From Thermoflexus hugenholtzii JAD2 (lineage in GTDB: Bacteria > Chloroflexota > UBA11872 > UBA12225), in assembly GCA_945865725.1 (NCBI GenBank), contig CAMBEO010000015.1, positions 1-41,305 on the forward strand: a stretch of DNA of 41,305 nt, in the 5' to 3' direction. The translations under genes and the position numbers were made by a program. Positions within the stretch are counted from its first letter, which is position 1; each line of letters opens with the position of its first letter. Below are positions 1 to 41,305 of this stretch, piece after piece. A model generated the notes under the pieces. The model saw nothing but the letters and a program-made list of their open reading frames with translations. It was not told where the DNA came from and did not search any database.

Positions 1-173
1 TGCGGGCCGGGCGGCACCGACCCGTCGGGGTTGAGGAACGGCGCGAGGGGGGCGCGGCATCGCGGGCACGTGACGATGGGGCACCCGCAGCCGCAGGCGG
101 CCTCGCCCGTCGCGAGGAGCGACAGCGGGTCGCCGCAGTAGGGGCACGAAGACTTCCCGCGCCGTATCGCCAT
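1..173 (-). CDS. zinc-ribbon protein, N-terminal part (truncated by window edge)
   Basis: The reading frame opens at an ATG at 173 and runs off the window at base 1, leaving 57 complete codons. The visible protein begins MAIRRGKSSCPYCGD and holds a CxxC pair (Cys10, Cys13), a CGCGC cluster (Cys27, 29, 31) and a second CxxC (CPRC, Cys36 and Cys39). This is typical of a small treble-clef or zinc-ribbon module. No Shine-Dalgarno sequence precedes the ATG; instead TAGCAT lies 6 nt upstream, suggesting a leaderless message. The family and function of the full protein cannot be told from this fragment. The coding call rests on the Cys pattern and the promoter-start geometry. Confidence 0.6.
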   Translation of the reverse strand, partial: MAIRRGKSSCPYCGDPLSLLATGEAACGCGCPIVTCPRCRAPLAPFLNPDGSVPPGP

Positions 174-179
174 CGCCAG

Positions 180-185
180 ATGCTA
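180..185 (-). promoter_or_regulatory. -10 element of a leaderless promoter for the zinc-ribbon gene
   Basis: Read on the minus strand, TAGCAT is followed by 6 nt and then the ATG at 173. A weak -35-like TCGACG lies 17 nt further upstream. The same TANNNT-N6-8-ATG arrangement occurs at four other genes in this window. Confidence 0.45.
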
Positions 186-345
186 TCGACGAAGGTGGCA
201 ACCGTCGATCCATCCCTGTGCGCCGCCGCGCCGTCGCCGACCGTGCCTCGCCGGCCCGGCGCGGGATACCGGGGACTCCCGCGTCCGTTCCGGGCAGGAC
301 CGGCGCGGCGCGAGTACGCTGCCGGTCGCACGAAGGGAGGCGCCC

Positions 346-1134
346 ATGTCCATCTTGATCGAGGAACTGACGCGCGAGGCCGCCAAGCGCGCCTACGGGG
401 CCGGGGCGACCGTCATCCTGCCGACCGGTTCGATCGAGCAGCACGGCCCCCACCTGCCGGTCTTCACGGACACCCTCATCGTCACCCACGTCGCCCGTGA
501 GGCGGCGCGGCTAGCGACCGCCCGCCTAGGCGTGCCGGGCGCACCCGCGCCCGTCCTGGTCGCGCCGACCGTCCACACCGGCGTGTCCCACCATCACCTG
601 CCGTTCGCCGGCACGATGTCCCTCCCCGCGACGACGTACGTCGACCTCGTGTCCGACCTCGTGCGGTGCCTCGCCGGGCATGGCGTCGCCCGGGTGTTGA
701 TCCTGAACGGCCACGGCGGGAACGAGCACCCGAACGGCACCGCCATGCAGCGACTGGTCCACGACGAGGGCGTGCCCATCGTGGTCGCGAGCGCGAGCTA
801 CTGGACCCTCGGGCGCGAGGCGATGACGGCCATCGGCACCTACGACCGCTTCGCGCACGTGCCCGGGCATGCGGGGGACTTCGAGACGTCGGTCGTCCTC
901 GCGTTGCGACCGGACCTGGTGGACCTTGATGCGCGCCGTGAACCCCTCGCGCCGTTGCAGGGCCTGGCCCACGCGGCCCGCCCCGGCAACTTCGCGCGTG
1001 CCGGGGGCACGACCGACAACGCGGCGATGGCGGACGGGGCCTTCGGGCGCCAGGTTCTCGACGCCGTCATCGGCGCCGTCGCCGACTACCTCGTCGCCTA
1101 CCACGCGGTACCGGGCGTGTCCGGAGGCGGATAG
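346..1134 (+). CDS. creatininase-family amidohydrolase
   Basis: This 262-residue protein belongs to the creatininase/creatinine amidohydrolase family, metal-dependent cytosolic enzymes that open cyclic amides or related C-N bonds. The family signature LPTGSIEQHGPHLP (residues 25-38) supplies Glu31 and His33, Asp42 follows in FTDT, GHGGN lies near 122-126, and a Glu in GDFETS near 179 completes the usual metal-ligand set. The length matches the family (about 240-270). The ATG at 346 is preceded by GGGAGG at 335-340. A TACGCT at 315-320 could be its -10 element. The substrate cannot be deduced, because the family also includes FAPy deformylases and MftE-type peptidases. It converges on the RibD-like gene across a 74-nt gap with a terminator. 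Confidence 0.85.
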   Translation: MSILIEELTREAAKRAYGAGATVILPTGSIEQHGPHLPVFTDTLIVTHVAREAARLATARLGVPGAPAPVLVAPTVHTGVSHHHLPFAGTMSLPATTYVDLVSDLVRCLAGHGVARVLILNGHGGNEHPNGTAMQRLVHDEGVPIVVASASYWTLGREAMTAIGTYDRFAHVPGHAGDFETSVVLALRPDLVDLDARREPLAPLQGLAHAARPGNFARAGGTTDNAAMADGAFGRQVLDAVIGAVADYLVAYHAVPGVSGGG

Positions 1135-1150
1135 CCGGGCGTAGGAGAGG

Positions 1151-1206
1151 AAGAGAAAACGCCGCCCCGCCGTCGCTCCGGAATGCGCGGTGGTTCCCCG
1201 GCGGCG
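1151..1206 (-). terminator. intrinsic terminator of the epimerase/RibD-like operon
   Basis: On the minus strand, GCC-rich arms (1200-1206 paired with 1160-1166, 7 bp, with a further inner CCGC/GCGG pairing) are followed by GTTTTCTCTT (complement of 1151-1160). This lies immediately after the stop codon at 1209-1211, so it is a plausible Rho-independent terminator for that operon. Confidence 0.6.
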
Positions 1207-1208
1207 GC

Positions 1209-1769
1209 CTACCGGCGCACCCGGTAGCGCACCTGCACGAGGCCGAGGGGCAACTCTCGCACTGCCCCGAGTTCTAGGGCCACCTCAGGCAGGGCCGCCC
1301 CGAACAGCGGGATCCCCTGCCCAAGGATGACCGGGATCGTCGTGAGCGTCAGGTCGTCGATCAGGCCGGCCTCGAGGAACGACCGCACGGTCGCGCCGCC
1401 ATCGACGTAGAGGCGGCGGTGCCCGGCGGCCCCAAGCCGGGAGACCAGGGTCGCCGGTGCCTCACCGGAGGTGGTGACCGTGCCCGCGAGGGCGGCCGGG
1501 ATCGTGGTCCCCCGGCGGGAGAGGACGTGTACCGGCATCGTGCCGTATGGCCACGCGCCGAACGTCAACGCCGTGGCAAACGTGTGTCTCCCCATCACGA
1601 TCGCGTCGACCGTCGCGATGAAGTCGCCGTAGCCGCCGTCCTCGCCGGGAGGCATGGCGGCGTTGATCTCGTTCAGCCAGTCGACCGACCCGTCCTCGCG
1701 CGCGATGAAGCCGTCGACCGAGACGGCGAGGAAGGCGGCGCACGACGGCCGCCCGGGAGCGGCGGTCAT
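1209..1769 (-). CDS. dihydrofolate reductase / RibD C-terminal family protein
   Basis: This 186-residue protein has the RibD-C/DHFR fold used by YyaP/YwjB-type proteins, NADPH-dependent reductases of mostly unknown substrate. Visible family marks are the N-terminal SVDGFIAREDGSVDWL, AIVMGRHTF near the middle, RLYVDGGATVRSFLEAGLIDDL and TTIPVILGQGIPLFG near the end. The frame extends upstream to 2141, but that region lies inside the epimerase gene. I chose the ATG at 1769 because it overlaps the upstream stop as ATGA (1766-1769), a standard translational-coupling junction. It is the second gene of a two-gene operon. Its metabolic role is unknown; true folate DHFR or RibD activity is unlikely for a stand-alone protein of this subfamily. 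Confidence 0.85.
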   Translation of the reverse strand: MTAAPGRPSCAAFLAVSVDGFIAREDGSVDWLNEINAAMPPGEDGGYGDFIATVDAIVMGRHTFATALTFGAWPYGTMPVHVLSRRGTTIPAALAGTVTTSGEAPATLVSRLGAAGHRRLYVDGGATVRSFLEAGLIDDLTLTTIPVILGQGIPLFGAALPEVALELGAVRELPLGLVQVRYRVRR

Positions 1770-2806
1770 GGCAACGGGTTGACCGTCAGTCGCATCGACC
1801 CCGCCCACGCACCGCCGGGCGGCAGGACCACCAAGCCGTTCCCCGGTACGCCCGCCTCGGCAAGGTTGAACACGTCGCCAGGGCACGTCCACGGTTCGAA
1901 GCAGAGGCCGTCGCCCCATGGCGCGACGAAGACGACGCAGTAGGGGTGGTTCGTGTCGGCATGGACCGAGGCACGAACCCCATTTGCCGGGTCGTCCACG
2001 TGCCCTGCCCACCACCCGTCCGGGGCGTCGAGGCCGGCGCGCATGCCGTTCCACGCGGCGCGGGCGATCGGCTTCCCGTCCCGCAGGTCGTGCGACGCCG
2101 CGACGGGTGCGATCGATGAGGCAGGGTTGCGTCCCGACCACGACTCGCGCGCGTCGAGGACGGCGAGGCAGTCACCCATCGCACCGTTCGGGCCGAGTGG
2201 CGTGCGCAGGTACGGGTGCGCGCCGTAGCCGAACGGCAGGTCGCCCGTGCCCGCGTTCTCGACGCGGAAGTCGAGGCGCGCGCCGGAGGCGTCGAGCGTC
2301 CAGGTCGCCTCGAGGCGGTACGGGAAGGGGTAGCCGAGGAGCGTCTCGGGGTGATCAGCGGAGGTGAAGGTCGCCGTGACAGCCGCGTGCGCACCCGTCG
2401 CCTCGCGCGCGGTCACCCGCCACGGCCGGTTGCGGACGAAGCCGTGCATGTCGTGGCGGTGCGCGCTCTCGCCGTGCGGGTCGGCCTCGTCGGGGCGGTC
2501 CCGGGGTCCGAACCGGTGCCGGGCGCCGCGGAAGGCGTACTCGCCGCGCGGTACCCGTCCCGGAAAGGGCCAGAGGAGGGGCGTCCCCCACCACGTCGGT
2601 TGCACGCGCAGGTCGTCGAGGGTTGGCGGGCCCATGATCGCATCGACCAGTCGCGGCCCGCCGGCGGTCTCGACGGGCAGGTGCAAGGCGAGGAGGTTGA
2701 ACCCGACCTCCGGCCAGACGTGCGCGGTTGCGCCGGTCGCGGTGTCGGTCAGGGCGACGAGGGAGGTCCCCTCCCGGGCGACGTCATCAATGCGGTAGCG
2801 GTTCAT
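1766..2806 (-). CDS. aldose 1-epimerase (galactose mutarotase-like) family protein
   Basis: This 346-residue protein has the galactose mutarotase-like beta-sandwich fold. The family catalyses anomer interconversion of aldoses in the cytoplasm, through an acid/base His-Glu pair. Recognisable pieces are LLWPFPGRVPRGEY (about residues 77-90), HDMHGFVRNRPW carrying the conserved His, GYGAHPYLRTPLG with the second conserved His, and GLCFEPWTCPGDVFN, whose Glu is in the position of the general base. The ATG at 2806 has no Shine-Dalgarno sequence. TACGAT lies 8 nt upstream (2815-2820, minus strand), so the mRNA may be leaderless. It is divergent from imuB, with only 71 nt between start codons. The sugar substrate is unknown. 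Confidence 0.85.
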   Translation of the reverse strand: MNRYRIDDVAREGTSLVALTDTATGATAHVWPEVGFNLLALHLPVETAGGPRLVDAIMGPPTLDDLRVQPTWWGTPLLWPFPGRVPRGEYAFRGARHRFGPRDRPDEADPHGESAHRHDMHGFVRNRPWRVTAREATGAHAAVTATFTSADHPETLLGYPFPYRLEATWTLDASGARLDFRVENAGTGDLPFGYGAHPYLRTPLGPNGAMGDCLAVLDARESWSGRNPASSIAPVAASHDLRDGKPIARAAWNGMRAGLDAPDGWWAGHVDDPANGVRASVHADTNHPYCVVFVAPWGDGLCFEPWTCPGDVFNLAEAGVPGNGLVVLPPGGAWAGSMRLTVNPLP

Positions 2807-2814
2807 CGGGCGGG

Positions 2815-2820
2815 ATCGTA
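2815..2820 (-). promoter_or_regulatory. -10 element of a leaderless promoter for the epimerase operon
   Basis: On the minus strand TACGAT is followed by 8 nt and then the ATG at 2806. No Shine-Dalgarno sequence and no -35 hexamer are apparent. It faces away from the imuB promoter. Confidence 0.45.
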
Positions 2821-2850
2821 CCCGGGCCGCGGTGCGGTGGCCGGGCGGTC

Positions 2851-2870
2851 TAGTACAAATGTTCTATACT
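2851..2870 (+). promoter_or_regulatory. LexA-type SOS box overlapping the imuB -10 element
   Basis: TAGTACAAATGTTCTA (2851-2866) is a 16-bp palindrome with one mismatched pair. Its core GTACAAATGTTC fits the Gram-positive SOS box GAACN4GTTC with one change. It overlaps a good -10 hexamer, TATACT (2865-2870), and seven bases later comes the imuB ATG (2878). A transcript from this promoter would begin at or next to the A of ATG, and no Shine-Dalgarno sequence is present. LexA binding here would directly occlude RNA polymerase. Identity as a LexA site is inferred from the motif and from the DNA-damage function of the genes behind it. Confidence 0.7.
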
Positions 2871-2877
2871 CGCCCCG

Positions 2878-5445
2878 ATGGAGACGGCAGGCGGGCGCGG
2901 CCACGGTGGTGCGGGCATGGTCGGTGGCGCCGCGGATGGAGGCCCGGGACGGCGGCGCATCGCGTGCGTCTGGTGGCCCCGCCTGGGCCTGCGGGTGGTG
3001 GCGCGGCGCGACCCCCTCGTCCGCGGGCGCGGCGCGGGACGCCCGGGCGCGACCGGCACCGGAGACACGCCGCCCGCCGTCGCCCTCTTCCGATCCGGCA
3101 CGCGGTGGCAGGAACTCCTGCAGTGCAGTGCCGACCTCGAGGCCGAGGGGATCGTCCCCGGCATGCCCCTGAAGGAGGCGCAGGCGCGCCATCCCGACGC
3201 GCGCTACCTGCCGTGCGACGACGACGCCCTCGCGGCCATCGGCGCGGCTTTCGCCACCGTCGTCGTCGCCCTTGCGCCATATAGCCCGTCGATCGAACCG
3301 GCCCTCGGCGTCGTGCCCGGCCTCTCCGGGCGTGCCGACGAGGGCGCCCCGGCCGGTGTCACCATCGATCCGGCGCGTGCCGTCGCCTTCCTGGACGTCG
3401 CCGGCCTCGAGGCGCGCCACGGGCCGGAGGCCGACCTCGCCGCGCACCTGGCATCGACGGCCGTCACCGCCGCGATGGCCGCGACCGCCCCCGCGGGGCC
3501 GGACGACCCGTGGGCAGGTGGCCCGCCGGTGGTGGCGGTCGGCATCGCGGGCGGGAAGTTCGCCGCGTGGGTCGCCGCCGCGACCGCCCTCGCCGCCGCC
3601 GGTCGGGCGGGCGCGACCGGTCGACCGGCGGCGGCGCCGCGACGCTTGCGGTGGCGCGAGATTGCCGGCCCGACCGCCCTCGACCCCGACCTGTCCACGC
3701 CCGCGCGCGGTGCGGTCGCCGCGCGTGCCCCCGGCCGGCTAGTGCCACTCCCCTTGCCGACGGCACTCCCGGCGGCGGTCGATACCGCGCGACTGCCGGC
3801 GCCGCTCCTCGTCGTGCCGTCGGGTGGCGTCGCGGCCTTCCTCGACCCCCTGCCGCTTGCCACCCTCCCCCTCGCCCTCGGCGTGCGCCGCGCCCTCGAA
3901 CGCCTCGGCATCCGCACCCTCGGGCGCTTCGCCGCCCTGCCCGCCAACGCCGTCATCGCCCGCTACGGCTCGGCGGCGCGCCACGCCCATCGCCTCGCCG
4001 GCGGTCACGACGACGAGCCGTTGCGCCCGCCCGCGCCGCCCCTCGCCGCGCGCGTCACCGTCGCCTTCGAGTGGGAGGAGACCGGTCTCGACCGCCTCAC
4101 CTTCATCCTGCGGTCACTGGCCGGGCAACTCGTCGCGCGCCTGCACGCCCTGGGGCGCCCCGATGGCGCCGATGACGCCGCCGACCGGGACCCTGAGGCC
4201 GCGACCGGCCCCGCCTTCGACCTGACGGCGCCCGACCCGCTTCCTCCCGACGACCCGTCGGCCGAGGTCGATGACCCCGACCTTGTCGCCATCGATCGAG
4301 ATCATCTTGACGGTGCCGTCACGCCCGACCGGCGCGCATGGCGGGATGATCTTGACGAGTCCGTTGATCTTGACGACGCGGCGCGGTGGGCGCGCGGCGC
4401 GATGGTGCGTCGCCTCGCCGTCTCCCGGGCCAATGACGCCCGGCGCGCCCCGGATGGCGCCCGGCCCGCGGCATCGCCCCGCCCGCGCCGCGCCGCTCCG
4501 GCCGAGGCGCCCGCGCCGTACGCCGTCGAGGCGTTGCGTGTCACCTGGTTGCTTGCCCCGCGCCGCGGCAACGACGCCCCCGAACGGCGCGAGGCCCTGT
4601 TGCGCCTTGCCGAACCGGCCGCCACCGGCCACGCCTTCGCCACCCACTTGCGGTGGCATGTCGAGGGCCTCGACCGCCTGCTTGCCGATACCCCTGACGC
4701 CACCGGGGCCGACGAGGTGGCCGTCCCCGGTGACCTGACCTACGCGCCGATGGCCGACCGGCGCCGGGGCGTCGTGGGCATCGAGGTCGAGGCCGCCGGC
4801 ATCGGCGCGCCGGTCGCCAACCAGATGGCGTTGCACCTCGTCGCCGGCCCGCGCCCGGCGTGGGCCCGCGCCGCGCGTGACCCGGAACGGCAGGCGCGCG
4901 CCGCCCGCCTCGCCGTCGCCCGCCTGCAGGCCCGGTGGGGCGAGGGTGCCGTCGGCGGCCTGCCGGACCCTGACCCGGCCGCGCGCCTCCCCGAACATGC
5001 CCGCGCGTGGGGGCCGCCGGTCGTCGCCCTGCCCGGCCTTGCCCCGGCGACCGGTCGCGCCACGCCGGCCGCGCCCCCCGCCGCCACGCGCCACGGCCTC
5101 GAGGCCGCCGCCCCCTGCTGGTTGGTTGATCCGCCCCGCCCGGTCACCTTGCGACGCCTTGCCTCGAAGCGCCTCTTCCTTGAGATCCCGGACATCCCGG
5201 ATGCCGACCCCGGCAGGCCCCTCTCAGGCATGGCGCGTGGCCCCGTCCCTGTCGGCCGCGTCACCGGCCCGTGGCATCTCGTCGACCCCACGACCCTCGT
5301 CGATGCCGAGCCGCCGCGGCGCGACTACTTCCAGGTCGAGACCGGCGACCACCGCGTCCTCCTCCTCTACCGGGACCGCGCCGCGGCGCCGGGGGTGCCC
5401 GCACCTGCGGACCCGCCATGGTTCCTGCACGGCATCTACGACTGA
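2878..5445 (+). CDS. imuB: ImuB-like inactive Y-family polymerase, mutasome subunit
   Basis: ImuB is the polymerase-like scaffold that brings DnaE2 to lesions during SOS mutagenesis. The start reads IACVWWPRLGLRVVARRDP (about residues 29-47), where active Y-family enzymes have a catalytic Asp. The second catalytic site reads LDVAGLEARHG (172-182) instead of SIDE. Both acidic motifs are therefore lost, as is usual for ImuB. A fingers/little-finger-like region extends to about 420. Then comes an unusual Asp- and Arg-rich low-complexity stretch (about 424-547), making the protein (855 residues) far longer than the common 450-550. The last 40 residues (RDYFQVET to FLHGIYD) match the DUF6504 tail common in this family. 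No clear QxxLF clamp-binding box was found. Its start is probably leaderless, behind an SOS box, and it precedes dnaE2 by 35 nt. Confidence 0.85.
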   Translation: METAGGRGHGGAGMVGGAADGGPGRRRIACVWWPRLGLRVVARRDPLVRGRGAGRPGATGTGDTPPAVALFRSGTRWQELLQCSADLEAEGIVPGMPLKEAQARHPDARYLPCDDDALAAIGAAFATVVVALAPYSPSIEPALGVVPGLSGRADEGAPAGVTIDPARAVAFLDVAGLEARHGPEADLAAHLASTAVTAAMAATAPAGPDDPWAGGPPVVAVGIAGGKFAAWVAAATALAAAGRAGATGRPAAAPRRLRWREIAGPTALDPDLSTPARGAVAARAPGRLVPLPLPTALPAAVDTARLPAPLLVVPSGGVAAFLDPLPLATLPLALGVRRALERLGIRTLGRFAALPANAVIARYGSAARHAHRLAGGHDDEPLRPPAPPLAARVTVAFEWEETGLDRLTFILRSLAGQLVARLHALGRPDGADDAADRDPEAATGPAFDLTAPDPLPPDDPSAEVDDPDLVAIDRDHLDGAVTPDRRAWRDDLDESVDLDDAARWARGAMVRRLAVSRANDARRAPDGARPAASPRPRRAAPAEAPAPYAVEALRVTWLLAPRRGNDAPERREALLRLAEPAATGHAFATHLRWHVEGLDRLLADTPDATGADEVAVPGDLTYAPMADRRRGVVGIEVEAAGIGAPVANQMALHLVAGPRPAWARAARDPERQARAARLAVARLQARWGEGAVGGLPDPDPAARLPEHARAWGPPVVALPGLAPATGRATPAAPPAATRHGLEAAAPCWLVDPPRPVTLRRLASKRLFLEIPDIPDADPGRPLSGMARGPVPVGRVTGPWHLVDPTTLVDAEPPRRDYFQVETGDHRVLLLYRDRAAAPGVPAPADPPWFLHGIYD

Positions 5446-5480
5446 CCGGTTCGCGGCCGCGGCCGTGCGAGGGATGCCCG

Positions 5481-8400
5481 ATGGAGTACGCCGAACTTCA
5501 CGCCCACACCAACTTCTCGTTCCTCGACGGGGCAAGCGACCCGGAGGCGATGGCCGAGACGGCCGCGCGCCTGGGGTTGCGCGCCCTCGCCATCACTGAC
5601 CACGACAGTCTCTCGGGGATCGTGCGCTTCGGCGCCGCCGCGCAGGCGCACGGCATCCACCCGATCACCGGCATCGAGTTGACGGTGGAACCGCCCGGCA
5701 CGCCCGCGCCCGGCCTGCCCGGCTTCGACCGCGTGCCGCCCGGCGTGGACGGTGGTGACCCCATGCCGGAGGTCGCCCACCTCACCCTGCTTGCCGAGGA
5801 CCTTGGCGGCTACCGCAACCTGTGCGCCCTCCTCACCGAGGCGTACCGCCACGGCGGCCTCGACGCGCCGCGCGTGCCGTGGGAGGTCCTCGCGCGCCAC
5901 GCCGGCGGCCTCGTCGCCCTCTCGGGGTGCGCCGACGGCGAGGTCCCGCGCGCCCTCGCCCGCGGTGGCCCGGAGGCGGCCTTCCGCGTCGCCGCGCGCT
6001 ACCGCGAGGCCTTCGGCCGCGACCGCTTCGCCATCGAGTTGCACCGCCATGGCCTGCCCGCCGACGGTCCGCGCAATGCCGGCCTGCAGGCGGTCGCTGC
6101 GCGCCTCGACCTCGCCTGCGTCGCCACCCAGGACGCGCACTACCACGACGCCACGCGGGCGATGTTGCACCACGTCGTGACCTGCATTCGCCACGGGACG
6201 ACCCTTGCCGAGGCGGGGGCGCGCCTGCGCCCGAACGACGAGTACCGCCTGAAATCGGGAGCCGAAATGGCGCGCCGCTTCCGGGACGAGTGCGCCCGCG
6301 CCGGGTCACCCGCGCGCGACCCCCTGCGCGCCACCCTCGCCATCGCCGAACGGTGCGCCTTCACCCTCCACGACCTGCGCTACGAGTTCCCCCGCCCGCG
6401 CCTGCCCCACGGCGAGTCGGCCCTCAGCTTCCTCACCCGCCTCGTTGAGGCAGGCAAGACCGTCTTCTATCCCGATGCCTCCGACGAGGTCGGCGCGCGC
6501 CTCGCGCACGAGCTGGACATCGTCGACCAACTCGGCCTCGCGGGCTACCTCCTCGTCTTCAAGGAGATCGTCGACTGGAGCCAGTCGCAGGGGATCCTCG
6601 TGAGCATGCGCGGGTCGGCCCCCGCCTCGGCGATGTTGCACTGCATGGGGTTGTGCCCCATCGATCCCCTCGAGCACGGCCTGCTATTCGAGCGCTTCTG
6701 TTCGCCCGAGCGGCGCGAGTACCCCGACATCGACCTCGACTTCCCGCACGAGCGGCGCGAGGAGGTGATCCAGCACATTTACGAGAAGTACGGGCGCACG
6801 CACGCCGCGATGGTCTGCGAGGTGATCAGCTACCGGTCGCGCAGCGCCGTGCGCGACGTGGCGAAGGTGCTTGGCCTGCCGGCGGCGCGCGCGCAACGCC
6901 TGGCCGACCTCCTCGACTCCCGCGACGCCGACCCCCTGGCGCGCCTCGAGGCCGAGGGGATCCGCGGGCGCCTCGCCGACCTCCTCGTCGACCTGACGCG
7001 CCAGCTCGCGGATAGCCCGCGCCACCTCTCGATTCATGTCGGCGGCATGGTCATCTCGTCCGAGCCCCTCAACCACGTCACCCCCGTCCTGCCCGCCCGC
7101 ATGCCCGCGCGCACCGTCCTGCCGTGGGACAAGGACGACCTGACGATCCTTGCCGAGACCTTCGACGTCCAGCTGATCAAGATGGACCTGCTGTCGCTGG
7201 GGATGCTGTCGGCCATCGGGCGGTGCTTCGACCACGTGGCCGACCTGACGGGCGAGCGCCTGGACCTGCACGGCTTCCGCTACGACCCCGGCGTCTACGA
7301 CCAGTTGTGCGCCGCCGACACGATCGGCCTCTTTCAGGTGGAGTCGCGCGCGCAGCAGTCGTTCCTGCCGCGCCTGCGCCCGCGCAACCTGGCCGACACC
7401 GCCATCTCGGTGGGGGCGATCCGTCCCGGGCCGGGGGCGGCGCGCGCGGGCGAGCACATCGTGCGCCGCCGCCAGGGGCGCGAACCCATCACCTACCCGG
7501 CGCGCGAGCTGATCCCTGCCCTGCGCGAGACCTACGGCGTCCTCCTCTGGCAGGAGCAGTGCATCCAGGTGGCGGTGATCGCCGCCGGCTACACGCCCGG
7601 CGAGGCCGACCAGTTGCGCCGCGCGATGAGCCACAAGCGGTCGGAGGAGCGGATGCACGAGGTCTGCGCCGAGATGGTCGACCGCATGACCGCGCGCGGC
7701 TACGACGCAAGCACGGCCGAGGCGGTGCGCGACATGGTCGTCGGCTTCGCCGGCTACGGCTTCCCGCGGGCGCACGCCTACCCCTTCGCGCACCTCGCCC
7801 TGATCTCGGCGACGCTGCGCCTGCGCTACCCCGAGGCCTACTACGCCGCCCTGTTGAACTGCCAGCCGATGGGCTTCTACGCCCCCCACACCCTGTTGTG
7901 GGACGCCCACCGGCACGGCGTGCGCGTGTTGCCGGTGCACGTCAACTGCAGCGCGTGGGAGTCGACGCTGGAACCCCTGCCTCCTCCCGAGGCACCTGCC
8001 CCCCTCGATTCCTCTCCCGCGAAGCGGGGTGGTGGTGGTGCTTCCCTCTCCCGCCGCAGCGGGGGAGGGACTGAGGGTGGGGGTTGTCTCCCGCGAAGCG
8101 GCGTGGAGACGCTGCCTACTCCCCTCTCCCGCGAAGCGGGGGAGGGGCAGGGGGTGGGGGTGCGTCCCGCCCCGGCCGTCGCCATCCGCCTCGGGATGTG
8201 CGAGGTGCACGGCCTCGGCCCGGCGGCGCGCGAGATCTTCGAGGGCGCCCGTGCCGCCGGACCCTTCCGGTCGCTGGCCGACCTGGTGGTGCGCACCGGG
8301 TTCGACCGCGACCGCCTCGAGAGCCTCGCCGAGGTTGGCGCCCTCCTCGGCCTGCCCGCCGGCGCCGCCACCGGGCGTGCCGGACCGGGGCGCGACCGGC

Positions 8401-8936
8401 GCGCCGCCGCGTGGGTGACCGGCGAACTCGCGGGCCTGGGGCCGGCGTACCTGCCGGGCCTTGCCGAGCAACTGGTGACGGACCCGGCCCTCGAGGCGAT
8501 GACGGCGTGGGAGGAGGTGCAGGCCGAGTACCGGACGCTTGGCTACGCGCCGAACCGGCACGCGGTGTCGTGGTTGCGCCCGGCCCTCGAGGGGCAGGGA
8601 GCGGTGACGGCGACCGGCCTGGTGCGCCAGCGGCACGGGCGGGTGGCGCGGGCGGGTGGCCTGGTGATCTGCCGTCAGCGCCCGGAGACGGCGGGGGGCG
8701 TGCTGTTCCTGACGGTCGAAGACGAGACGGGGCTGTTCAACGCGATCGTGCAGGCACCAGCCTACGAGCGTCTACGGCGCGTGTTGCGCGGCGAGGGGTT
8801 GGTGGTGCTAGAGGGGGCGGTGCAACACCGCGACAACACGACGCACCTGATGGTGCGCCAGGCGTGGGCGTTGCGCCCCGGCGGGACGATCGCCGTGCCC
8901 GCCCCGGTGGGGGTGCGCAGCCACGACTTCCGGTGA
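5481..8936 (+). CDS. dnaE2: error-prone DNA polymerase III alpha subunit DnaE2
   Basis: This 1151-residue C-family polymerase performs error-prone synthesis past lesions together with ImuB. It has an N-terminal PHP domain (HAHTNFSFLDG at residues 6-16, then ITDHDS), palm metal ligands in PDIDLDF (Asp416, Asp418) and IKMDLLSLG (Asp569), and a C-terminal OB fold with LVICRQRPETAGGVLFLTVEDETG. The polymerase site therefore looks intact. The ATG at 5481 has CGAGGG at 5468-5473. The frame is open 70 codons further upstream, but those lie in imuB. It is longer than typical DnaE2 (about 1030-1080) because of a roughly 50-residue low-complexity insert (about residues 844-895) encoded by palindromic repeats, placed between SAWESTLE and the conserved AIRLGMCEVHGLG. 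It shares a transcript with imuB. Confidence 0.93.
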   Translation: MEYAELHAHTNFSFLDGASDPEAMAETAARLGLRALAITDHDSLSGIVRFGAAAQAHGIHPITGIELTVEPPGTPAPGLPGFDRVPPGVDGGDPMPEVAHLTLLAEDLGGYRNLCALLTEAYRHGGLDAPRVPWEVLARHAGGLVALSGCADGEVPRALARGGPEAAFRVAARYREAFGRDRFAIELHRHGLPADGPRNAGLQAVAARLDLACVATQDAHYHDATRAMLHHVVTCIRHGTTLAEAGARLRPNDEYRLKSGAEMARRFRDECARAGSPARDPLRATLAIAERCAFTLHDLRYEFPRPRLPHGESALSFLTRLVEAGKTVFYPDASDEVGARLAHELDIVDQLGLAGYLLVFKEIVDWSQSQGILVSMRGSAPASAMLHCMGLCPIDPLEHGLLFERFCSPERREYPDIDLDFPHERREEVIQHIYEKYGRTHAAMVCEVISYRSRSAVRDVAKVLGLPAARAQRLADLLDSRDADPLARLEAEGIRGRLADLLVDLTRQLADSPRHLSIHVGGMVISSEPLNHVTPVLPARMPARTVLPWDKDDLTILAETFDVQLIKMDLLSLGMLSAIGRCFDHVADLTGERLDLHGFRYDPGVYDQLCAADTIGLFQVESRAQQSFLPRLRPRNLADTAISVGAIRPGPGAARAGEHIVRRRQGREPITYPARELIPALRETYGVLLWQEQCIQVAVIAAGYTPGEADQLRRAMSHKRSEERMHEVCAEMVDRMTARGYDASTAEAVRDMVVGFAGYGFPRAHAYPFAHLALISATLRLRYPEAYYAALLNCQPMGFYAPHTLLWDAHRHGVRVLPVHVNCSAWESTLEPLPPPEAPAPLDSSPAKRGGGGASLSRRSGGGTEGGGCLPRSGVETLPTPLSREAGEGQGVGVRPAPAVAIRLGMCEVHGLGPAAREIFEGARAAGPFRSLADLVVRTGFDRDRLESLAEVGALLGLPAGAATGRAGPGRDRRAAAWVTGELAGLGPAYLPGLAEQLVTDPALEAMTAWEEVQAEYRTLGYAPNRHAVSWLRPALEGQGAVTATGLVRQRHGRVARAGGLVICRQRPETAGGVLFLTVEDETGLFNAIVQAPAYERLRRVLRGEGLVVLEGAVQHRDNTTHLMVRQAWALRPGGTIAVPAPVGVRSHDFR
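8011..8164 (+). repeat. cluster of GC-rich palindromic repeats inside dnaE2
   Basis: Four hairpin units of the form CCCTCTCCCGC-gaa-GCGGGGGAGGG lie in tandem at about 8011-8029, 8044-8070, 8086-8110 (degenerate) and 8121-8147. Two of them are followed by G-rich tails. 8061-8083 and 8138-8160 each contain four G-runs of at least three, a G-quadruplex-capable pattern on the coding strand. The reading frame is kept throughout. Related units occur at 33501-33526, 34779-34810 and 38573-38604. Confidence 0.8.
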
Positions 8937-8995
8937 GGTGATCGCGAGACGTTAGCGAGCCAAATGACGATACGGACCCGCAGCGACCGAGGAAA

Positions 8996-10159
8996 CTACG
9001 CCAGTCGCGCCGTCGCCCCCTCGCCCTCCCCTTCCACCGCTACCAACCCGTCGCGTGCGAGGTCGCCAAGCAAGCCAAGCAACCACGCGCGGCGCGCCAC
9101 CGCCTCGTACGTCGGGTCCACCGACGGCCCGAGGGCGTCCACCGACAGCGTCGCGCCCGGCGGCAACGCGCGCAGGGCCGCGACCGCGCGACCGCGGAAC
9201 CACCGGCGCGACCCCTCGAACCGTTCCGGTGCCCGCCGCGCCGGGTCCGGCCGGTAGGTCGCGCGCGTCTCCGCGACCCGGGCCAGGCCTTCCATGCCCG
9301 GCAGTGCCATCGGCCCGGCACCGGCAGGCGTCGCCTCCACCGCACTCACGGCGGCGCACCAGTCGCGTACCGGACACGCCCCGCATCGCGGCGCCCGCGC
9401 CACGCAGGTCGTCGCCCCCAGGTCCATCAGGGCCTGGTTCCAGTCGTACACGTCCGCGTCGTCCGGCAACGCGGCGCGCGCCATCGCCCACCCGTGCCGG
9501 TCGGCCGGTACCCCCGGCGCCGGCGCGATCCGGAACACTCGGTCAAGCACGCGCCCCACGTTCGTGTCAAGCACCGCTTCGGGCAGGCCGAACGCGAAGC
9601 ACGCGATCGCGCCGGCGGTGTACGGCCCGATGCCCGGCAACGCGCGCAGCGCCTCGACCGACGCCGGAAGCGTCCCGCCGCTGGCCTCGACCACCGTCCG
9701 CGCGACCTCGTGCAACGCCACGGCGCGCCGGTTGTAGCCAAGCCCCGCCCACGCCCGGATCACGTCGGCGCGCGGCGCCGTCGCGAGGTCGCGCAACGTC
9801 GGGAAGGACGCCAGGAATGCCTCCCACTTCGGGCGCACGCGGTCGACCTGGGTCTGTTGCAGCATCGCCTCGGCCACGAGGATGGCGTACGGGTCGCGCG
9901 TGCGCCGCCACGGCAGGTCGCGCCCCTCCCGCCGGTACCACCCGAGGATCGCCGCCTGCACCGCCCCTGCCTTGGCCCCGGGCAGGCGAACCGTCGCGGT
10001 CGACGCAACCCGTCCCCGGCGCGCCGGGGCACCGGGCGCGTGGCCGGCGTCCGTCGCTTCCGGTGATGGCTTGCCTCGTGACGGGACCGGGTCGTCGGCC
10101 TTGGCGGGCGCCAGAGGTACCGGGACGTCGTCGGTGGAAGCATCGATGAAGCGCGGCAT
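8996..10159 (-). CDS. mutY: A/G-specific adenine DNA glycosylase MutY
   Basis: MutY removes adenine mispaired with 8-oxoguanine in base excision repair. The catalytic Glu97 lies in AEAMLQQTQV. A helix-hairpin-helix LPGIGPYTAGAIACFAFG (174-191) is followed by Asp198 in VLDTNVGRV. The [4Fe-4S] loop is Cys252-x6-Cys259-x2-Cys262-x5-Cys268, all present. The C-terminal domain is short and lacks an obvious full NUDIX-like 8-oxoG recognition domain. A roughly 65-residue Ala/Pro-rich N-terminal extension precedes the catalytic domain. The ATG at 10159 is supported by TAGAAT 6 nt upstream and no Shine-Dalgarno sequence, the leaderless pattern seen elsewhere here. An internal start without the extension cannot be excluded. 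It is convergent with dnaE2, 59 nt apart. Confidence 0.93.
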   Translation of the reverse strand: MPRFIDASTDDVPVPLAPAKADDPVPSRGKPSPEATDAGHAPGAPARRGRVASTATVRLPGAKAGAVQAAILGWYRREGRDLPWRRTRDPYAILVAEAMLQQTQVDRVRPKWEAFLASFPTLRDLATAPRADVIRAWAGLGYNRRAVALHEVARTVVEASGGTLPASVEALRALPGIGPYTAGAIACFAFGLPEAVLDTNVGRVLDRVFRIAPAPGVPADRHGWAMARAALPDDADVYDWNQALMDLGATTCVARAPRCGACPVRDWCAAVSAVEATPAGAGPMALPGMEGLARVAETRATYRPDPARRAPERFEGSRRWFRGRAVAALRALPPGATLSVDALGPSVDPTYEAVARRAWLLGLLGDLARDGLVAVEGEGEGATARLA

Positions 10160-10165
10160 CGGGGG

Positions 10166-10171
10166 ATTCTA
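10166..10171 (-). promoter_or_regulatory. -10 element of a leaderless promoter for mutY
   Basis: TAGAAT on the minus strand (five of six bases match TATAAT) is followed by CCCCCG and the ATG at 10159. There is no ribosome-binding site and no convincing -35. This supports the long form of MutY with its N-terminal extension. Confidence 0.5.
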
Positions 10172-10299
10172 GGGAAGCGCCCGGTGCACGCCCCACATTG
10201 CGTGGTGCCGGGACGGCGCCCCGAGCGCCGCCGCGTATCCTGTCCTGTGTCCGTGCGCCGGGTTGCCCGCGCGCGTCCCCGATGGAGCCCCGTCCCCTG

Positions 10300-11553
10300 A
10301 TGCCCGCGCCCTTCCGCTTCACCCTCGAGGCGACCGACCCGGTCACCGGCGCGCGGGCCGGGCGCTTCGAGACCCCTCGCGGCACCATCCTCACCCCGAC
10401 GTTCATGCCGGTCGGCACGCAGGCGACCGTCAAGTCGCTCACCCCCGACGACCTGCACGGCCTCGGGGCGCAGGTGATCCTCGCGAACACCTACCACCTG
10501 CACCTCCGGCCCGGCGAGGACCTGATCGAACGCCTTGGCGGCCTCCACCGCTTCATGCGGTGGGACGGTCCCATCCTCACCGACTCCGGCGGCTTCCAGG
10601 TGTTCAGCCTCGCCCACCTGCGCAAGGTCACCGAGGAGGGCGTCGCCTTCCGGTCGCACATCGACGGCAGCGCGCGCCTCCTCACCCCCGAGGTGGCGAC
10701 GCGCATCCAGGAGCGCCTTGGAGCGGACATCGCGATGGCGTTCGACCACTGCGTCGACCTGCCCGCGACCTACGAGAAGACGCGCGACGCGATGGAACGC
10801 ACGCACCGGTGGCTTGACCGGTGCCTCACGGCGCACGCCCGCCCGGACCAGGCCCTTTTCCCCATCGTGCAGGGCGGCACCTTCGACGACCTGCGCATCG
10901 AGAGCGCCGAGGCGATCCGCCGCATCGACGCCCCCGGTTACGCCATCGGCGGCGTCAGCGTCGGCGAAACCAAGGAGGACGCCCGGCGGATCGTCGCCCT
11001 CGTCGCGCCGCGCCTGCCCGCCGACCGGCCGCGCTACCTCATGGGTGTCGGTTCGCCGGAGGACCTCGCCAACGGGGTCGCGGGTGGTGTCGACCTCTTC
11101 GATTGCGTCCTGCCCACCCGCATCGCGCGCAACGGCACCGTCCTCACCGACGCCGGGCGCATCACCCTGACCCGCGGGGCGCTGCGGGACGTCGACGGCC
11201 CCATCGAGGGAGATTGCGACTGTTACACGTGCCAAAACTTCACGGTGGCGTACTTGCACCACCTCTTCAAGGCCGAGGAGCTGCTTGGGCACCGCCTGGC
11301 AACGATCCACAACCTGCGCTACATGGCGCGCCTCGGGGCACGAATGCGGCAGGCGATCCTTGCAGGCACGTACGGCACGTGGCGCGACCAGTTCCTCGCG
11401 GGCTATCGCGTCGCCGACGAGGCCGTCGCGCAGGCGCAACGCGACCGGCGCGTTGCCGCGTGGCAGGCGGCCCGGCCGGGATTGGACGCGCGGACGGCGG
11501 CCCGTAAGGCGGTCGCGCTCGCAGGGGATGGCGATGGTCTCGGGCACGACTGA
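10300..11553 (+). CDS. tgt: queuine tRNA-ribosyltransferase (tRNA-guanine transglycosylase)
   Basis: Tgt exchanges guanine-34 of GUN-anticodon tRNAs for preQ1 in queuosine synthesis. Family marks in this 417-residue protein are TFMPVGTQATVK (34-45), LTDSGGFQVFSL with Asp95, FPIVQGG, and the nucleophile Asp268 in DLFDCVLPTRIARNG. The zinc site is formed by Cys306, Cys308 and Cys311 (CDCYTC) plus a downstream His near HRLATIHN. The start at 10300 aligns with the family N-terminus (MPAPFRFTLEATDP). An in-frame ATG at 10282 would add six residues, and neither has a strong Shine-Dalgarno sequence. A possible -10 TATCCT lies at 10236-10241. No other queuosine gene is present in the window. Its end overlaps the next gene, suggesting co-expression. 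Confidence 0.93.
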   Translation: MPAPFRFTLEATDPVTGARAGRFETPRGTILTPTFMPVGTQATVKSLTPDDLHGLGAQVILANTYHLHLRPGEDLIERLGGLHRFMRWDGPILTDSGGFQVFSLAHLRKVTEEGVAFRSHIDGSARLLTPEVATRIQERLGADIAMAFDHCVDLPATYEKTRDAMERTHRWLDRCLTAHARPDQALFPIVQGGTFDDLRIESAEAIRRIDAPGYAIGGVSVGETKEDARRIVALVAPRLPADRPRYLMGVGSPEDLANGVAGGVDLFDCVLPTRIARNGTVLTDAGRITLTRGALRDVDGPIEGDCDCYTCQNFTVAYLHHLFKAEELLGHRLATIHNLRYMARLGARMRQAILAGTYGTWRDQFLAGYRVADEAVAQAQRDRRVAAWQAARPGLDARTAARKAVALAGDGDGLGHD

Positions 11554-13330
11554 CCGGCGGCACCGGCCCGCCGGAGTGCAGCCCGCCCGCCGGGGAACGC
11601 CGGGCCCGGGCGGGGGGACGCACGCCGCCCCGACCGGCGGCGACGTGACCGTCGCCGAAGTCGTCCGAGTCCTGATGCCGGGCGCCCGAATCGTCGGTGG
11701 CGCCGCCGGTGCGGGCGCCCGGGTGAACTGGGCGACGACCCTCCGCGGACGCCCGCCCGCGTTCGAGCCGCGCGGTGGCGGGGAACTCGTGCTTGCACCG
11801 CGCGCCTCCCTCGACGGCCTGCGCCACGCCGACGTCGCCTTGACCATCCCACGGATCCTCGAGGGACTCGCGACCGCCGGCGCCGTCGGCCTCGTCGTGC
11901 CCGCCCCGGCCGCGCGCGAGGACGTCGCCGTCGCCGACCGCCTTGGCCTGCCGCTTGTCGAGGTGCCCGCGGCCCTCGCCCTGACCGAGATCGACCGCGA
12001 GGTGATCTCGCTGGTGCTCGACCGGCGCAGCGAGATGCAGGCCCGCGCCAGCGCCCTGTATCGAGAGCTGGCGGGCCTGTCGGTCGAGGGCGGCGGCATC
12101 GACGGGATCCTCGCGCGCGCCGCCGCCCTCACCGGCCACGGCGCCGTCTTCGAGGACGAACGCTTCAATGTCCGCGCGATGGCCGATCCCGAGGGGTCCT
12201 CCACCATCCTGCCCGGCACTGGCGAACCGGTCGCGGCGACCCTGACGTCCGTCGAGGAACGTGGAGTGGTCCTGTCATGGGTGCGATCACACCCGGCGAA
12301 TGGCACCACGCCGCCAGCGACGACCGTGCGGGCCGCGCGATGGAACCTCCACCGCGCCGTCGCCCCCGTCTACACCGGCGAGCGGTTGCGCGGCCTCGTC
12401 AGCCTTTGCGCCGGCGCCGACGCCCTCGTGGATTTCGACCTGCTCGCCGTGAGCCGCCTCGCCGCCGTCTGCGCCGTCGAGCTGTCGAAGGAGGACGCCG
12501 TCCTCGCCGCCGAGCAGCGGGTGCAGGGCGACCTGATGGACGACATCCTGCGCGCGGGAAGCGACCCGGAACAGGTCGCCCGCCCAGCGATGCGCGCCGG
12601 CCTGTCGCCGACCGGGACGTTCGGCGTCGTCGTCATCGGCATCGACGGCGAGGTGCCCGGCGCGACCATTGCCGAGGTCGCCGCGTCGATCCAGCGCCTC
12701 GTGCGGGACCGCGGTTCGCCGGCCCTCTGCCGCGCCGGGGACTCCGAGGTCGTCGTCGTCTGCGAGGTCGCCGCCGGCACGGCCGGAACCGGTGGCGTGG
12801 CGCACGACGCCGCCGAGCTTGACCGGTCGCTCCGCGTCGTCGCGCGGGCCATCGCCGACCTCGCCGCCGCCCGCCTCGCGGGCACCCCGACCGGCGCGGG
12901 GGTCAGTCGCCCGCACTCCCCCCTCGGCGCCTTGCCCGAGGCGATTCGCGAGGCGCGCGAGGCCTGGCGGATCGGGCGTCGCGTCAACGGTGCCGGTACC
13001 CTCGCCGCCTACGCCGACCTGCGCCTTGATCGCGTCCTCTATGCCCTGCGAGACGCGCCCGAGTTGCGCCAGTTCTGCGACCAGAGCCTTGGCACACTCA
13101 TCGAGTACGACCGTCGTTCGGGCCAAAACCTTGTCGCGACCCTTGAGGCCTTCTTCGCTTGCCACGGCAACCTCAGCCAGGCGGCCATCCGGCTGCAGCT
13201 GCACCGCAACTCCCTCCTCTACCGGATCGGCCGGATCGAGGAGGTTGGCGCCATCGACCTTGAGGATCCCGAGACCAGGCTTGCCCTGCATGTCGCGCTG
13301 AAGGCGCGGCGCCTCCTGGCGCCGACCTAG
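11534..13330 (+). CDS. PucR/CdaR-family transcriptional regulator
   Basis: This 598-residue protein has the PucR architecture. An N-terminal PucR domain (VTVAEVVRVLMPGARIVGGAAG onward, to about residue 160) is followed by a GAF/CdaR-like middle region. A C-terminal HTH_30 helix-turn-helix reads GNLSQAAIRLQLHRNSLLYRIGRIEE and ends ETRLALHVALKARRLL. Such proteins control purine, sugar-diacid or nitrogen-related genes. The ATG at 11534 has AGGGG at 11523-11527 and overlaps the tgt stop by 20 nt. An ATG at 11528 and a GTG at 11645 (closer to the usual family start) are alternatives. It is followed by glnA after 70 nt, so a nitrogen-linked role is plausible but not shown. Confidence 0.85.
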   Translation: MVSGTTDRRHRPAGVQPARRGTPGPGGGTHAAPTGGDVTVAEVVRVLMPGARIVGGAAGAGARVNWATTLRGRPPAFEPRGGGELVLAPRASLDGLRHADVALTIPRILEGLATAGAVGLVVPAPAAREDVAVADRLGLPLVEVPAALALTEIDREVISLVLDRRSEMQARASALYRELAGLSVEGGGIDGILARAAALTGHGAVFEDERFNVRAMADPEGSSTILPGTGEPVAATLTSVEERGVVLSWVRSHPANGTTPPATTVRAARWNLHRAVAPVYTGERLRGLVSLCAGADALVDFDLLAVSRLAAVCAVELSKEDAVLAAEQRVQGDLMDDILRAGSDPEQVARPAMRAGLSPTGTFGVVVIGIDGEVPGATIAEVAASIQRLVRDRGSPALCRAGDSEVVVVCEVAAGTAGTGGVAHDAAELDRSLRVVARAIADLAAARLAGTPTGAGVSRPHSPLGALPEAIREAREAWRIGRRVNGAGTLAAYADLRLDRVLYALRDAPELRQFCDQSLGTLIEYDRRSGQNLVATLEAFFACHGNLSQAAIRLQLHRNSLLYRIGRIEEVGAIDLEDPETRLALHVALKARRLLAPT

Positions 13331-13347
13331 GCGCGGGACCGCCCGGA

Positions 13348-13368
13348 GCGCCGCCGACCTTGCGGCGC
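13348..13368 (+). terminator. hairpin between the PucR-type gene and glnA
   Basis: GCGCCGC (13348-13354) pairs perfectly with GCGGCGC (13362-13368) across a 7-nt loop, 17 nt after the regulator stop. No U-tract follows, so it may be an attenuator, a processing barrier or a weak terminator. Confidence 0.35.
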
Positions 13369-13400
13369 GACCCGGCCACGTGGCACGAAAGGAACCGCCG

Positions 13401-14762
13401 ATGGCCGAGGCTTCGACCGACCGCCACGCGCTTCGCGAGCGCACCCTCCAACGCGTCGCCGACGAGCACGTCCGCTTCGTCAACCTCCAGTTCACTGACG
13501 TCGTCGGCCTCGTCAAGAGCGTCACGATCCCGGCGCACCAGTTCGCCGACTGCATCGACCACGGCAAGTGGTTCGACGGGTCCTCGATCGAGGGGTTCGC
13601 CCGCATCGCTGAGAGCGACATGTACCTCGACCCGGATCTCACCACCTTCGAAGTGATCCCGTGGGAGCGTGGCGACGACACCACGGCGAAGGTCATCTGC
13701 GACGTCTTCACCCCCGAGGGGGAGCCGTTCCCGGGGGACCCGCGCCACGTCCTGCGCCGCGCGGTCCGGGAGGCCGAGCGCCTCGGCTACCGGTTCAACA
13801 CCGGGCCGGAACTCGAGTTCTTCCTCCTGCGCCTGTCGAACGAGGGCGTCGTCAGCCTCACGCCGCACGACGAGGGCGGCTACTTCGACTTGTCGACCGA
13901 CCTGGCGAGCCAGGTGCGCAAGGAGATGGTCAACGCCCTCGAGGCTCTCGGGATCACCGTCGAGACGAGCCACCACGAGGTGGCCACCGGCCAGCACGAG
14001 ATCGACTTCCAGTACGACGAGGCGTTGCGCACCGCCGACAACGCGGTCACGTTCCGGTATGCCCTGAAGGCGGTCGCGCGGCGCTTCGGCCTGCACGCGA
14101 CGTTCATGCCCAAGCCGTTTTACGGCCTCGCCGGTTCGGGCATGCACACCCACATGAGCCTGGCCGACATCACGACGGGCAAGAACCTGTTCGCCGACCC
14201 GGGCAACGAGTACGGCCTCTCCCCGCTGGCGCACCACTTCACCGCCGGCGTGCTCAAGCACGCGCGATCGATGTCCGCCATCCTGTCGCCCCTTGTCAAC
14301 TCGTACAAGCGCCTGGTGCCCGGCTACGAGGCCCCCGTGTACATCAGTTGGGCGCGCGTCAACCGCTCGGCCCTCATCCGGATCCCGAAGATCTCGGCCG
14401 GCAAGCCCCAAAGCGCGCGCATCGAGCTGCGCTGCCCCGACCCGAGCTGCAACCCGTACCTCGCGTTCGCCGTGATGTTGCGCGCCGGCCTCGAGGGCGT
14501 CCGCGAGAAGCTGGCCCCGCCCGCACCCGTCGAGGAGAACCTTTACGAGTTCGACGCCCGGATGCTGGCCCACCACGGCGTCCAAACCCTGCCGACAAAC
14601 CTGCGCGAGGCCCTCGACGAGATGGAGCGGGACGACCTGATTCAGGAGACGCTAGGCTCACACGTGTACGAGCGGTTCCTGGAGGCGAAGCGCCAGGAGT
14701 GGGACGAGTACCGGGTCCGCGTTAGCGAGTGGGAGATCGAGCGCTACTTGCACGTGTTCTAG
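13401..14762 (+). CDS. glnA: glutamine synthetase type I
   Basis: GlnA makes glutamine from glutamate, ammonia and ATP as a cytosolic dodecamer. The 453-residue length is that of the GSI-alpha subgroup. Visible motifs are WFDGSSIEGFARIAESDMYLDPD (57-79), the Glu-rich metal sites TGPELEFFLL and ETSHHEVATGQHEIDF, GSGMHTHMSL, and RIPKISAGKPQSARIELRCPDPSCNPYLAF. The segment corresponding to the adenylylation loop reads ENLYEFDARM rather than the KNLYDLPPEE of GlnE-modified enzymes, so adenylylation control is unlikely. The ATG at 13401 has AAAGGA at 13388-13393. A GTG at 13380 would place the start upstream of that site and is less likely. The neighbouring PucR-type gene is a candidate regulator. 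Confidence 0.95.
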   Translation: MAEASTDRHALRERTLQRVADEHVRFVNLQFTDVVGLVKSVTIPAHQFADCIDHGKWFDGSSIEGFARIAESDMYLDPDLTTFEVIPWERGDDTTAKVICDVFTPEGEPFPGDPRHVLRRAVREAERLGYRFNTGPELEFFLLRLSNEGVVSLTPHDEGGYFDLSTDLASQVRKEMVNALEALGITVETSHHEVATGQHEIDFQYDEALRTADNAVTFRYALKAVARRFGLHATFMPKPFYGLAGSGMHTHMSLADITTGKNLFADPGNEYGLSPLAHHFTAGVLKHARSMSAILSPLVNSYKRLVPGYEAPVYISWARVNRSALIRIPKISAGKPQSARIELRCPDPSCNPYLAFAVMLRAGLEGVREKLAPPAPVEENLYEFDARMLAHHGVQTLPTNLREALDEMERDDLIQETLGSHVYERFLEAKRQEWDEYRVRVSEWEIERYLHVF

Positions 14763-14805
14763 GTGGACGCCGCGCGCCGCGCGGCTCCTCCTCCGGAATG
14801 GTCGG

Positions 14806-14814
14806 TGCTATACT
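14806..14814 (+). promoter_or_regulatory. extended -10 promoter of the rpsF operon
   Basis: TGCTATACT is an extended -10 element (TGN followed by TATACT at 14809-14814). No -35 is evident. It would start transcription near 14821, giving a leader of about 137 nt before rpsF, unusually long for this window. Confidence 0.6.
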
Positions 14815-14889
14815 TGGCGTGCCCGGGCGATCCGCACGGGCGTGCCGTCGCATTGGTCCGGCGCGTGCCGGATCGGTCCCGTTGCCGGG

Positions 14890-14932
14890 GCCGCGACGCG
14901 ACGGCCTTCCTGCCGCGACCGCGCGTCGCGGC
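14890..14932 (+). promoter_or_regulatory. stem-loop in the rpsF leader
   Basis: An 11-bp perfect inverted repeat (14890-14900 paired with 14922-14932, 21-nt loop) stands 9 nt before the rpsF Shine-Dalgarno sequence. The loop contains TGCCGC. Many bacteria have an S6:S18-binding leader hairpin here with a CCG box, and this structure is a candidate for such autoregulation. The match to that motif was made by eye only. Confidence 0.45.
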
Positions 14933-14957
14933 AATCCCATGGGAAGGAACCATCACC

Positions 14958-15254
14958 TTGGCAAGGCGCCCGTACGAGGCCGTCCTGATCCTCAACCCGA
15001 ACGTCGAGGAAGAGGAACTGGCCGGTGTCCAGGAAAAGGTCCTGGAACAGATCACCGCCCGCGGCGGCGAGGTGTCGCGCGTCGATACCTGGGGTCGGCG
15101 TCGGATGTTCTACCCGATCAAGCACCAGCGCGACGGCCACTACCTGGTGTGCCACTTCAACGCCGAGGCGCCGGTGATCAAGCAGATCGAGACGCAGTGG
15201 TTGATCACTGATGGCCTGTTGCGCCACCTCGTGATCCGCCGCGACGCGGACTGA
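14958..15254 (+). CDS. rpsF: 30S ribosomal protein S6
   Basis: S6 binds the central domain of 16S rRNA together with S18. The 98-residue protein begins with RRPYEAVLILNPNVEEEEL and contains GGEVSRVDTWGRRRMFYPIKHQRDGHYLVCHF, the standard S6 signature. The frame is open from 14763, but a TTG at 14958 is the right start. It follows GAAGGAA at 14943-14949 and gives the usual S6 N-terminus and length, whereas the upstream part looks like leader sequence with a promoter and a hairpin. It is first gene of rpsF-ssb-rpsR. rplI, often in this operon, is absent. Confidence 0.93.
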   Translation: MARRPYEAVLILNPNVEEEELAGVQEKVLEQITARGGEVSRVDTWGRRRMFYPIKHQRDGHYLVCHFNAEAPVIKQIETQWLITDGLLRHLVIRRDAD

Positions 15255-15301
15255 GGGGCGGAGGTCGCCGGCATGGCGCGCGTCGACCGGGGAGGAGTGC
15301 G

Positions 15302-15832
15302 ATGGCCCGTTCACTGAACAAGGTCATGTTGATCGGTCACCTTGGACGCGATCCGGAGATGCGCTACACCCCGGGCGGCGACCCGGTCGTCAACTTTTCG
15401 ATCGCGACCAGCCGGACGTGGACCGACCAGGGAACCAACGAGCGACGCGAGGCCACGGAGTGGCACAACATCGTCGCGTGGCGCCGCCTCGCCGAGACCT
15501 GCCAGCGCTACCTTCGCAAGGGAAGCCTCGTGTACATCGAGGGACGCCTTGAGACCCGGTCGTGGGATGACCGCGAGACCGGCAAGAAGAACTACCGTAC
15601 CGAGGTCATCGCTGACGAGATGAACATGCTCGACTCGCGCCCCGAAGGCCAGGAGGGTAGTGACTCCCAGGAGGAGCGCACTACCACCGCCCGGCGCCCG
15701 TCCGCGTCCCCGGCCTCGCGGGACGGGGGACGGGAGGGCGCGCGCGACCGGTCGCACCTGCGTCCGGTCGGGGGCGCCAGCGACGGCGCCGACGACGACC
15801 GCCACATGGACCTCGACGACACCCCGTTCTGA
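15302..15832 (+). CDS. ssb: single-stranded DNA-binding protein
   Basis: SSB coats single-stranded DNA during replication and repair. The OB fold occupies about residues 1-110 (LNKVMLIGHLGRDPEMRYTPGGDPV, EWHNIVAWRRLAE, YRTEVIADEMNML). It is followed by a Gln/Ser/Arg-rich flexible tail and the conserved acidic tip DLDDTPF that recruits repair and replication proteins. The length (176) is normal. The ATG at 15302 follows GGAGG at 15291-15295. It lies between rpsF and rpsR, the classical arrangement. Confidence 0.96.
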   Translation: MARSLNKVMLIGHLGRDPEMRYTPGGDPVVNFSIATSRTWTDQGTNERREATEWHNIVAWRRLAETCQRYLRKGSLVYIEGRLETRSWDDRETGKKNYRTEVIADEMNMLDSRPEGQEGSDSQEERTTTARRPSASPASRDGGREGARDRSHLRPVGGASDGADDDRHMDLDDTPF

Positions 15833-15894
15833 CCACGGGGCAGCGGCCCGTTCGCGCGGGCCCGCCCCGAACCCATTGACCCGGAGCTTGCATC

Positions 15895-16341
15895 GTGTCC
15901 GAGACCCCTGAAAACTTCGAAACTGAGACCGTTGCCGACGCGCCCGCGCCCGCGCCCGCGTCCGCGCCCGCCGCGGCGGCCCCGGCCGGCTATTCCGGAT
16001 CCGCCCCGCGCGGCGACCGCCCACCCCGTCGCGACGGTCGTGGCGACTCTCGCGGCGAGGGCCGTGGTGAAGGTCGCGGCGAGGGCCGCGGCGGGCGTGA
16101 CTTCCGGTCGCGCCGCAAGGTATGTGCCTTCTGCGTTGACCGGGGCCGGATCATCGACTACAAGGACGCCTCGCGCTTGCGTCGCTTCCTTTCCGACCGG
16201 GCCAAGATCGAACCGCGCCGCAAGACCGGCACCTGTGCCAAGCACCAGCGGCGCCTCTCCACCGCCTTGAAGCGCGCGCGGTTCCTCGCCCTCCTGCCCT
16301 ACACCGGCATCCATCTCCGCAACGCCGACCGGGGCGCGTAG
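15895..16341 (+). CDS. rpsR: 30S ribosomal protein S18 with long N-terminal extension
   Basis: The C-terminal half (about residues 72-140) is a normal S18 core: [26 protein letters not shown], then [26 protein letters not shown]. Cys77, Cys80, Cys114 and His117 form the zinc-binding arrangement of the C+ type of S18. The first 70 residues are unusual: an Ala/Pro-rich segment (about 14-40) followed by tandem Arg-Gly-Glu-Gly repeats (about 47-67). The total of 148 residues is nearly double the usual length. The GTG start at 15895 follows GGAG at 15883-15886. Third gene of rpsF-ssb-rpsR. The extension may be disordered and could contact rRNA through its Arg-Gly repeats (inference). Confidence 0.93.
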
Positions 16342-16348
16342 CCGGCAG

Positions 16349-16374
16349 GCCGGGGCCCCGACCGGGGTCCCGGC
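16349..16374 (+). terminator. hairpin after rpsR
   Basis: A 12-bp GC-only stem (16349-16360 with 16363-16374, one mismatch and a tight turn) begins 8 nt after the rpsR stop. There is no U-tract. It is probably the 3' end of the ribosomal operon, or a stabilising hairpin. Confidence 0.45.
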
Positions 16375-16444
16375 GCCGCGCCGCGCATCACGCCCGCGTG
16401 CTACACGTTGGCATCCGTAGACCGCTTGTGACCACGGCCTCGCC

Positions 16445-17926
16445 ATGACCGACGCACCACGCGCACCGCGTGCCCCCGACCCCCAGACGCCCGCGTCGCC
16501 GCCGTCCCCGGCGGCGACGCGACTCACTCCCCGTGCGGCAAGCACGAACCCTGTTGCGCCCGCCGGCAAGGCATCACCCGTCGCCAGCAAGTCTGCGACG
16601 GGGCCCCGATCCGCGCGCGGCGGGGCGCCCCGCCGGTCCCCTTTCGCGCGGCTCGTCGCGTGGTTCGCGCCCGCCGACGACATCGCACCCGCGGCCGCCC
16701 GCGAGGTAATGACGGCGCGGATCGCGACCGTCGTCCTCGGCACCATCATCGTCGCTTCGGTGGTCTCCGGTTCCGGGGCCGTCCTCTGGGACCGGGTCAT
16801 CTACGGGCGCCAGGCAATGCTTCGCGTTGACGGCACCGACGTCAGCGTCGAGGAGTTCCGCGCCTGGTTCAGCTACCGGCAGAACCTCCTCATCGCCTCG
16901 ATCCAGCAGGCCGAGTCGCTTGGCGGTGGCGCCGGACAGCCCACGCCCGCACCGGGCGACTCTGCGGCGTCGCAGGCCTACTCGATGCGCGAGATGTGGC
17001 GGCAGCGCGCGTCCCAGTTGCAGGGCCAGCTGAACTCCCTCAGCACGACCCTCACCGACGAGTTCGTCGAACGGCCGATCGTCCGTGCGGAGGCGCGCCG
17101 GCGGGGCATCGTCGTCACGCCAGACGAGATCGATGCCGAGTTGCGGTCGATCACCGGGTGGCAGGATCCCGGCGGCACGCCCACGCCGGGTATCACGCCG
17201 TCGCCTGCCGGCGCGACGCCCGTGCCGCCAACCGCGACGCCGCTACCGCCCGAGCCGTCCCCGACGCCATCAGGTGCCACGCCGACGCCCGTCCGCACCC
17301 CGCGACCGGCCCCCACCTCGCGTGCCAAGGCGCGGCGCCCGAACACCCTCGACCAGGCCATCACCGACTTCGCCAAGTTCGCTGGCGGGACGTCGGACAT
17401 CATTCGCGAGGATGCCGAGCTGGTGGTGGTGCGCCGGAAGGTTGGCGAGGCGATTGCCGACCAGACGCCCAAAACGACCGAACAGGTGAAGGCGCGCCAC
17501 GTCCTCGTCGCCGAGGAGGCGGGCGCCAAGAGCGTGGTCGCACGCCTAGGCGCCGGTGAAAGCTTCGACGCGGTGGCGGCCGACGTCTCGACCGACACCA
17601 GCAACAAGGACAAGGGCGGCGACCTTGGATGGTTTGGCAAGGGAGCCATGGTGGCGCCCTTCGAGGAGGCCGCCTACGCCCTCGCGGTCGGGCAGGTCAG
17701 CGCGCCGGTCAAGACCCAGTTCGGGTGGCACGTGATCCGCCTTGACGAACGAGACTCGACGCGGGTCCTCGAGGACCCGCAGTGGGCGCGGGCGAAGGAA
17801 GATGCCTTCCCCAAGTGGTTGGACTCCGAACGCGACGCCAAGGGCGCCGAGCGGCTCATGACCGAACCCATGCGCGAGTGGGTCCTGCGTAACGCGACGC
17901 CGCTCCGGCCATCCACAGGCGAGTGA
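16445..17926 (+). CDS. membrane-anchored parvulin-type peptidyl-prolyl isomerase
   Basis: This 493-residue protein resembles PrsA/SurA foldases. A long Pro/Ala-rich cytoplasmic N-terminus (1-90) leads to one membrane helix (about 92-114, ATVVLGTIIVASVVSGSGAV). A SurA-N-like region follows, interrupted by a Pro/Thr-rich linker (about 242-298), and then a parvulin domain (about 347-440) with KARHVLVAEEAGAK, GGDLGWFGKGAMVAPFEEAAY and GQVSAPVKTQFGWHVIRL. It should act on exported proteins outside the membrane. The ATG at 16445 has no clear Shine-Dalgarno sequence. A TACACG hexamer at 16402-16407 preceded by TGC is a weak promoter candidate. It is convergent with the GH3 gene. Confidence 0.85.
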   Translation: MTDAPRAPRAPDPQTPASPPSPAATRLTPRAASTNPVAPAGKASPVASKSATGPRSARGGAPRRSPFARLVAWFAPADDIAPAAAREVMTARIATVVLGTIIVASVVSGSGAVLWDRVIYGRQAMLRVDGTDVSVEEFRAWFSYRQNLLIASIQQAESLGGGAGQPTPAPGDSAASQAYSMREMWRQRASQLQGQLNSLSTTLTDEFVERPIVRAEARRRGIVVTPDEIDAELRSITGWQDPGGTPTPGITPSPAGATPVPPTATPLPPEPSPTPSGATPTPVRTPRPAPTSRAKARRPNTLDQAITDFAKFAGGTSDIIREDAELVVVRRKVGEAIADQTPKTTEQVKARHVLVAEEAGAKSVVARLGAGESFDAVAADVSTDTSNKDKGGDLGWFGKGAMVAPFEEAAYALAVGQVSAPVKTQFGWHVIRLDERDSTRVLEDPQWARAKEDAFPKWLDSERDAKGAERLMTEPMREWVLRNATPLRPSTGE

Positions 17927-17942
17927 CCCCGGCTCCAGGACC

Positions 17943-17982
17943 GGCTGTTTCCTGCCCAGATCGTGGCGTCAGGGAAACAGCC
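17943..17982. terminator. inverted repeat between convergent parvulin and GH3 genes
   Basis: GGCTGTTTCC (17943-17952) and GGAAACAGCC (17973-17982) form a perfect 10-bp stem with a 20-nt loop. It spans the 42-nt gap and the last codons of the GH3 gene. The position and symmetry suggest a bidirectional terminator, though neither side has a strong U-tract. Confidence 0.5.
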
Positions 17983-19810
17983 AAGGACCGGGCGATGGGT
18001 AGGTCCACCCGACCGGGTGCGCATCGTCGAGGGGCACCGGCAACTGGCCCGTCGGCGCCGCGCCGCCAAGGCCGAAGATCGTCCGAACCAGCGCCCGCAA
18101 CGTCGCCGGTCGCATCCCGTAACCGGTCAGGAAGGCGTCCGGGCGCGCCGGCGCCACGACCCCGTAGTCGTACGGTGATCGCAGGGCCACGACGACGGTC
18201 GGCGCGCCGGTGCCGGTAATGGCGGCCACGAGGTCGCGCTGCCCGGCGAAGCGGATCGCCTCGTAGGTTCCCACGACGACCAAGGCGGCCCCGCGCGCGC
18301 ACGCGGTCGCCGAGGCCCGGTCCGCCGAGGTTGGCGAGAGGCCCACGTCGACGACCTGTACCGTCCCGTGTTCCTCGATGACGGCCTCGCCGAGCGTCGC
18401 TGGCCCGGAGACGGGCACGACGATCTCCTGACCGGCGACCTCCCTCAGGCGCGGTTGCACGACGCAGACCCGTTCGTCGGCGCCCGGCCACGCGGGCAGC
18501 AGCGGGCGCGACTGCACCAGGGTGATCGACCGTTGGGCCACCTCGGCGGCCACGATGGCTGGCGCTTCGGGCACGGCGAGGTCCAGCACCGGGTCTCCGA
18601 CCAGGCCGACCGCCACCTTGGCGCGCAGGATCCGGCGCACGCTGGCGTCGAGGCGCGCTTCGGGGATCGTGCCCCGGCGAACGGCGGCCACGATCTCCGC
18701 GTGCGCCTGGCGCGCCAGTTTCGCGTCGCGCCGGAACAGCAGCAGGTCGGTCCCGCCCAGGAAGGCGCGAACCGCCGCGCCGGGCGTGCCGTAGCGGTCG
18801 ATGACCGCGCCCATCTCGAGGTCGTCGCTGACGATCAGGCGATCCTCGCCGACGAGGTCGCGCAACTCGCGCAGGGCACGAGGCGACAGGCTTGCGGGAA
18901 CCCCGGACCCCTCGCCGGCCGTCAGGACCGGCACCTCGACGTGCGCGGTCATCACTCCCGCGACGCCGGCCTCGACCGCTAACCGGAACGGCGGCGACTC
19001 GATCGCGTCGAGGTGGGCGCGGTCAAGGGCGAGGAGCGGCAAGGCGAGGTGCGAATCGATCGAGGCATCGCCGTGGCCCGGCCAGTGCTTCGCGATGGCG
19101 AGGACGCCCGCCGCCTGTTGCCCGCGGATCGCCGCCGCGCCCAGCCTCCCGACCATCGCCGGGTCCGATCCGAAACTCCGCGTGCCGATCACCGGGTTGG
19201 CCGGGTTGCTGTTCACGTCGACGACCGGGCCGAGGTTCATCGTGATGCCCACGTCGCGCAGCTCGCGGGCGACCGCGGCGGCGGCACGGGCGGCCAGGGC
19301 CTCTGAGCCAGTCGCGCCAATCGCCATTGCGCCCGGGAAGAGGGTCGCGGCCTCGCCGACACGCACCACCGGGCCGCCCTCCTGGTCGACCGCAAGCAGC
19401 AGGGAGACGCCGTCACCCCTTCGCGCGCGCGATTGGAGGGCGCCGACCAGTGCGCGCACGCGCGCGGCGGACCCACGCCCGACGTTGTCTTGGAACAAGA
19501 TGACGCCGCCTACCCGGAGGTCATCGATCAAGGACAGGACCTCGGGCGTCGGCACGTCGCCAGCGAACGCGACCACCATCACTTGACCGACCTTCCCCGC
19601 GAGGGGCATCGCGCCGATGATCCGCTCGACCTCCGGGGAGGTCGGTGGCAGGCCCGGGACTACCGGTCGGGCCGGCCCCACTTGCGCGTGCCCTGCGTCG
19701 ATCGCGACGGCGAGGCAGGCGGTCGCGACGGTGGCGACCACGGCAAGGCGTGCCCGCCACGATGGCCGACCGGTCGCCGGTCGCTTGCGCCCGGGTGCGA
19801 GAGTGGTCAT
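17969..19810 (-). CDS. secreted glycoside hydrolase family 3 (NagZ-like beta-N-acetylhexosaminidase)
   Basis: The protein has a signal peptide (basic n-region, hydrophobic AVVATVATACLAVAI at about 23-37, then AGHA-Q), so it should act outside the membrane. The GH3 TIM-barrel carries the NagZ signature KHWPGHGDASIDSH (241-254), whose Asp-His pair is the acid/base dyad, and the nucleophile Asp in SDDLEMGA (328-335). A C-terminal GH3-C-like alpha/beta domain follows to residue 613. The ATG at 19810 gives the cleanest signal peptide. A GTG at 19879, only 21 nt after the upstream ATPase gene, would add 23 residues. It is the last gene of the ABC uptake operon, which suggests that it trims beta-linked amino-sugar oligosaccharides or muropeptides for import (inference). 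Confidence 0.88.
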   Translation of the reverse strand: MTTLAPGRKRPATGRPSWRARLAVVATVATACLAVAIDAGHAQVGPARPVVPGLPPTSPEVERIIGAMPLAGKVGQVMVVAFAGDVPTPEVLSLIDDLRVGGVILFQDNVGRGSAARVRALVGALQSRARRGDGVSLLLAVDQEGGPVVRVGEAATLFPGAMAIGATGSEALAARAAAAVARELRDVGITMNLGPVVDVNSNPANPVIGTRSFGSDPAMVGRLGAAAIRGQQAAGVLAIAKHWPGHGDASIDSHLALPLLALDRAHLDAIESPPFRLAVEAGVAGVMTAHVEVPVLTAGEGSGVPASLSPRALRELRDLVGEDRLIVSDDLEMGAVIDRYGTPGAAVRAFLGGTDLLLFRRDAKLARQAHAEIVAAVRRGTIPEARLDASVRRILRAKVAVGLVGDPVLDLAVPEAPAIVAAEVAQRSITLVQSRPLLPAWPGADERVCVVQPRLREVAGQEIVVPVSGPATLGEAVIEEHGTVQVVDVGLSPTSADRASATACARGAALVVVGTYEAIRFAGQRDLVAAITGTGAPTVVVALRSPYDYGVVAPARPDAFLTGYGMRPATLRALVRTIFGLGGAAPTGQLPVPLDDAHPVGWTYPSPGPWLFP

Positions 19811-19900
19811 GGACACCAGAACGGGCGGCGCGCGCCGGTCGGATGCGTGCGTCCCGGACCCGTCGGTTCCCGTGGCCACGTGGCCGTGATGCCCCGGAGG

Positions 19901-20944
19901 CTAGGCGGATCGGGTCACGAGGTGGCACGCGACCTCGTGCGACCCTTCGACGGAACCGGCCGGCCGGGCAAGGGTCGGGGTGGCTACCTCGCACGTCCCC
20001 TCTTCGAAGAGGGGGCAACGCGGGTGGAAGGTGCAGCCGGACGGCAACCGGAACAGGCTCGGGATCTCCAGGCTTCGCAACTCGACCCGGGCCTTGTTGC
20101 GCGTCACCTCCGGGTCCGCCTCCGGGATGGCCGAGAGCAGTGCGCGGGTGTATGGATGTTGCGGGCGGGCGATGATGTCAGACGCGAGTCCGATCTCGAC
20201 CATGCGGCCGACATACATCACGCCGATGCGCCCGCCCCACGCGAAATAGCGTGCGAGGGCCAAGTCGTGCGTGATGAAGAGGAAGCCGGTCCCCAGTTCC
20301 CGTTGCAACCGCAACATCGTGTTCAGGAGGCTGATCCGGATCGAGACGTCGACCATTGAGACCGGTTCGTCCGCGACGATGAACCGGGGTTCCACCGTCA
20401 GGGCGCGCGCGATCGCGACCCGTTGGCGCTGCCCACCCGACAACTGGTGGGGGTACTTGTCAAGAAAGTCGGCCGATGGCGTCAGGTCGACGAGGTCCAG
20501 GAGTTCGGCGGCGCGGCGGCGCGCCCCCGCATTGCCGGATGCGAACCGGTGGCGTAGCAGGGGCGCTGCCAGGGTTGCCCCCACGGTGTGCAGCGGATTG
20601 ATCGAGGCATACGGGTCTTGGTGCACGAGTTGCACGCCACGGCGGAACCGGTTGAAGTCCTGGCCGCGAAGCCTGGCGATGTCGTGCCCTTCGAAGAGGA
20701 CCCGCCCACCGGTCGGTGCCAGGAGGCCGGCGGCGATCTTCCCGGCCGTCGTCTTGCCGCAGCCGCTTTCGCCGACGAGGCAGACGATCTCGCCGGGCGC
20801 CGCGCTGAACGACACGCCGTCGACCGCCTTGACCACGCCGCGCGGCGTGCGGAAGTGGCAGCGCACGTCCTCGAGGGAGATGAGCGGGACGGGCGTGCCC
20901 TCGCCGGGTCGCGCGCCCGCGGGCGACGCTTGAAGGGTCGTCAT
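19901..20944 (-). CDS. ABC transporter ATPase, DppF/OppF type
   Basis: This is the second ATPase of a peptide/nickel/oligosaccharide-class importer (347 residues). Walker A is GESGCGKT (58-65), the Q-loop lies in QLVHQDPYASINPL, the ABC signature is LSGGQ (168-172) and Walker B is FIVADEPVSMVD. The C-terminal oligopeptide-transporter extension carries the Cys motif GCTFHPRCPLFEEGTCEVA. The ATG at 20944 was chosen because the frame upstream lies inside the neighbouring ATPase gene, whose stop is 10 nt away. Family membership does not fix the substrate: this class also moves oligosaccharides. Confidence 0.92.
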   Translation of the reverse strand: MTTLQASPAGARPGEGTPVPLISLEDVRCHFRTPRGVVKAVDGVSFSAAPGEIVCLVGESGCGKTTAGKIAAGLLAPTGGRVLFEGHDIARLRGQDFNRFRRGVQLVHQDPYASINPLHTVGATLAAPLLRHRFASGNAGARRRAAELLDLVDLTPSADFLDKYPHQLSGGQRQRVAIARALTVEPRFIVADEPVSMVDVSIRISLLNTMLRLQRELGTGFLFITHDLALARYFAWGGRIGVMYVGRMVEIGLASDIIARPQHPYTRALLSAIPEADPEVTRNKARVELRSLEIPSLFRLPSGCTFHPRCPLFEEGTCEVATPTLARPAGSVEGSHEVACHLVTRSA

Positions 20945-20954
20945 CGGCGCGGAC

Positions 20955-22133
20955 TCACTTTCCGGGCGTGCCGCCCGCGTGGCGGTCGAAGGTCTTGGAC
21001 GCGGCTTCGGCATGGAAGCACGCGACGACGTGGCCACCCGCGCCGGGCACCGGCGACCGTTCCGGGTCGACCCTCAGGAGGTCGGGATCCGACGCCTCGC
21101 ACGTCGCGGTCGCGAACGTGCAACGCGGGCGGAACGCGCACCCGACGGGCAGGTCGATAAGGTCGGGCGGTTGCCCCCGCACCGAGTCGAGGGCGCGGAA
21201 GTCGCCGGAAAGCGTCGGCACCGCGTTCAGCAGGCCAAGGGTGTACGGGTGATGCGGCGCGTAGAACATGTCGGCCACCGGCCCGCACTCGACGATCCGG
21301 CCGGCATAGACCGTCGCGACGTGGTCGGCGAGTTCAGCGGCCAGCGCGAGGTCGTGCGAGACGAGGACGAGGGCGAACTGGCGTTCCTGCTTCAGGCGTC
21401 GGAGCAGGTCGATCACCGTCCGTTGCGTCAGGATGTCAAGCGCCGTCGTCGGCTCGTCAAGAATGATCACCTGCGGGTCAAGAAGAAGGCCCATCGCGAT
21501 CAGGACGCGTTGGCGCATGCCGCCCGACAGCTCGTGCGGGTACGACCCCATGACCCGGTCCGCGTCCAGTTGCACGAGGCGCAGCAGTTCCACCGCGCGG
21601 GCCTCGGCGGCGCGCTTGTCGGTCATTCCGTGGGCGCTCGCCACGTCGAGAAACTGGTCGCGGACGCGGATCACCGGGTTCAGCGCGTTCAGCGCCGACT
21701 GGAACACCATCGCGCACTCGTTCCACCGGTAGTGGCGCAGGCGAGAGGCGCCCAGGCGCAACACGTCGACCGCCCGCGGACCTCGCCGGTAGATCACCGT
21801 CCCGTCCGTGATGCGCGCGGCGCGCACCAGCAGACGCACGAGGGCGAGGGCCACGGTCGTCTTGCCGGAACCACTCTCGCCGATCAGCGCGAGCGTCTCA
21901 CCCCGCCGCAGGTCAAAACTGACCTTGCGCACCGCCTTGACTGCCCCGCGACGCACGCGATACTCGACCGTCAGGTCGCGCACTGACAGGACGACGTCAT
22001 CGGCGATCTGCGAGACGTCGACTCGCGCATCCACGGCGTCGCTCCAGGGCAGGCGCAACGCGGTCGGGGGTGCGAAGGCCCCGCGTTCGCCGGGGTCCGT
22101 CGGCAACGGGCGCGCGGTGGTCGCTCCGGTCAC
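20955..22133 (-). CDS. ABC transporter ATPase, DppD/OppD type
   Basis: First ATPase of the importer, 392 residues. Walker A is GESGSGKT (85-92), the signature is LSGGM (202-206), Walker B is VIILDEP (222-228) and the switch His lies in LVSHDLALAAELAD. The C-terminal Cys motif CAFRPRCTFATATCEAS is typical of the class. The start is a GTG at 22133, one base after the TGA of the permease gene, with AAGGGGAA about 7 nt upstream. The roughly 45 residues before the nucleotide-binding domain are longer than usual and rich in Ala and Pro. Confidence 0.92.
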   Translation of the reverse strand: MTGATTARPLPTDPGERGAFAPPTALRLPWSDAVDARVDVSQIADDVVLSVRDLTVEYRVRRGAVKAVRKVSFDLRRGETLALIGESGSGKTTVALALVRLLVRAARITDGTVIYRRGPRAVDVLRLGASRLRHYRWNECAMVFQSALNALNPVIRVRDQFLDVASAHGMTDKRAAEARAVELLRLVQLDADRVMGSYPHELSGGMRQRVLIAMGLLLDPQVIILDEPTTALDILTQRTVIDLLRRLKQERQFALVLVSHDLALAAELADHVATVYAGRIVECGPVADMFYAPHHPYTLGLLNAVPTLSGDFRALDSVRGQPPDLIDLPVGCAFRPRCTFATATCEASDPDLLRVDPERSPVPGAGGHVVACFHAEAASKTFDRHAGGTPGK

Positions 22134-22134
22134 G

Positions 22135-23040
22135 TCAATTCCCCTTGCGCAGGCGCGGGTTGAAGATTTCCTCGAGCGACCGTGCAAGCAAGATCAACGA
22201 GAGCTGCAACAAGGAAATGGCGATGACCGGGGCGAGGATGTAGGCCAGGGCATTCTTGTAGAAGATCGCGCCGCGCACCCATGCCAGTTGCAGCATCACG
22301 CCCCAGTTGTTCCCCGTCAGCGGCACCAGCCCGAGGAAGATCAGGCCGACCTGCAGGAAGATCGCATTGATCATCCCCAGCGTGAAACTGATCGCGACGT
22401 AGCCGCTCATGCTTGGCAGGATCTCTTGGAACACGATGTGCGCGGTCCCGAGGTCCAGGCATCGGGCCGCCTCGACGTAGTCGCGTTGGCGCAAAGACAG
22501 CACCTGCGACCGGATCGCGCGCATGAGTGCGGGCCACCCGAGGGCGGCGAGCAATACGCCCAGCAGGACGATGTTGTTCAGGCGCACGAAGGACGCCAGC
22601 ACCAGCAGGAGCGGGAACTGCGGGATCGTCAGGATGATGTCCGCGATCCCCAGCACGATCGAGTCGAACCACCCGCCAAGGAAGCCGGCCAGTGCGCCGA
22701 GGGTGACCGCGACAAACGTCGTGATCAGGGCCGTCGTCGTCGCGACGATGATGATGTCGCGCCCGCCGTGAACGATCTGCGATAGGACGTCCCGCCCCTG
22801 GTAGTCGGTGCCGAGGGGATACTCGGCCGACGGCAGCAGGTAGATCTTGTCAAGCTTTGGCTTGATATCGATGGGGAAGAACGCCGGCCCGATGAAGGCC
22901 ATGGCCAGGAAGAAGGTGACCCCGAGGAAGCCGAGCGCCCCGGACGGTTGGCGGAGGAGCGCGCCGATGGTGACGGCGATCGCCCGGAGGGCACCCATCC
23001 CCGGGATGGCCTGGATCAGCGACATCGTCGCGGCGGTCAT
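22135..23040 (-). CDS. ABC transporter permease, DppC/OppC type
   Basis: A 301-residue inner-membrane permease with an N-terminal helix (ALGFLGVTFFLAMAFIGPAFF) and the loop YPLGTDYQGRDVLSQIVHGGRDIIIV characteristic of the DppC branch. Several more helices follow, and the EAA-like coupling loop is RDYVEAARCLDLGTAHIVFQEILPS. The ATG at 23040 follows GAGGA at about 5 nt. The stop is one base before the next start. Confidence 0.92.
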   Translation of the reverse strand: MTAATMSLIQAIPGMGALRAIAVTIGALLRQPSGALGFLGVTFFLAMAFIGPAFFPIDIKPKLDKIYLLPSAEYPLGTDYQGRDVLSQIVHGGRDIIIVATTTALITTFVAVTLGALAGFLGGWFDSIVLGIADIILTIPQFPLLLVLASFVRLNNIVLLGVLLAALGWPALMRAIRSQVLSLRQRDYVEAARCLDLGTAHIVFQEILPSMSGYVAISFTLGMINAIFLQVGLIFLGLVPLTGNNWGVMLQLAWVRGAIFYKNALAYILAPVIAISLLQLSLILLARSLEEIFNPRLRKGN

Positions 23041-23071
23041 GCGGTCCTCGTCCCTCGTGGCGGCGCGCCGC

Positions 23072-24151
23072 CTACTGCCCGACCCGTACGCGTGGGTCGA
23101 TGTAGCCGTACAACAGGTCGGCGAGGAGGTTCGCGAAGACGACCGACACCGTCGTGATCAGGAAGCACCCCTGCATCACCGGGTAGTCGCGCCCGCTCAC
23201 CGCCGACACCAATATCTGGCCGATCCCGCGATAAACGAAGATCGACTCGATGAGGACCGACCCGCCAAAGACGAACCCGATGCTCAACGTGAATTGCGTG
23301 AACAAGGGCAGGATGGCGTTCCGCCCGACGTAGGCGGTGCGGATGCGTCCGTCACTCAGGCCCTTCGCGCGCGCGAAACTGACGTAGTCCTCCTCGAGGG
23401 TCGCCGTCGTCGATGCCTTCATCGTCAGCATCCACGTGCCGACCGTCGTGACGACGTACGTGATGATCGGCAGGGTGGCGTGGAACAGCACGTCGAGGAC
23501 GAACGTGAGCGTGAAGCCCGGTTGGATCCCCGGTGACATGGACCCGCGCATCTTGACCACCGGCAGCAGTTCCCACCGCACCCCGAGGAAGATGATCAGG
23601 ATCATCGCGATGAGGTAGTTGGGGATCGAGTGGAGGAGTGACCCGATCATGGTGAGGCCGTAGTCGACGACGCTGCCTCGCCAGTACGCCATCACCGCGC
23701 CGAGGACGATACCGAGGACGAAACTCACGATCAGCGAGATGCCGACGCAGAAGAGCGTCCACGGGAGGAAGGCGACGATGATCGTGGTCACCTTGACGCC
23801 TTGCGACTTGATCGACGTCCCCAGGTCGCCCTGCGCCAGCTTGCCGATGTAGCCCAGGTACTGGAGGTACATCGGCTGGTCCAGGTCGATCACGAAGAGC
23901 GAGGCCGCCTGGTCGCGGGCTTCCGAGTACGGCAGGCCGTACTGGGCGATCAGTTGGCCGATGTACTGCTCGATCGGGTTCCCTGGCATCAGGCGGACGA
24001 GGAAGAAGGTGAGCGTGGCGACGGCGAAGACCGTCACGATCGCCTTGACGACCCGTTGCAGGACGTAATTGCTCCGGACCGCGTACCACGCGAGGGCGAC
24101 GGACGCCGCAAGCGTGTCCGACGGCGGGGCGGGTGGCGACACTGCAACCAC
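23072..24151 (-). CDS. ABC transporter permease, DppB/OppB type
   Basis: A 359-residue inner-membrane permease. After a roughly 30-residue tail come the first helix (VTVFAVATLTFFLVRLMPGNPIEQ) and further helices. The coupling loop is TLEEDYVSFARAKGLSDGRIRTAYVGRNAILP. The C-terminal section FGGSVLIESIFVYRGIGQILVSAVSGRDYPVMQG is typical of DppB. The GTG at 24151 was preferred over a TTG two codons upstream because GAGGGGAG is 6 nt from the GTG but abuts the TTG. Confidence 0.92.
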   Translation of the reverse strand: MVAVSPPAPPSDTLAASVALAWYAVRSNYVLQRVVKAIVTVFAVATLTFFLVRLMPGNPIEQYIGQLIAQYGLPYSEARDQAASLFVIDLDQPMYLQYLGYIGKLAQGDLGTSIKSQGVKVTTIIVAFLPWTLFCVGISLIVSFVLGIVLGAVMAYWRGSVVDYGLTMIGSLLHSIPNYLIAMILIIFLGVRWELLPVVKMRGSMSPGIQPGFTLTFVLDVLFHATLPIITYVVTTVGTWMLTMKASTTATLEEDYVSFARAKGLSDGRIRTAYVGRNAILPLFTQFTLSIGFVFGGSVLIESIFVYRGIGQILVSAVSGRDYPVMQGCFLITTVSVVFANLLADLLYGYIDPRVRVGQ

Positions 24152-24258
24152 GTGCAACTCCCCTCAACCCGTCGCATGGTTCGCGCACGGGAACGATCCC
24201 CAGCCGGGGGCATCGGGACTACCCTCGACCGGGGCCCAGCGGGCAGGTCCCGGAACGA

Positions 24259-24283
24259 CGCCCCGGCCGTGAGGGCCGGGGCG
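24259..24283 (-). terminator. strong hairpin between binding-protein and permease genes
   Basis: CGCCCCGGCC and GGCCGGGGCG form a perfect 10-bp stem with a GTGAG loop, 22 nt past the end of the binding-protein gene and ahead of the permease genes. There is no U-tract. Hairpins here commonly protect the binding-protein mRNA or partly terminate, so that the binding protein exceeds the membrane subunits. Confidence 0.65.
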
Positions 24284-24305
24284 CGTTCGAAGTGCCAGCG
24301 GGCGG

Positions 24306-26087
24306 CTAAATCGCCTGGAGGGTGCCGTCCAGCATGAGCATGATGACGAACGAGTCGGCGTACGGGCTGTTTTCCCAGATGGGATCGCCGACGGGAGGCC
24401 ATCCCTTGACCCGGAACCCCTCGGGCGCCGGGTTGTTGCCAAGGCGCTCGTACTGCGGGATGTTCGGCAGCAACTCGTTGTAGGCCAGCGCCACGCGCGC
24501 GATCAGGTCCTTTTGCGCGTCCTTGTCGAGGCCTTGCGCCGAGGCGGTGACCATCGCATCGAGGTCCACCTCGCCGCCGAGGGCATCAACCCTCTGGATG
24601 AGTGGGTACGCCATGGCCGGACCGGCGCCTGCGGGCGTGTTCCACGTGACCAGGTTCTGGACGAAGGCAAAGTGCGGGTGCGGGTTGCCCGACCCCCACC
24701 CCTGGATCACCATCTGGAAGTTGCCGGCCTGCGTGTCCGGCGTCAACTGGGTGAAGGTGATCAGGCGGACCGCCGTCTTGATGCCGAACGCGGTCAACTG
24801 CTCCGCGACCGCCTGGGCGAGGGCCGAGTTGTCGGCGAACTCCGCCGGCACGGTCACCTCGTATTCCATCCGCTCGCCGTCGGGGCTCACGTAGACGCCG
24901 TCGCTGCCCTTCTTGTAGCCCGCGCCGGACATGAGCGACTCGGCAGTGGCCAGGTTGTAGTCGTAGCGGTTGAGCTTCGCGACCTGGTCGGGCGTCATCC
25001 ACTTCTCGACCAGTCGGTCGGAGAAGCCGGCCATGAACTTCGGCGGCTCGGCCGACTCGCCCAGGGCGGCGGCGGCCCCGATCTCGCGCCGGATCGCGTG
25101 CGCGATCGCCTGGCGGACCGCCTTCGGCGCGATCGCCGGCATCTTGGCGTAGTTGAAGTACAGCGCCGGGCCTGCGTAGGTCGGCGGTCGCAGGATGCGG
25201 AAGCCGAGGTCCTTGAACGCCTTCTCGGTGGCCGGCGGGAAGCCGTGCGTCGCGTAGTCGACCTCCTTCGAGAGGACGATCGGCGTGACGGTCGGGGTCT
25301 CGCCGTTGTACAGCGTGATGCTGTCAAAGGTGACGTTCTTGGCTGCCCAGCTGGAGGCGTTCTTGACGAGCGTCAACTGCGCCTCGGTCATGCTCCTCTG
25401 GTCGATCGAGAACGGGCCCGAGACGACCTGCGACTTCGGACGGAACTCGCTCAAGTCCTTCCGGACGGCCTTCCACTCGTCGGAGTCCGAGGTAAGGCCC
25501 TTGTTCACGATGTCCCGGACCTTGTTCGCCCACTCGCCGTAGATGGCGCTGGGGCGGATTTGCATCCGGAGCACGTACCGCTCGACCGTCGTCGTCGGCT
25601 TGGCCATGATGAAGTTGACGGTGTAGTCGTCCGGGGTCTCGATCCGGTCGAGGTACCGCCAGACGACGTTGTTCAGCAACTTCTGGATCATGAAGGTGTT
25701 GACCACGTCCTTCGACCCGAAGCTGCTGCCGTCGCTCCACTTGGCGCCTTGGCGAAGCTTGACCTGGAAGGTCGCCTTCTCGACGTTCGTCTCCCAGGAC
25801 GTCGCCATCAACGGCATCCACGTCCCGGTTGCCCAGTAGTACATCCCGAGCGGCATCTCCATGAGGTCGTAGTAGATGCCAAGGTTCAGGTTGCCGGTGG
25901 CGTAGCTGTTGTAGTGCCCGGTCGGGGGCATGTCGTAGGGCCACGCGCCATTGAACGCCTTGCCGGCACCCATGCCGTACTGCGCGAGTGCCGTCGCCGG
26001 GATCGCGCCCGACGCCGCGCCCAACACCGCGCCCGCGAGGCCGATGGCCTGCCGACGGCGGACGCCTGAGGTGAAGCCCTGGGTCAT
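24306..26087 (-). CDS. ABC transporter substrate-binding protein, family 5
   Basis: A 593-residue extracytoplasmic binding protein of the large family-5 type (oligopeptides, nickel, oligosaccharides). The N-terminus has RRRQAIGLAGAVLGAASG, a Tat-like double-arginine signal, ending near ATALAQ. Family features are the body segment WSDGSSFGSKDVVNTFMIQ, the lid region VRQAIAHAIRREIGAAAALG, and LMSGAGYKKGSDGVYVSPDGERMEYEVTV. The ATG at 26087 follows AAAGGA at 26097-26102. The open frame further upstream to 26288 is leader. It heads the operon with two permeases, two ATPases and a secreted GH3 glycosidase. A LacI-type operator core lies in its leader, favouring a carbohydrate ligand over peptides. 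Confidence 0.9.
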   Translation of the reverse strand: MTQGFTSGVRRRQAIGLAGAVLGAASGAIPATALAQYGMGAGKAFNGAWPYDMPPTGHYNSYATGNLNLGIYYDLMEMPLGMYYWATGTWMPLMATSWETNVEKATFQVKLRQGAKWSDGSSFGSKDVVNTFMIQKLLNNVVWRYLDRIETPDDYTVNFIMAKPTTTVERYVLRMQIRPSAIYGEWANKVRDIVNKGLTSDSDEWKAVRKDLSEFRPKSQVVSGPFSIDQRSMTEAQLTLVKNASSWAAKNVTFDSITLYNGETPTVTPIVLSKEVDYATHGFPPATEKAFKDLGFRILRPPTYAGPALYFNYAKMPAIAPKAVRQAIAHAIRREIGAAAALGESAEPPKFMAGFSDRLVEKWMTPDQVAKLNRYDYNLATAESLMSGAGYKKGSDGVYVSPDGERMEYEVTVPAEFADNSALAQAVAEQLTAFGIKTAVRLITFTQLTPDTQAGNFQMVIQGWGSGNPHPHFAFVQNLVTWNTPAGAGPAMAYPLIQRVDALGGEVDLDAMVTASAQGLDKDAQKDLIARVALAYNELLPNIPQYERLGNNPAPEGFRVKGWPPVGDPIWENSPYADSFVIMLMLDGTLQAI

Positions 26088-26205
26088 CTCAGCCAATCCT
26101 TTCTGGTCCTGCCGGGACCGGTGCCGCGTGCCGGGACGTCTCGCCGTGGCGCCAGGTACGGCCCCCAAGCCGCCTGCTTCCCGGCAAGCGCGCGTCGTGG
26201 AGAGG

Positions 26206-26221
26206 TTGGAAGCGTTTCGCA
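26206..26221. promoter_or_regulatory. LacI-family-type operator in the binding-protein leader
   Basis: TTGGAAGCGTTTCGCA has the GAAnCGTTTC core of LacI/GalR-family operators. It lies about 20 nt downstream of a predicted minus-strand promoter (TACATT, complement of 26245-26250, with CCGACA 18 nt upstream, complement of 26269-26274), a normal place for a repressor. The 10-mer TGGAAGCGTT recurs at the other sugar-binding-protein promoter (minus strand of 31830-31840). No lacI-type gene is in the window. Confidence 0.45.
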
Positions 26222-26292
26222 CGCCCCGCTTCCACATGTTCGGCAATGTAGCATCGTCGTCGCCATCGTGTCGGCTAGCGCGATGCAAGTAC

Positions 26293-26298
26293 TACGAT
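26293..26298 (+). promoter_or_regulatory. -10 element for the TIM-barrel isomerase operon
   Basis: TACGAT lies 25 nt before the GTG start at 26324, with AGGAG at 26311-26315 in between. No -35 is clear. Identical TACGAT hexamers occur at 31913, 33550 and 35766, each upstream of a gene start. Confidence 0.4.
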
Positions 26299-26323
26299 CC
26301 CCGTCCCGGCAGGAGATGCCACC

Positions 26324-27157
26324 GTGCGCAAGGCCATCATGACGGGATGCTTCCCGTCCGGCACGTCGCTTGAACGGCAGTTTCGCGTCGCCGCCAGTGC
26401 CGGGTTCGCGGGAATCGAGATCGGTCTCGCCCGCGAAGGCTTCTTCTCGGTCGACGGCGACCGCGCCGACGTCGATGCCGTGGCGCACCTCGCGCACGAT
26501 ACCGGCGTGACCATCTCGGGGATGCTTGCCGGACCGCTTGGCCACGTGCCGCCGACCTCAAACGACGAGTCGGCGCGTGCCGAGGCCCGGCGCATCGCCC
26601 GTCGCTCGATCGAGGTCGCCGCCGCCCTCGGCGTCGACACCCTCCTCGTCGTGCCGGGGCGCGTCGAGGCCGACGTGCCTTATGGCGTCGCGTGGGATCG
26701 CGCCGTCGCGTTCGTGCGCGACCTCCTGCCGGACATCGAACGTCACGGCGTGCACCTCGCGATCGAGAACGTGTGGAACCGGATGATCTACACGCCGGTC
26801 GAGATGCGCCACTTCATCGAGACCGTCGGCCACCCGCGCGTCGGCGCCTACTTCGATGCCGGGAACCATGCCGCCTACGGGTGGCCGCACCACTGGCCGC
26901 CCGTCCTCGGCGACCTGATCCGGCGGGTACACGTCAAGGGGTTCAACACGAACGCCGGGGCGACCTGGCCGGGCTTCGTGCGCCTCCTCGACGGCACCAT
27001 CGACTGGCCGGCGGTAATGGCCTCGTTGCGTGCCATCGGCTACGACGGGTGGGTGACGATCGAGATTGGCCTCGGCGGGCCGCACCAGTCGCAGGACGAC
27101 CTGGTGCGCAAGGCGGTCGAGTTCTCGGCCGACATGGACGCCCTTCTGGCGATGTAG
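26324..27157 (+). CDS. sugar phosphate isomerase/epimerase family TIM-barrel protein
   Basis: A 277-residue AP-endonuclease-2-like TIM barrel. Metal-site segments are GFAGIEIGL near the N-terminus, HLAIENVWNRM with a Glu, GAYFDAGNHAAYGWP with Asp and His, RRVHVKGFN and YDGWVTIEIGLGG with the last Glu. Members act as D-tagatose/psicose 3-epimerases, inosose dehydratases or isomerases, 3-keto-sugar lyases or C-deglycosidase subunits. The GTG start follows AGGAG at 8 nt. It is followed after 33 nt by a Gfo/Idh/MocA dehydrogenase in the same direction, suggesting a shared pathway. The exact reaction is unknown. Confidence 0.88.
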   Translation: MRKAIMTGCFPSGTSLERQFRVAASAGFAGIEIGLAREGFFSVDGDRADVDAVAHLAHDTGVTISGMLAGPLGHVPPTSNDESARAEARRIARRSIEVAAALGVDTLLVVPGRVEADVPYGVAWDRAVAFVRDLLPDIERHGVHLAIENVWNRMIYTPVEMRHFIETVGHPRVGAYFDAGNHAAYGWPHHWPPVLGDLIRRVHVKGFNTNAGATWPGFVRLLDGTIDWPAVMASLRAIGYDGWVTIEIGLGGPHQSQDDLVRKAVEFSADMDALLAM

Positions 27158-27190
27158 TCCGACGGGCGACGCCCGCGGGAAGGGGACGCG

Positions 27191-28270
27191 ATGGACCCGG
27201 TCGGCTTCGCTGTCTTCGGCTACGGCTTCATGGCGACGGCGCACGTCGAGGCCTTGCGAGCCATGAATGGTGCGCGAGTGGTTGCGATCTGCGGGCCCCG
27301 ACTTGCTCGTGCGCGCGAGGTTGCCGATGCCCACGGTGTCCCGCACGCGACGACGTCGCCCGAGGAGGCGCTTTCCCTCCCGGGCGTCGATGCCGTCGTG
27401 ATCGACACGCCCGATGCCTTCCACCATGACCTCGTGATTGCCGCCGCCCGGGCAGGCAAGCACGTCTTTTGCGAAAAACCCCTCGCCACGTCACTTGAGG
27501 ACGGCCGCGCGATGGCGGCGGCGGTACGCGCCGCCGGCGTGCGGTCGATGATGGGCTTCTCGACGCGCTTCTCGCCCCTGACGGTCGCCATCCGCGACGC
27601 CATCGCCGGCGGCGCGATCGGCCGCCCATTCCACGTACACGCGCAGTCCTTCAGTGCGGGGCTGCTTGCCTCACAGCCGCGGTGGTCGTGGCGCACCGAC
27701 AAGGCGAGATCAGGCACCGGCGTCATCGGCGACATCGGCGCGCACGCGATCGACACCTGCCAGTTCCTGCTCGGCCCGATCGTCGCCGTCGCCTCGTCCT
27801 TCCATACCTTCATCCCGGAACTGGTCGATCCCGCCACCGGGGAACGCCACCGGCAGGAGGTCGACGACGACACCGTCCTCCTCGTTCGCTTCGCGACCGG
27901 GGCTCACGGAAGCATCGCGCTATCCCGCGTCGGTGCCGTCCATGCGACCTACCCGATCGGTCGTCGCCACATGCTGTTCAGTGGTTCCGGTGGCGGGCTC
28001 CTCTGGGAGAACGGCGTCGCCACCCTCTACCCGTACGGTGGCGACCCGCGCGCCATCGAGGGCGAACCGCCCCTGTGGGGGATCGACCACCACGAGTTCA
28101 TCGTCGGATGGGGGCGCCAGAACCTCGTGCCGTTCCTCGAGGCGATCCGCACCGCAACCGACGTGGCGCCGACGATCGGGGACGGCTTGCGGACGCAGGC
28201 CGTCCTCGACGCCGCCGTGCGCGCGGCGTCGTCAAACCGGTGGGAAGACGTCGCGGCCTCGTACTCGTAG
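27191..28270 (+). CDS. Gfo/Idh/MocA family oxidoreductase
   Basis: A 359-residue NAD(P)-dependent sugar or cyclitol dehydrogenase. The Rossmann glycine motif is FAVFGYGFMATAHVEAL (6-22). The catalytic Lys lies in GKHVFCEKPLATS, and the active-site region TGVIGDIGAHAIDTCQFLLG holds the conserved Asp and His. GGAAGGGGACGCG precedes the ATG. It is the second gene of a pair with the TIM-barrel isomerase and is convergent with the DUF6807 gene (16-nt gap). Substrates of this family include myo-inositol, glucose-fructose and 3-keto-glycosides. The sequence alone does not choose between them. Confidence 0.9.
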   Translation: MDPVGFAVFGYGFMATAHVEALRAMNGARVVAICGPRLARAREVADAHGVPHATTSPEEALSLPGVDAVVIDTPDAFHHDLVIAAARAGKHVFCEKPLATSLEDGRAMAAAVRAAGVRSMMGFSTRFSPLTVAIRDAIAGGAIGRPFHVHAQSFSAGLLASQPRWSWRTDKARSGTGVIGDIGAHAIDTCQFLLGPIVAVASSFHTFIPELVDPATGERHRQEVDDDTVLLVRFATGAHGSIALSRVGAVHATYPIGRRHMLFSGSGGGLLWENGVATLYPYGGDPRAIEGEPPLWGIDHHEFIVGWGRQNLVPFLEAIRTATDVAPTIGDGLRTQAVLDAAVRAASSNRWEDVAASYS

Positions 28271-28286
28271 GAGCGAACGCGCGCGC

Positions 28287-29567
28287 CTACGAGGCCACGG
28301 TTACCGTCGGCGGGTGGTGGAACGACGCCGCGCGCGCCGCGACCTTGCTGTCGATGGCGTCGCCGCGATGGACGTACGTGCGCCACGTGAAGGTGAACGG
28401 CCCGTGAGGGGCGGCGTCCGGCGGGTAAAACGAAAGCGTCATCTGGCCCGTCCCCGCTCCGTTCGGCCCCATCGCGCCGGCGTACTTGCCGGCCTCGTGC
28501 GGGAAGCCGTCGTTCGCGGGGTGGTCGAAGATGGCGATGCCCTGCCATGGACCGTCACCAGGACCCTCGCGGAACGGCCGCGCGCCGGGTTGGTCGACGA
28601 GGACCTCAGGCGGTCCCGCGGGCGGCGGGTACGGCGGATCGCCGGAGGGACCACTGCCGTCGACCCACGCGGCGCGGTAGGCCCGCGACGTGCCCGCGGG
28701 CGCCGGGACCGGCACGCCGGCGTCGTTCGTCATCGCCCCGTGATGGGGGATGTCCATCTCTGACGGCAAGCGCAAGGCGACGACCAGTGGCCCGCGCCCG
28801 CGGTCGCGGATCCACGTGATCGCCACGGTCGTGTCGATGAATCGCGCGCCCTCGGACGCCCACCAGAATCGGACGGTGCGCACCTCCTCCGCGAACGGGT
28901 TGCCGAAGGTGTCGACCCACGTCAGGTCGTGGCAGACCTCCCCGTACACCGGTCCGCCGGTCACGCGCCGGAAGCCCCGGTGCACCATGCGCCCGCCCGG
29001 CCCGTACGGCGGCTCGTCCCAGTCCGACCAGATGTTGACTGACCCGTCCTCGCTGTGGCCGCCGTAGGCGAGGCCGAGGCCGGTGTGGTGCGGATGGTCG
29101 GCAGACCCCTGCCCACGCACGACGCTCGCCCCGGCCGGGCCGATCACCGGCCAGAGGTACGGGCGTCGCCCGCCCGTGACGTGGTACGAGGCGAACGGTT
29201 GGCCGCCGACGCGCGCAACCGCGCGGTCCAGCTTGGTGGTGACCTCGACTGGCCAGGACGGCGTCGCCGCGCCGGGGGCGTGGGGCAGGATGTCAAGGCG
29301 GCGCGTCGTGCCCGCCGCCAGGCGACCCGGCAGGACGAAGCGAAGCGCCCCGGTCGTGGCGTCGTACTGGGCGAAGACGATGCCGCCGGGGCCGCCGGGA
29401 GCGTCAGTGTCGTGCAGGAGGACGGCGGCGGCGTCCATCGGCCCGTGGGCGGGCGCCCCGGCGGTCCCGGGCGCGGCGGCCTCGATCACCGCCGGGGCGA
29501 CGGCCACCTCGACCAGGGGCGAGTCGTGGTCTCGTGGGCCGGCGGTCAAGGTGAGCATGGTCGGCAC
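28287..29567 (-). CDS. DUF6807 / PmoA-like family protein
   Basis: A 426-residue protein of the family often labelled PmoA or DUF6807. The core signature is RRPYLWPVIGPAG, then GSADHPHHTGLGLAYGGHSEDGSVNIWSDW, later WIRDRGRGPLVVALRLPSEMDIPHHGAMTNDAG and WQGIAIFDHPANDGFPHE. The conserved His-rich stretches suggest a metal or sugar site. It is not a methane monooxygenase. The family commonly accompanies Gfo/Idh/MocA and TIM-barrel sugar enzymes, as here. The GTG at 29567 is preferred over the ATG at 29558 because GGAGG (complement of 29575-29579) is 7 nt from the GTG. The biochemical function is unknown. Confidence 0.85.
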   Translation of the reverse strand: MPTMLTLTAGPRDHDSPLVEVAVAPAVIEAAAPGTAGAPAHGPMDAAAVLLHDTDAPGGPGGIVFAQYDATTGALRFVLPGRLAAGTTRRLDILPHAPGAATPSWPVEVTTKLDRAVARVGGQPFASYHVTGGRRPYLWPVIGPAGASVVRGQGSADHPHHTGLGLAYGGHSEDGSVNIWSDWDEPPYGPGGRMVHRGFRRVTGGPVYGEVCHDLTWVDTFGNPFAEEVRTVRFWWASEGARFIDTTVAITWIRDRGRGPLVVALRLPSEMDIPHHGAMTNDAGVPVPAPAGTSRAYRAAWVDGSGPSGDPPYPPPAGPPEVLVDQPGARPFREGPGDGPWQGIAIFDHPANDGFPHEAGKYAGAMGPNGAGTGQMTLSFYPPDAAPHGPFTFTWRTYVHRGDAIDSKVAARAASFHHPPTVTVAS

Positions 29568-29788
29568 GTCAGGACCTCCAGATTTCATCCGTCGTGGGAT
29601 GCCCCTCCCATCCGCCGCTGGCGCTGCAGGGGCGGGCCTGGTGAGGGGGCATCCCTGCCTGCCCCGACGCCGGGCGGATCGACGTTCGGGACCCGGGCGT
29701 CGAGGGTATCGCGGCGGCACGGTACCGTCCGCCCCGTCTGGCGCCACGGCCGTGGGGCGCTCGCGTCAGGTGGCAAGGGGAGGGAAGC

Positions 29789-30583
29789 ATGTCTGGCTAC
29801 ACGTTCGGTGGTCGCGTCGCGCTTGTCACCGGGGGCGGGTCCGGTATCGGGCGGGCGACCGCGATCCGCATCGCGAAGGGCGGGGGCCTCGTCGCGGTCG
29901 TCGACCGGAACCTCGAGGGCGCTCGTGGCACCGTCGACCTGATCGACCTTGCCGGCGGTCGCGGCATCGCGATCGAGGCCGATGCGACCGACGAGGCGTC
30001 GGTGACCGGCGCAGTTGCGTTGGCGACGGCCACGTATGGCGCGCCGCCGGTCATCCTCGTCGCCAACGCCTCCTCGGGTGGCGGTGACGACCCATTGTCG
30101 ACCTCCGTCGAGGTGTGGGACCGGGTGATGGTCGGTGCCCTGCGCAGCCAGTTCCTCGGTGCGCGCGCCGTCCTCCCCGGGATGATCGCCGCCGGGCACG
30201 GCGCGATCGTCTGCGTCTCGACGGTCAACGGCCTGATGGGGATCGGCGACGATGCCTACAGCGCCGCGAAGGCCGGGGTCATCAACTTCGCGAAGAACCT
30301 GGCGGTCCGGTACGGGCAACATGGGATCCGGGCCAACGTGGTCTGCCCCGGCACGATCCAGACCCCCGCATGGAACCGCCGCCTCGAACGCACGCCAGAC
30401 ATCTTCGACCGCCTGAAGGCGTGGTACCCGGTCGGCCGCGTCGGGCAACCAGAGGACGTCGCGGCGGCGATCTGCTTCCTGGCCTCCGACGATGCGTCAT
30501 TCATCTCCGGGGCGGTCCTGCCGGTCGACGGTGGCCTGACCGCCGGGATGTGGCGGATGGGTCGCGACCTGCAGGGGGACTAG
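29789..30583 (+). CDS. short-chain dehydrogenase/reductase (SDR)
   Basis: A 264-residue classical SDR. The cofactor motif is TGGGSGIG (14-21), the acidic residue at the end of beta-2 (VVDRN) suggests NAD(H), and the active site has Ser in VSTVNG and YSAAK (Tyr157, Lys161). VVCPGTIQTPAW and GAVLPVDGGLT complete the fold. The Shine-Dalgarno-like GGGAGGG lies 4-5 nt before the ATG. It is divergent from the DUF6807 gene across a 221-nt gap. The last coding bases and stop are part of a 2 x 26-nt tandem duplication. The substrate is probably a sugar or polyol, by context only. Confidence 0.9.
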   Translation: MSGYTFGGRVALVTGGGSGIGRATAIRIAKGGGLVAVVDRNLEGARGTVDLIDLAGGRGIAIEADATDEASVTGAVALATATYGAPPVILVANASSGGGDDPLSTSVEVWDRVMVGALRSQFLGARAVLPGMIAAGHGAIVCVSTVNGLMGIGDDAYSAAKAGVINFAKNLAVRYGQHGIRANVVCPGTIQTPAWNRRLERTPDIFDRLKAWYPVGRVGQPEDVAAAICFLASDDASFISGAVLPVDGGLTAGMWRMGRDLQGD

Positions 30584-30626
30584 GGCGTCCACGCCTGCAC
30601 GGGGACTAGGGCGTCCACGCCTGCAC
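30575..30626. repeat. tandem duplication of 26 nt at the SDR 3' end
   Basis: Two perfect, directly adjacent 26-nt copies (30575-30600 and 30601-30626) contain GGGGACTAGGGCGTCC and the TAG stop. The first copy holds the real stop codon of the SDR gene; the second lies in the intergenic gap before the convergent iolG-like gene. Confidence 0.9.
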
Positions 30627-30641
30627 GGGAGCGTCCGGGGG

Positions 30642-31670
30642 CTAACCCACCTCGGACAGGCGGACCGGGCGCCCGCGACGCACTGAATCCTGCGCGGCGA
30701 TGGCGATGGCCACGGCGATGCGCCCGTCGTGGCCCGTCACCGGCGACCGCCCGCCAGTCCGTACGGCGAGTGCGAAGGCCTCGATCTCGATTGCGTAGGA
30801 GGCGGCGTAGCGTTCCAGGAAGAACTCGTGCAGGACCGAACCGCGGAACCCGCCCGAGTTCGCGACCACCGCCTGGTCCTTCGCCACGTTCCCGGCCGCG
30901 ACCATCCCGCCCGACCCTAGGACCTCCGCGCGCTGGTCGTAGCCGTAGGCCGCCCGCCGCGAGTTGTCGATCATTGCGATCGCCCCGCTGGCAAAGCGCA
31001 GGACGCTGACTGCCGTGTCCGGTTCGCCGTTGCCCCCGTCGGCCGGGGCGATCAGCGACGATGCCGTTGCGTAGACCTCGACCACCTCGTCGGCACCCGG
31101 CCCGGCCCCGATCAGGTATCGCGCCAGGTCGAAGTCGTGGATGGTCATGTCCGGGAAGATGCCGAGGTCGCCGGTGAAGTAGCCCGGCGGGGGCGGTTGC
31201 GGGTCGCGGCTGGTGATGCGGACGAGGTGCGGGACGCCCGCCTCGCCGGCCGCGACGAGGTCGCGCACGCGCCGGAACGAGGGGTCGAAGCGCCGGTTGA
31301 AGCCGACCTGGAACTGCACGCCGGCGCGCGCGACCGCCCCCAGCGACTCGTCAATCGCCGGGAGGGTGAGGTCGATCGGCTTCTCGCAGAAGACGTGCTT
31401 CCCGGCGGTGGCGGCGGCGCGCACGACCTCGCCGTGGGTGTCGGTCGCCGAGGCAACGATCACCGCGTCCACCGTCGGGTCGGCGAGGAGGTCGCGGTAG
31501 TCGGCGCTCCAGAGGCGCACGCCATACCGGGCCGCGAGGGTCGCCGCCGCGTCGGCGCGCACGTCGGCGACGCCCTGCAACACGGCGCCCTCGACGCGTC
31601 GTGCGAGGTTGGCGGCGTGCACCTGCCCGATCCGTCCCGCGCCGATCAAGCCGATCCCGACCGTCTCCAT
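30642..31670 (-). CDS. iolG: inositol 2-dehydrogenase-like Gfo/Idh/MocA oxidoreductase
   Basis: This 342-residue protein matches the IolG branch of Gfo/Idh/MocA. The glycine motif is IGLIGAGRIGQVHAANL (5-21), with the catalytic Lys in GKHVFCEKPIDLTLPAI. The typical IolG segment is VGFNRRFDPSFRRVRDLVAAGEAG, and FPDMTIHDFDLARYLIG carries the active-site Asp and His. The expected reaction is NAD-dependent oxidation of myo-inositol or a related cyclitol to the 2-keto form. The ATG at 31670 has AGGAG 6 nt upstream. Other iol genes were not seen nearby, apart from the TIM-barrel protein at 26.3-27.2 kb, which could fill an IolE- or IolI-like role. Confidence 0.85.
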   Translation of the reverse strand: METVGIGLIGAGRIGQVHAANLARRVEGAVLQGVADVRADAAATLAARYGVRLWSADYRDLLADPTVDAVIVASATDTHGEVVRAAATAGKHVFCEKPIDLTLPAIDESLGAVARAGVQFQVGFNRRFDPSFRRVRDLVAAGEAGVPHLVRITSRDPQPPPPGYFTGDLGIFPDMTIHDFDLARYLIGAGPGADEVVEVYATASSLIAPADGGNGEPDTAVSVLRFASGAIAMIDNSRRAAYGYDQRAEVLGSGGMVAAGNVAKDQAVVANSGGFRGSVLHEFFLERYAASYAIEIEAFALAVRTGGRSPVTGHDGRIAVAIAIAAQDSVRRGRPVRLSEVG

Positions 31671-31678
31671 CGTCGCTC

Positions 31679-31756
31679 CTGGCCCTGCGCTGTCGCGGGA
31701 ACGGTGGTGGCCGGCGAGACGCCGGCGCCCCCAGTGGACCTGGCCCTGCGCTGTCG
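31679..31756. repeat. direct repeats and a palindrome in the iolG-like leader
   Basis: A 17-nt sequence (CTGGCCCTGCGCTGTCG) occurs at 31679-31695 and again at 31740-31756, 61 nt apart, with partial similarity continuing for about 10 nt. Between the copies is the palindrome CCGGCG-AGA-CGCCGG (31711-31725), whose core recurs in reverse orientation at 38621-38634. The first copy includes the region around the iolG Shine-Dalgarno sequence. The block looks like a partial duplication of the leader with a short palindromic element between. Confidence 0.7.
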
Positions 31757-31828
31757 TGGAGACGGTACCGGACCGCCCCGGACGGCGCGGGGCGCGACTG
31801 CGCGCGCGACCGGGAGCGCCTGCCTCCC

Positions 31829-31839
31829 GGAACGCTTCC
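31829..31839. promoter_or_regulatory. second copy of the LacI-type operator core
   Basis: GGAACGCTTCC is an 11-bp palindrome. Its minus-strand reading (TGGAAGCGTT, 31831-31840) shares ten bases with the operator candidate at 26206-26221. It lies 51 nt upstream of the -35 of the family-1 binding-protein promoter and could also serve the divergent iolG-like gene. Confidence 0.35.
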
Positions 31840-31889
31840 ACCACCACTCCCGTGAACGCCATCGGAAGTCGTGGGGCAACGCCTCCGGG

Positions 31890-31918
31890 TTGACCGCATG
31901 CCGATACCGCACTACGAT
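31890..31918 (+). promoter_or_regulatory. sigma-70-type promoter of the sugar-binding lipoprotein gene
   Basis: TTGACC (31890-31895), a 17-nt spacer and TACGAT (31913-31918) form the best -35/-10 pair in the window. Transcription would begin near 31925, about 60 nt before the start codon. Confidence 0.65.
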
Positions 31919-31983
31919 GCGCGGCGACGGGCGGACGCGCGCCTGGCGTGCTTCCCCAATGGGGGACTGCGGTCGAGGAGGGC

Positions 31984-33468
31984 ATGTCCACGATGGAGAC
32001 CATGTATTCCGGGAACGGGGGGACGGCTCGCAGCCGTCGGGGGGTCCTCGCATTCGGTATCGGACTGGCCGGTGCCGGGATGCTTGCCGCGTGCGGAGGC
32101 GACGCGGCGCCCGCGGCCGCCCCGACGGCGGCGAAGCCCGCGGCCCCAGCTCCGGCGCCGACCGCCGCGGCCGTGGCCGTGGCCCCGACCGCGGCTCCGG
32201 CACCCGCCGCCACGAAGGCGCCGGTCACGATCAAGCTCGCGATGTGGGACTACAACCCGGCCATCGTGCGCCAGAACCTCGACACCTTCGAGCAGGAGAA
32301 CCCAGGCATCAAGGTCGAGGGTCCCGAGACCGGCCCCTGTTGCGACGACTACCGCAAGCGCATGAACACGAGCATGATCGCGGGCGAACGCAACGACGCG
32401 ATGTACATGCGCGACGAGGACGCCGCCGAGTGGGCGGAGGCCAAGTGGATTCTGGCCCTCGATAGCTTCCCCGGCGCCGCCGAGCTCGACAAGGACGAGT
32501 ACCCCTTCGTCTCCGAGCAGACGCACTACAAGGGGAAGAAGTACGGGACGATCTATTACGTCGGCCCGTCCGTGGCGATGTACAACATGGAACACCTGAA
32601 GGCGATCGGCGCCAAGGGGCCGCCGGCGACCTTCGACGAGTTCCGCGAGCAGGCGGTCCAGATCAAGCGCCAGAAGGTGAACGGCATCGAGTTCCCGCGC
32701 TTCGGCAAGCCGAGCGAAGGCGAACTCGAAACCTGGTACCTCGCCAGCGGCAAGCGCATGTTCGACGACAACCTGGAGCCGATCTTCGGGAAGGATCCGC
32801 TCTTCAAGGAGATCGTGGGCAAGCTCTTCCAGGCGTACACCGGCGACCGGATCTATGGTGAAGACCCGAGTGGCCCGACCGCCTTCGACAACGGCAAGGC
32901 GACGTACAACTGGACCTCGTTCTACGACCTGAAGCGGTTGAACGGGAAGGCCACCGCCGCCGGTTGCCTCTCGAACTGCCCGGCAATCGCCGGCGGGGCC
33001 GCCGCGGGCCAGCTCATGAACTTCGTCAACCCGAGTTTCGTCGCGGGCAAGACGGGGACCCAGGCCATTTGCCGCCAGTACGCGCTCGCCTCGTCATCGA
33101 AGTTCCCGCAAGAGGCGTGGAAGCTCATCTCCTACATGGGCGGCAAGAACAAGGAAGGCAAGTACCACGTCGCCAACCGGTGGTGGGTCGAACAGGGCCT
33201 GAACTACGGCTACAAGTCGATGGACGGCACGCCCGAGGCGAAGAAGTCGGTCGAAGGGTGGGGCAACCTCGACGACTACAGCAAGGTCATGGTCAACGCC
33301 TCCCCGCGTCCCGGCGTCAAGGGGCCGTGGTCGGCGCTTTGGCGTACCGACTTCGCGAAGATGATCACCGACGTCATGGACGGCAAGTTGGCCGCGAACG
33401 ATGCCGTCGACCAGGGCGCGAAGCTCTGGACGACCATGAAGGAGAAGTTCGAGAAGGACAAGAAGTAG
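31984..33468 (+). CDS. extracellular sugar-binding lipoprotein, ABC family 1 (orphan)
   Basis: A 494-residue substrate-binding protein. The signal has a Tat-like SRRGVLAFGIG (17-27) and a lipobox LAAC with Cys37 as the lipidated residue. An Ala/Pro/Thr-rich linker (about 40-75) follows, then a maltose-type binding fold with TIKLAMWDYNPAIVRQNLDTFEQENPGIKV. Unusual features are a Cys-Cys pair in TGPCCDDYRKRM and the CLSNC motif, which could form disulfides. The ATG at 31984 is 3 nt after GAGGAGG. A second ATG at 31993 has better spacing and would shorten the protein by three residues. No permease or ATPase gene adjoins it: the next gene is an aldo/keto reductase. Confidence 0.88.
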   Translation: MSTMETMYSGNGGTARSRRGVLAFGIGLAGAGMLAACGGDAAPAAAPTAAKPAAPAPAPTAAAVAVAPTAAPAPAATKAPVTIKLAMWDYNPAIVRQNLDTFEQENPGIKVEGPETGPCCDDYRKRMNTSMIAGERNDAMYMRDEDAAEWAEAKWILALDSFPGAAELDKDEYPFVSEQTHYKGKKYGTIYYVGPSVAMYNMEHLKAIGAKGPPATFDEFREQAVQIKRQKVNGIEFPRFGKPSEGELETWYLASGKRMFDDNLEPIFGKDPLFKEIVGKLFQAYTGDRIYGEDPSGPTAFDNGKATYNWTSFYDLKRLNGKATAAGCLSNCPAIAGGAAAGQLMNFVNPSFVAGKTGTQAICRQYALASSSKFPQEAWKLISYMGGKNKEGKYHVANRWWVEQGLNYGYKSMDGTPEAKKSVEGWGNLDDYSKVMVNASPRPGVKGPWSALWRTDFAKMITDVMDGKLAANDAVDQGAKLWTTMKEKFEKDKK

Positions 33469-33500
33469 CCGCGAGCGCCCGGACAGGGGCGCGACCTGCT

Positions 33501-33526
33501 CCCCTCTCCCGCGCGGCGGGGGAGGG
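33501..33526. repeat. palindromic repeat unit (CCCCTCTCCCGC family)
   Basis: CCCCTCTCCCGC-gc-GCGGGGGAGGGG, an almost perfect inverted repeat, lies 32 nt after the lipoprotein stop, with a G-rich tail to 33534. It is close to the best unit inside dnaE2 (8121-8147). It may also serve as the transcript end here. Confidence 0.75.
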
Positions 33527-33527
33527 G

Positions 33528-33555
33528 TTGGGGGAGCCGCCGGCCCGGTTACGAT
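33528..33555 (+). promoter_or_regulatory. promoter of the aldo/keto reductase gene
   Basis: TTGGGG (33528-33533), a 16-nt spacer and TACGAT (33550-33555). The -35 half overlaps the G-rich tail of the palindromic repeat, so the repeat may contribute the promoter. Confidence 0.4.
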
Positions 33556-33556
33556 C

Positions 33557-33585
33557 CCGTGCGTCGGGCCCTTCCCGACGCACGG
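33557..33585 (+). promoter_or_regulatory. 12-bp hairpin reaching into the aldo/keto reductase Shine-Dalgarno sequence
   Basis: CCGTGCGTCGGG (33557-33568) and CCCGACGCACGG (33574-33585) form a perfect 12-bp stem with a 5-nt loop. Its last two bases are the first two of GGAGG (33584-33588). It could be a repressor operator just downstream of the -10, or a leader hairpin limiting translation. Confidence 0.5.
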
Positions 33586-33595
33586 AGGTTGCCGG

Positions 33596-34573
33596 ATGGA
33601 GGTACGACCGCTCGGCCGCACGGGCCTGCCCGTCCCGGTCCTCGGCTTCGGGTGCGGCGCGATCGGCGGGTTGCTCGTCAAGGGCGAGCCGACCGACCAG
33701 CGACGCGCCATCGAACGAGCCCTCGCGGCCGGCATCACCTATTTCGACACGGCGGCCCTCTACGGCGATGGCCTGTCCGAGGCAAGCCTCGGGCGCGCCT
33801 TCGCCGAGATCGGGGGCCTGCCGGACGGCGTCATGGTCGGCACCAAGGTGCGGATCGACCCGTCCGATGTCGCTCACGCCCCCGGGGCGATCCGGTCCTC
33901 GATCGAGGCAAGCCTTCGCCGGCTTCGCCTCGATCACGTGCCCTTGCTGCAACTGCACACGAGCATCACGACCCTGCGCGGTCGGGGCGTCACGCCGGCG
34001 GACACCCTCGGGCCGATCCTGGACGGGTTCCTGGCGGTGCGCGATGCCGGCCTTGTGACGCACCTTGGCATCACCGCGAACGGCGACACCGCGGCCGTGC
34101 GCGAGGTGGTGAGGTCGGGTGCGTATGCGAGCGGACAGGTGATGATGAACGCCCTGAACCCCAGCGGGGGATGGCCGGGACACGCGCCTGCAGGTGGCCA
34201 CGACTTCTCCGGGGTCATCGCGGACGCCGTCGCGCACGACGTGGGCGTGATCGTGATCCGGTCGCTGGCCGCGGGCGCCTTGGCCGCGCGCGGCGACCGC
34301 CACCCCAACGCGGGTCGGCCCGGGGGCATTGCCGGCGAGGACTACGCGACCGACTTCGAGCGCGCGCGCCGCCTCGCCTCCCTCGCCGCCGAACTCGGGC
34401 TTGAAGGCCCCGCGGAACTGTCGGTCCGCCTCGCACAGTCGACGCCCGGCGTCGGCACGGTGATCGTCGGCTTCTCGGACATCGGCCAACTCGACGACGC
34501 GATCCGGTGGACTTCGCGCGGAACGCTCGGGCCGGAGGCGATCGCGCGAACGTTGCACGCGGTGTCGGGCTAG
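33596..34573 (+). CDS. aldo/keto reductase
   Basis: A 325-residue NADPH-dependent (beta/alpha)8 oxidoreductase of the L-fucose/D-arabinose-dehydrogenase or pyridoxal-reductase-like branch. The catalytic tetrad is complete: Asp51 and Tyr56 (YFDTAALYG), Lys84 (VGTKV) and His121 (LQLHTS). The N-terminus MEVRPLGRTGLPVPVLGFGCGAIGG is typical. GGAGG sits 7 nt before the ATG. A role in sugar oxidation or reduction is inferred from the binding-protein gene upstream. Confidence 0.9.
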   Translation: MEVRPLGRTGLPVPVLGFGCGAIGGLLVKGEPTDQRRAIERALAAGITYFDTAALYGDGLSEASLGRAFAEIGGLPDGVMVGTKVRIDPSDVAHAPGAIRSSIEASLRRLRLDHVPLLQLHTSITTLRGRGVTPADTLGPILDGFLAVRDAGLVTHLGITANGDTAAVREVVRSGAYASGQVMMNALNPSGGWPGHAPAGGHDFSGVIADAVAHDVGVIVIRSLAAGALAARGDRHPNAGRPGGIAGEDYATDFERARRLASLAAELGLEGPAELSVRLAQSTPGVGTVIVGFSDIGQLDDAIRWTSRGTLGPEAIARTLHAVSG

Positions 34574-34593
34574 GGAAGGCACGGGGTCGGTCG

Positions 34594-35712
34594 GTGTTCT
34601 GCACGCACTGCGGGTCGCACCTGCCCGACGAGGCGGCGTTCTGCCCGGTCTGCGGTCGCGCGGCCGTTCGCGGGTGGACCTGCCCGCAGTGCACGAACCG
34701 CCTGCCGGTCGGCGCGGCGTTCTGCGGCCGGTGCGGACACGCCGTTCCGGAGGCACCGGAGGCCGCGTCTTCCCCCCCCTCCCGCTCGCGTGGGAGTTTT
34801 CAGCAGGGGGAGGGAGCCGTCCCTCTCCCCTCGCCTGCCCCCGGCGTCACGCCCCCGCGGGAGTCGGCACCTGCCTCGGGCGAACGCGTCCTGCCATCGA
34901 ATGCCGGGGCATGGACCGCCCCCGATACCGGGTCAGGCCGCGGTGCCCCGCCAATGCGCGCGCCTGCCCAACCGGCTCTCCCCGGCGCCTCCGGATACCC
35001 GCCTCGGACCGGGTGGTCATACGGCCCTCCCTCCGCCGGGACGCCCTTGCAAGTACCCATCGACCCGAGTGTCGGCGGCGTGTATTCGCACGCCTGGCGC
35101 ACGGTGCGGGACCGCTTCTGGGGCTTGTTCGTGGTCGGCCTCGTCGGCGCGATCATCGTTGGCCTCATCAGCGGGGTGATCGGTGGGATCGGGACCGTGA
35201 TCGGTGACGCGACCGACCTGCCGATCATCCCGGTGGTGGCGGAGCTCCTGGTCCTCGCCCTCGGAACGTGGCCGATCTGGGCGGGGGTGCAGTACGCCAA
35301 CCTCCAGACGGTGCGATCGGGGCGCGCCGAGATCGGCGACATCTTCGCGGCGTACCGGCGTGGCCTGGTGAACCTGATCGTCGCCGAGGTAGTCACGATC
35401 GTGCTTGTCATGGTCGCCTTCGTCCTCCTCGTCATCCCCGGCATCGTCGTCGGCATCCGCCTCTCCTTCGTCACCCTCCTCGTCGTCGATGAGGGGTACG
35501 GGCCGCTCGAGGCGATCAGCGAGAGTTGGCGACGCACGTCCGGCTTCGGGTGGACGCTGTTCGGGATCGGCATCCTTGCCATCCCCGTCCTCGTGGTCGG
35601 CTTCCTTGCCCTCGTCGTCGGCCTCGTCCCGGCCACGATGGTCGTTGCACTCACGATCCCGGTGATGTTCGCCGCCGCAACGGAGGTTCACGGGCGTCGC
35701 GAGTACGGATAG
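34594..35712 (+). CDS. double zinc-ribbon membrane protein
   Basis: A 372-residue protein with two N-terminal zinc ribbons (Cys3, 6, 17, 20 and Cys30, 33, 44, 47). A low-complexity linker (about 51-150) leads to a C-terminal membrane region of four to six helices (about 172-365, beginning DRFWGLFVVGLVGAIIVGLISGVIG). The membrane part resembles the DUF975 or glycerophosphodiesterase membrane-domain type, uncertain. GTG 34594 is the start because the ORF then opens MFCTHCGSHLP as zinc-ribbon proteins usually do; no close Shine-Dalgarno sequence is seen. Part of the linker (about residues 62-73) is encoded by a dispersed repeat copy at 34779-34810. Function unknown. Confidence 0.8.
   Translation: MFCTHCGSHLPDEAAFCPVCGRAAVRGWTCPQCTNRLPVGAAFCGRCGHAVPEAPEAASSPPSRSRGSFQQGEGAVPLPSPAPGVTPPRESAPASGERVLPSNAGAWTAPDTGSGRGAPPMRAPAQPALPGASGYPPRTGWSYGPPSAGTPLQVPIDPSVGGVYSHAWRTVRDRFWGLFVVGLVGAIIVGLISGVIGGIGTVIGDATDLPIIPVVAELLVLALGTWPIWAGVQYANLQTVRSGRAEIGDIFAAYRRGLVNLIVAEVVTIVLVMVAFVLLVIPGIVVGIRLSFVTLLVVDEGYGPLEAISESWRRTSGFGWTLFGIGILAIPVLVVGFLALVVGLVPATMVVALTIPVMFAAATEVHGRREYG
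34779..34810. repeat. dispersed repeat copy inside the zinc-ribbon membrane protein gene
   Basis: This 32-nt sequence is identical to 38573-38604. It comprises a hairpin (CTCCCGC-TCGC-GTGGGAG, with a G-T pair), then TTTTCAGCAGGGGG. It is read in frame as part of the linker (SRSRGSFQQGE). Confidence 0.8.
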
Positions 35713-35815
35713 CGGGTGACGGAGGACGCGGGCATCGCGAACGGGCACGCCCCGCATCGGACGGCTACGATGCCCGTCGGCAACCCCGCGCGGGCGCCGG
35801 GAAGGGGCCTCACCA

Positions 35816-36811
35816 GTGACCGACGACCTTCGACGCGGGGCGAACCCGTGGGCCTCGCCCGGCCAGTGGTTCCGCGGCACCCTGCACGCCCACACCACCA
35901 ACTCCGACGGCGCGATGCCGCCCACCAAGCTGGTCGAGCACTACGCGTACGCGGGCGCCGATTTCATCGCCCTGACCGACCACTGGAAGGCGACCGGCCC
36001 GGCCGATGTCTTCGGCCACCATGACCTGACCGTGATCCAGGGGATCGAGGTCAACACCGAGAGCGCGACGACGGCCACCGGTTCGAACTTCCACATCGTC
36101 GGCCTCGGCGTGCCCGGCCCGATCGCGCGGCGCACCGAAGGCACCGGACCCGCCGCCGCCCAGTGGTACCTCGATGCCATTCGCGAGGTCGGGGGCATCG
36201 CCGTCGTGGCGCACCCGTACTGGAGCGGCCTGACCCTGCGCGACTTCGACGGCCTGCACGGCTACCTTGGGATCGAGGTGTGGAACGCCGACACGGAGGT
36301 ACACATCGGGCGCGGCGACAGTTCGTTCCTCTGGGACGACCTCCTCACCCACGGGCACGACATCCTCGGCCTCGGCGTCGACGATTGCCACCGGCCCGGC
36401 TACGACAGCGTCCGCGGGTGGACCGTCGTCCGCGCGCCTGACCGGTCGGCGCCCTCCCTCCTCGCGGCGGTGCGCGCGGGGCACTTCTATGCATCGTCCG
36501 GGCCGGAGATCCTGGACGTCGCGTGGGATGAGGCGGCCGGCACGGTCACCGTCCGGTGCAGTCCCGCGCGGTCGGTCACCCTCGTCGCGGATGGCACCCG
36601 TGGGGCGCGCCTGAATGCCGGGCCTCTTGGTGCCGCCATGCGTGCCGATCGCCTGCGGTCGGCGACGAACCGCCCCGAGGGCGTGATCGAGGGCGAGTTG
36701 CTGACCGGCGCCATCCTGCACCTCGGGGGCAACGAACGCTACGTCCGCGTGCAGGTCGAGGACGACCGCGGGCGCCGCGCATGGACGAACCCCGTCTTCC
36801 GTCGCGCGTGA
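35816..36811 (+). CDS. PHP-domain phosphoesterase-like protein
   Basis: A 331-residue PHP-family metal-dependent hydrolase. Metal-site motifs are GTLHAHTTNSDG (His24, His26), ALTDHWK (Asp55, His56), IQGIEVNTES, VVAHPYW and GVDDCHR. The final ~100 residues form a beta-rich domain (SARSVTLVADG-like strands) often attached to CehA/McbA-type PHP proteins. The GTG start follows AAGGGG at 8 nt, and TACGAT (35766-35771) is a probable -10. The substrate is unknown. This is not a polymerase-associated PHP domain. Confidence 0.85.
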   Translation: MTDDLRRGANPWASPGQWFRGTLHAHTTNSDGAMPPTKLVEHYAYAGADFIALTDHWKATGPADVFGHHDLTVIQGIEVNTESATTATGSNFHIVGLGVPGPIARRTEGTGPAAAQWYLDAIREVGGIAVVAHPYWSGLTLRDFDGLHGYLGIEVWNADTEVHIGRGDSSFLWDDLLTHGHDILGLGVDDCHRPGYDSVRGWTVVRAPDRSAPSLLAAVRAGHFYASSGPEILDVAWDEAAGTVTVRCSPARSVTLVADGTRGARLNAGPLGAAMRADRLRSATNRPEGVIEGELLTGAILHLGGNERYVRVQVEDDRGRRAWTNPVFRRA

Positions 36812-36875
36812 ACGGCTACCATCGGCCGGCCCGGCACTGGCGCGCGGGTGACCTGGACCGGACGATCCACGCGCG

Positions 36876-37238
36876 ATGAGCCTCGCGAAGAAGCTGAACT
36901 TCAAGCCCGGGCAGACCGCCGAGGTCTTCGTCCGTCCCGAGGGCGTCTCGCTTGGGGACGTCGAGGTCGTGGCGTCGGGTGCGACCGGGGGCGTCATCGT
37001 CTTCGCGCGAAGCAAGGCGGACGTGGACGCCCAACTCGAGCCGGTCCTCGCCGCGCTTCGCGCGGGCCAGATCCCATGGATCATGTACCCGAAGGCCGGG
37101 CAACTCGGTACCGACCTCAACCGCGACATCTTGAACCGTCACCTGCGTTCCGTGCATGGACTGGGCGCGAACCGCCAGATATCGGTCGACGACACGTGGA
37201 GTGCGCTGCGGTTCAAGCACGCGACCGGCGACGACTAG
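36876..37238 (+). CDS. DUF3052-like hypothetical protein
   Basis: A 120-residue soluble protein beginning MSLAKKLNFKPGQTAEVFVRPEGV. It contains GGVIVFARSKADVDAQLEPVLAALRAGQIPWIMYPKAGQLGTDLNRDIL and ends with ISVDDTWSALRFKHA. The KPGQ start, central WIMYPK with DLNRD, and terminal DDTWSALRF recall small DUF3052-type proteins of unknown function. There is no Shine-Dalgarno sequence before the ATG; TACCAT at 36817-36822 may be its -10. It lies 30 nt upstream of the VOC gene and probably shares a transcript. Confidence 0.75.
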   Translation: MSLAKKLNFKPGQTAEVFVRPEGVSLGDVEVVASGATGGVIVFARSKADVDAQLEPVLAALRAGQIPWIMYPKAGQLGTDLNRDILNRHLRSVHGLGANRQISVDDTWSALRFKHATGDD

Positions 37239-37268
37239 CCGGCCGACCGGAACCAAGAAGGACCAACG

Positions 37269-37709
37269 ATGGCAATCATCCAACGTCTTGAACACGTCGG
37301 CCTCACGGTGACCGACGTCGATGCCTCGGTCGCGTGGTATGCGCGGATGTTCGACAGCCAGGTCGTGCAGGAACTGAGCTGGCCGGAGACACGTGTTCGT
37401 GCGGTCTACGTCACGCTTGGCCAGGACGGGTCGCTCCTCGAACTCTTCCAGCGCCCCGGCGCGGACCGCGCCCATGACCCCGATCCGTCGATGGCGAAGT
37501 ACGAACACCTTTGCGTTCAGGTCGCCGACCTGGACGCGGCGTTCGCCGACCTGCAGTCGAAGGACGTGCAGGTGGCTTTCGGCCCGCGCCTCGCCAAGCG
37601 CCACGGCCGGATCGCGATGGTCATCGACCCGGACGGCTTCCGGATCGAGTTGCTCGAGGTGCTGACGCCCGAACGCCACGCCGAGCTTGCGCGCGCCGCA
37701 GGGCGCTAG
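37269..37709 (+). CDS. VOC (glyoxalase/dioxygenase superfamily) protein
   Basis: A 146-residue two-module VOC protein. Metal ligands appear as His in LEHVGLTV, Glu in LLELFQRPG, His in YEHLCVQV and Glu in FRIELLEVL, the usual H-E-H-E set. AAGGA lies 6 nt before the ATG. The superfamily includes glyoxalase I, methylmalonyl-CoA epimerase and fosfomycin-resistance enzymes. In this sugar-rich region a lactoylglutathione-type or epimerase role is possible but not shown. Confidence 0.85.
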   Translation: MAIIQRLEHVGLTVTDVDASVAWYARMFDSQVVQELSWPETRVRAVYVTLGQDGSLLELFQRPGADRAHDPDPSMAKYEHLCVQVADLDAAFADLQSKDVQVAFGPRLAKRHGRIAMVIDPDGFRIELLEVLTPERHAELARAAGR

Positions 37710-37754
37710 CGCCGCCCCTCGCGGAAGACGATCAATGGCCGAGACGACAACCCG

Positions 37755-38489
37755 ATGACCGCCGCCCCGCACCCGTCGATCCCGCCTGACCCCCCGGCCC
37801 CCTTCCCGGCGCGGGAAGAGGAAGTGAACGGGAAGCGGGAGGTGGGCGCGATCCTGGAGCCCGCTCCCCCCGCCCCGGTCACCGATACCGGCGACGACGG
37901 CATCGACTACTCGCGCCTCCGGTCAGGACTGCCGGCGATCGCGACCGACATCTCGATGGGCATCCTGTTTTTCGCGGTTGTCCGCCTCGTCGACCTTCGT
38001 ACGGCGGCCCTCGCAAGCGCGGGGGTCGGCCTCGCCCTCGTGCCGGTGCAGTGGGCGATCAGGCGCATTGTCGGGCGACGACTTGACCTCCTTGGCGGGA
38101 TGGCCCCGTTCGGGATCGCCCTCCTGCTGCTCTCGGGCGCCTACTCATGGGCCGTCGAGACTGAACTCGCCCTCCAGTTGAAGGGCAGTGTCCTCGGCCT
38201 CATCGTCGCGGTCGCCTACGGGGCCGACTTCCTCGTCGGCGGGCGGTGGCTTGGCCGACGCCTGACCCTGTACCTCGCCTACACGGACCTTGACGCGCGC
38301 CGACTTGCCGCCGGCATGGCCGGCGTCGGGCTGGCCCTCGCCGGCCTCAACACCGCGTTCGCCGTCGGTACCTCGCGGGATACCTGGTTGTGGTACTCGG
38401 CGTGGGGGGACACGGTGGCGAGCATGGTCCTGGCGAGCTTCGCGGTGCAACGCGCGCGCCAGCGCCCCGCGCCTGTCGATCCCGCCTGA
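37755..38489 (+). CDS. VC0807/YciB-like integral membrane protein
   Basis: A 244-residue protein with a roughly 45-residue Pro-rich cytoplasmic tail and five to six hydrophobic helices: ATDISMGILFFAVVRLV, ALASAGVGLALVPVQWAI, FGIALLLLSGAYSW, GSVLGLIVAVAYGADFLVGG, GMAGVGLALAGLNTAFAVG and a last one near TVASMVLASFAV. The pattern resembles the VC0807/septation protein A (YciB) group. No Shine-Dalgarno sequence is visible before the ATG. The gene is bracketed by a 29-nt near-identical direct repeat (37763-37791 and 38463-38491). Function unknown. Confidence 0.7.
   Translation: MTAAPHPSIPPDPPAPFPAREEEVNGKREVGAILEPAPPAPVTDTGDDGIDYSRLRSGLPAIATDISMGILFFAVVRLVDLRTAALASAGVGLALVPVQWAIRRIVGRRLDLLGGMAPFGIALLLLSGAYSWAVETELALQLKGSVLGLIVAVAYGADFLVGGRWLGRRLTLYLAYTDLDARRLAAGMAGVGLALAGLNTAFAVGTSRDTWLWYSAWGDTVASMVLASFAVQRARQRPAPVDPA
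37763..37791. repeat. left copy of the direct repeat flanking the YciB-like gene
   Basis: 27 of 29 bases match 38463-38491, including 17 in a row (GTCGATCCCGCCTGACC). The two copies are exactly 700 nt apart and are read in different frames, so the similarity is at the DNA level. Confidence 0.65.
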
Positions 38490-38491
38490 CC
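38463..38491. repeat. right copy of the direct repeat flanking the YciB-like gene
   Basis: This copy covers the last codons and the TGA stop (38487-38489) of the YciB-like gene. See the left copy at 37763-37791. Confidence 0.65.
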
Positions 38492-38572
38492 TCGTTTCGC
38501 CTGGCGTGGCATTCCGCCTCACCGGCCCGCCCCTGCACTGTCCCCGATCTGGACACGGCACCGAACTCCCCT

Positions 38573-38604
38573 CTCCCGCTCGCGTGGGAGTTTTCAGCAG
38601 GGGG
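38573..38604. repeat. dispersed palindromic repeat, intergenic copy
   Basis: Identical over 32 nt to 34779-34810 and preceded by CTCCC, giving the family start CTCCCCTCTCCCGC. The hairpin followed by TTTT could also terminate transcription of the YciB-like gene. The rest of the 38490-38735 gap holds G-runs and the two palindromes listed next. Confidence 0.8.
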
Positions 38605-38620
38605 TGGGGACTGGGACCGT

Positions 38621-38672
38621 CGGCGTCTCGCCGGCTGGGGTGGGGGTTAGGTCCGCGGGCATCCCTGCCCGC
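38621..38672. repeat. two short palindromes in an intergenic repeat block
   Basis: CGGCG-TCT-CGCCG (38621-38633) and GCGGGCA-TCCC-TGCCCGC (38655-38672). The first core recurs in reverse orientation at 31711-31725. Part of the second (GGGCATCCCTGCC) recurs at 29647-29659. They appear to be small dispersed palindromic units. Confidence 0.6.
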
Positions 38673-38735
38673 CGGGGAGGGGTGGCGCCGCGGGCAAACC
38701 AGGCTGGAGAACTCGACGGCACGACCCGTGAGGCG

Positions 38736-38963
38736 TCAGGCCCAACGCGGCGACTGGTCGTCGTCGACGTAGACCCAAGGGCCCCGCAGCACCTGACCAA
38801 GCATCGAGTGCAAGGTCGCGACCTCGCGACGTCGGGCTTGCAGTTCCGAAACGAGGCGCGCGTTTTCCGCCCGCAGGTCCGCGAGGTGGGCACGCACCTG
38901 GTCGAGTTCACCCGGTGCCGGTTCGCTGGCCCGCGTTGCAGGGGGCGCCGCGCGTTCGTCCAT
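38736..38963 (-). CDS. small coiled-coil protein
   Basis: A 75-residue ORF starting MDERAAPPATRASEPAPG. It then has a clear heptad-like helix (ELDQVRAHLADLRAENARLVSELQARRREVATLHSMLGQVL) and a short tail PWVYVDDDQSPRWA. The ATG at 38963 follows GGGAG at 4 nt. Leu and Ala spacing and charge patterning look real rather than shadow-like, and nothing overlaps it on the other strand. Function unknown. It could form dimers or be the C-terminal part of a regulatory module. Confidence 0.5.
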   Translation of the reverse strand: MDERAAPPATRASEPAPGELDQVRAHLADLRAENARLVSELQARRREVATLHSMLGQVLRGPWVYVDDDQSPRWA

Positions 38964-38997
38964 CACTCTCCCAATTCGTCGGCGCATTTCTGACGCA

Positions 38998-39022
38998 TCG
39001 GAAGCCCTATCAGGGCTTCCGA
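38998..39022 (-). terminator. hairpin terminator after the ABC-2 operon
   Basis: TCGGAAGCCCT (38998-39008) and AGGGCTTCCGA (39012-39022) form a perfect 11-bp stem with a 3-nt loop, 60 nt past the permease stop on the minus strand. There is no long U-run, but the position suits a terminator. Confidence 0.6.
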
Positions 39023-39082
39023 GTCACCAGAACGGGAGCGCGGGCGGCCAAGTTTCGGGTCGCCAACGGATCGCGCCTGCGG

Positions 39083-39865
39083 CTAGGCCACGTCGGCGAG
39101 GCGAACGTGCGCGAGGAGCGCCGCGAGGCCTCCGCCCGAGAAGGCGACGCACATCGCCAGGCTGCCCGGTGCGATCTCCGGCAGGCGGATGCCGTCGATC
39201 CCCGCGAACTGGGCGACGGCGGCCCACGGCAGGTACGGCCCGAACGGCGTCGCCCCGACCGCGACGCTTCCATAGAGCAGTGCGATCCCAAGGCCGACCG
39301 ACACGAGGGAACTGCGGCTTGCGGTCGTCGCGAGGGCAATCACCGGGGCCTGCAGGGCGGTGAGGACCGCGACGATCGCGTTGTCGCGCAGGCCATCGGC
39401 GATCACGGCGTCGGAAAGCCCGGGCAGGTCCAACCGGGTGCCGACCGCGAGGCCCACACCGATCATCGCCGTGATCGCGAGCGCGAACCAGAGGGTGACG
39501 ACGGCAAGCTTGGCGCCGACGACCGCGTGACGCGGGACCGGCAGGGTGAAGAGCACCGGCACCATCCCCTCGGCGTACTCCCGCCCAAACACGAAGCCGA
39601 CGGTGATGGCATGCACGAGGACACCGAGCGTCGCCGTGGTCTGCATCAGCATCATCAAGTAGCCGGGCCAGTCGATGGTGATCCCGAGCACCGCCATCTT
39701 GAGCGCCACGAGGCGCAAGCGTTCGCTGCCGCCCGGCGACATGATGGAGACGATGCCCAGGGCAGCCAGGAGGGGCATGGCCGCCAGCACCGCGGTGACC
39801 GACCAGGCCACGCGCGAGGCAAGGAACTTCCGGCCTTCAATCGACAGGAGTTCAGCGAACCGCAT
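39083..39865 (-). CDS. ABC-2 type transporter permease
   Basis: A 260-residue protein with about six hydrophobic segments: VTAVLAAMPLLAALGIVSIM, TATLGVLVHAITVGFVFG, AVVTLWFALAITAMIGVGLAVG, AVLTALQAPVIALATTA, SLVSVGLGIALLYGSVAVG and a C-terminal helix AMCVAFSGGGLAALLAHV. FGREYAEGMVPVLFTLPVPRHAVVGAK is the usual ABC-2 cytoplasmic motif. Its start overlaps the ATPase gene by 14 nt, so the pair is translationally coupled. The exported substrate is unknown. Confidence 0.88.
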   Translation of the reverse strand: MRFAELLSIEGRKFLASRVAWSVTAVLAAMPLLAALGIVSIMSPGGSERLRLVALKMAVLGITIDWPGYLMMLMQTTATLGVLVHAITVGFVFGREYAEGMVPVLFTLPVPRHAVVGAKLAVVTLWFALAITAMIGVGLAVGTRLDLPGLSDAVIADGLRDNAIVAVLTALQAPVIALATTASRSSLVSVGLGIALLYGSVAVGATPFGPYLPWAAVAQFAGIDGIRLPEIAPGSLAMCVAFSGGGLAALLAHVRLADVA

Positions 39866-40787
39866 CGTGGCCTCCTCCGGTGAGCGCCAGGAAGTGCGCC
39901 TCGAGGTCCTCCCCGCACGGCGTCATCTCGGTGAGGTCGATCCCGGCCTCGATGACGTGGCGGGCGATCTCCGCCGTCCGTGCGCCGGCACCGAAGGCGC
40001 GCAGCGTGCCGTTCGCCTGCGGTTCGACGCGCGCGATCCCGAGGCGTTCCGTCAACAACTGCGCCGTGCGCGGCACGTCCGAGACGGCGAGGGTGACATC
40101 GCGCGACGTCCGGGCGCGGATCTCGCCGATCGTGAGCTCCTCGACGAGACGGCCGCGATGGATGATGCCGATGCGGTCGGTGAGGTGCAGCACCTCCGAG
40201 AGCAGGTGGCTCGACACGAAGGTTGCGGTGCCGCGGTCGCGGGCAAGGCGCCGCAGCAACTCGCGCACCTCGACGATGCCGGCCGGATCGAGTCCGTTGG
40301 CAGGTTCGTCCAGGACCAGGAGTGCCGGATCCCCCACGAGGGCGCGGGCGATCGCCAGCCGCTGCCGGTTGCCGAGCGAGAGCGTCCCCGCGCGCCGGTT
40401 GGCGTCGGCCTCCAGGCGCATGAGGCCGATCGCGTCGGCGACGCTCGTGCCCGGCGCTCCAAGCAGGCGCCGGTGCGCCTCGAGGTTCTGGCGCACGGTC
40501 AGATCGCCGTAGGCGGCAGCGACCTCCACCAGCGACCCGACCCGGGCAAAGACGGCCTGTTCACCTGGCCGGATCGGCGTCCCGAGCAGCTCGACGGTGC
40601 CTGCCGTCGGCCGTACGAGGCCGAGGAGCATGCGGATGGCCGTCGTCTTGCCCGCACCGTTCCGGCCGAGGAGGGAATAGACCTGTCCGGGCATGACGCG
40701 GAGCGAGAGGCCATCGACGGCCGTGATCGTGCCGTAGCGCTTGGACAGGCCGCGCGCCACGATTGCCGGACCGCCGCGGGTCTCCAT
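39852..40787 (-). CDS. ABC-2 type transporter ATPase
   Basis: A 311-residue ATPase of the drug/bacitracin/antibiotic exporter class. Walker A is GRNGAGKT (41-48), the signature is LSLGNRQRLAIARAL, Walker B is LLVLDEPANGLDP and the H-loop is FVSSHLLSEV. The C-terminal ~90 residues form the usual regulatory tail (SRDVTLAVSDVPRTAQLL onward). The ATG at 40787 has no Shine-Dalgarno sequence but a TAGGAT 7 nt upstream, indicating leaderless transcription. The frame is open further upstream, but that part has no family similarity. First gene of the exporter pair. Confidence 0.92.
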   Translation of the reverse strand: METRGGPAIVARGLSKRYGTITAVDGLSLRVMPGQVYSLLGRNGAGKTTAIRMLLGLVRPTAGTVELLGTPIRPGEQAVFARVGSLVEVAAAYGDLTVRQNLEAHRRLLGAPGTSVADAIGLMRLEADANRRAGTLSLGNRQRLAIARALVGDPALLVLDEPANGLDPAGIVEVRELLRRLARDRGTATFVSSHLLSEVLHLTDRIGIIHRGRLVEELTIGEIRARTSRDVTLAVSDVPRTAQLLTERLGIARVEPQANGTLRAFGAGARTAEIARHVIEAGIDLTEMTPCGEDLEAHFLALTGGGHDAVR

Positions 40788-40794
40788 CCATTCG

Positions 40795-40800
40795 ATCCTA
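40795..40800 (-). promoter_or_regulatory. -10 element of a leaderless promoter for the exporter operon
   Basis: TAGGAT on the minus strand, then 7 nt, then the ATG at 40787. There is no -35 and no Shine-Dalgarno sequence. Confidence 0.45.
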
Positions 40801-41150
40801 GCCGCACGGGAGCCGCCAGTGGCGACGAACCGGTGCAGATGGCATCCGTGATGGAGACTGACGGTGCCGGCGTCTCTCCGGACCCGGGGCACGGCGTGGT
40901 CGCCGATCACACGCGGCGGGTGCCGTTGACCGATATGGAAGCGTGGCACGACTGCCATCGCATGGACGAGTTCCTTGGGTGTCTCGTCCGGGCCGCGTTC
41001 GCCGCGTTCCATGCCGCCCGCCGATCAGCATTACGGAGTGCCCGCCGTCCTCGAGATCGGGTCGCGGTCGCAGTTCATGAGCAATCACCCATGTGCGTAC
41101 CCATGAATCGGTAGTAGGCTAGGAGCGACGCGCGAAGGGGGCGAGGACCG
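40801..41150. other. intergenic region between the exporter operon and the last gene
   Basis: About 350 nt between divergent genes. No convincing coding frame was found: the open frames here have no recognisable composition or start signals. Visible features are a repeated ACCCATG (41087-41093 and 41100-41106) and a possible -10 TAGGCT (41115-41120) for the plus-strand gene. No RNA gene was recognised. Confidence 0.4.
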
Positions 41151-41305
41151 ATGGCAACGACGAGCGCTGTGAGGGTTGGCTCCGATCGGCTTGACCTGCG
41201 TGCCGGGTGCGCGGACCTCCTGGCCGACGCGCGCGAGTCGATCGATCCGGGCATGCGCGGCCGCCTGGGGGAGGCGATGCGCGAGTTCCCGTTTGGGCGC
41301 CGTTT
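41151..41305 (+). CDS. unrecognised protein, N-terminal part (truncated by window edge)
   Basis: The frame opens at ATG 41151 behind GAGGA (41143-41147) and runs off the window after 51 codons. The visible start is MATTSAVRVGSDRLDLRAGC, followed by a charged, probably helical stretch ending in GRLGEAMREFPFGRR. No family was recognised. The Shine-Dalgarno sequence and an upstream TAGGCT support a real gene. Confidence 0.55.
   Translation, partial: MATTSAVRVGSDRLDLRAGCADLLADARESIDPGMRGRLGEAMREFPFGRR

Follow-up and report, generated by a model that had tools for sequence, protein, structure and literature searches.

Two reports describe split mutagenesis cassettes that carry LexA boxes (PMC3323433, PMC8072749), and the latter also presents the ImuB family as an inactive Y-family partner of the polymerase. 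In Mycobacterium tuberculosis, the translation start of lexA is also its transcription start, making the gene leaderless (PMC2897130), and recX is leaderless as well, with its promoter lying inside recA (PMC3062782). Leaderless genes led by a TANNNT motif account for 4–6% of genes in Chloroflexi where they have been detected (PMC3160421), and of the LexA sites of Streptomyces venezuelae, a GTAC box at dnaE2 belongs to the weaker ones (PMC9380542). Full-text searches of a library that lacks most subscription papers yielded, in the titles, abstracts and passages that we read, no report of leaderless mutasome genes (imuA, imuB, dnaE2). Here we describe an imuB gene whose promoter is probably compact, LexA-repressed and leaderless, and compare it with these systems.

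The window, by which we mean the whole stretch of 41,305 nucleotides analysed, is contig C15 of the source genome (G000), a 2.30-Mb assembly in 106 contigs that is 85% complete. Genome counts cover targeted searches, 300 kb of stretches from the same genome and the window itself. On the plus strand, imuB (2878–5445), encoding a divergent Y-family homologue that would serve as a mutasome accessory protein, is followed by dnaE2 (5481–8936), an arrangement kept in the family. The dnaE2 product matches the NCBIfam model of error-prone DNA polymerases, NF004225, with 1023.9 bits (cut-off 939), and the gene carries its own Shine-Dalgarno sequence, GAGGGA (5469–5474), 6 nt before its ATG at 5481. The assignment of ImuB draws on this neighbour and on weak Y-family matches, to PF00817 (E=0.0069, below cut-off) and to Pol IV models, which align with part of the protein at E-values down to 1.4e-07. 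A sequence-only reading of this DNA had taken ImuB for the translesion polymerase itself; as ImuB would be the inactive Y-family partner, that role falls to DnaE2. A scan of contigs with ImuB alone as query found no relatives. In a DnaE2 alignment, the nearest named relatives were uncultured Chloroflexota bins, the top one being LaPlata-5m-a_bin-061 at 87% identity, and the names of the relatives' bins suggest a freshwater lineage. Positions 7990–8160 of dnaE2 hold short repeats (CTCTCCCGCGAAGCGGGG and similar) that form a low-complexity in-frame insertion; stretches like these also occur in a queA-like frame of L020.

The imuB gene is preceded directly by its promoter region, TAGTACAAATGTTCTATACTCGCCCCG-ATG. 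A predicted LexA operator, an SOS box of GAAC-N4-GTTC type (TAGTACAAATGTTCTA), occupies 2851–2866 of the plus strand, and its last two bases are the first two of a -10 element, TATACT (2865–2870). The spacer CGCCCCG (2871–2877) leads from there to the ATG at 2878, in agreement with the sequence-only reading, which had a palindrome overlapping TATACT with the imuB ATG 7 nt further on. In the operator, 5/6 arm pairs are complementary and the left half-site is GTAC, not GAAC. An in-frame TAG at 2851, within the operator, makes an upstream start impossible, and ATG 2878 is the first in-frame start after it; together with TATACT 7 nt away, this is the layout of a leaderless gene. We predict that transcription starts at the A of this ATG, or one base upstream. 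In the source genome, another ATG follows in frame at 2917. A scan of the imuB promoter region for a sigma-70 -35/-10 pair found none, nor any -35 match. In GC-rich bacteria, promoters of this kind often lack a -35 element.

The arrangement is conserved in a second genus of the family, g3, represented by G003, G006 and G007, in all of which the 20-bp stretch TAGTACAAATGTTCTATACT precedes imuB. G000 and G006 agree at every one of these 20 bp (100% identity), whereas identity is 29% over 118 bp of upstream flank and 42% on the downstream side. Across the four species of the two genera, TATACT lies 7 nt from the imuB ATG, and 27 nt before that ATG the operator's TAG forms an in-frame stop. The leaderless-spaced ATG is the only ATG, GTG or TTG before the conserved RIACVW in G003 and G006; G007 has an extra GTG directly before the imuB ATG. 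G000 and G006 share codons 6–9 (GRGH, GGGCGCGGCCAC) without a difference and at the same distance from the ATG, in proteins where the G000 ImuB is 49–51% identical to its g3 relatives. The GTAC half-site recurs at imuB in five genomes and at recX in two.

Since the upstream flank in g3 is unrelated, the module is tied to imuB rather than to its divergent neighbour, an aldose 1-epimerase gene (1766–2806, minus strand; PF01263), which for the same reason lies outside the unit. The sequence-only reading had also placed a divergent leaderless promoter here. A -10-like TACGAT (2815–2820, minus strand) is indeed found 8 nt before the epimerase ATG at 2806; in 341 kb, 21 TANNNT-start pairs of this sort occur, this one included, and it shows no sign of conservation. 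We considered an action of the box on the epimerase gene and rejected it, as the box lies about 45–60 bp upstream of the predicted epimerase start and the g3 operator has an unrelated flank.

Two further family members differ at the start codon. G002 keeps the operator and TATACT, with an ATG 6 nt on that opens a 33-codon frame starting MDESGLGRG, like the imuB N-terminus; imuB there probably starts at a later GTG behind AGGAGG. This short frame (L092, around 5930–6090) overlaps the Shine-Dalgarno sequence and GTG of imuB and could encode a leaderless upstream peptide or be what is left of the old start. In G005, 35 nt separate TATACT from the imuB ATG. Because the starts in G002 and G005 sit further downstream, the leaderless imuB start is not universal in the family; in these two genomes it was apparently replaced, or never arose. 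In other families of the class, no operators were found within 400 bp of ImuB-like frames. In a genome from another family of the phylum (L059), TAGAACATATGTTCTA lies 291 bp upstream of an ImuB-like open frame.

The fusion is repeated elsewhere in the source genome. With at most one mismatch, GNACNNNNGTTCTATACT has four sites in G000, all before genes, against 0 for the reversed control, and it has sites in 8/9 family genomes. The GTTCTATACT operator/-10 fusion thus seen at imuB also occurs at an imuA-like gene, at recX and at another SOS gene. By spacing, three of the four GNACNNNNGTTCTATACT sites are leaderless: imuB at 7 nt, the imuA-like gene at 6 nt (with a GTG) and recX at 6 nt. The fourth, on contig C2, has 18 nt to the start and a Shine-Dalgarno sequence, GGAGGG. 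The 6-nt spacing of the imuA-like gene is found in G000, G001, G003, G006 and G007. At recX, the start codon follows TATACT after 6 nt (G000) or 7 nt (G001); RecX starts MAITRRP in both genomes, and the first 25 codons differ at 9 synonymous versus 4 non-synonymous positions, from codon 2 on. This conservation as coding sequence, which holds from codon 1, means that the protein very probably starts at the promoter-adjacent codon. The regulon is mixed, since ordinary leaders precede recA, lexA and one further SOS gene: at recA, 22 nt with AGGAGGG separate TATGCT from the ATG, and at lexA 45 nt separate the nearer box from the GTG. At recX, the LexA-type boxes are in tandem, GAACGTGCGTTC then GTACGTATGTTC in G000 (L064) and GAACGCCCGTTC then GTACGAATGTTC in G001 (L100).

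The imuA-like protein of the source genome (P0001) gave no match to family models. Its G005 homologue has the sole RecA match in the set, a weak one (E=0.001) in the Walker A region; comparison with RecA by hhalign gave a probability of 4%, and a search of the family profile against solved structures returned nothing useful. In G002 and G005, the gene shares a contig with imuB.

Further boxes were seen outside these genes. A sigma-70 family factor gene (L018:892–1632, minus strand; TIGR02937, 70.5 bits) has a GAACAAATGTTC box near its start, with the operator at L018:1629, and this box is present in two species of the genus (L018; L121 of G001). The gene could encode a LexA-controlled alternative sigma factor. 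Also in two species, the gene of a MQREFIITRQGRDFVLYAGLLDAAHRDGLSAIRT... protein (L060:604–1482, minus strand; L107:1538–2395, plus strand) combines a LexA box fused to TATACT with a Shine-Dalgarno leader; the protein has conserved N-terminal and C-terminal blocks and no clear Pfam family. A strong box, GAACGTCTGTTC, overlaps a second box before a gene at L028:186, and another, TAGAACTAATGTTCTA, precedes a TSCPD-domain gene at L021:1552; these boxes suggest further SOS genes.

We weighed three other readings of the imuB box. Palindromic 16-mers are frequent as such, and a chance match in a GC-rich intergenic region draws on this: of the about 41,290 16-mers that the window contains, 511 reach 5/6 arm pairs or more. 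Palindromy alone was therefore dropped as evidence for the imuB box, as those 511 do equally well. The strict pattern TAGNACNNNNGTNCTA is more selective, with one occurrence in the window versus 0.05 expected in shuffles. We then scored positions with a symmetric matrix built from three boxes that were found through lexA and recA homology, not by pattern: two at the genome's own lexA gene (C60; ACGAACATTCGTCCGA and ACGAACATCTGTTCCG) and one at its recA (C12; TAGAACAAATGTCCGG, directly before TATGCT). The imuB site ranked second of 340,505 positions in 341 kb, behind the C2 site, which is likewise fused to TATACT before another gene; with a matrix from all other boxes, it ranked first of 341,065. 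Set beside this rank, the recurrence of the box in eight of nine family genomes and the 20/20 bp kept next to an upstream flank at 29% identity, chance has next to no claim on the imuB box, and the conservation already refutes it. The imperfect half-site might instead point to a different repressor with a GAAC-N4-GTTC-like site. We regard this as highly improbable, because boxes alike precede the genome's own lexA, recA, recX and mutasome genes, and in Gram-positive bacteria the accepted LexA motif is GAAC-N4-GTTC (PMC3323433). The genome encodes a LexA that scores 163.5 bits with TIGR00498, over the cut-off, and has both the DNA-binding (PF01726) and S24 peptidase (PF00717) domains. The sequence-only reading had staked its case on the palindrome being present at lexA and recA of the same genome; since lexA (two copies) and recA (one) carry the box type of imuB, it keeps its footing. 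No uvrA was found above cut-off in the 85% complete assembly.

The third reading accepts a LexA operator and moves the promoter: the main transcript would start further upstream, LexA would act as a roadblock, and imuB would have a short ordinary leader or start at ATG 2917. It is consistent with the lack of a -35 element, with the presence of that in-frame ATG in G000, and with the downstream imuB starts of G005 (35 nt) and, probably, of G002 (the GTG with AGGAGG). Against it, the only ATG, GTG or TTG between the operator stop and the conserved domain in G003 and G006 is the one 7 nt after TATACT, and fusions with 6–7 nt spacing recur at the imuA-like gene and recX. The genome-wide distribution of TANNNT, which peaks at precisely this spacing, argues in the same direction. 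Over 341 kb, in which 198 genes were called, TANNNT stands before candidate starts 10 times at 6 nt and 8 times at 7 nt, versus about 2 at other distances, so that 18 are observed at 6–7 nt where about 4 are expected. Up to about 9% of the genes sampled (18/198, before background subtraction) look leaderless. Given this peak, leaderless starts form an ordinary minority class, which the SOS genes use and did not invent. We consider an upstream promoter with a LexA roadblock unlikely. A MutY-like glycosylase gene in the window (8996–10159, minus strand) also looks leaderless, with TAGAAT, 6 nt and ATG at 10159–10180.

We thus favour, with good though not complete confidence, the reading of the imuB unit as a compact LexA-repressed leaderless promoter. 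Sequence and conservation show the boxes, the TATACT fusion, the spacing and the recX coding start; that LexA binds, where transcription begins, that damage induces imuB and that its translation is leaderless, we infer. The proposal of an SOS operator on a leaderless promoter, made in the sequence-only reading, gains from the matching boxes at lexA and recA and from the box, -10 and ATG spacing kept in relatives. In the undamaged cell, a LexA dimer on 2851–2866 would cover the first bases of TATACT and, by covering the start of the -10 element, bar the sigma factor from it. DNA damage would activate RecA and bring about LexA self-cleavage, whereupon RNA polymerase would initiate on the first base of the imuB ATG or no more than one base away. 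The resulting imuB mRNA would lack a leader, and ribosomes would begin at its 5′ AUG. Translation of dnaE2 from the same transcript would use its own Shine-Dalgarno sequence; given this GAGGGA, the leaderless start would gate ImuB directly and DnaE2 at most via coupling. An equal operator/-10/start fusion would drive the imuA-like gene and recX, and recA, lexA and at least one further SOS gene have boxes of this type with ordinary leaders. The GTAC half-site probably makes the imuB operator a weaker site, and by analogy with the weaker GTAC box at S. venezuelae dnaE2, imuB and recX may be easier to derepress.

The sequence-only reading went further and tied mutagenesis to the ability of the ribosome to start on a 5′ AUG. 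That this ability limits mutagenesis is pure conjecture, because up to about 9% of the sampled genes look leaderless. We regard as unlikely a scheme in which leaderless initiation adds a second gate, and does so selectively for the arm of the SOS response that is mutagenic and restrains RecA (imuA, imuB, recX), with Shine-Dalgarno leaders retained on the protective arm (recA, lexA). Were it true, damage and the cell's translation state (initiation-factor ratio, 70S availability) would both shift the balance of error-prone and error-free repair.

At imuB, operator, promoter and start codon lie within about 30 bp, conserved amid flank turnover and repeated at three damage-response genes. If confirmed, the arrangement would make the tuning of mutagenesis genes by ribosome start mode as well as by LexA testable, and would add an uncultivated Chloroflexota family to the actinobacteria in which leaderless transcription under LexA control is known. 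Compared with the known imuA-imuB-dnaE2 cassette, the locus shares an imuB-dnaE2 pair with a LexA-type operator and, as in split cassettes, an imuA-like gene under its own operator; it differs in that the imuA-like and imuB promoters are fused to start codons and in that the imuA-like protein is too divergent for family models. M. tuberculosis lexA is likewise a leaderless SOS gene, in a bacterium with LexA of the GAAC-N4-GTTC type, whereas here, in another phylum, leaders precede lexA and recA, and the genes predicted to be leaderless are the imuA-like one, imuB and recX. The recX transcript is predicted to begin at its own ATG, as in M. tuberculosis; unlike there, recX stands alone with tandem LexA-type boxes. 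As in TANNNT-led bacterial genes (PMC3160421), the -10 element lies about 12 bp before the start codon, but here such genes reach up to about 9% (before background subtraction) and the imuB -10 overlaps a repressor operator. The S. venezuelae dnaE2 site has a LexA-bound GTAC-type half-site (TCGTACGTACGTTC) like those in the imuB and recX boxes; it is listed at -68 (PMC9380542) and not fused to the start codon. LexA control and leaderless SOS genes are therefore each known elsewhere, and their repeated joint use on imuA, imuB and recX, as predicted here, appears to be new.

Follow-up and report, generated by a model that had tools for sequence, protein, structure and literature searches.

How does an error-prone DNA polymerase come to carry a run of hairpin repeats inside its coding sequence, and why at that particular place? 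The question is raised by dnaE2 of Thermoflexus hugenholtzii JAD2, which lies in the window analysed here, a stretch of 41,305 nucleotides (contig C15) from a genome of 2.30 Mb in 106 contigs, 85% complete, called G000 below. The dnaE2 ORF was taken from the ATG preceding EYAELH, at 5481, the ORF listing having a longer start at 5271; it continues to 8936 without a stop across the repeat stretch. Its product passed the curated cut-off of NCBIfam model NF004225, error-prone DNA polymerase (1023.9 bits, for a cut-off of 939). Residues D416, D418 and D569, which we take to be the catalytic acidic residues of DnaE2 (PDID motif), were unchanged throughout 38 aligned sequences. The dnaE2 gene is typically found beside an imuB-like gene; here the ORF at 2878-5445, upstream of dnaE2, gave a weak match to DNA polymerase IV models (30.7 bits, below the cut-off). 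Features of the window are reported in Table 1.

Table 1. Position, strand and mode of detection of the features located in the window.
Feature	Position	Strand	Evidence or remark
dnaE2, C-family error-prone DNA polymerase (PHP, polymerase, finger, HhH, OB), 1151 aa	5481..8936	+	ORF, profile match, structure model
135-nt (45-codon) block missing from the dnaE2 of the congener G001	7977..8111	+	reading of the sequence against the G001 alignment
Unit 1, truncated type A hairpin CTCTCCCGCGAAGCGGGG	8012..8029	+	sequence comparison
Unit 2, complete type B, 100% identical to consensus, hairpin and G-rich tail, encodes ASLSRRSGGGTEGGG	8038..8083	+	
Four-run G pattern, tail of unit 2	8061..8083	+	pattern search
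Unit 3, degenerate type A hairpin GTCTCCCGCGAAGCGGCGTGGAGAC	8085..8109	+	83% copy at 8087-8115; RNA fold
Unit 4, complete type A (exact), encodes PLSREAGEGQGVG	8119..8160	+	sole unit common to congener dnaE2, 1 mismatch in 42
Four-run G pattern, tail of unit 4	8138..8160	+	pattern search
Further type A unit, between predicted genes	33499..33534	+	
Diverged type A unit, between predicted genes	38566..38609	+	

The stretch from 8011 to 8163 is in frame within dnaE2 and is made of four hairpin units, which fall between DnaE2 residues 833 and 897. They are of two related kinds, A and B, with the consensus sequences CTCCCCTCTCCCGCGAAGCGGGGGAGGGGCAGGGGGTGGGGG and GTGCTTCCCTCTCCCGCCGCAGCGGGGGAGGGACTGAGGGTGGGGG respectively, and they lie side by side, units adjoining earlier ones. 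An initial annotation of this DNA had described hairpin repeats inserted in frame in dnaE2, and this description is borne out by a reading frame open throughout, by the four units located and by the profile of an error-prone polymerase. Unit A is free of stops in all six frames, and unit B in five of the six. The 135-nt block has a direct repeat of 5 nt, CTGCC, at its two borders (7977-7981 and 8112-8116). The RNA of 8005-8165 was predicted to fold at −96.3 kcal/mol (z −3.17), a value equalled by none of 200 shuffles. A search of Rfam with 7800-8400 gave no match above any gathering score, and a Pfam search with the insert itself (8008-8169) gave no match. The two four-run G patterns noticed earlier were recovered at exactly the same positions. 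The window as a whole has 12 such patterns on its two strands, compared to 9.8 after shuffling. G4 patterns as such therefore do not exceed chance in this GC-rich window, and those of the dnaE2 insert are there because the repeat has a G-rich tail. The initial annotation had suggested that mRNA folding or G-quadruplexes could slow translation or destabilise this site, and such effects are possible.

To what part of the protein do these codons correspond? An AlphaFold model of DnaE2, computed from the 38 aligned DnaE2 sequences, had a mean pLDDT of 85.9 and a pTM of 0.85, and its fold agreed with the solved bacterial DnaE polymerases 7pu7, 4iqj, 3e0d and 2hnh. It places a strand at residues 829-832, an unstructured segment at 838-895 (pLDDT below 50) and another strand at 900-903; given their order, the two strands would form one beta-hairpin. 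In the model, the insert forms a long disordered turn connecting the two short strands where the HhH region begins, and it breaks the Pfam HHH_6 match, which spans 144 residues (813-956) for 81 profile positions. The low-confidence segment comprises 58 residues, which agrees with the previous estimate of about 50 added residues, and the intact domains on both sides sustain the view that the repeats entered a tolerant site.

The units are not confined to dnaE2. With the insert as query, at least 64 matches were obtained in its own genome (40 of 339 candidates scored), and a pattern search gave 57 forward matches against 5 with the pattern read backwards, far more than chance would give. BLAST on a sample of 841,305 bases, consisting of 40 stretches of 20 kb and the window, returned 189 units against 12 in the same DNA reversed; units of at least 40 nt represented 88 of the 189 real ones and 7 of the 12 in the reversed control. 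By extrapolation from this sample, the whole genome would hold roughly 500 units. Outside predicted genes were found 160 of the 189 units, though 80% of the sample is predicted coding, which indicates that copies inside genes are strongly selected against or that genes are strongly avoided. For this count, genes were predicted with a simple coding-potential gene finder. The dnaE2 insert units are thereby confirmed as members of a REP-like family of palindromes dispersed through this Chloroflexota genome.

The remaining 29 units sit in 19 predicted genes; weak matches or gene ends (L162, L164:13826, L166, L189 and L196) were not counted as clear insertions. In-frame repeat units were found in mutL (L172:8821-10779, + strand), where they occupy the interdomain linker, in queA (L193:14296-15711, − strand) and in the C-terminal part of dnaE1 (L044:1-1800, + strand). 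Five or more antisense B units, read in a single open frame, join ispD and ispF (L164:14707-16197, − strand); this joint frame could be a gene fusion made by the repeats, or an intergenic array that is read through. The names of these four loci come from family profile matches. Translated unit B was found as VLPSPAAAGEG, as ASLSRRSGGG and, antisense, as LSPSPAAAGEG, meaning that at least three frames are used. Two other observations were made on the repeats of this genome. A variant with a CGCGTACGCGGATAACGATGG-like stretch between the hairpin and the G-rich tail occurs in several copies (L056, L060 and L061 of G000), and no tandem array in the window scores higher than a 26-nt repeat of 2.4 copies at 30568-30629 (score 117).

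The history of the array was traced in relatives. The dnaE2 genes of G000 and of its congener G001 share 86.8% DNA identity, and dN/dS between them is 0.107 for the whole gene, 0.091 before the insert and 0.123 after it; this value of 0.107 shows that the insert-bearing dnaE2 is under purifying selection. In the congener, whose contig measures 3.4 kb and whose bin is 5% contaminated, the corresponding codons of the gene hold a single unit, of kind A. No unit was present in dnaE2 of G002, G003, G004, G005, G006 and G007, that is all six family mates with a readable loop, and G008 gave a weak dnaE2 match only. The expectation that close relatives would lack the insert was therefore mostly borne out: it held for these six family mates, while the congener has a one-unit version. 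Over the 42 nt of unit A, 41 are identical in the two congeners, fewer differences than the gene average predicts; this could reflect either common descent with gene conversion or a separate insertion into the same position. A strict pattern search had suggested that the dnaE2 unit was the sole copy in G001, an idea which was dropped when a DNA search with the repeat gave 43 matches in that genome. Four units in G000 and one in G001 would fit with instability over evolutionary time. A search for Y1_Tnp/RAYT (PF01797) gave 0 matches in G000, at 85% completeness, and 2 above the cut-off in G001; with no Y1_Tnp in G000, we infer the movement of the element. In one of the Chloroflexota family mates, G005, dnaE2 (L082) was seen to carry a self-complementary insert elsewhere, in a PHP-domain loop near query residue 70 (z −5.3).

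Is the same loop lengthened in other bacteria? Among 80 DnaE2 loci collected by similarity to the query, the loop was readable in 78, L115 and L150 ending before it. Besides the congener (L077), palindromic loop inserts were found in a Sphingomonas (L094) and in two Novosphingobium (L123 and L131). Searched against their own genomes, the L094 insert gave 19 matches and the L123 insert 48; against the L131 genome, the L123 insert found 3 matches only, mainly the dnaE2 copy itself. For L094, the z value of the fold was −1.7 with the arms trimmed by the alignment and −7.0 with whole arms. Two other loops were ruled out as palindromes, that of L133 (z 1.0) and the long loop of a Pararobbsia (L154, z 1.5), an exception among long loops. 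Palindromic inserts also occur in the PHP domain, around query positions 70 (L082), 97 (L094) and 155 (L123), so more than one loop of DnaE2 is favoured; in this set, the finger-HhH loop was hit more often than the PHP-domain loops. The initial annotation had held that the same insert conserved in distant DnaE2 proteins would mark a genuine domain. That sequence was not found in distant DnaE2, some of which instead carry unrelated repeats in this position.

A survey was then made of the family to which the L123 genome belongs. In the 119 genomes searched, 110 dnaE2 loci from 106 genomes were read, of which 30 had been ranked by similarity to an insert-bearing query, and are biased for that reason, and 80 were added to lessen the bias. 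Genomes giving just a weak match, or in which a contig ended, were left out, as were some second copies. The loop was read by motif in 92 loci and by HMM in 16, giving 108 in frame, while L250 and L310 are split over frames. Median loop length was 9 residues in the 92 motif-read loci. Loops of at least 40 residues were found in 13 of the 108 in-frame loci, and all 13 fold at z ≤ −3.0, compared to 0 of 24 shorter loops (15-39 residues) for which z was obtained, and 1 of 21 segments of equal length taken beside 11 of the 13 loops. The other 95 in-frame loops are without a long insert. Separately, the dnaE2 loop of L250 (G084) was seen to hold a strong palindrome (z −9.3) together with an undetermined base (N) and a frame change, and this locus is either an assembly gap or a broken gene.

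A BLAST grouping was made with 15 loops of the family (11 structured and 4 unstructured controls), L204 and the query. It joined L204, L206, L207, L205 and L208 in a chain, L226 with L252 and L211 with L229 in pairs, and left L238, L260 and L293 as singletons; L252 and the G-rich part of the query have 21 nt in common. The loop inserts of the family are not one element. The search for further copies covered these 11 structured inserts, L298 and L301 being outside it. Among the matches listed, 9 of the 11 had further copies in their own genome (G168, G180, G097, G158, G140, G090, G130, G153 and G078), whereas the four unstructured control loops had no second match of their own segment. The G069 insert had 2 matches in all, and for G118 there were no further matches among those listed. 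It should be mentioned that the dnaE2 of G168 (L344, G168:C7:413000-419500) contains two inverted copies of a palindromic repeat of ~210 nt, ~2 kb apart and flanking the polymerase core; the copies, one in the PHP loop and one in the finger loop, are 99% identical over 208 nt and in opposite orientation.

As a control, the equivalent loop of dnaE1 was read at 30 loci, from 59 genomes searched. It was short in all 30, with 13 residues or fewer in the 19 read by motif and an equally short loop in the 11 read by HMM. We conclude that unrelated dispersed palindromic repeats lengthen the same DnaE2 loop in other bacteria too, at least two phyla being concerned in all, this recurrence being measured only against DnaE1 and against the rest of DnaE2.

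How do these repeats compare with known systems? The G000 repeat is a short imperfect palindrome of tens of nt, present in high copy number and mainly between genes, which are features by which REPs are recognised. Intragenic REPs, dnaE2 included, are already in print: the accessible text of Di Nocera 2013 (PMC3733652) describes REPs within ORFs, with DnaE2 and other repair genes among the carriers, and proposes flexible linkers or loops as neutral sites for them. The GTAG and CGTC REPs described there resemble the G000 repeat, being short palindromes in high copy, mostly intergenic and sometimes in ORFs. The G000 repeat differs from them in lacking a constant GTAG or CGTC end, the flanks of 31 listed copies varying when examined by eye, and for this reason it was not filed as a GTAG or CGTC REP; no RAYT was found in G000, and in the accessible text CGTC REPs are also without a dedicated RAYT. 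As far as that text goes, similar insertion sites are given for recB only, other genes of the class being hit at differing sites, whereas in the present case the target is one loop of DnaE2, hit repeatedly, in different phyla and by different repeat families. Rickettsia palindromic elements (Ogata 2000, 2002, as cited in the accessible part of PMC10969869) also lie in frame within genes, like the repeats predicted to be translated here in the conserved proteins of dnaE2, mutL, queA, ispD-ispF and dnaE1. They belong to another phylum, with a unit of ~150 nt against ~45 nt here, most G000 copies are intergenic, and no single frame or peptide is conserved here, at least three frames of unit B being used. 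MITEs forming in-frame fusions, as presented in the same part of PMC10969869, are likewise short, non-autonomous and able to fuse in frame with genes. They differ from the G000 repeat, for which neither the terminal inverted repeats of any known transposon nor a target duplication is established, the 5-nt direct repeat being seen at one block only.

The reading we favour, to which we assign a probability of about 0.85, is that the insert is a small REP-like array that entered dnaE2 in frame, survived in a tolerant loop and grew there, the loop being a recurrent landing or survival site. Palindromic repeats would insert anywhere, and insertions within genes would mostly be lost. Units with hardly any stops in any frame would leave the reading frame open, and extra residues in the beta-hairpin turn at the start of HhH would form a disordered loop without disrupting the polymerase. 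DnaE2 is a dispensable, inducible polymerase, and in a turn of such an enzyme insertions would remain; the array inside dnaE2 would then gain further units. The identity of the repeats, their in-frame place, the disordered loop of the model, purifying selection, multicopy status and recurrence are the observations under this reading, in which movement by insertion, survival through structural tolerance and growth within the gene are presumed. The array could instead be an artefact of assembly, a repeat-rich bin having been joined at a repeat. Short repeats do break short-read assemblies, and G000 is in 106 contigs, but the frame is kept on both sides, the block found only in G000 is a multiple of three, and a unit occupies these codons in G001, which is a separate assembly, so we give an artefact very little credit. 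Scarcely any credit at all goes to a genuine structured domain, or family-specific insertion, that would be no repeat. Part of the insert is indeed common to the congener, but it has no Pfam match, has a pLDDT below 50, exists in many copies elsewhere in the genome and is missing from all six readable family mates.

It might also be that the loop is a hotspot at the DNA level, a target preferred by the mobilising enzyme and not a survival site. The two 99% identical copies at two loops of one Novosphingobium-family dnaE2 would agree with this, as would the G000 units adjoining earlier ones; since several sequence-unrelated repeats occupy one site, and the preference of a single enzyme would not account for this, we regard a hotspot as improbable. 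Selection for modulation offers another account, the repeats being kept to tune DnaE2, either through an mRNA hairpin or G-quadruplex slowing translation or through loop length, and the loop acting as a mutation-rate setting. One loop of a mutagenic polymerase is recurrently hit and that of DnaE1 spared, the mRNA fold stands at z −3.17, mutL likewise carries units in G000, and the accessible text of Di Nocera 2013 (PMC3733652) speculates that repair genes tagged by REPs may have mutator effects. Against it, units are also found in queA, in ispD-ispF and at gene ends, with no evident role in mutation, 95 of the 108 in-frame loops do without a long insert, G4 patterns are not in excess, and plain tolerance accounts for the same facts; we therefore hold modulation to be unlikely. 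Still tentative, and in our opinion doubtful, is a broader proposal, according to which the finger-HhH beta-hairpin would be a cross-phylum safe harbour for unrelated palindromes and, in some lineages, loop length or mRNA structure would have been recruited to adjust damage-induced mutagenesis, as a heritable, expandable setting.

Literature searches on palindromes in genes, on DnaE2 repeats and with literal repeat strings, made outside most subscription papers and the supplementary per-gene coordinates of Di Nocera, retrieved no report of one DnaE2 loop recurrently hit by unrelated repeats. What seems to be new here, as not found in print, is that one DnaE2 loop has been recurrently lengthened by such repeats across phyla. 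Scattered reports of repeats in DNA repair genes are thereby turned into a specific, testable pattern at one loop of a mutagenic polymerase, the equivalent loop of the replicative DnaE1 being spared, unlike that of DnaE2. The loop is a natural site of tag insertion for the biochemistry of DnaE2, and its natural length variants can be used for testing effects on mutagenesis. The loop would also offer a clean case of non-coding repeat DNA turned into protein.
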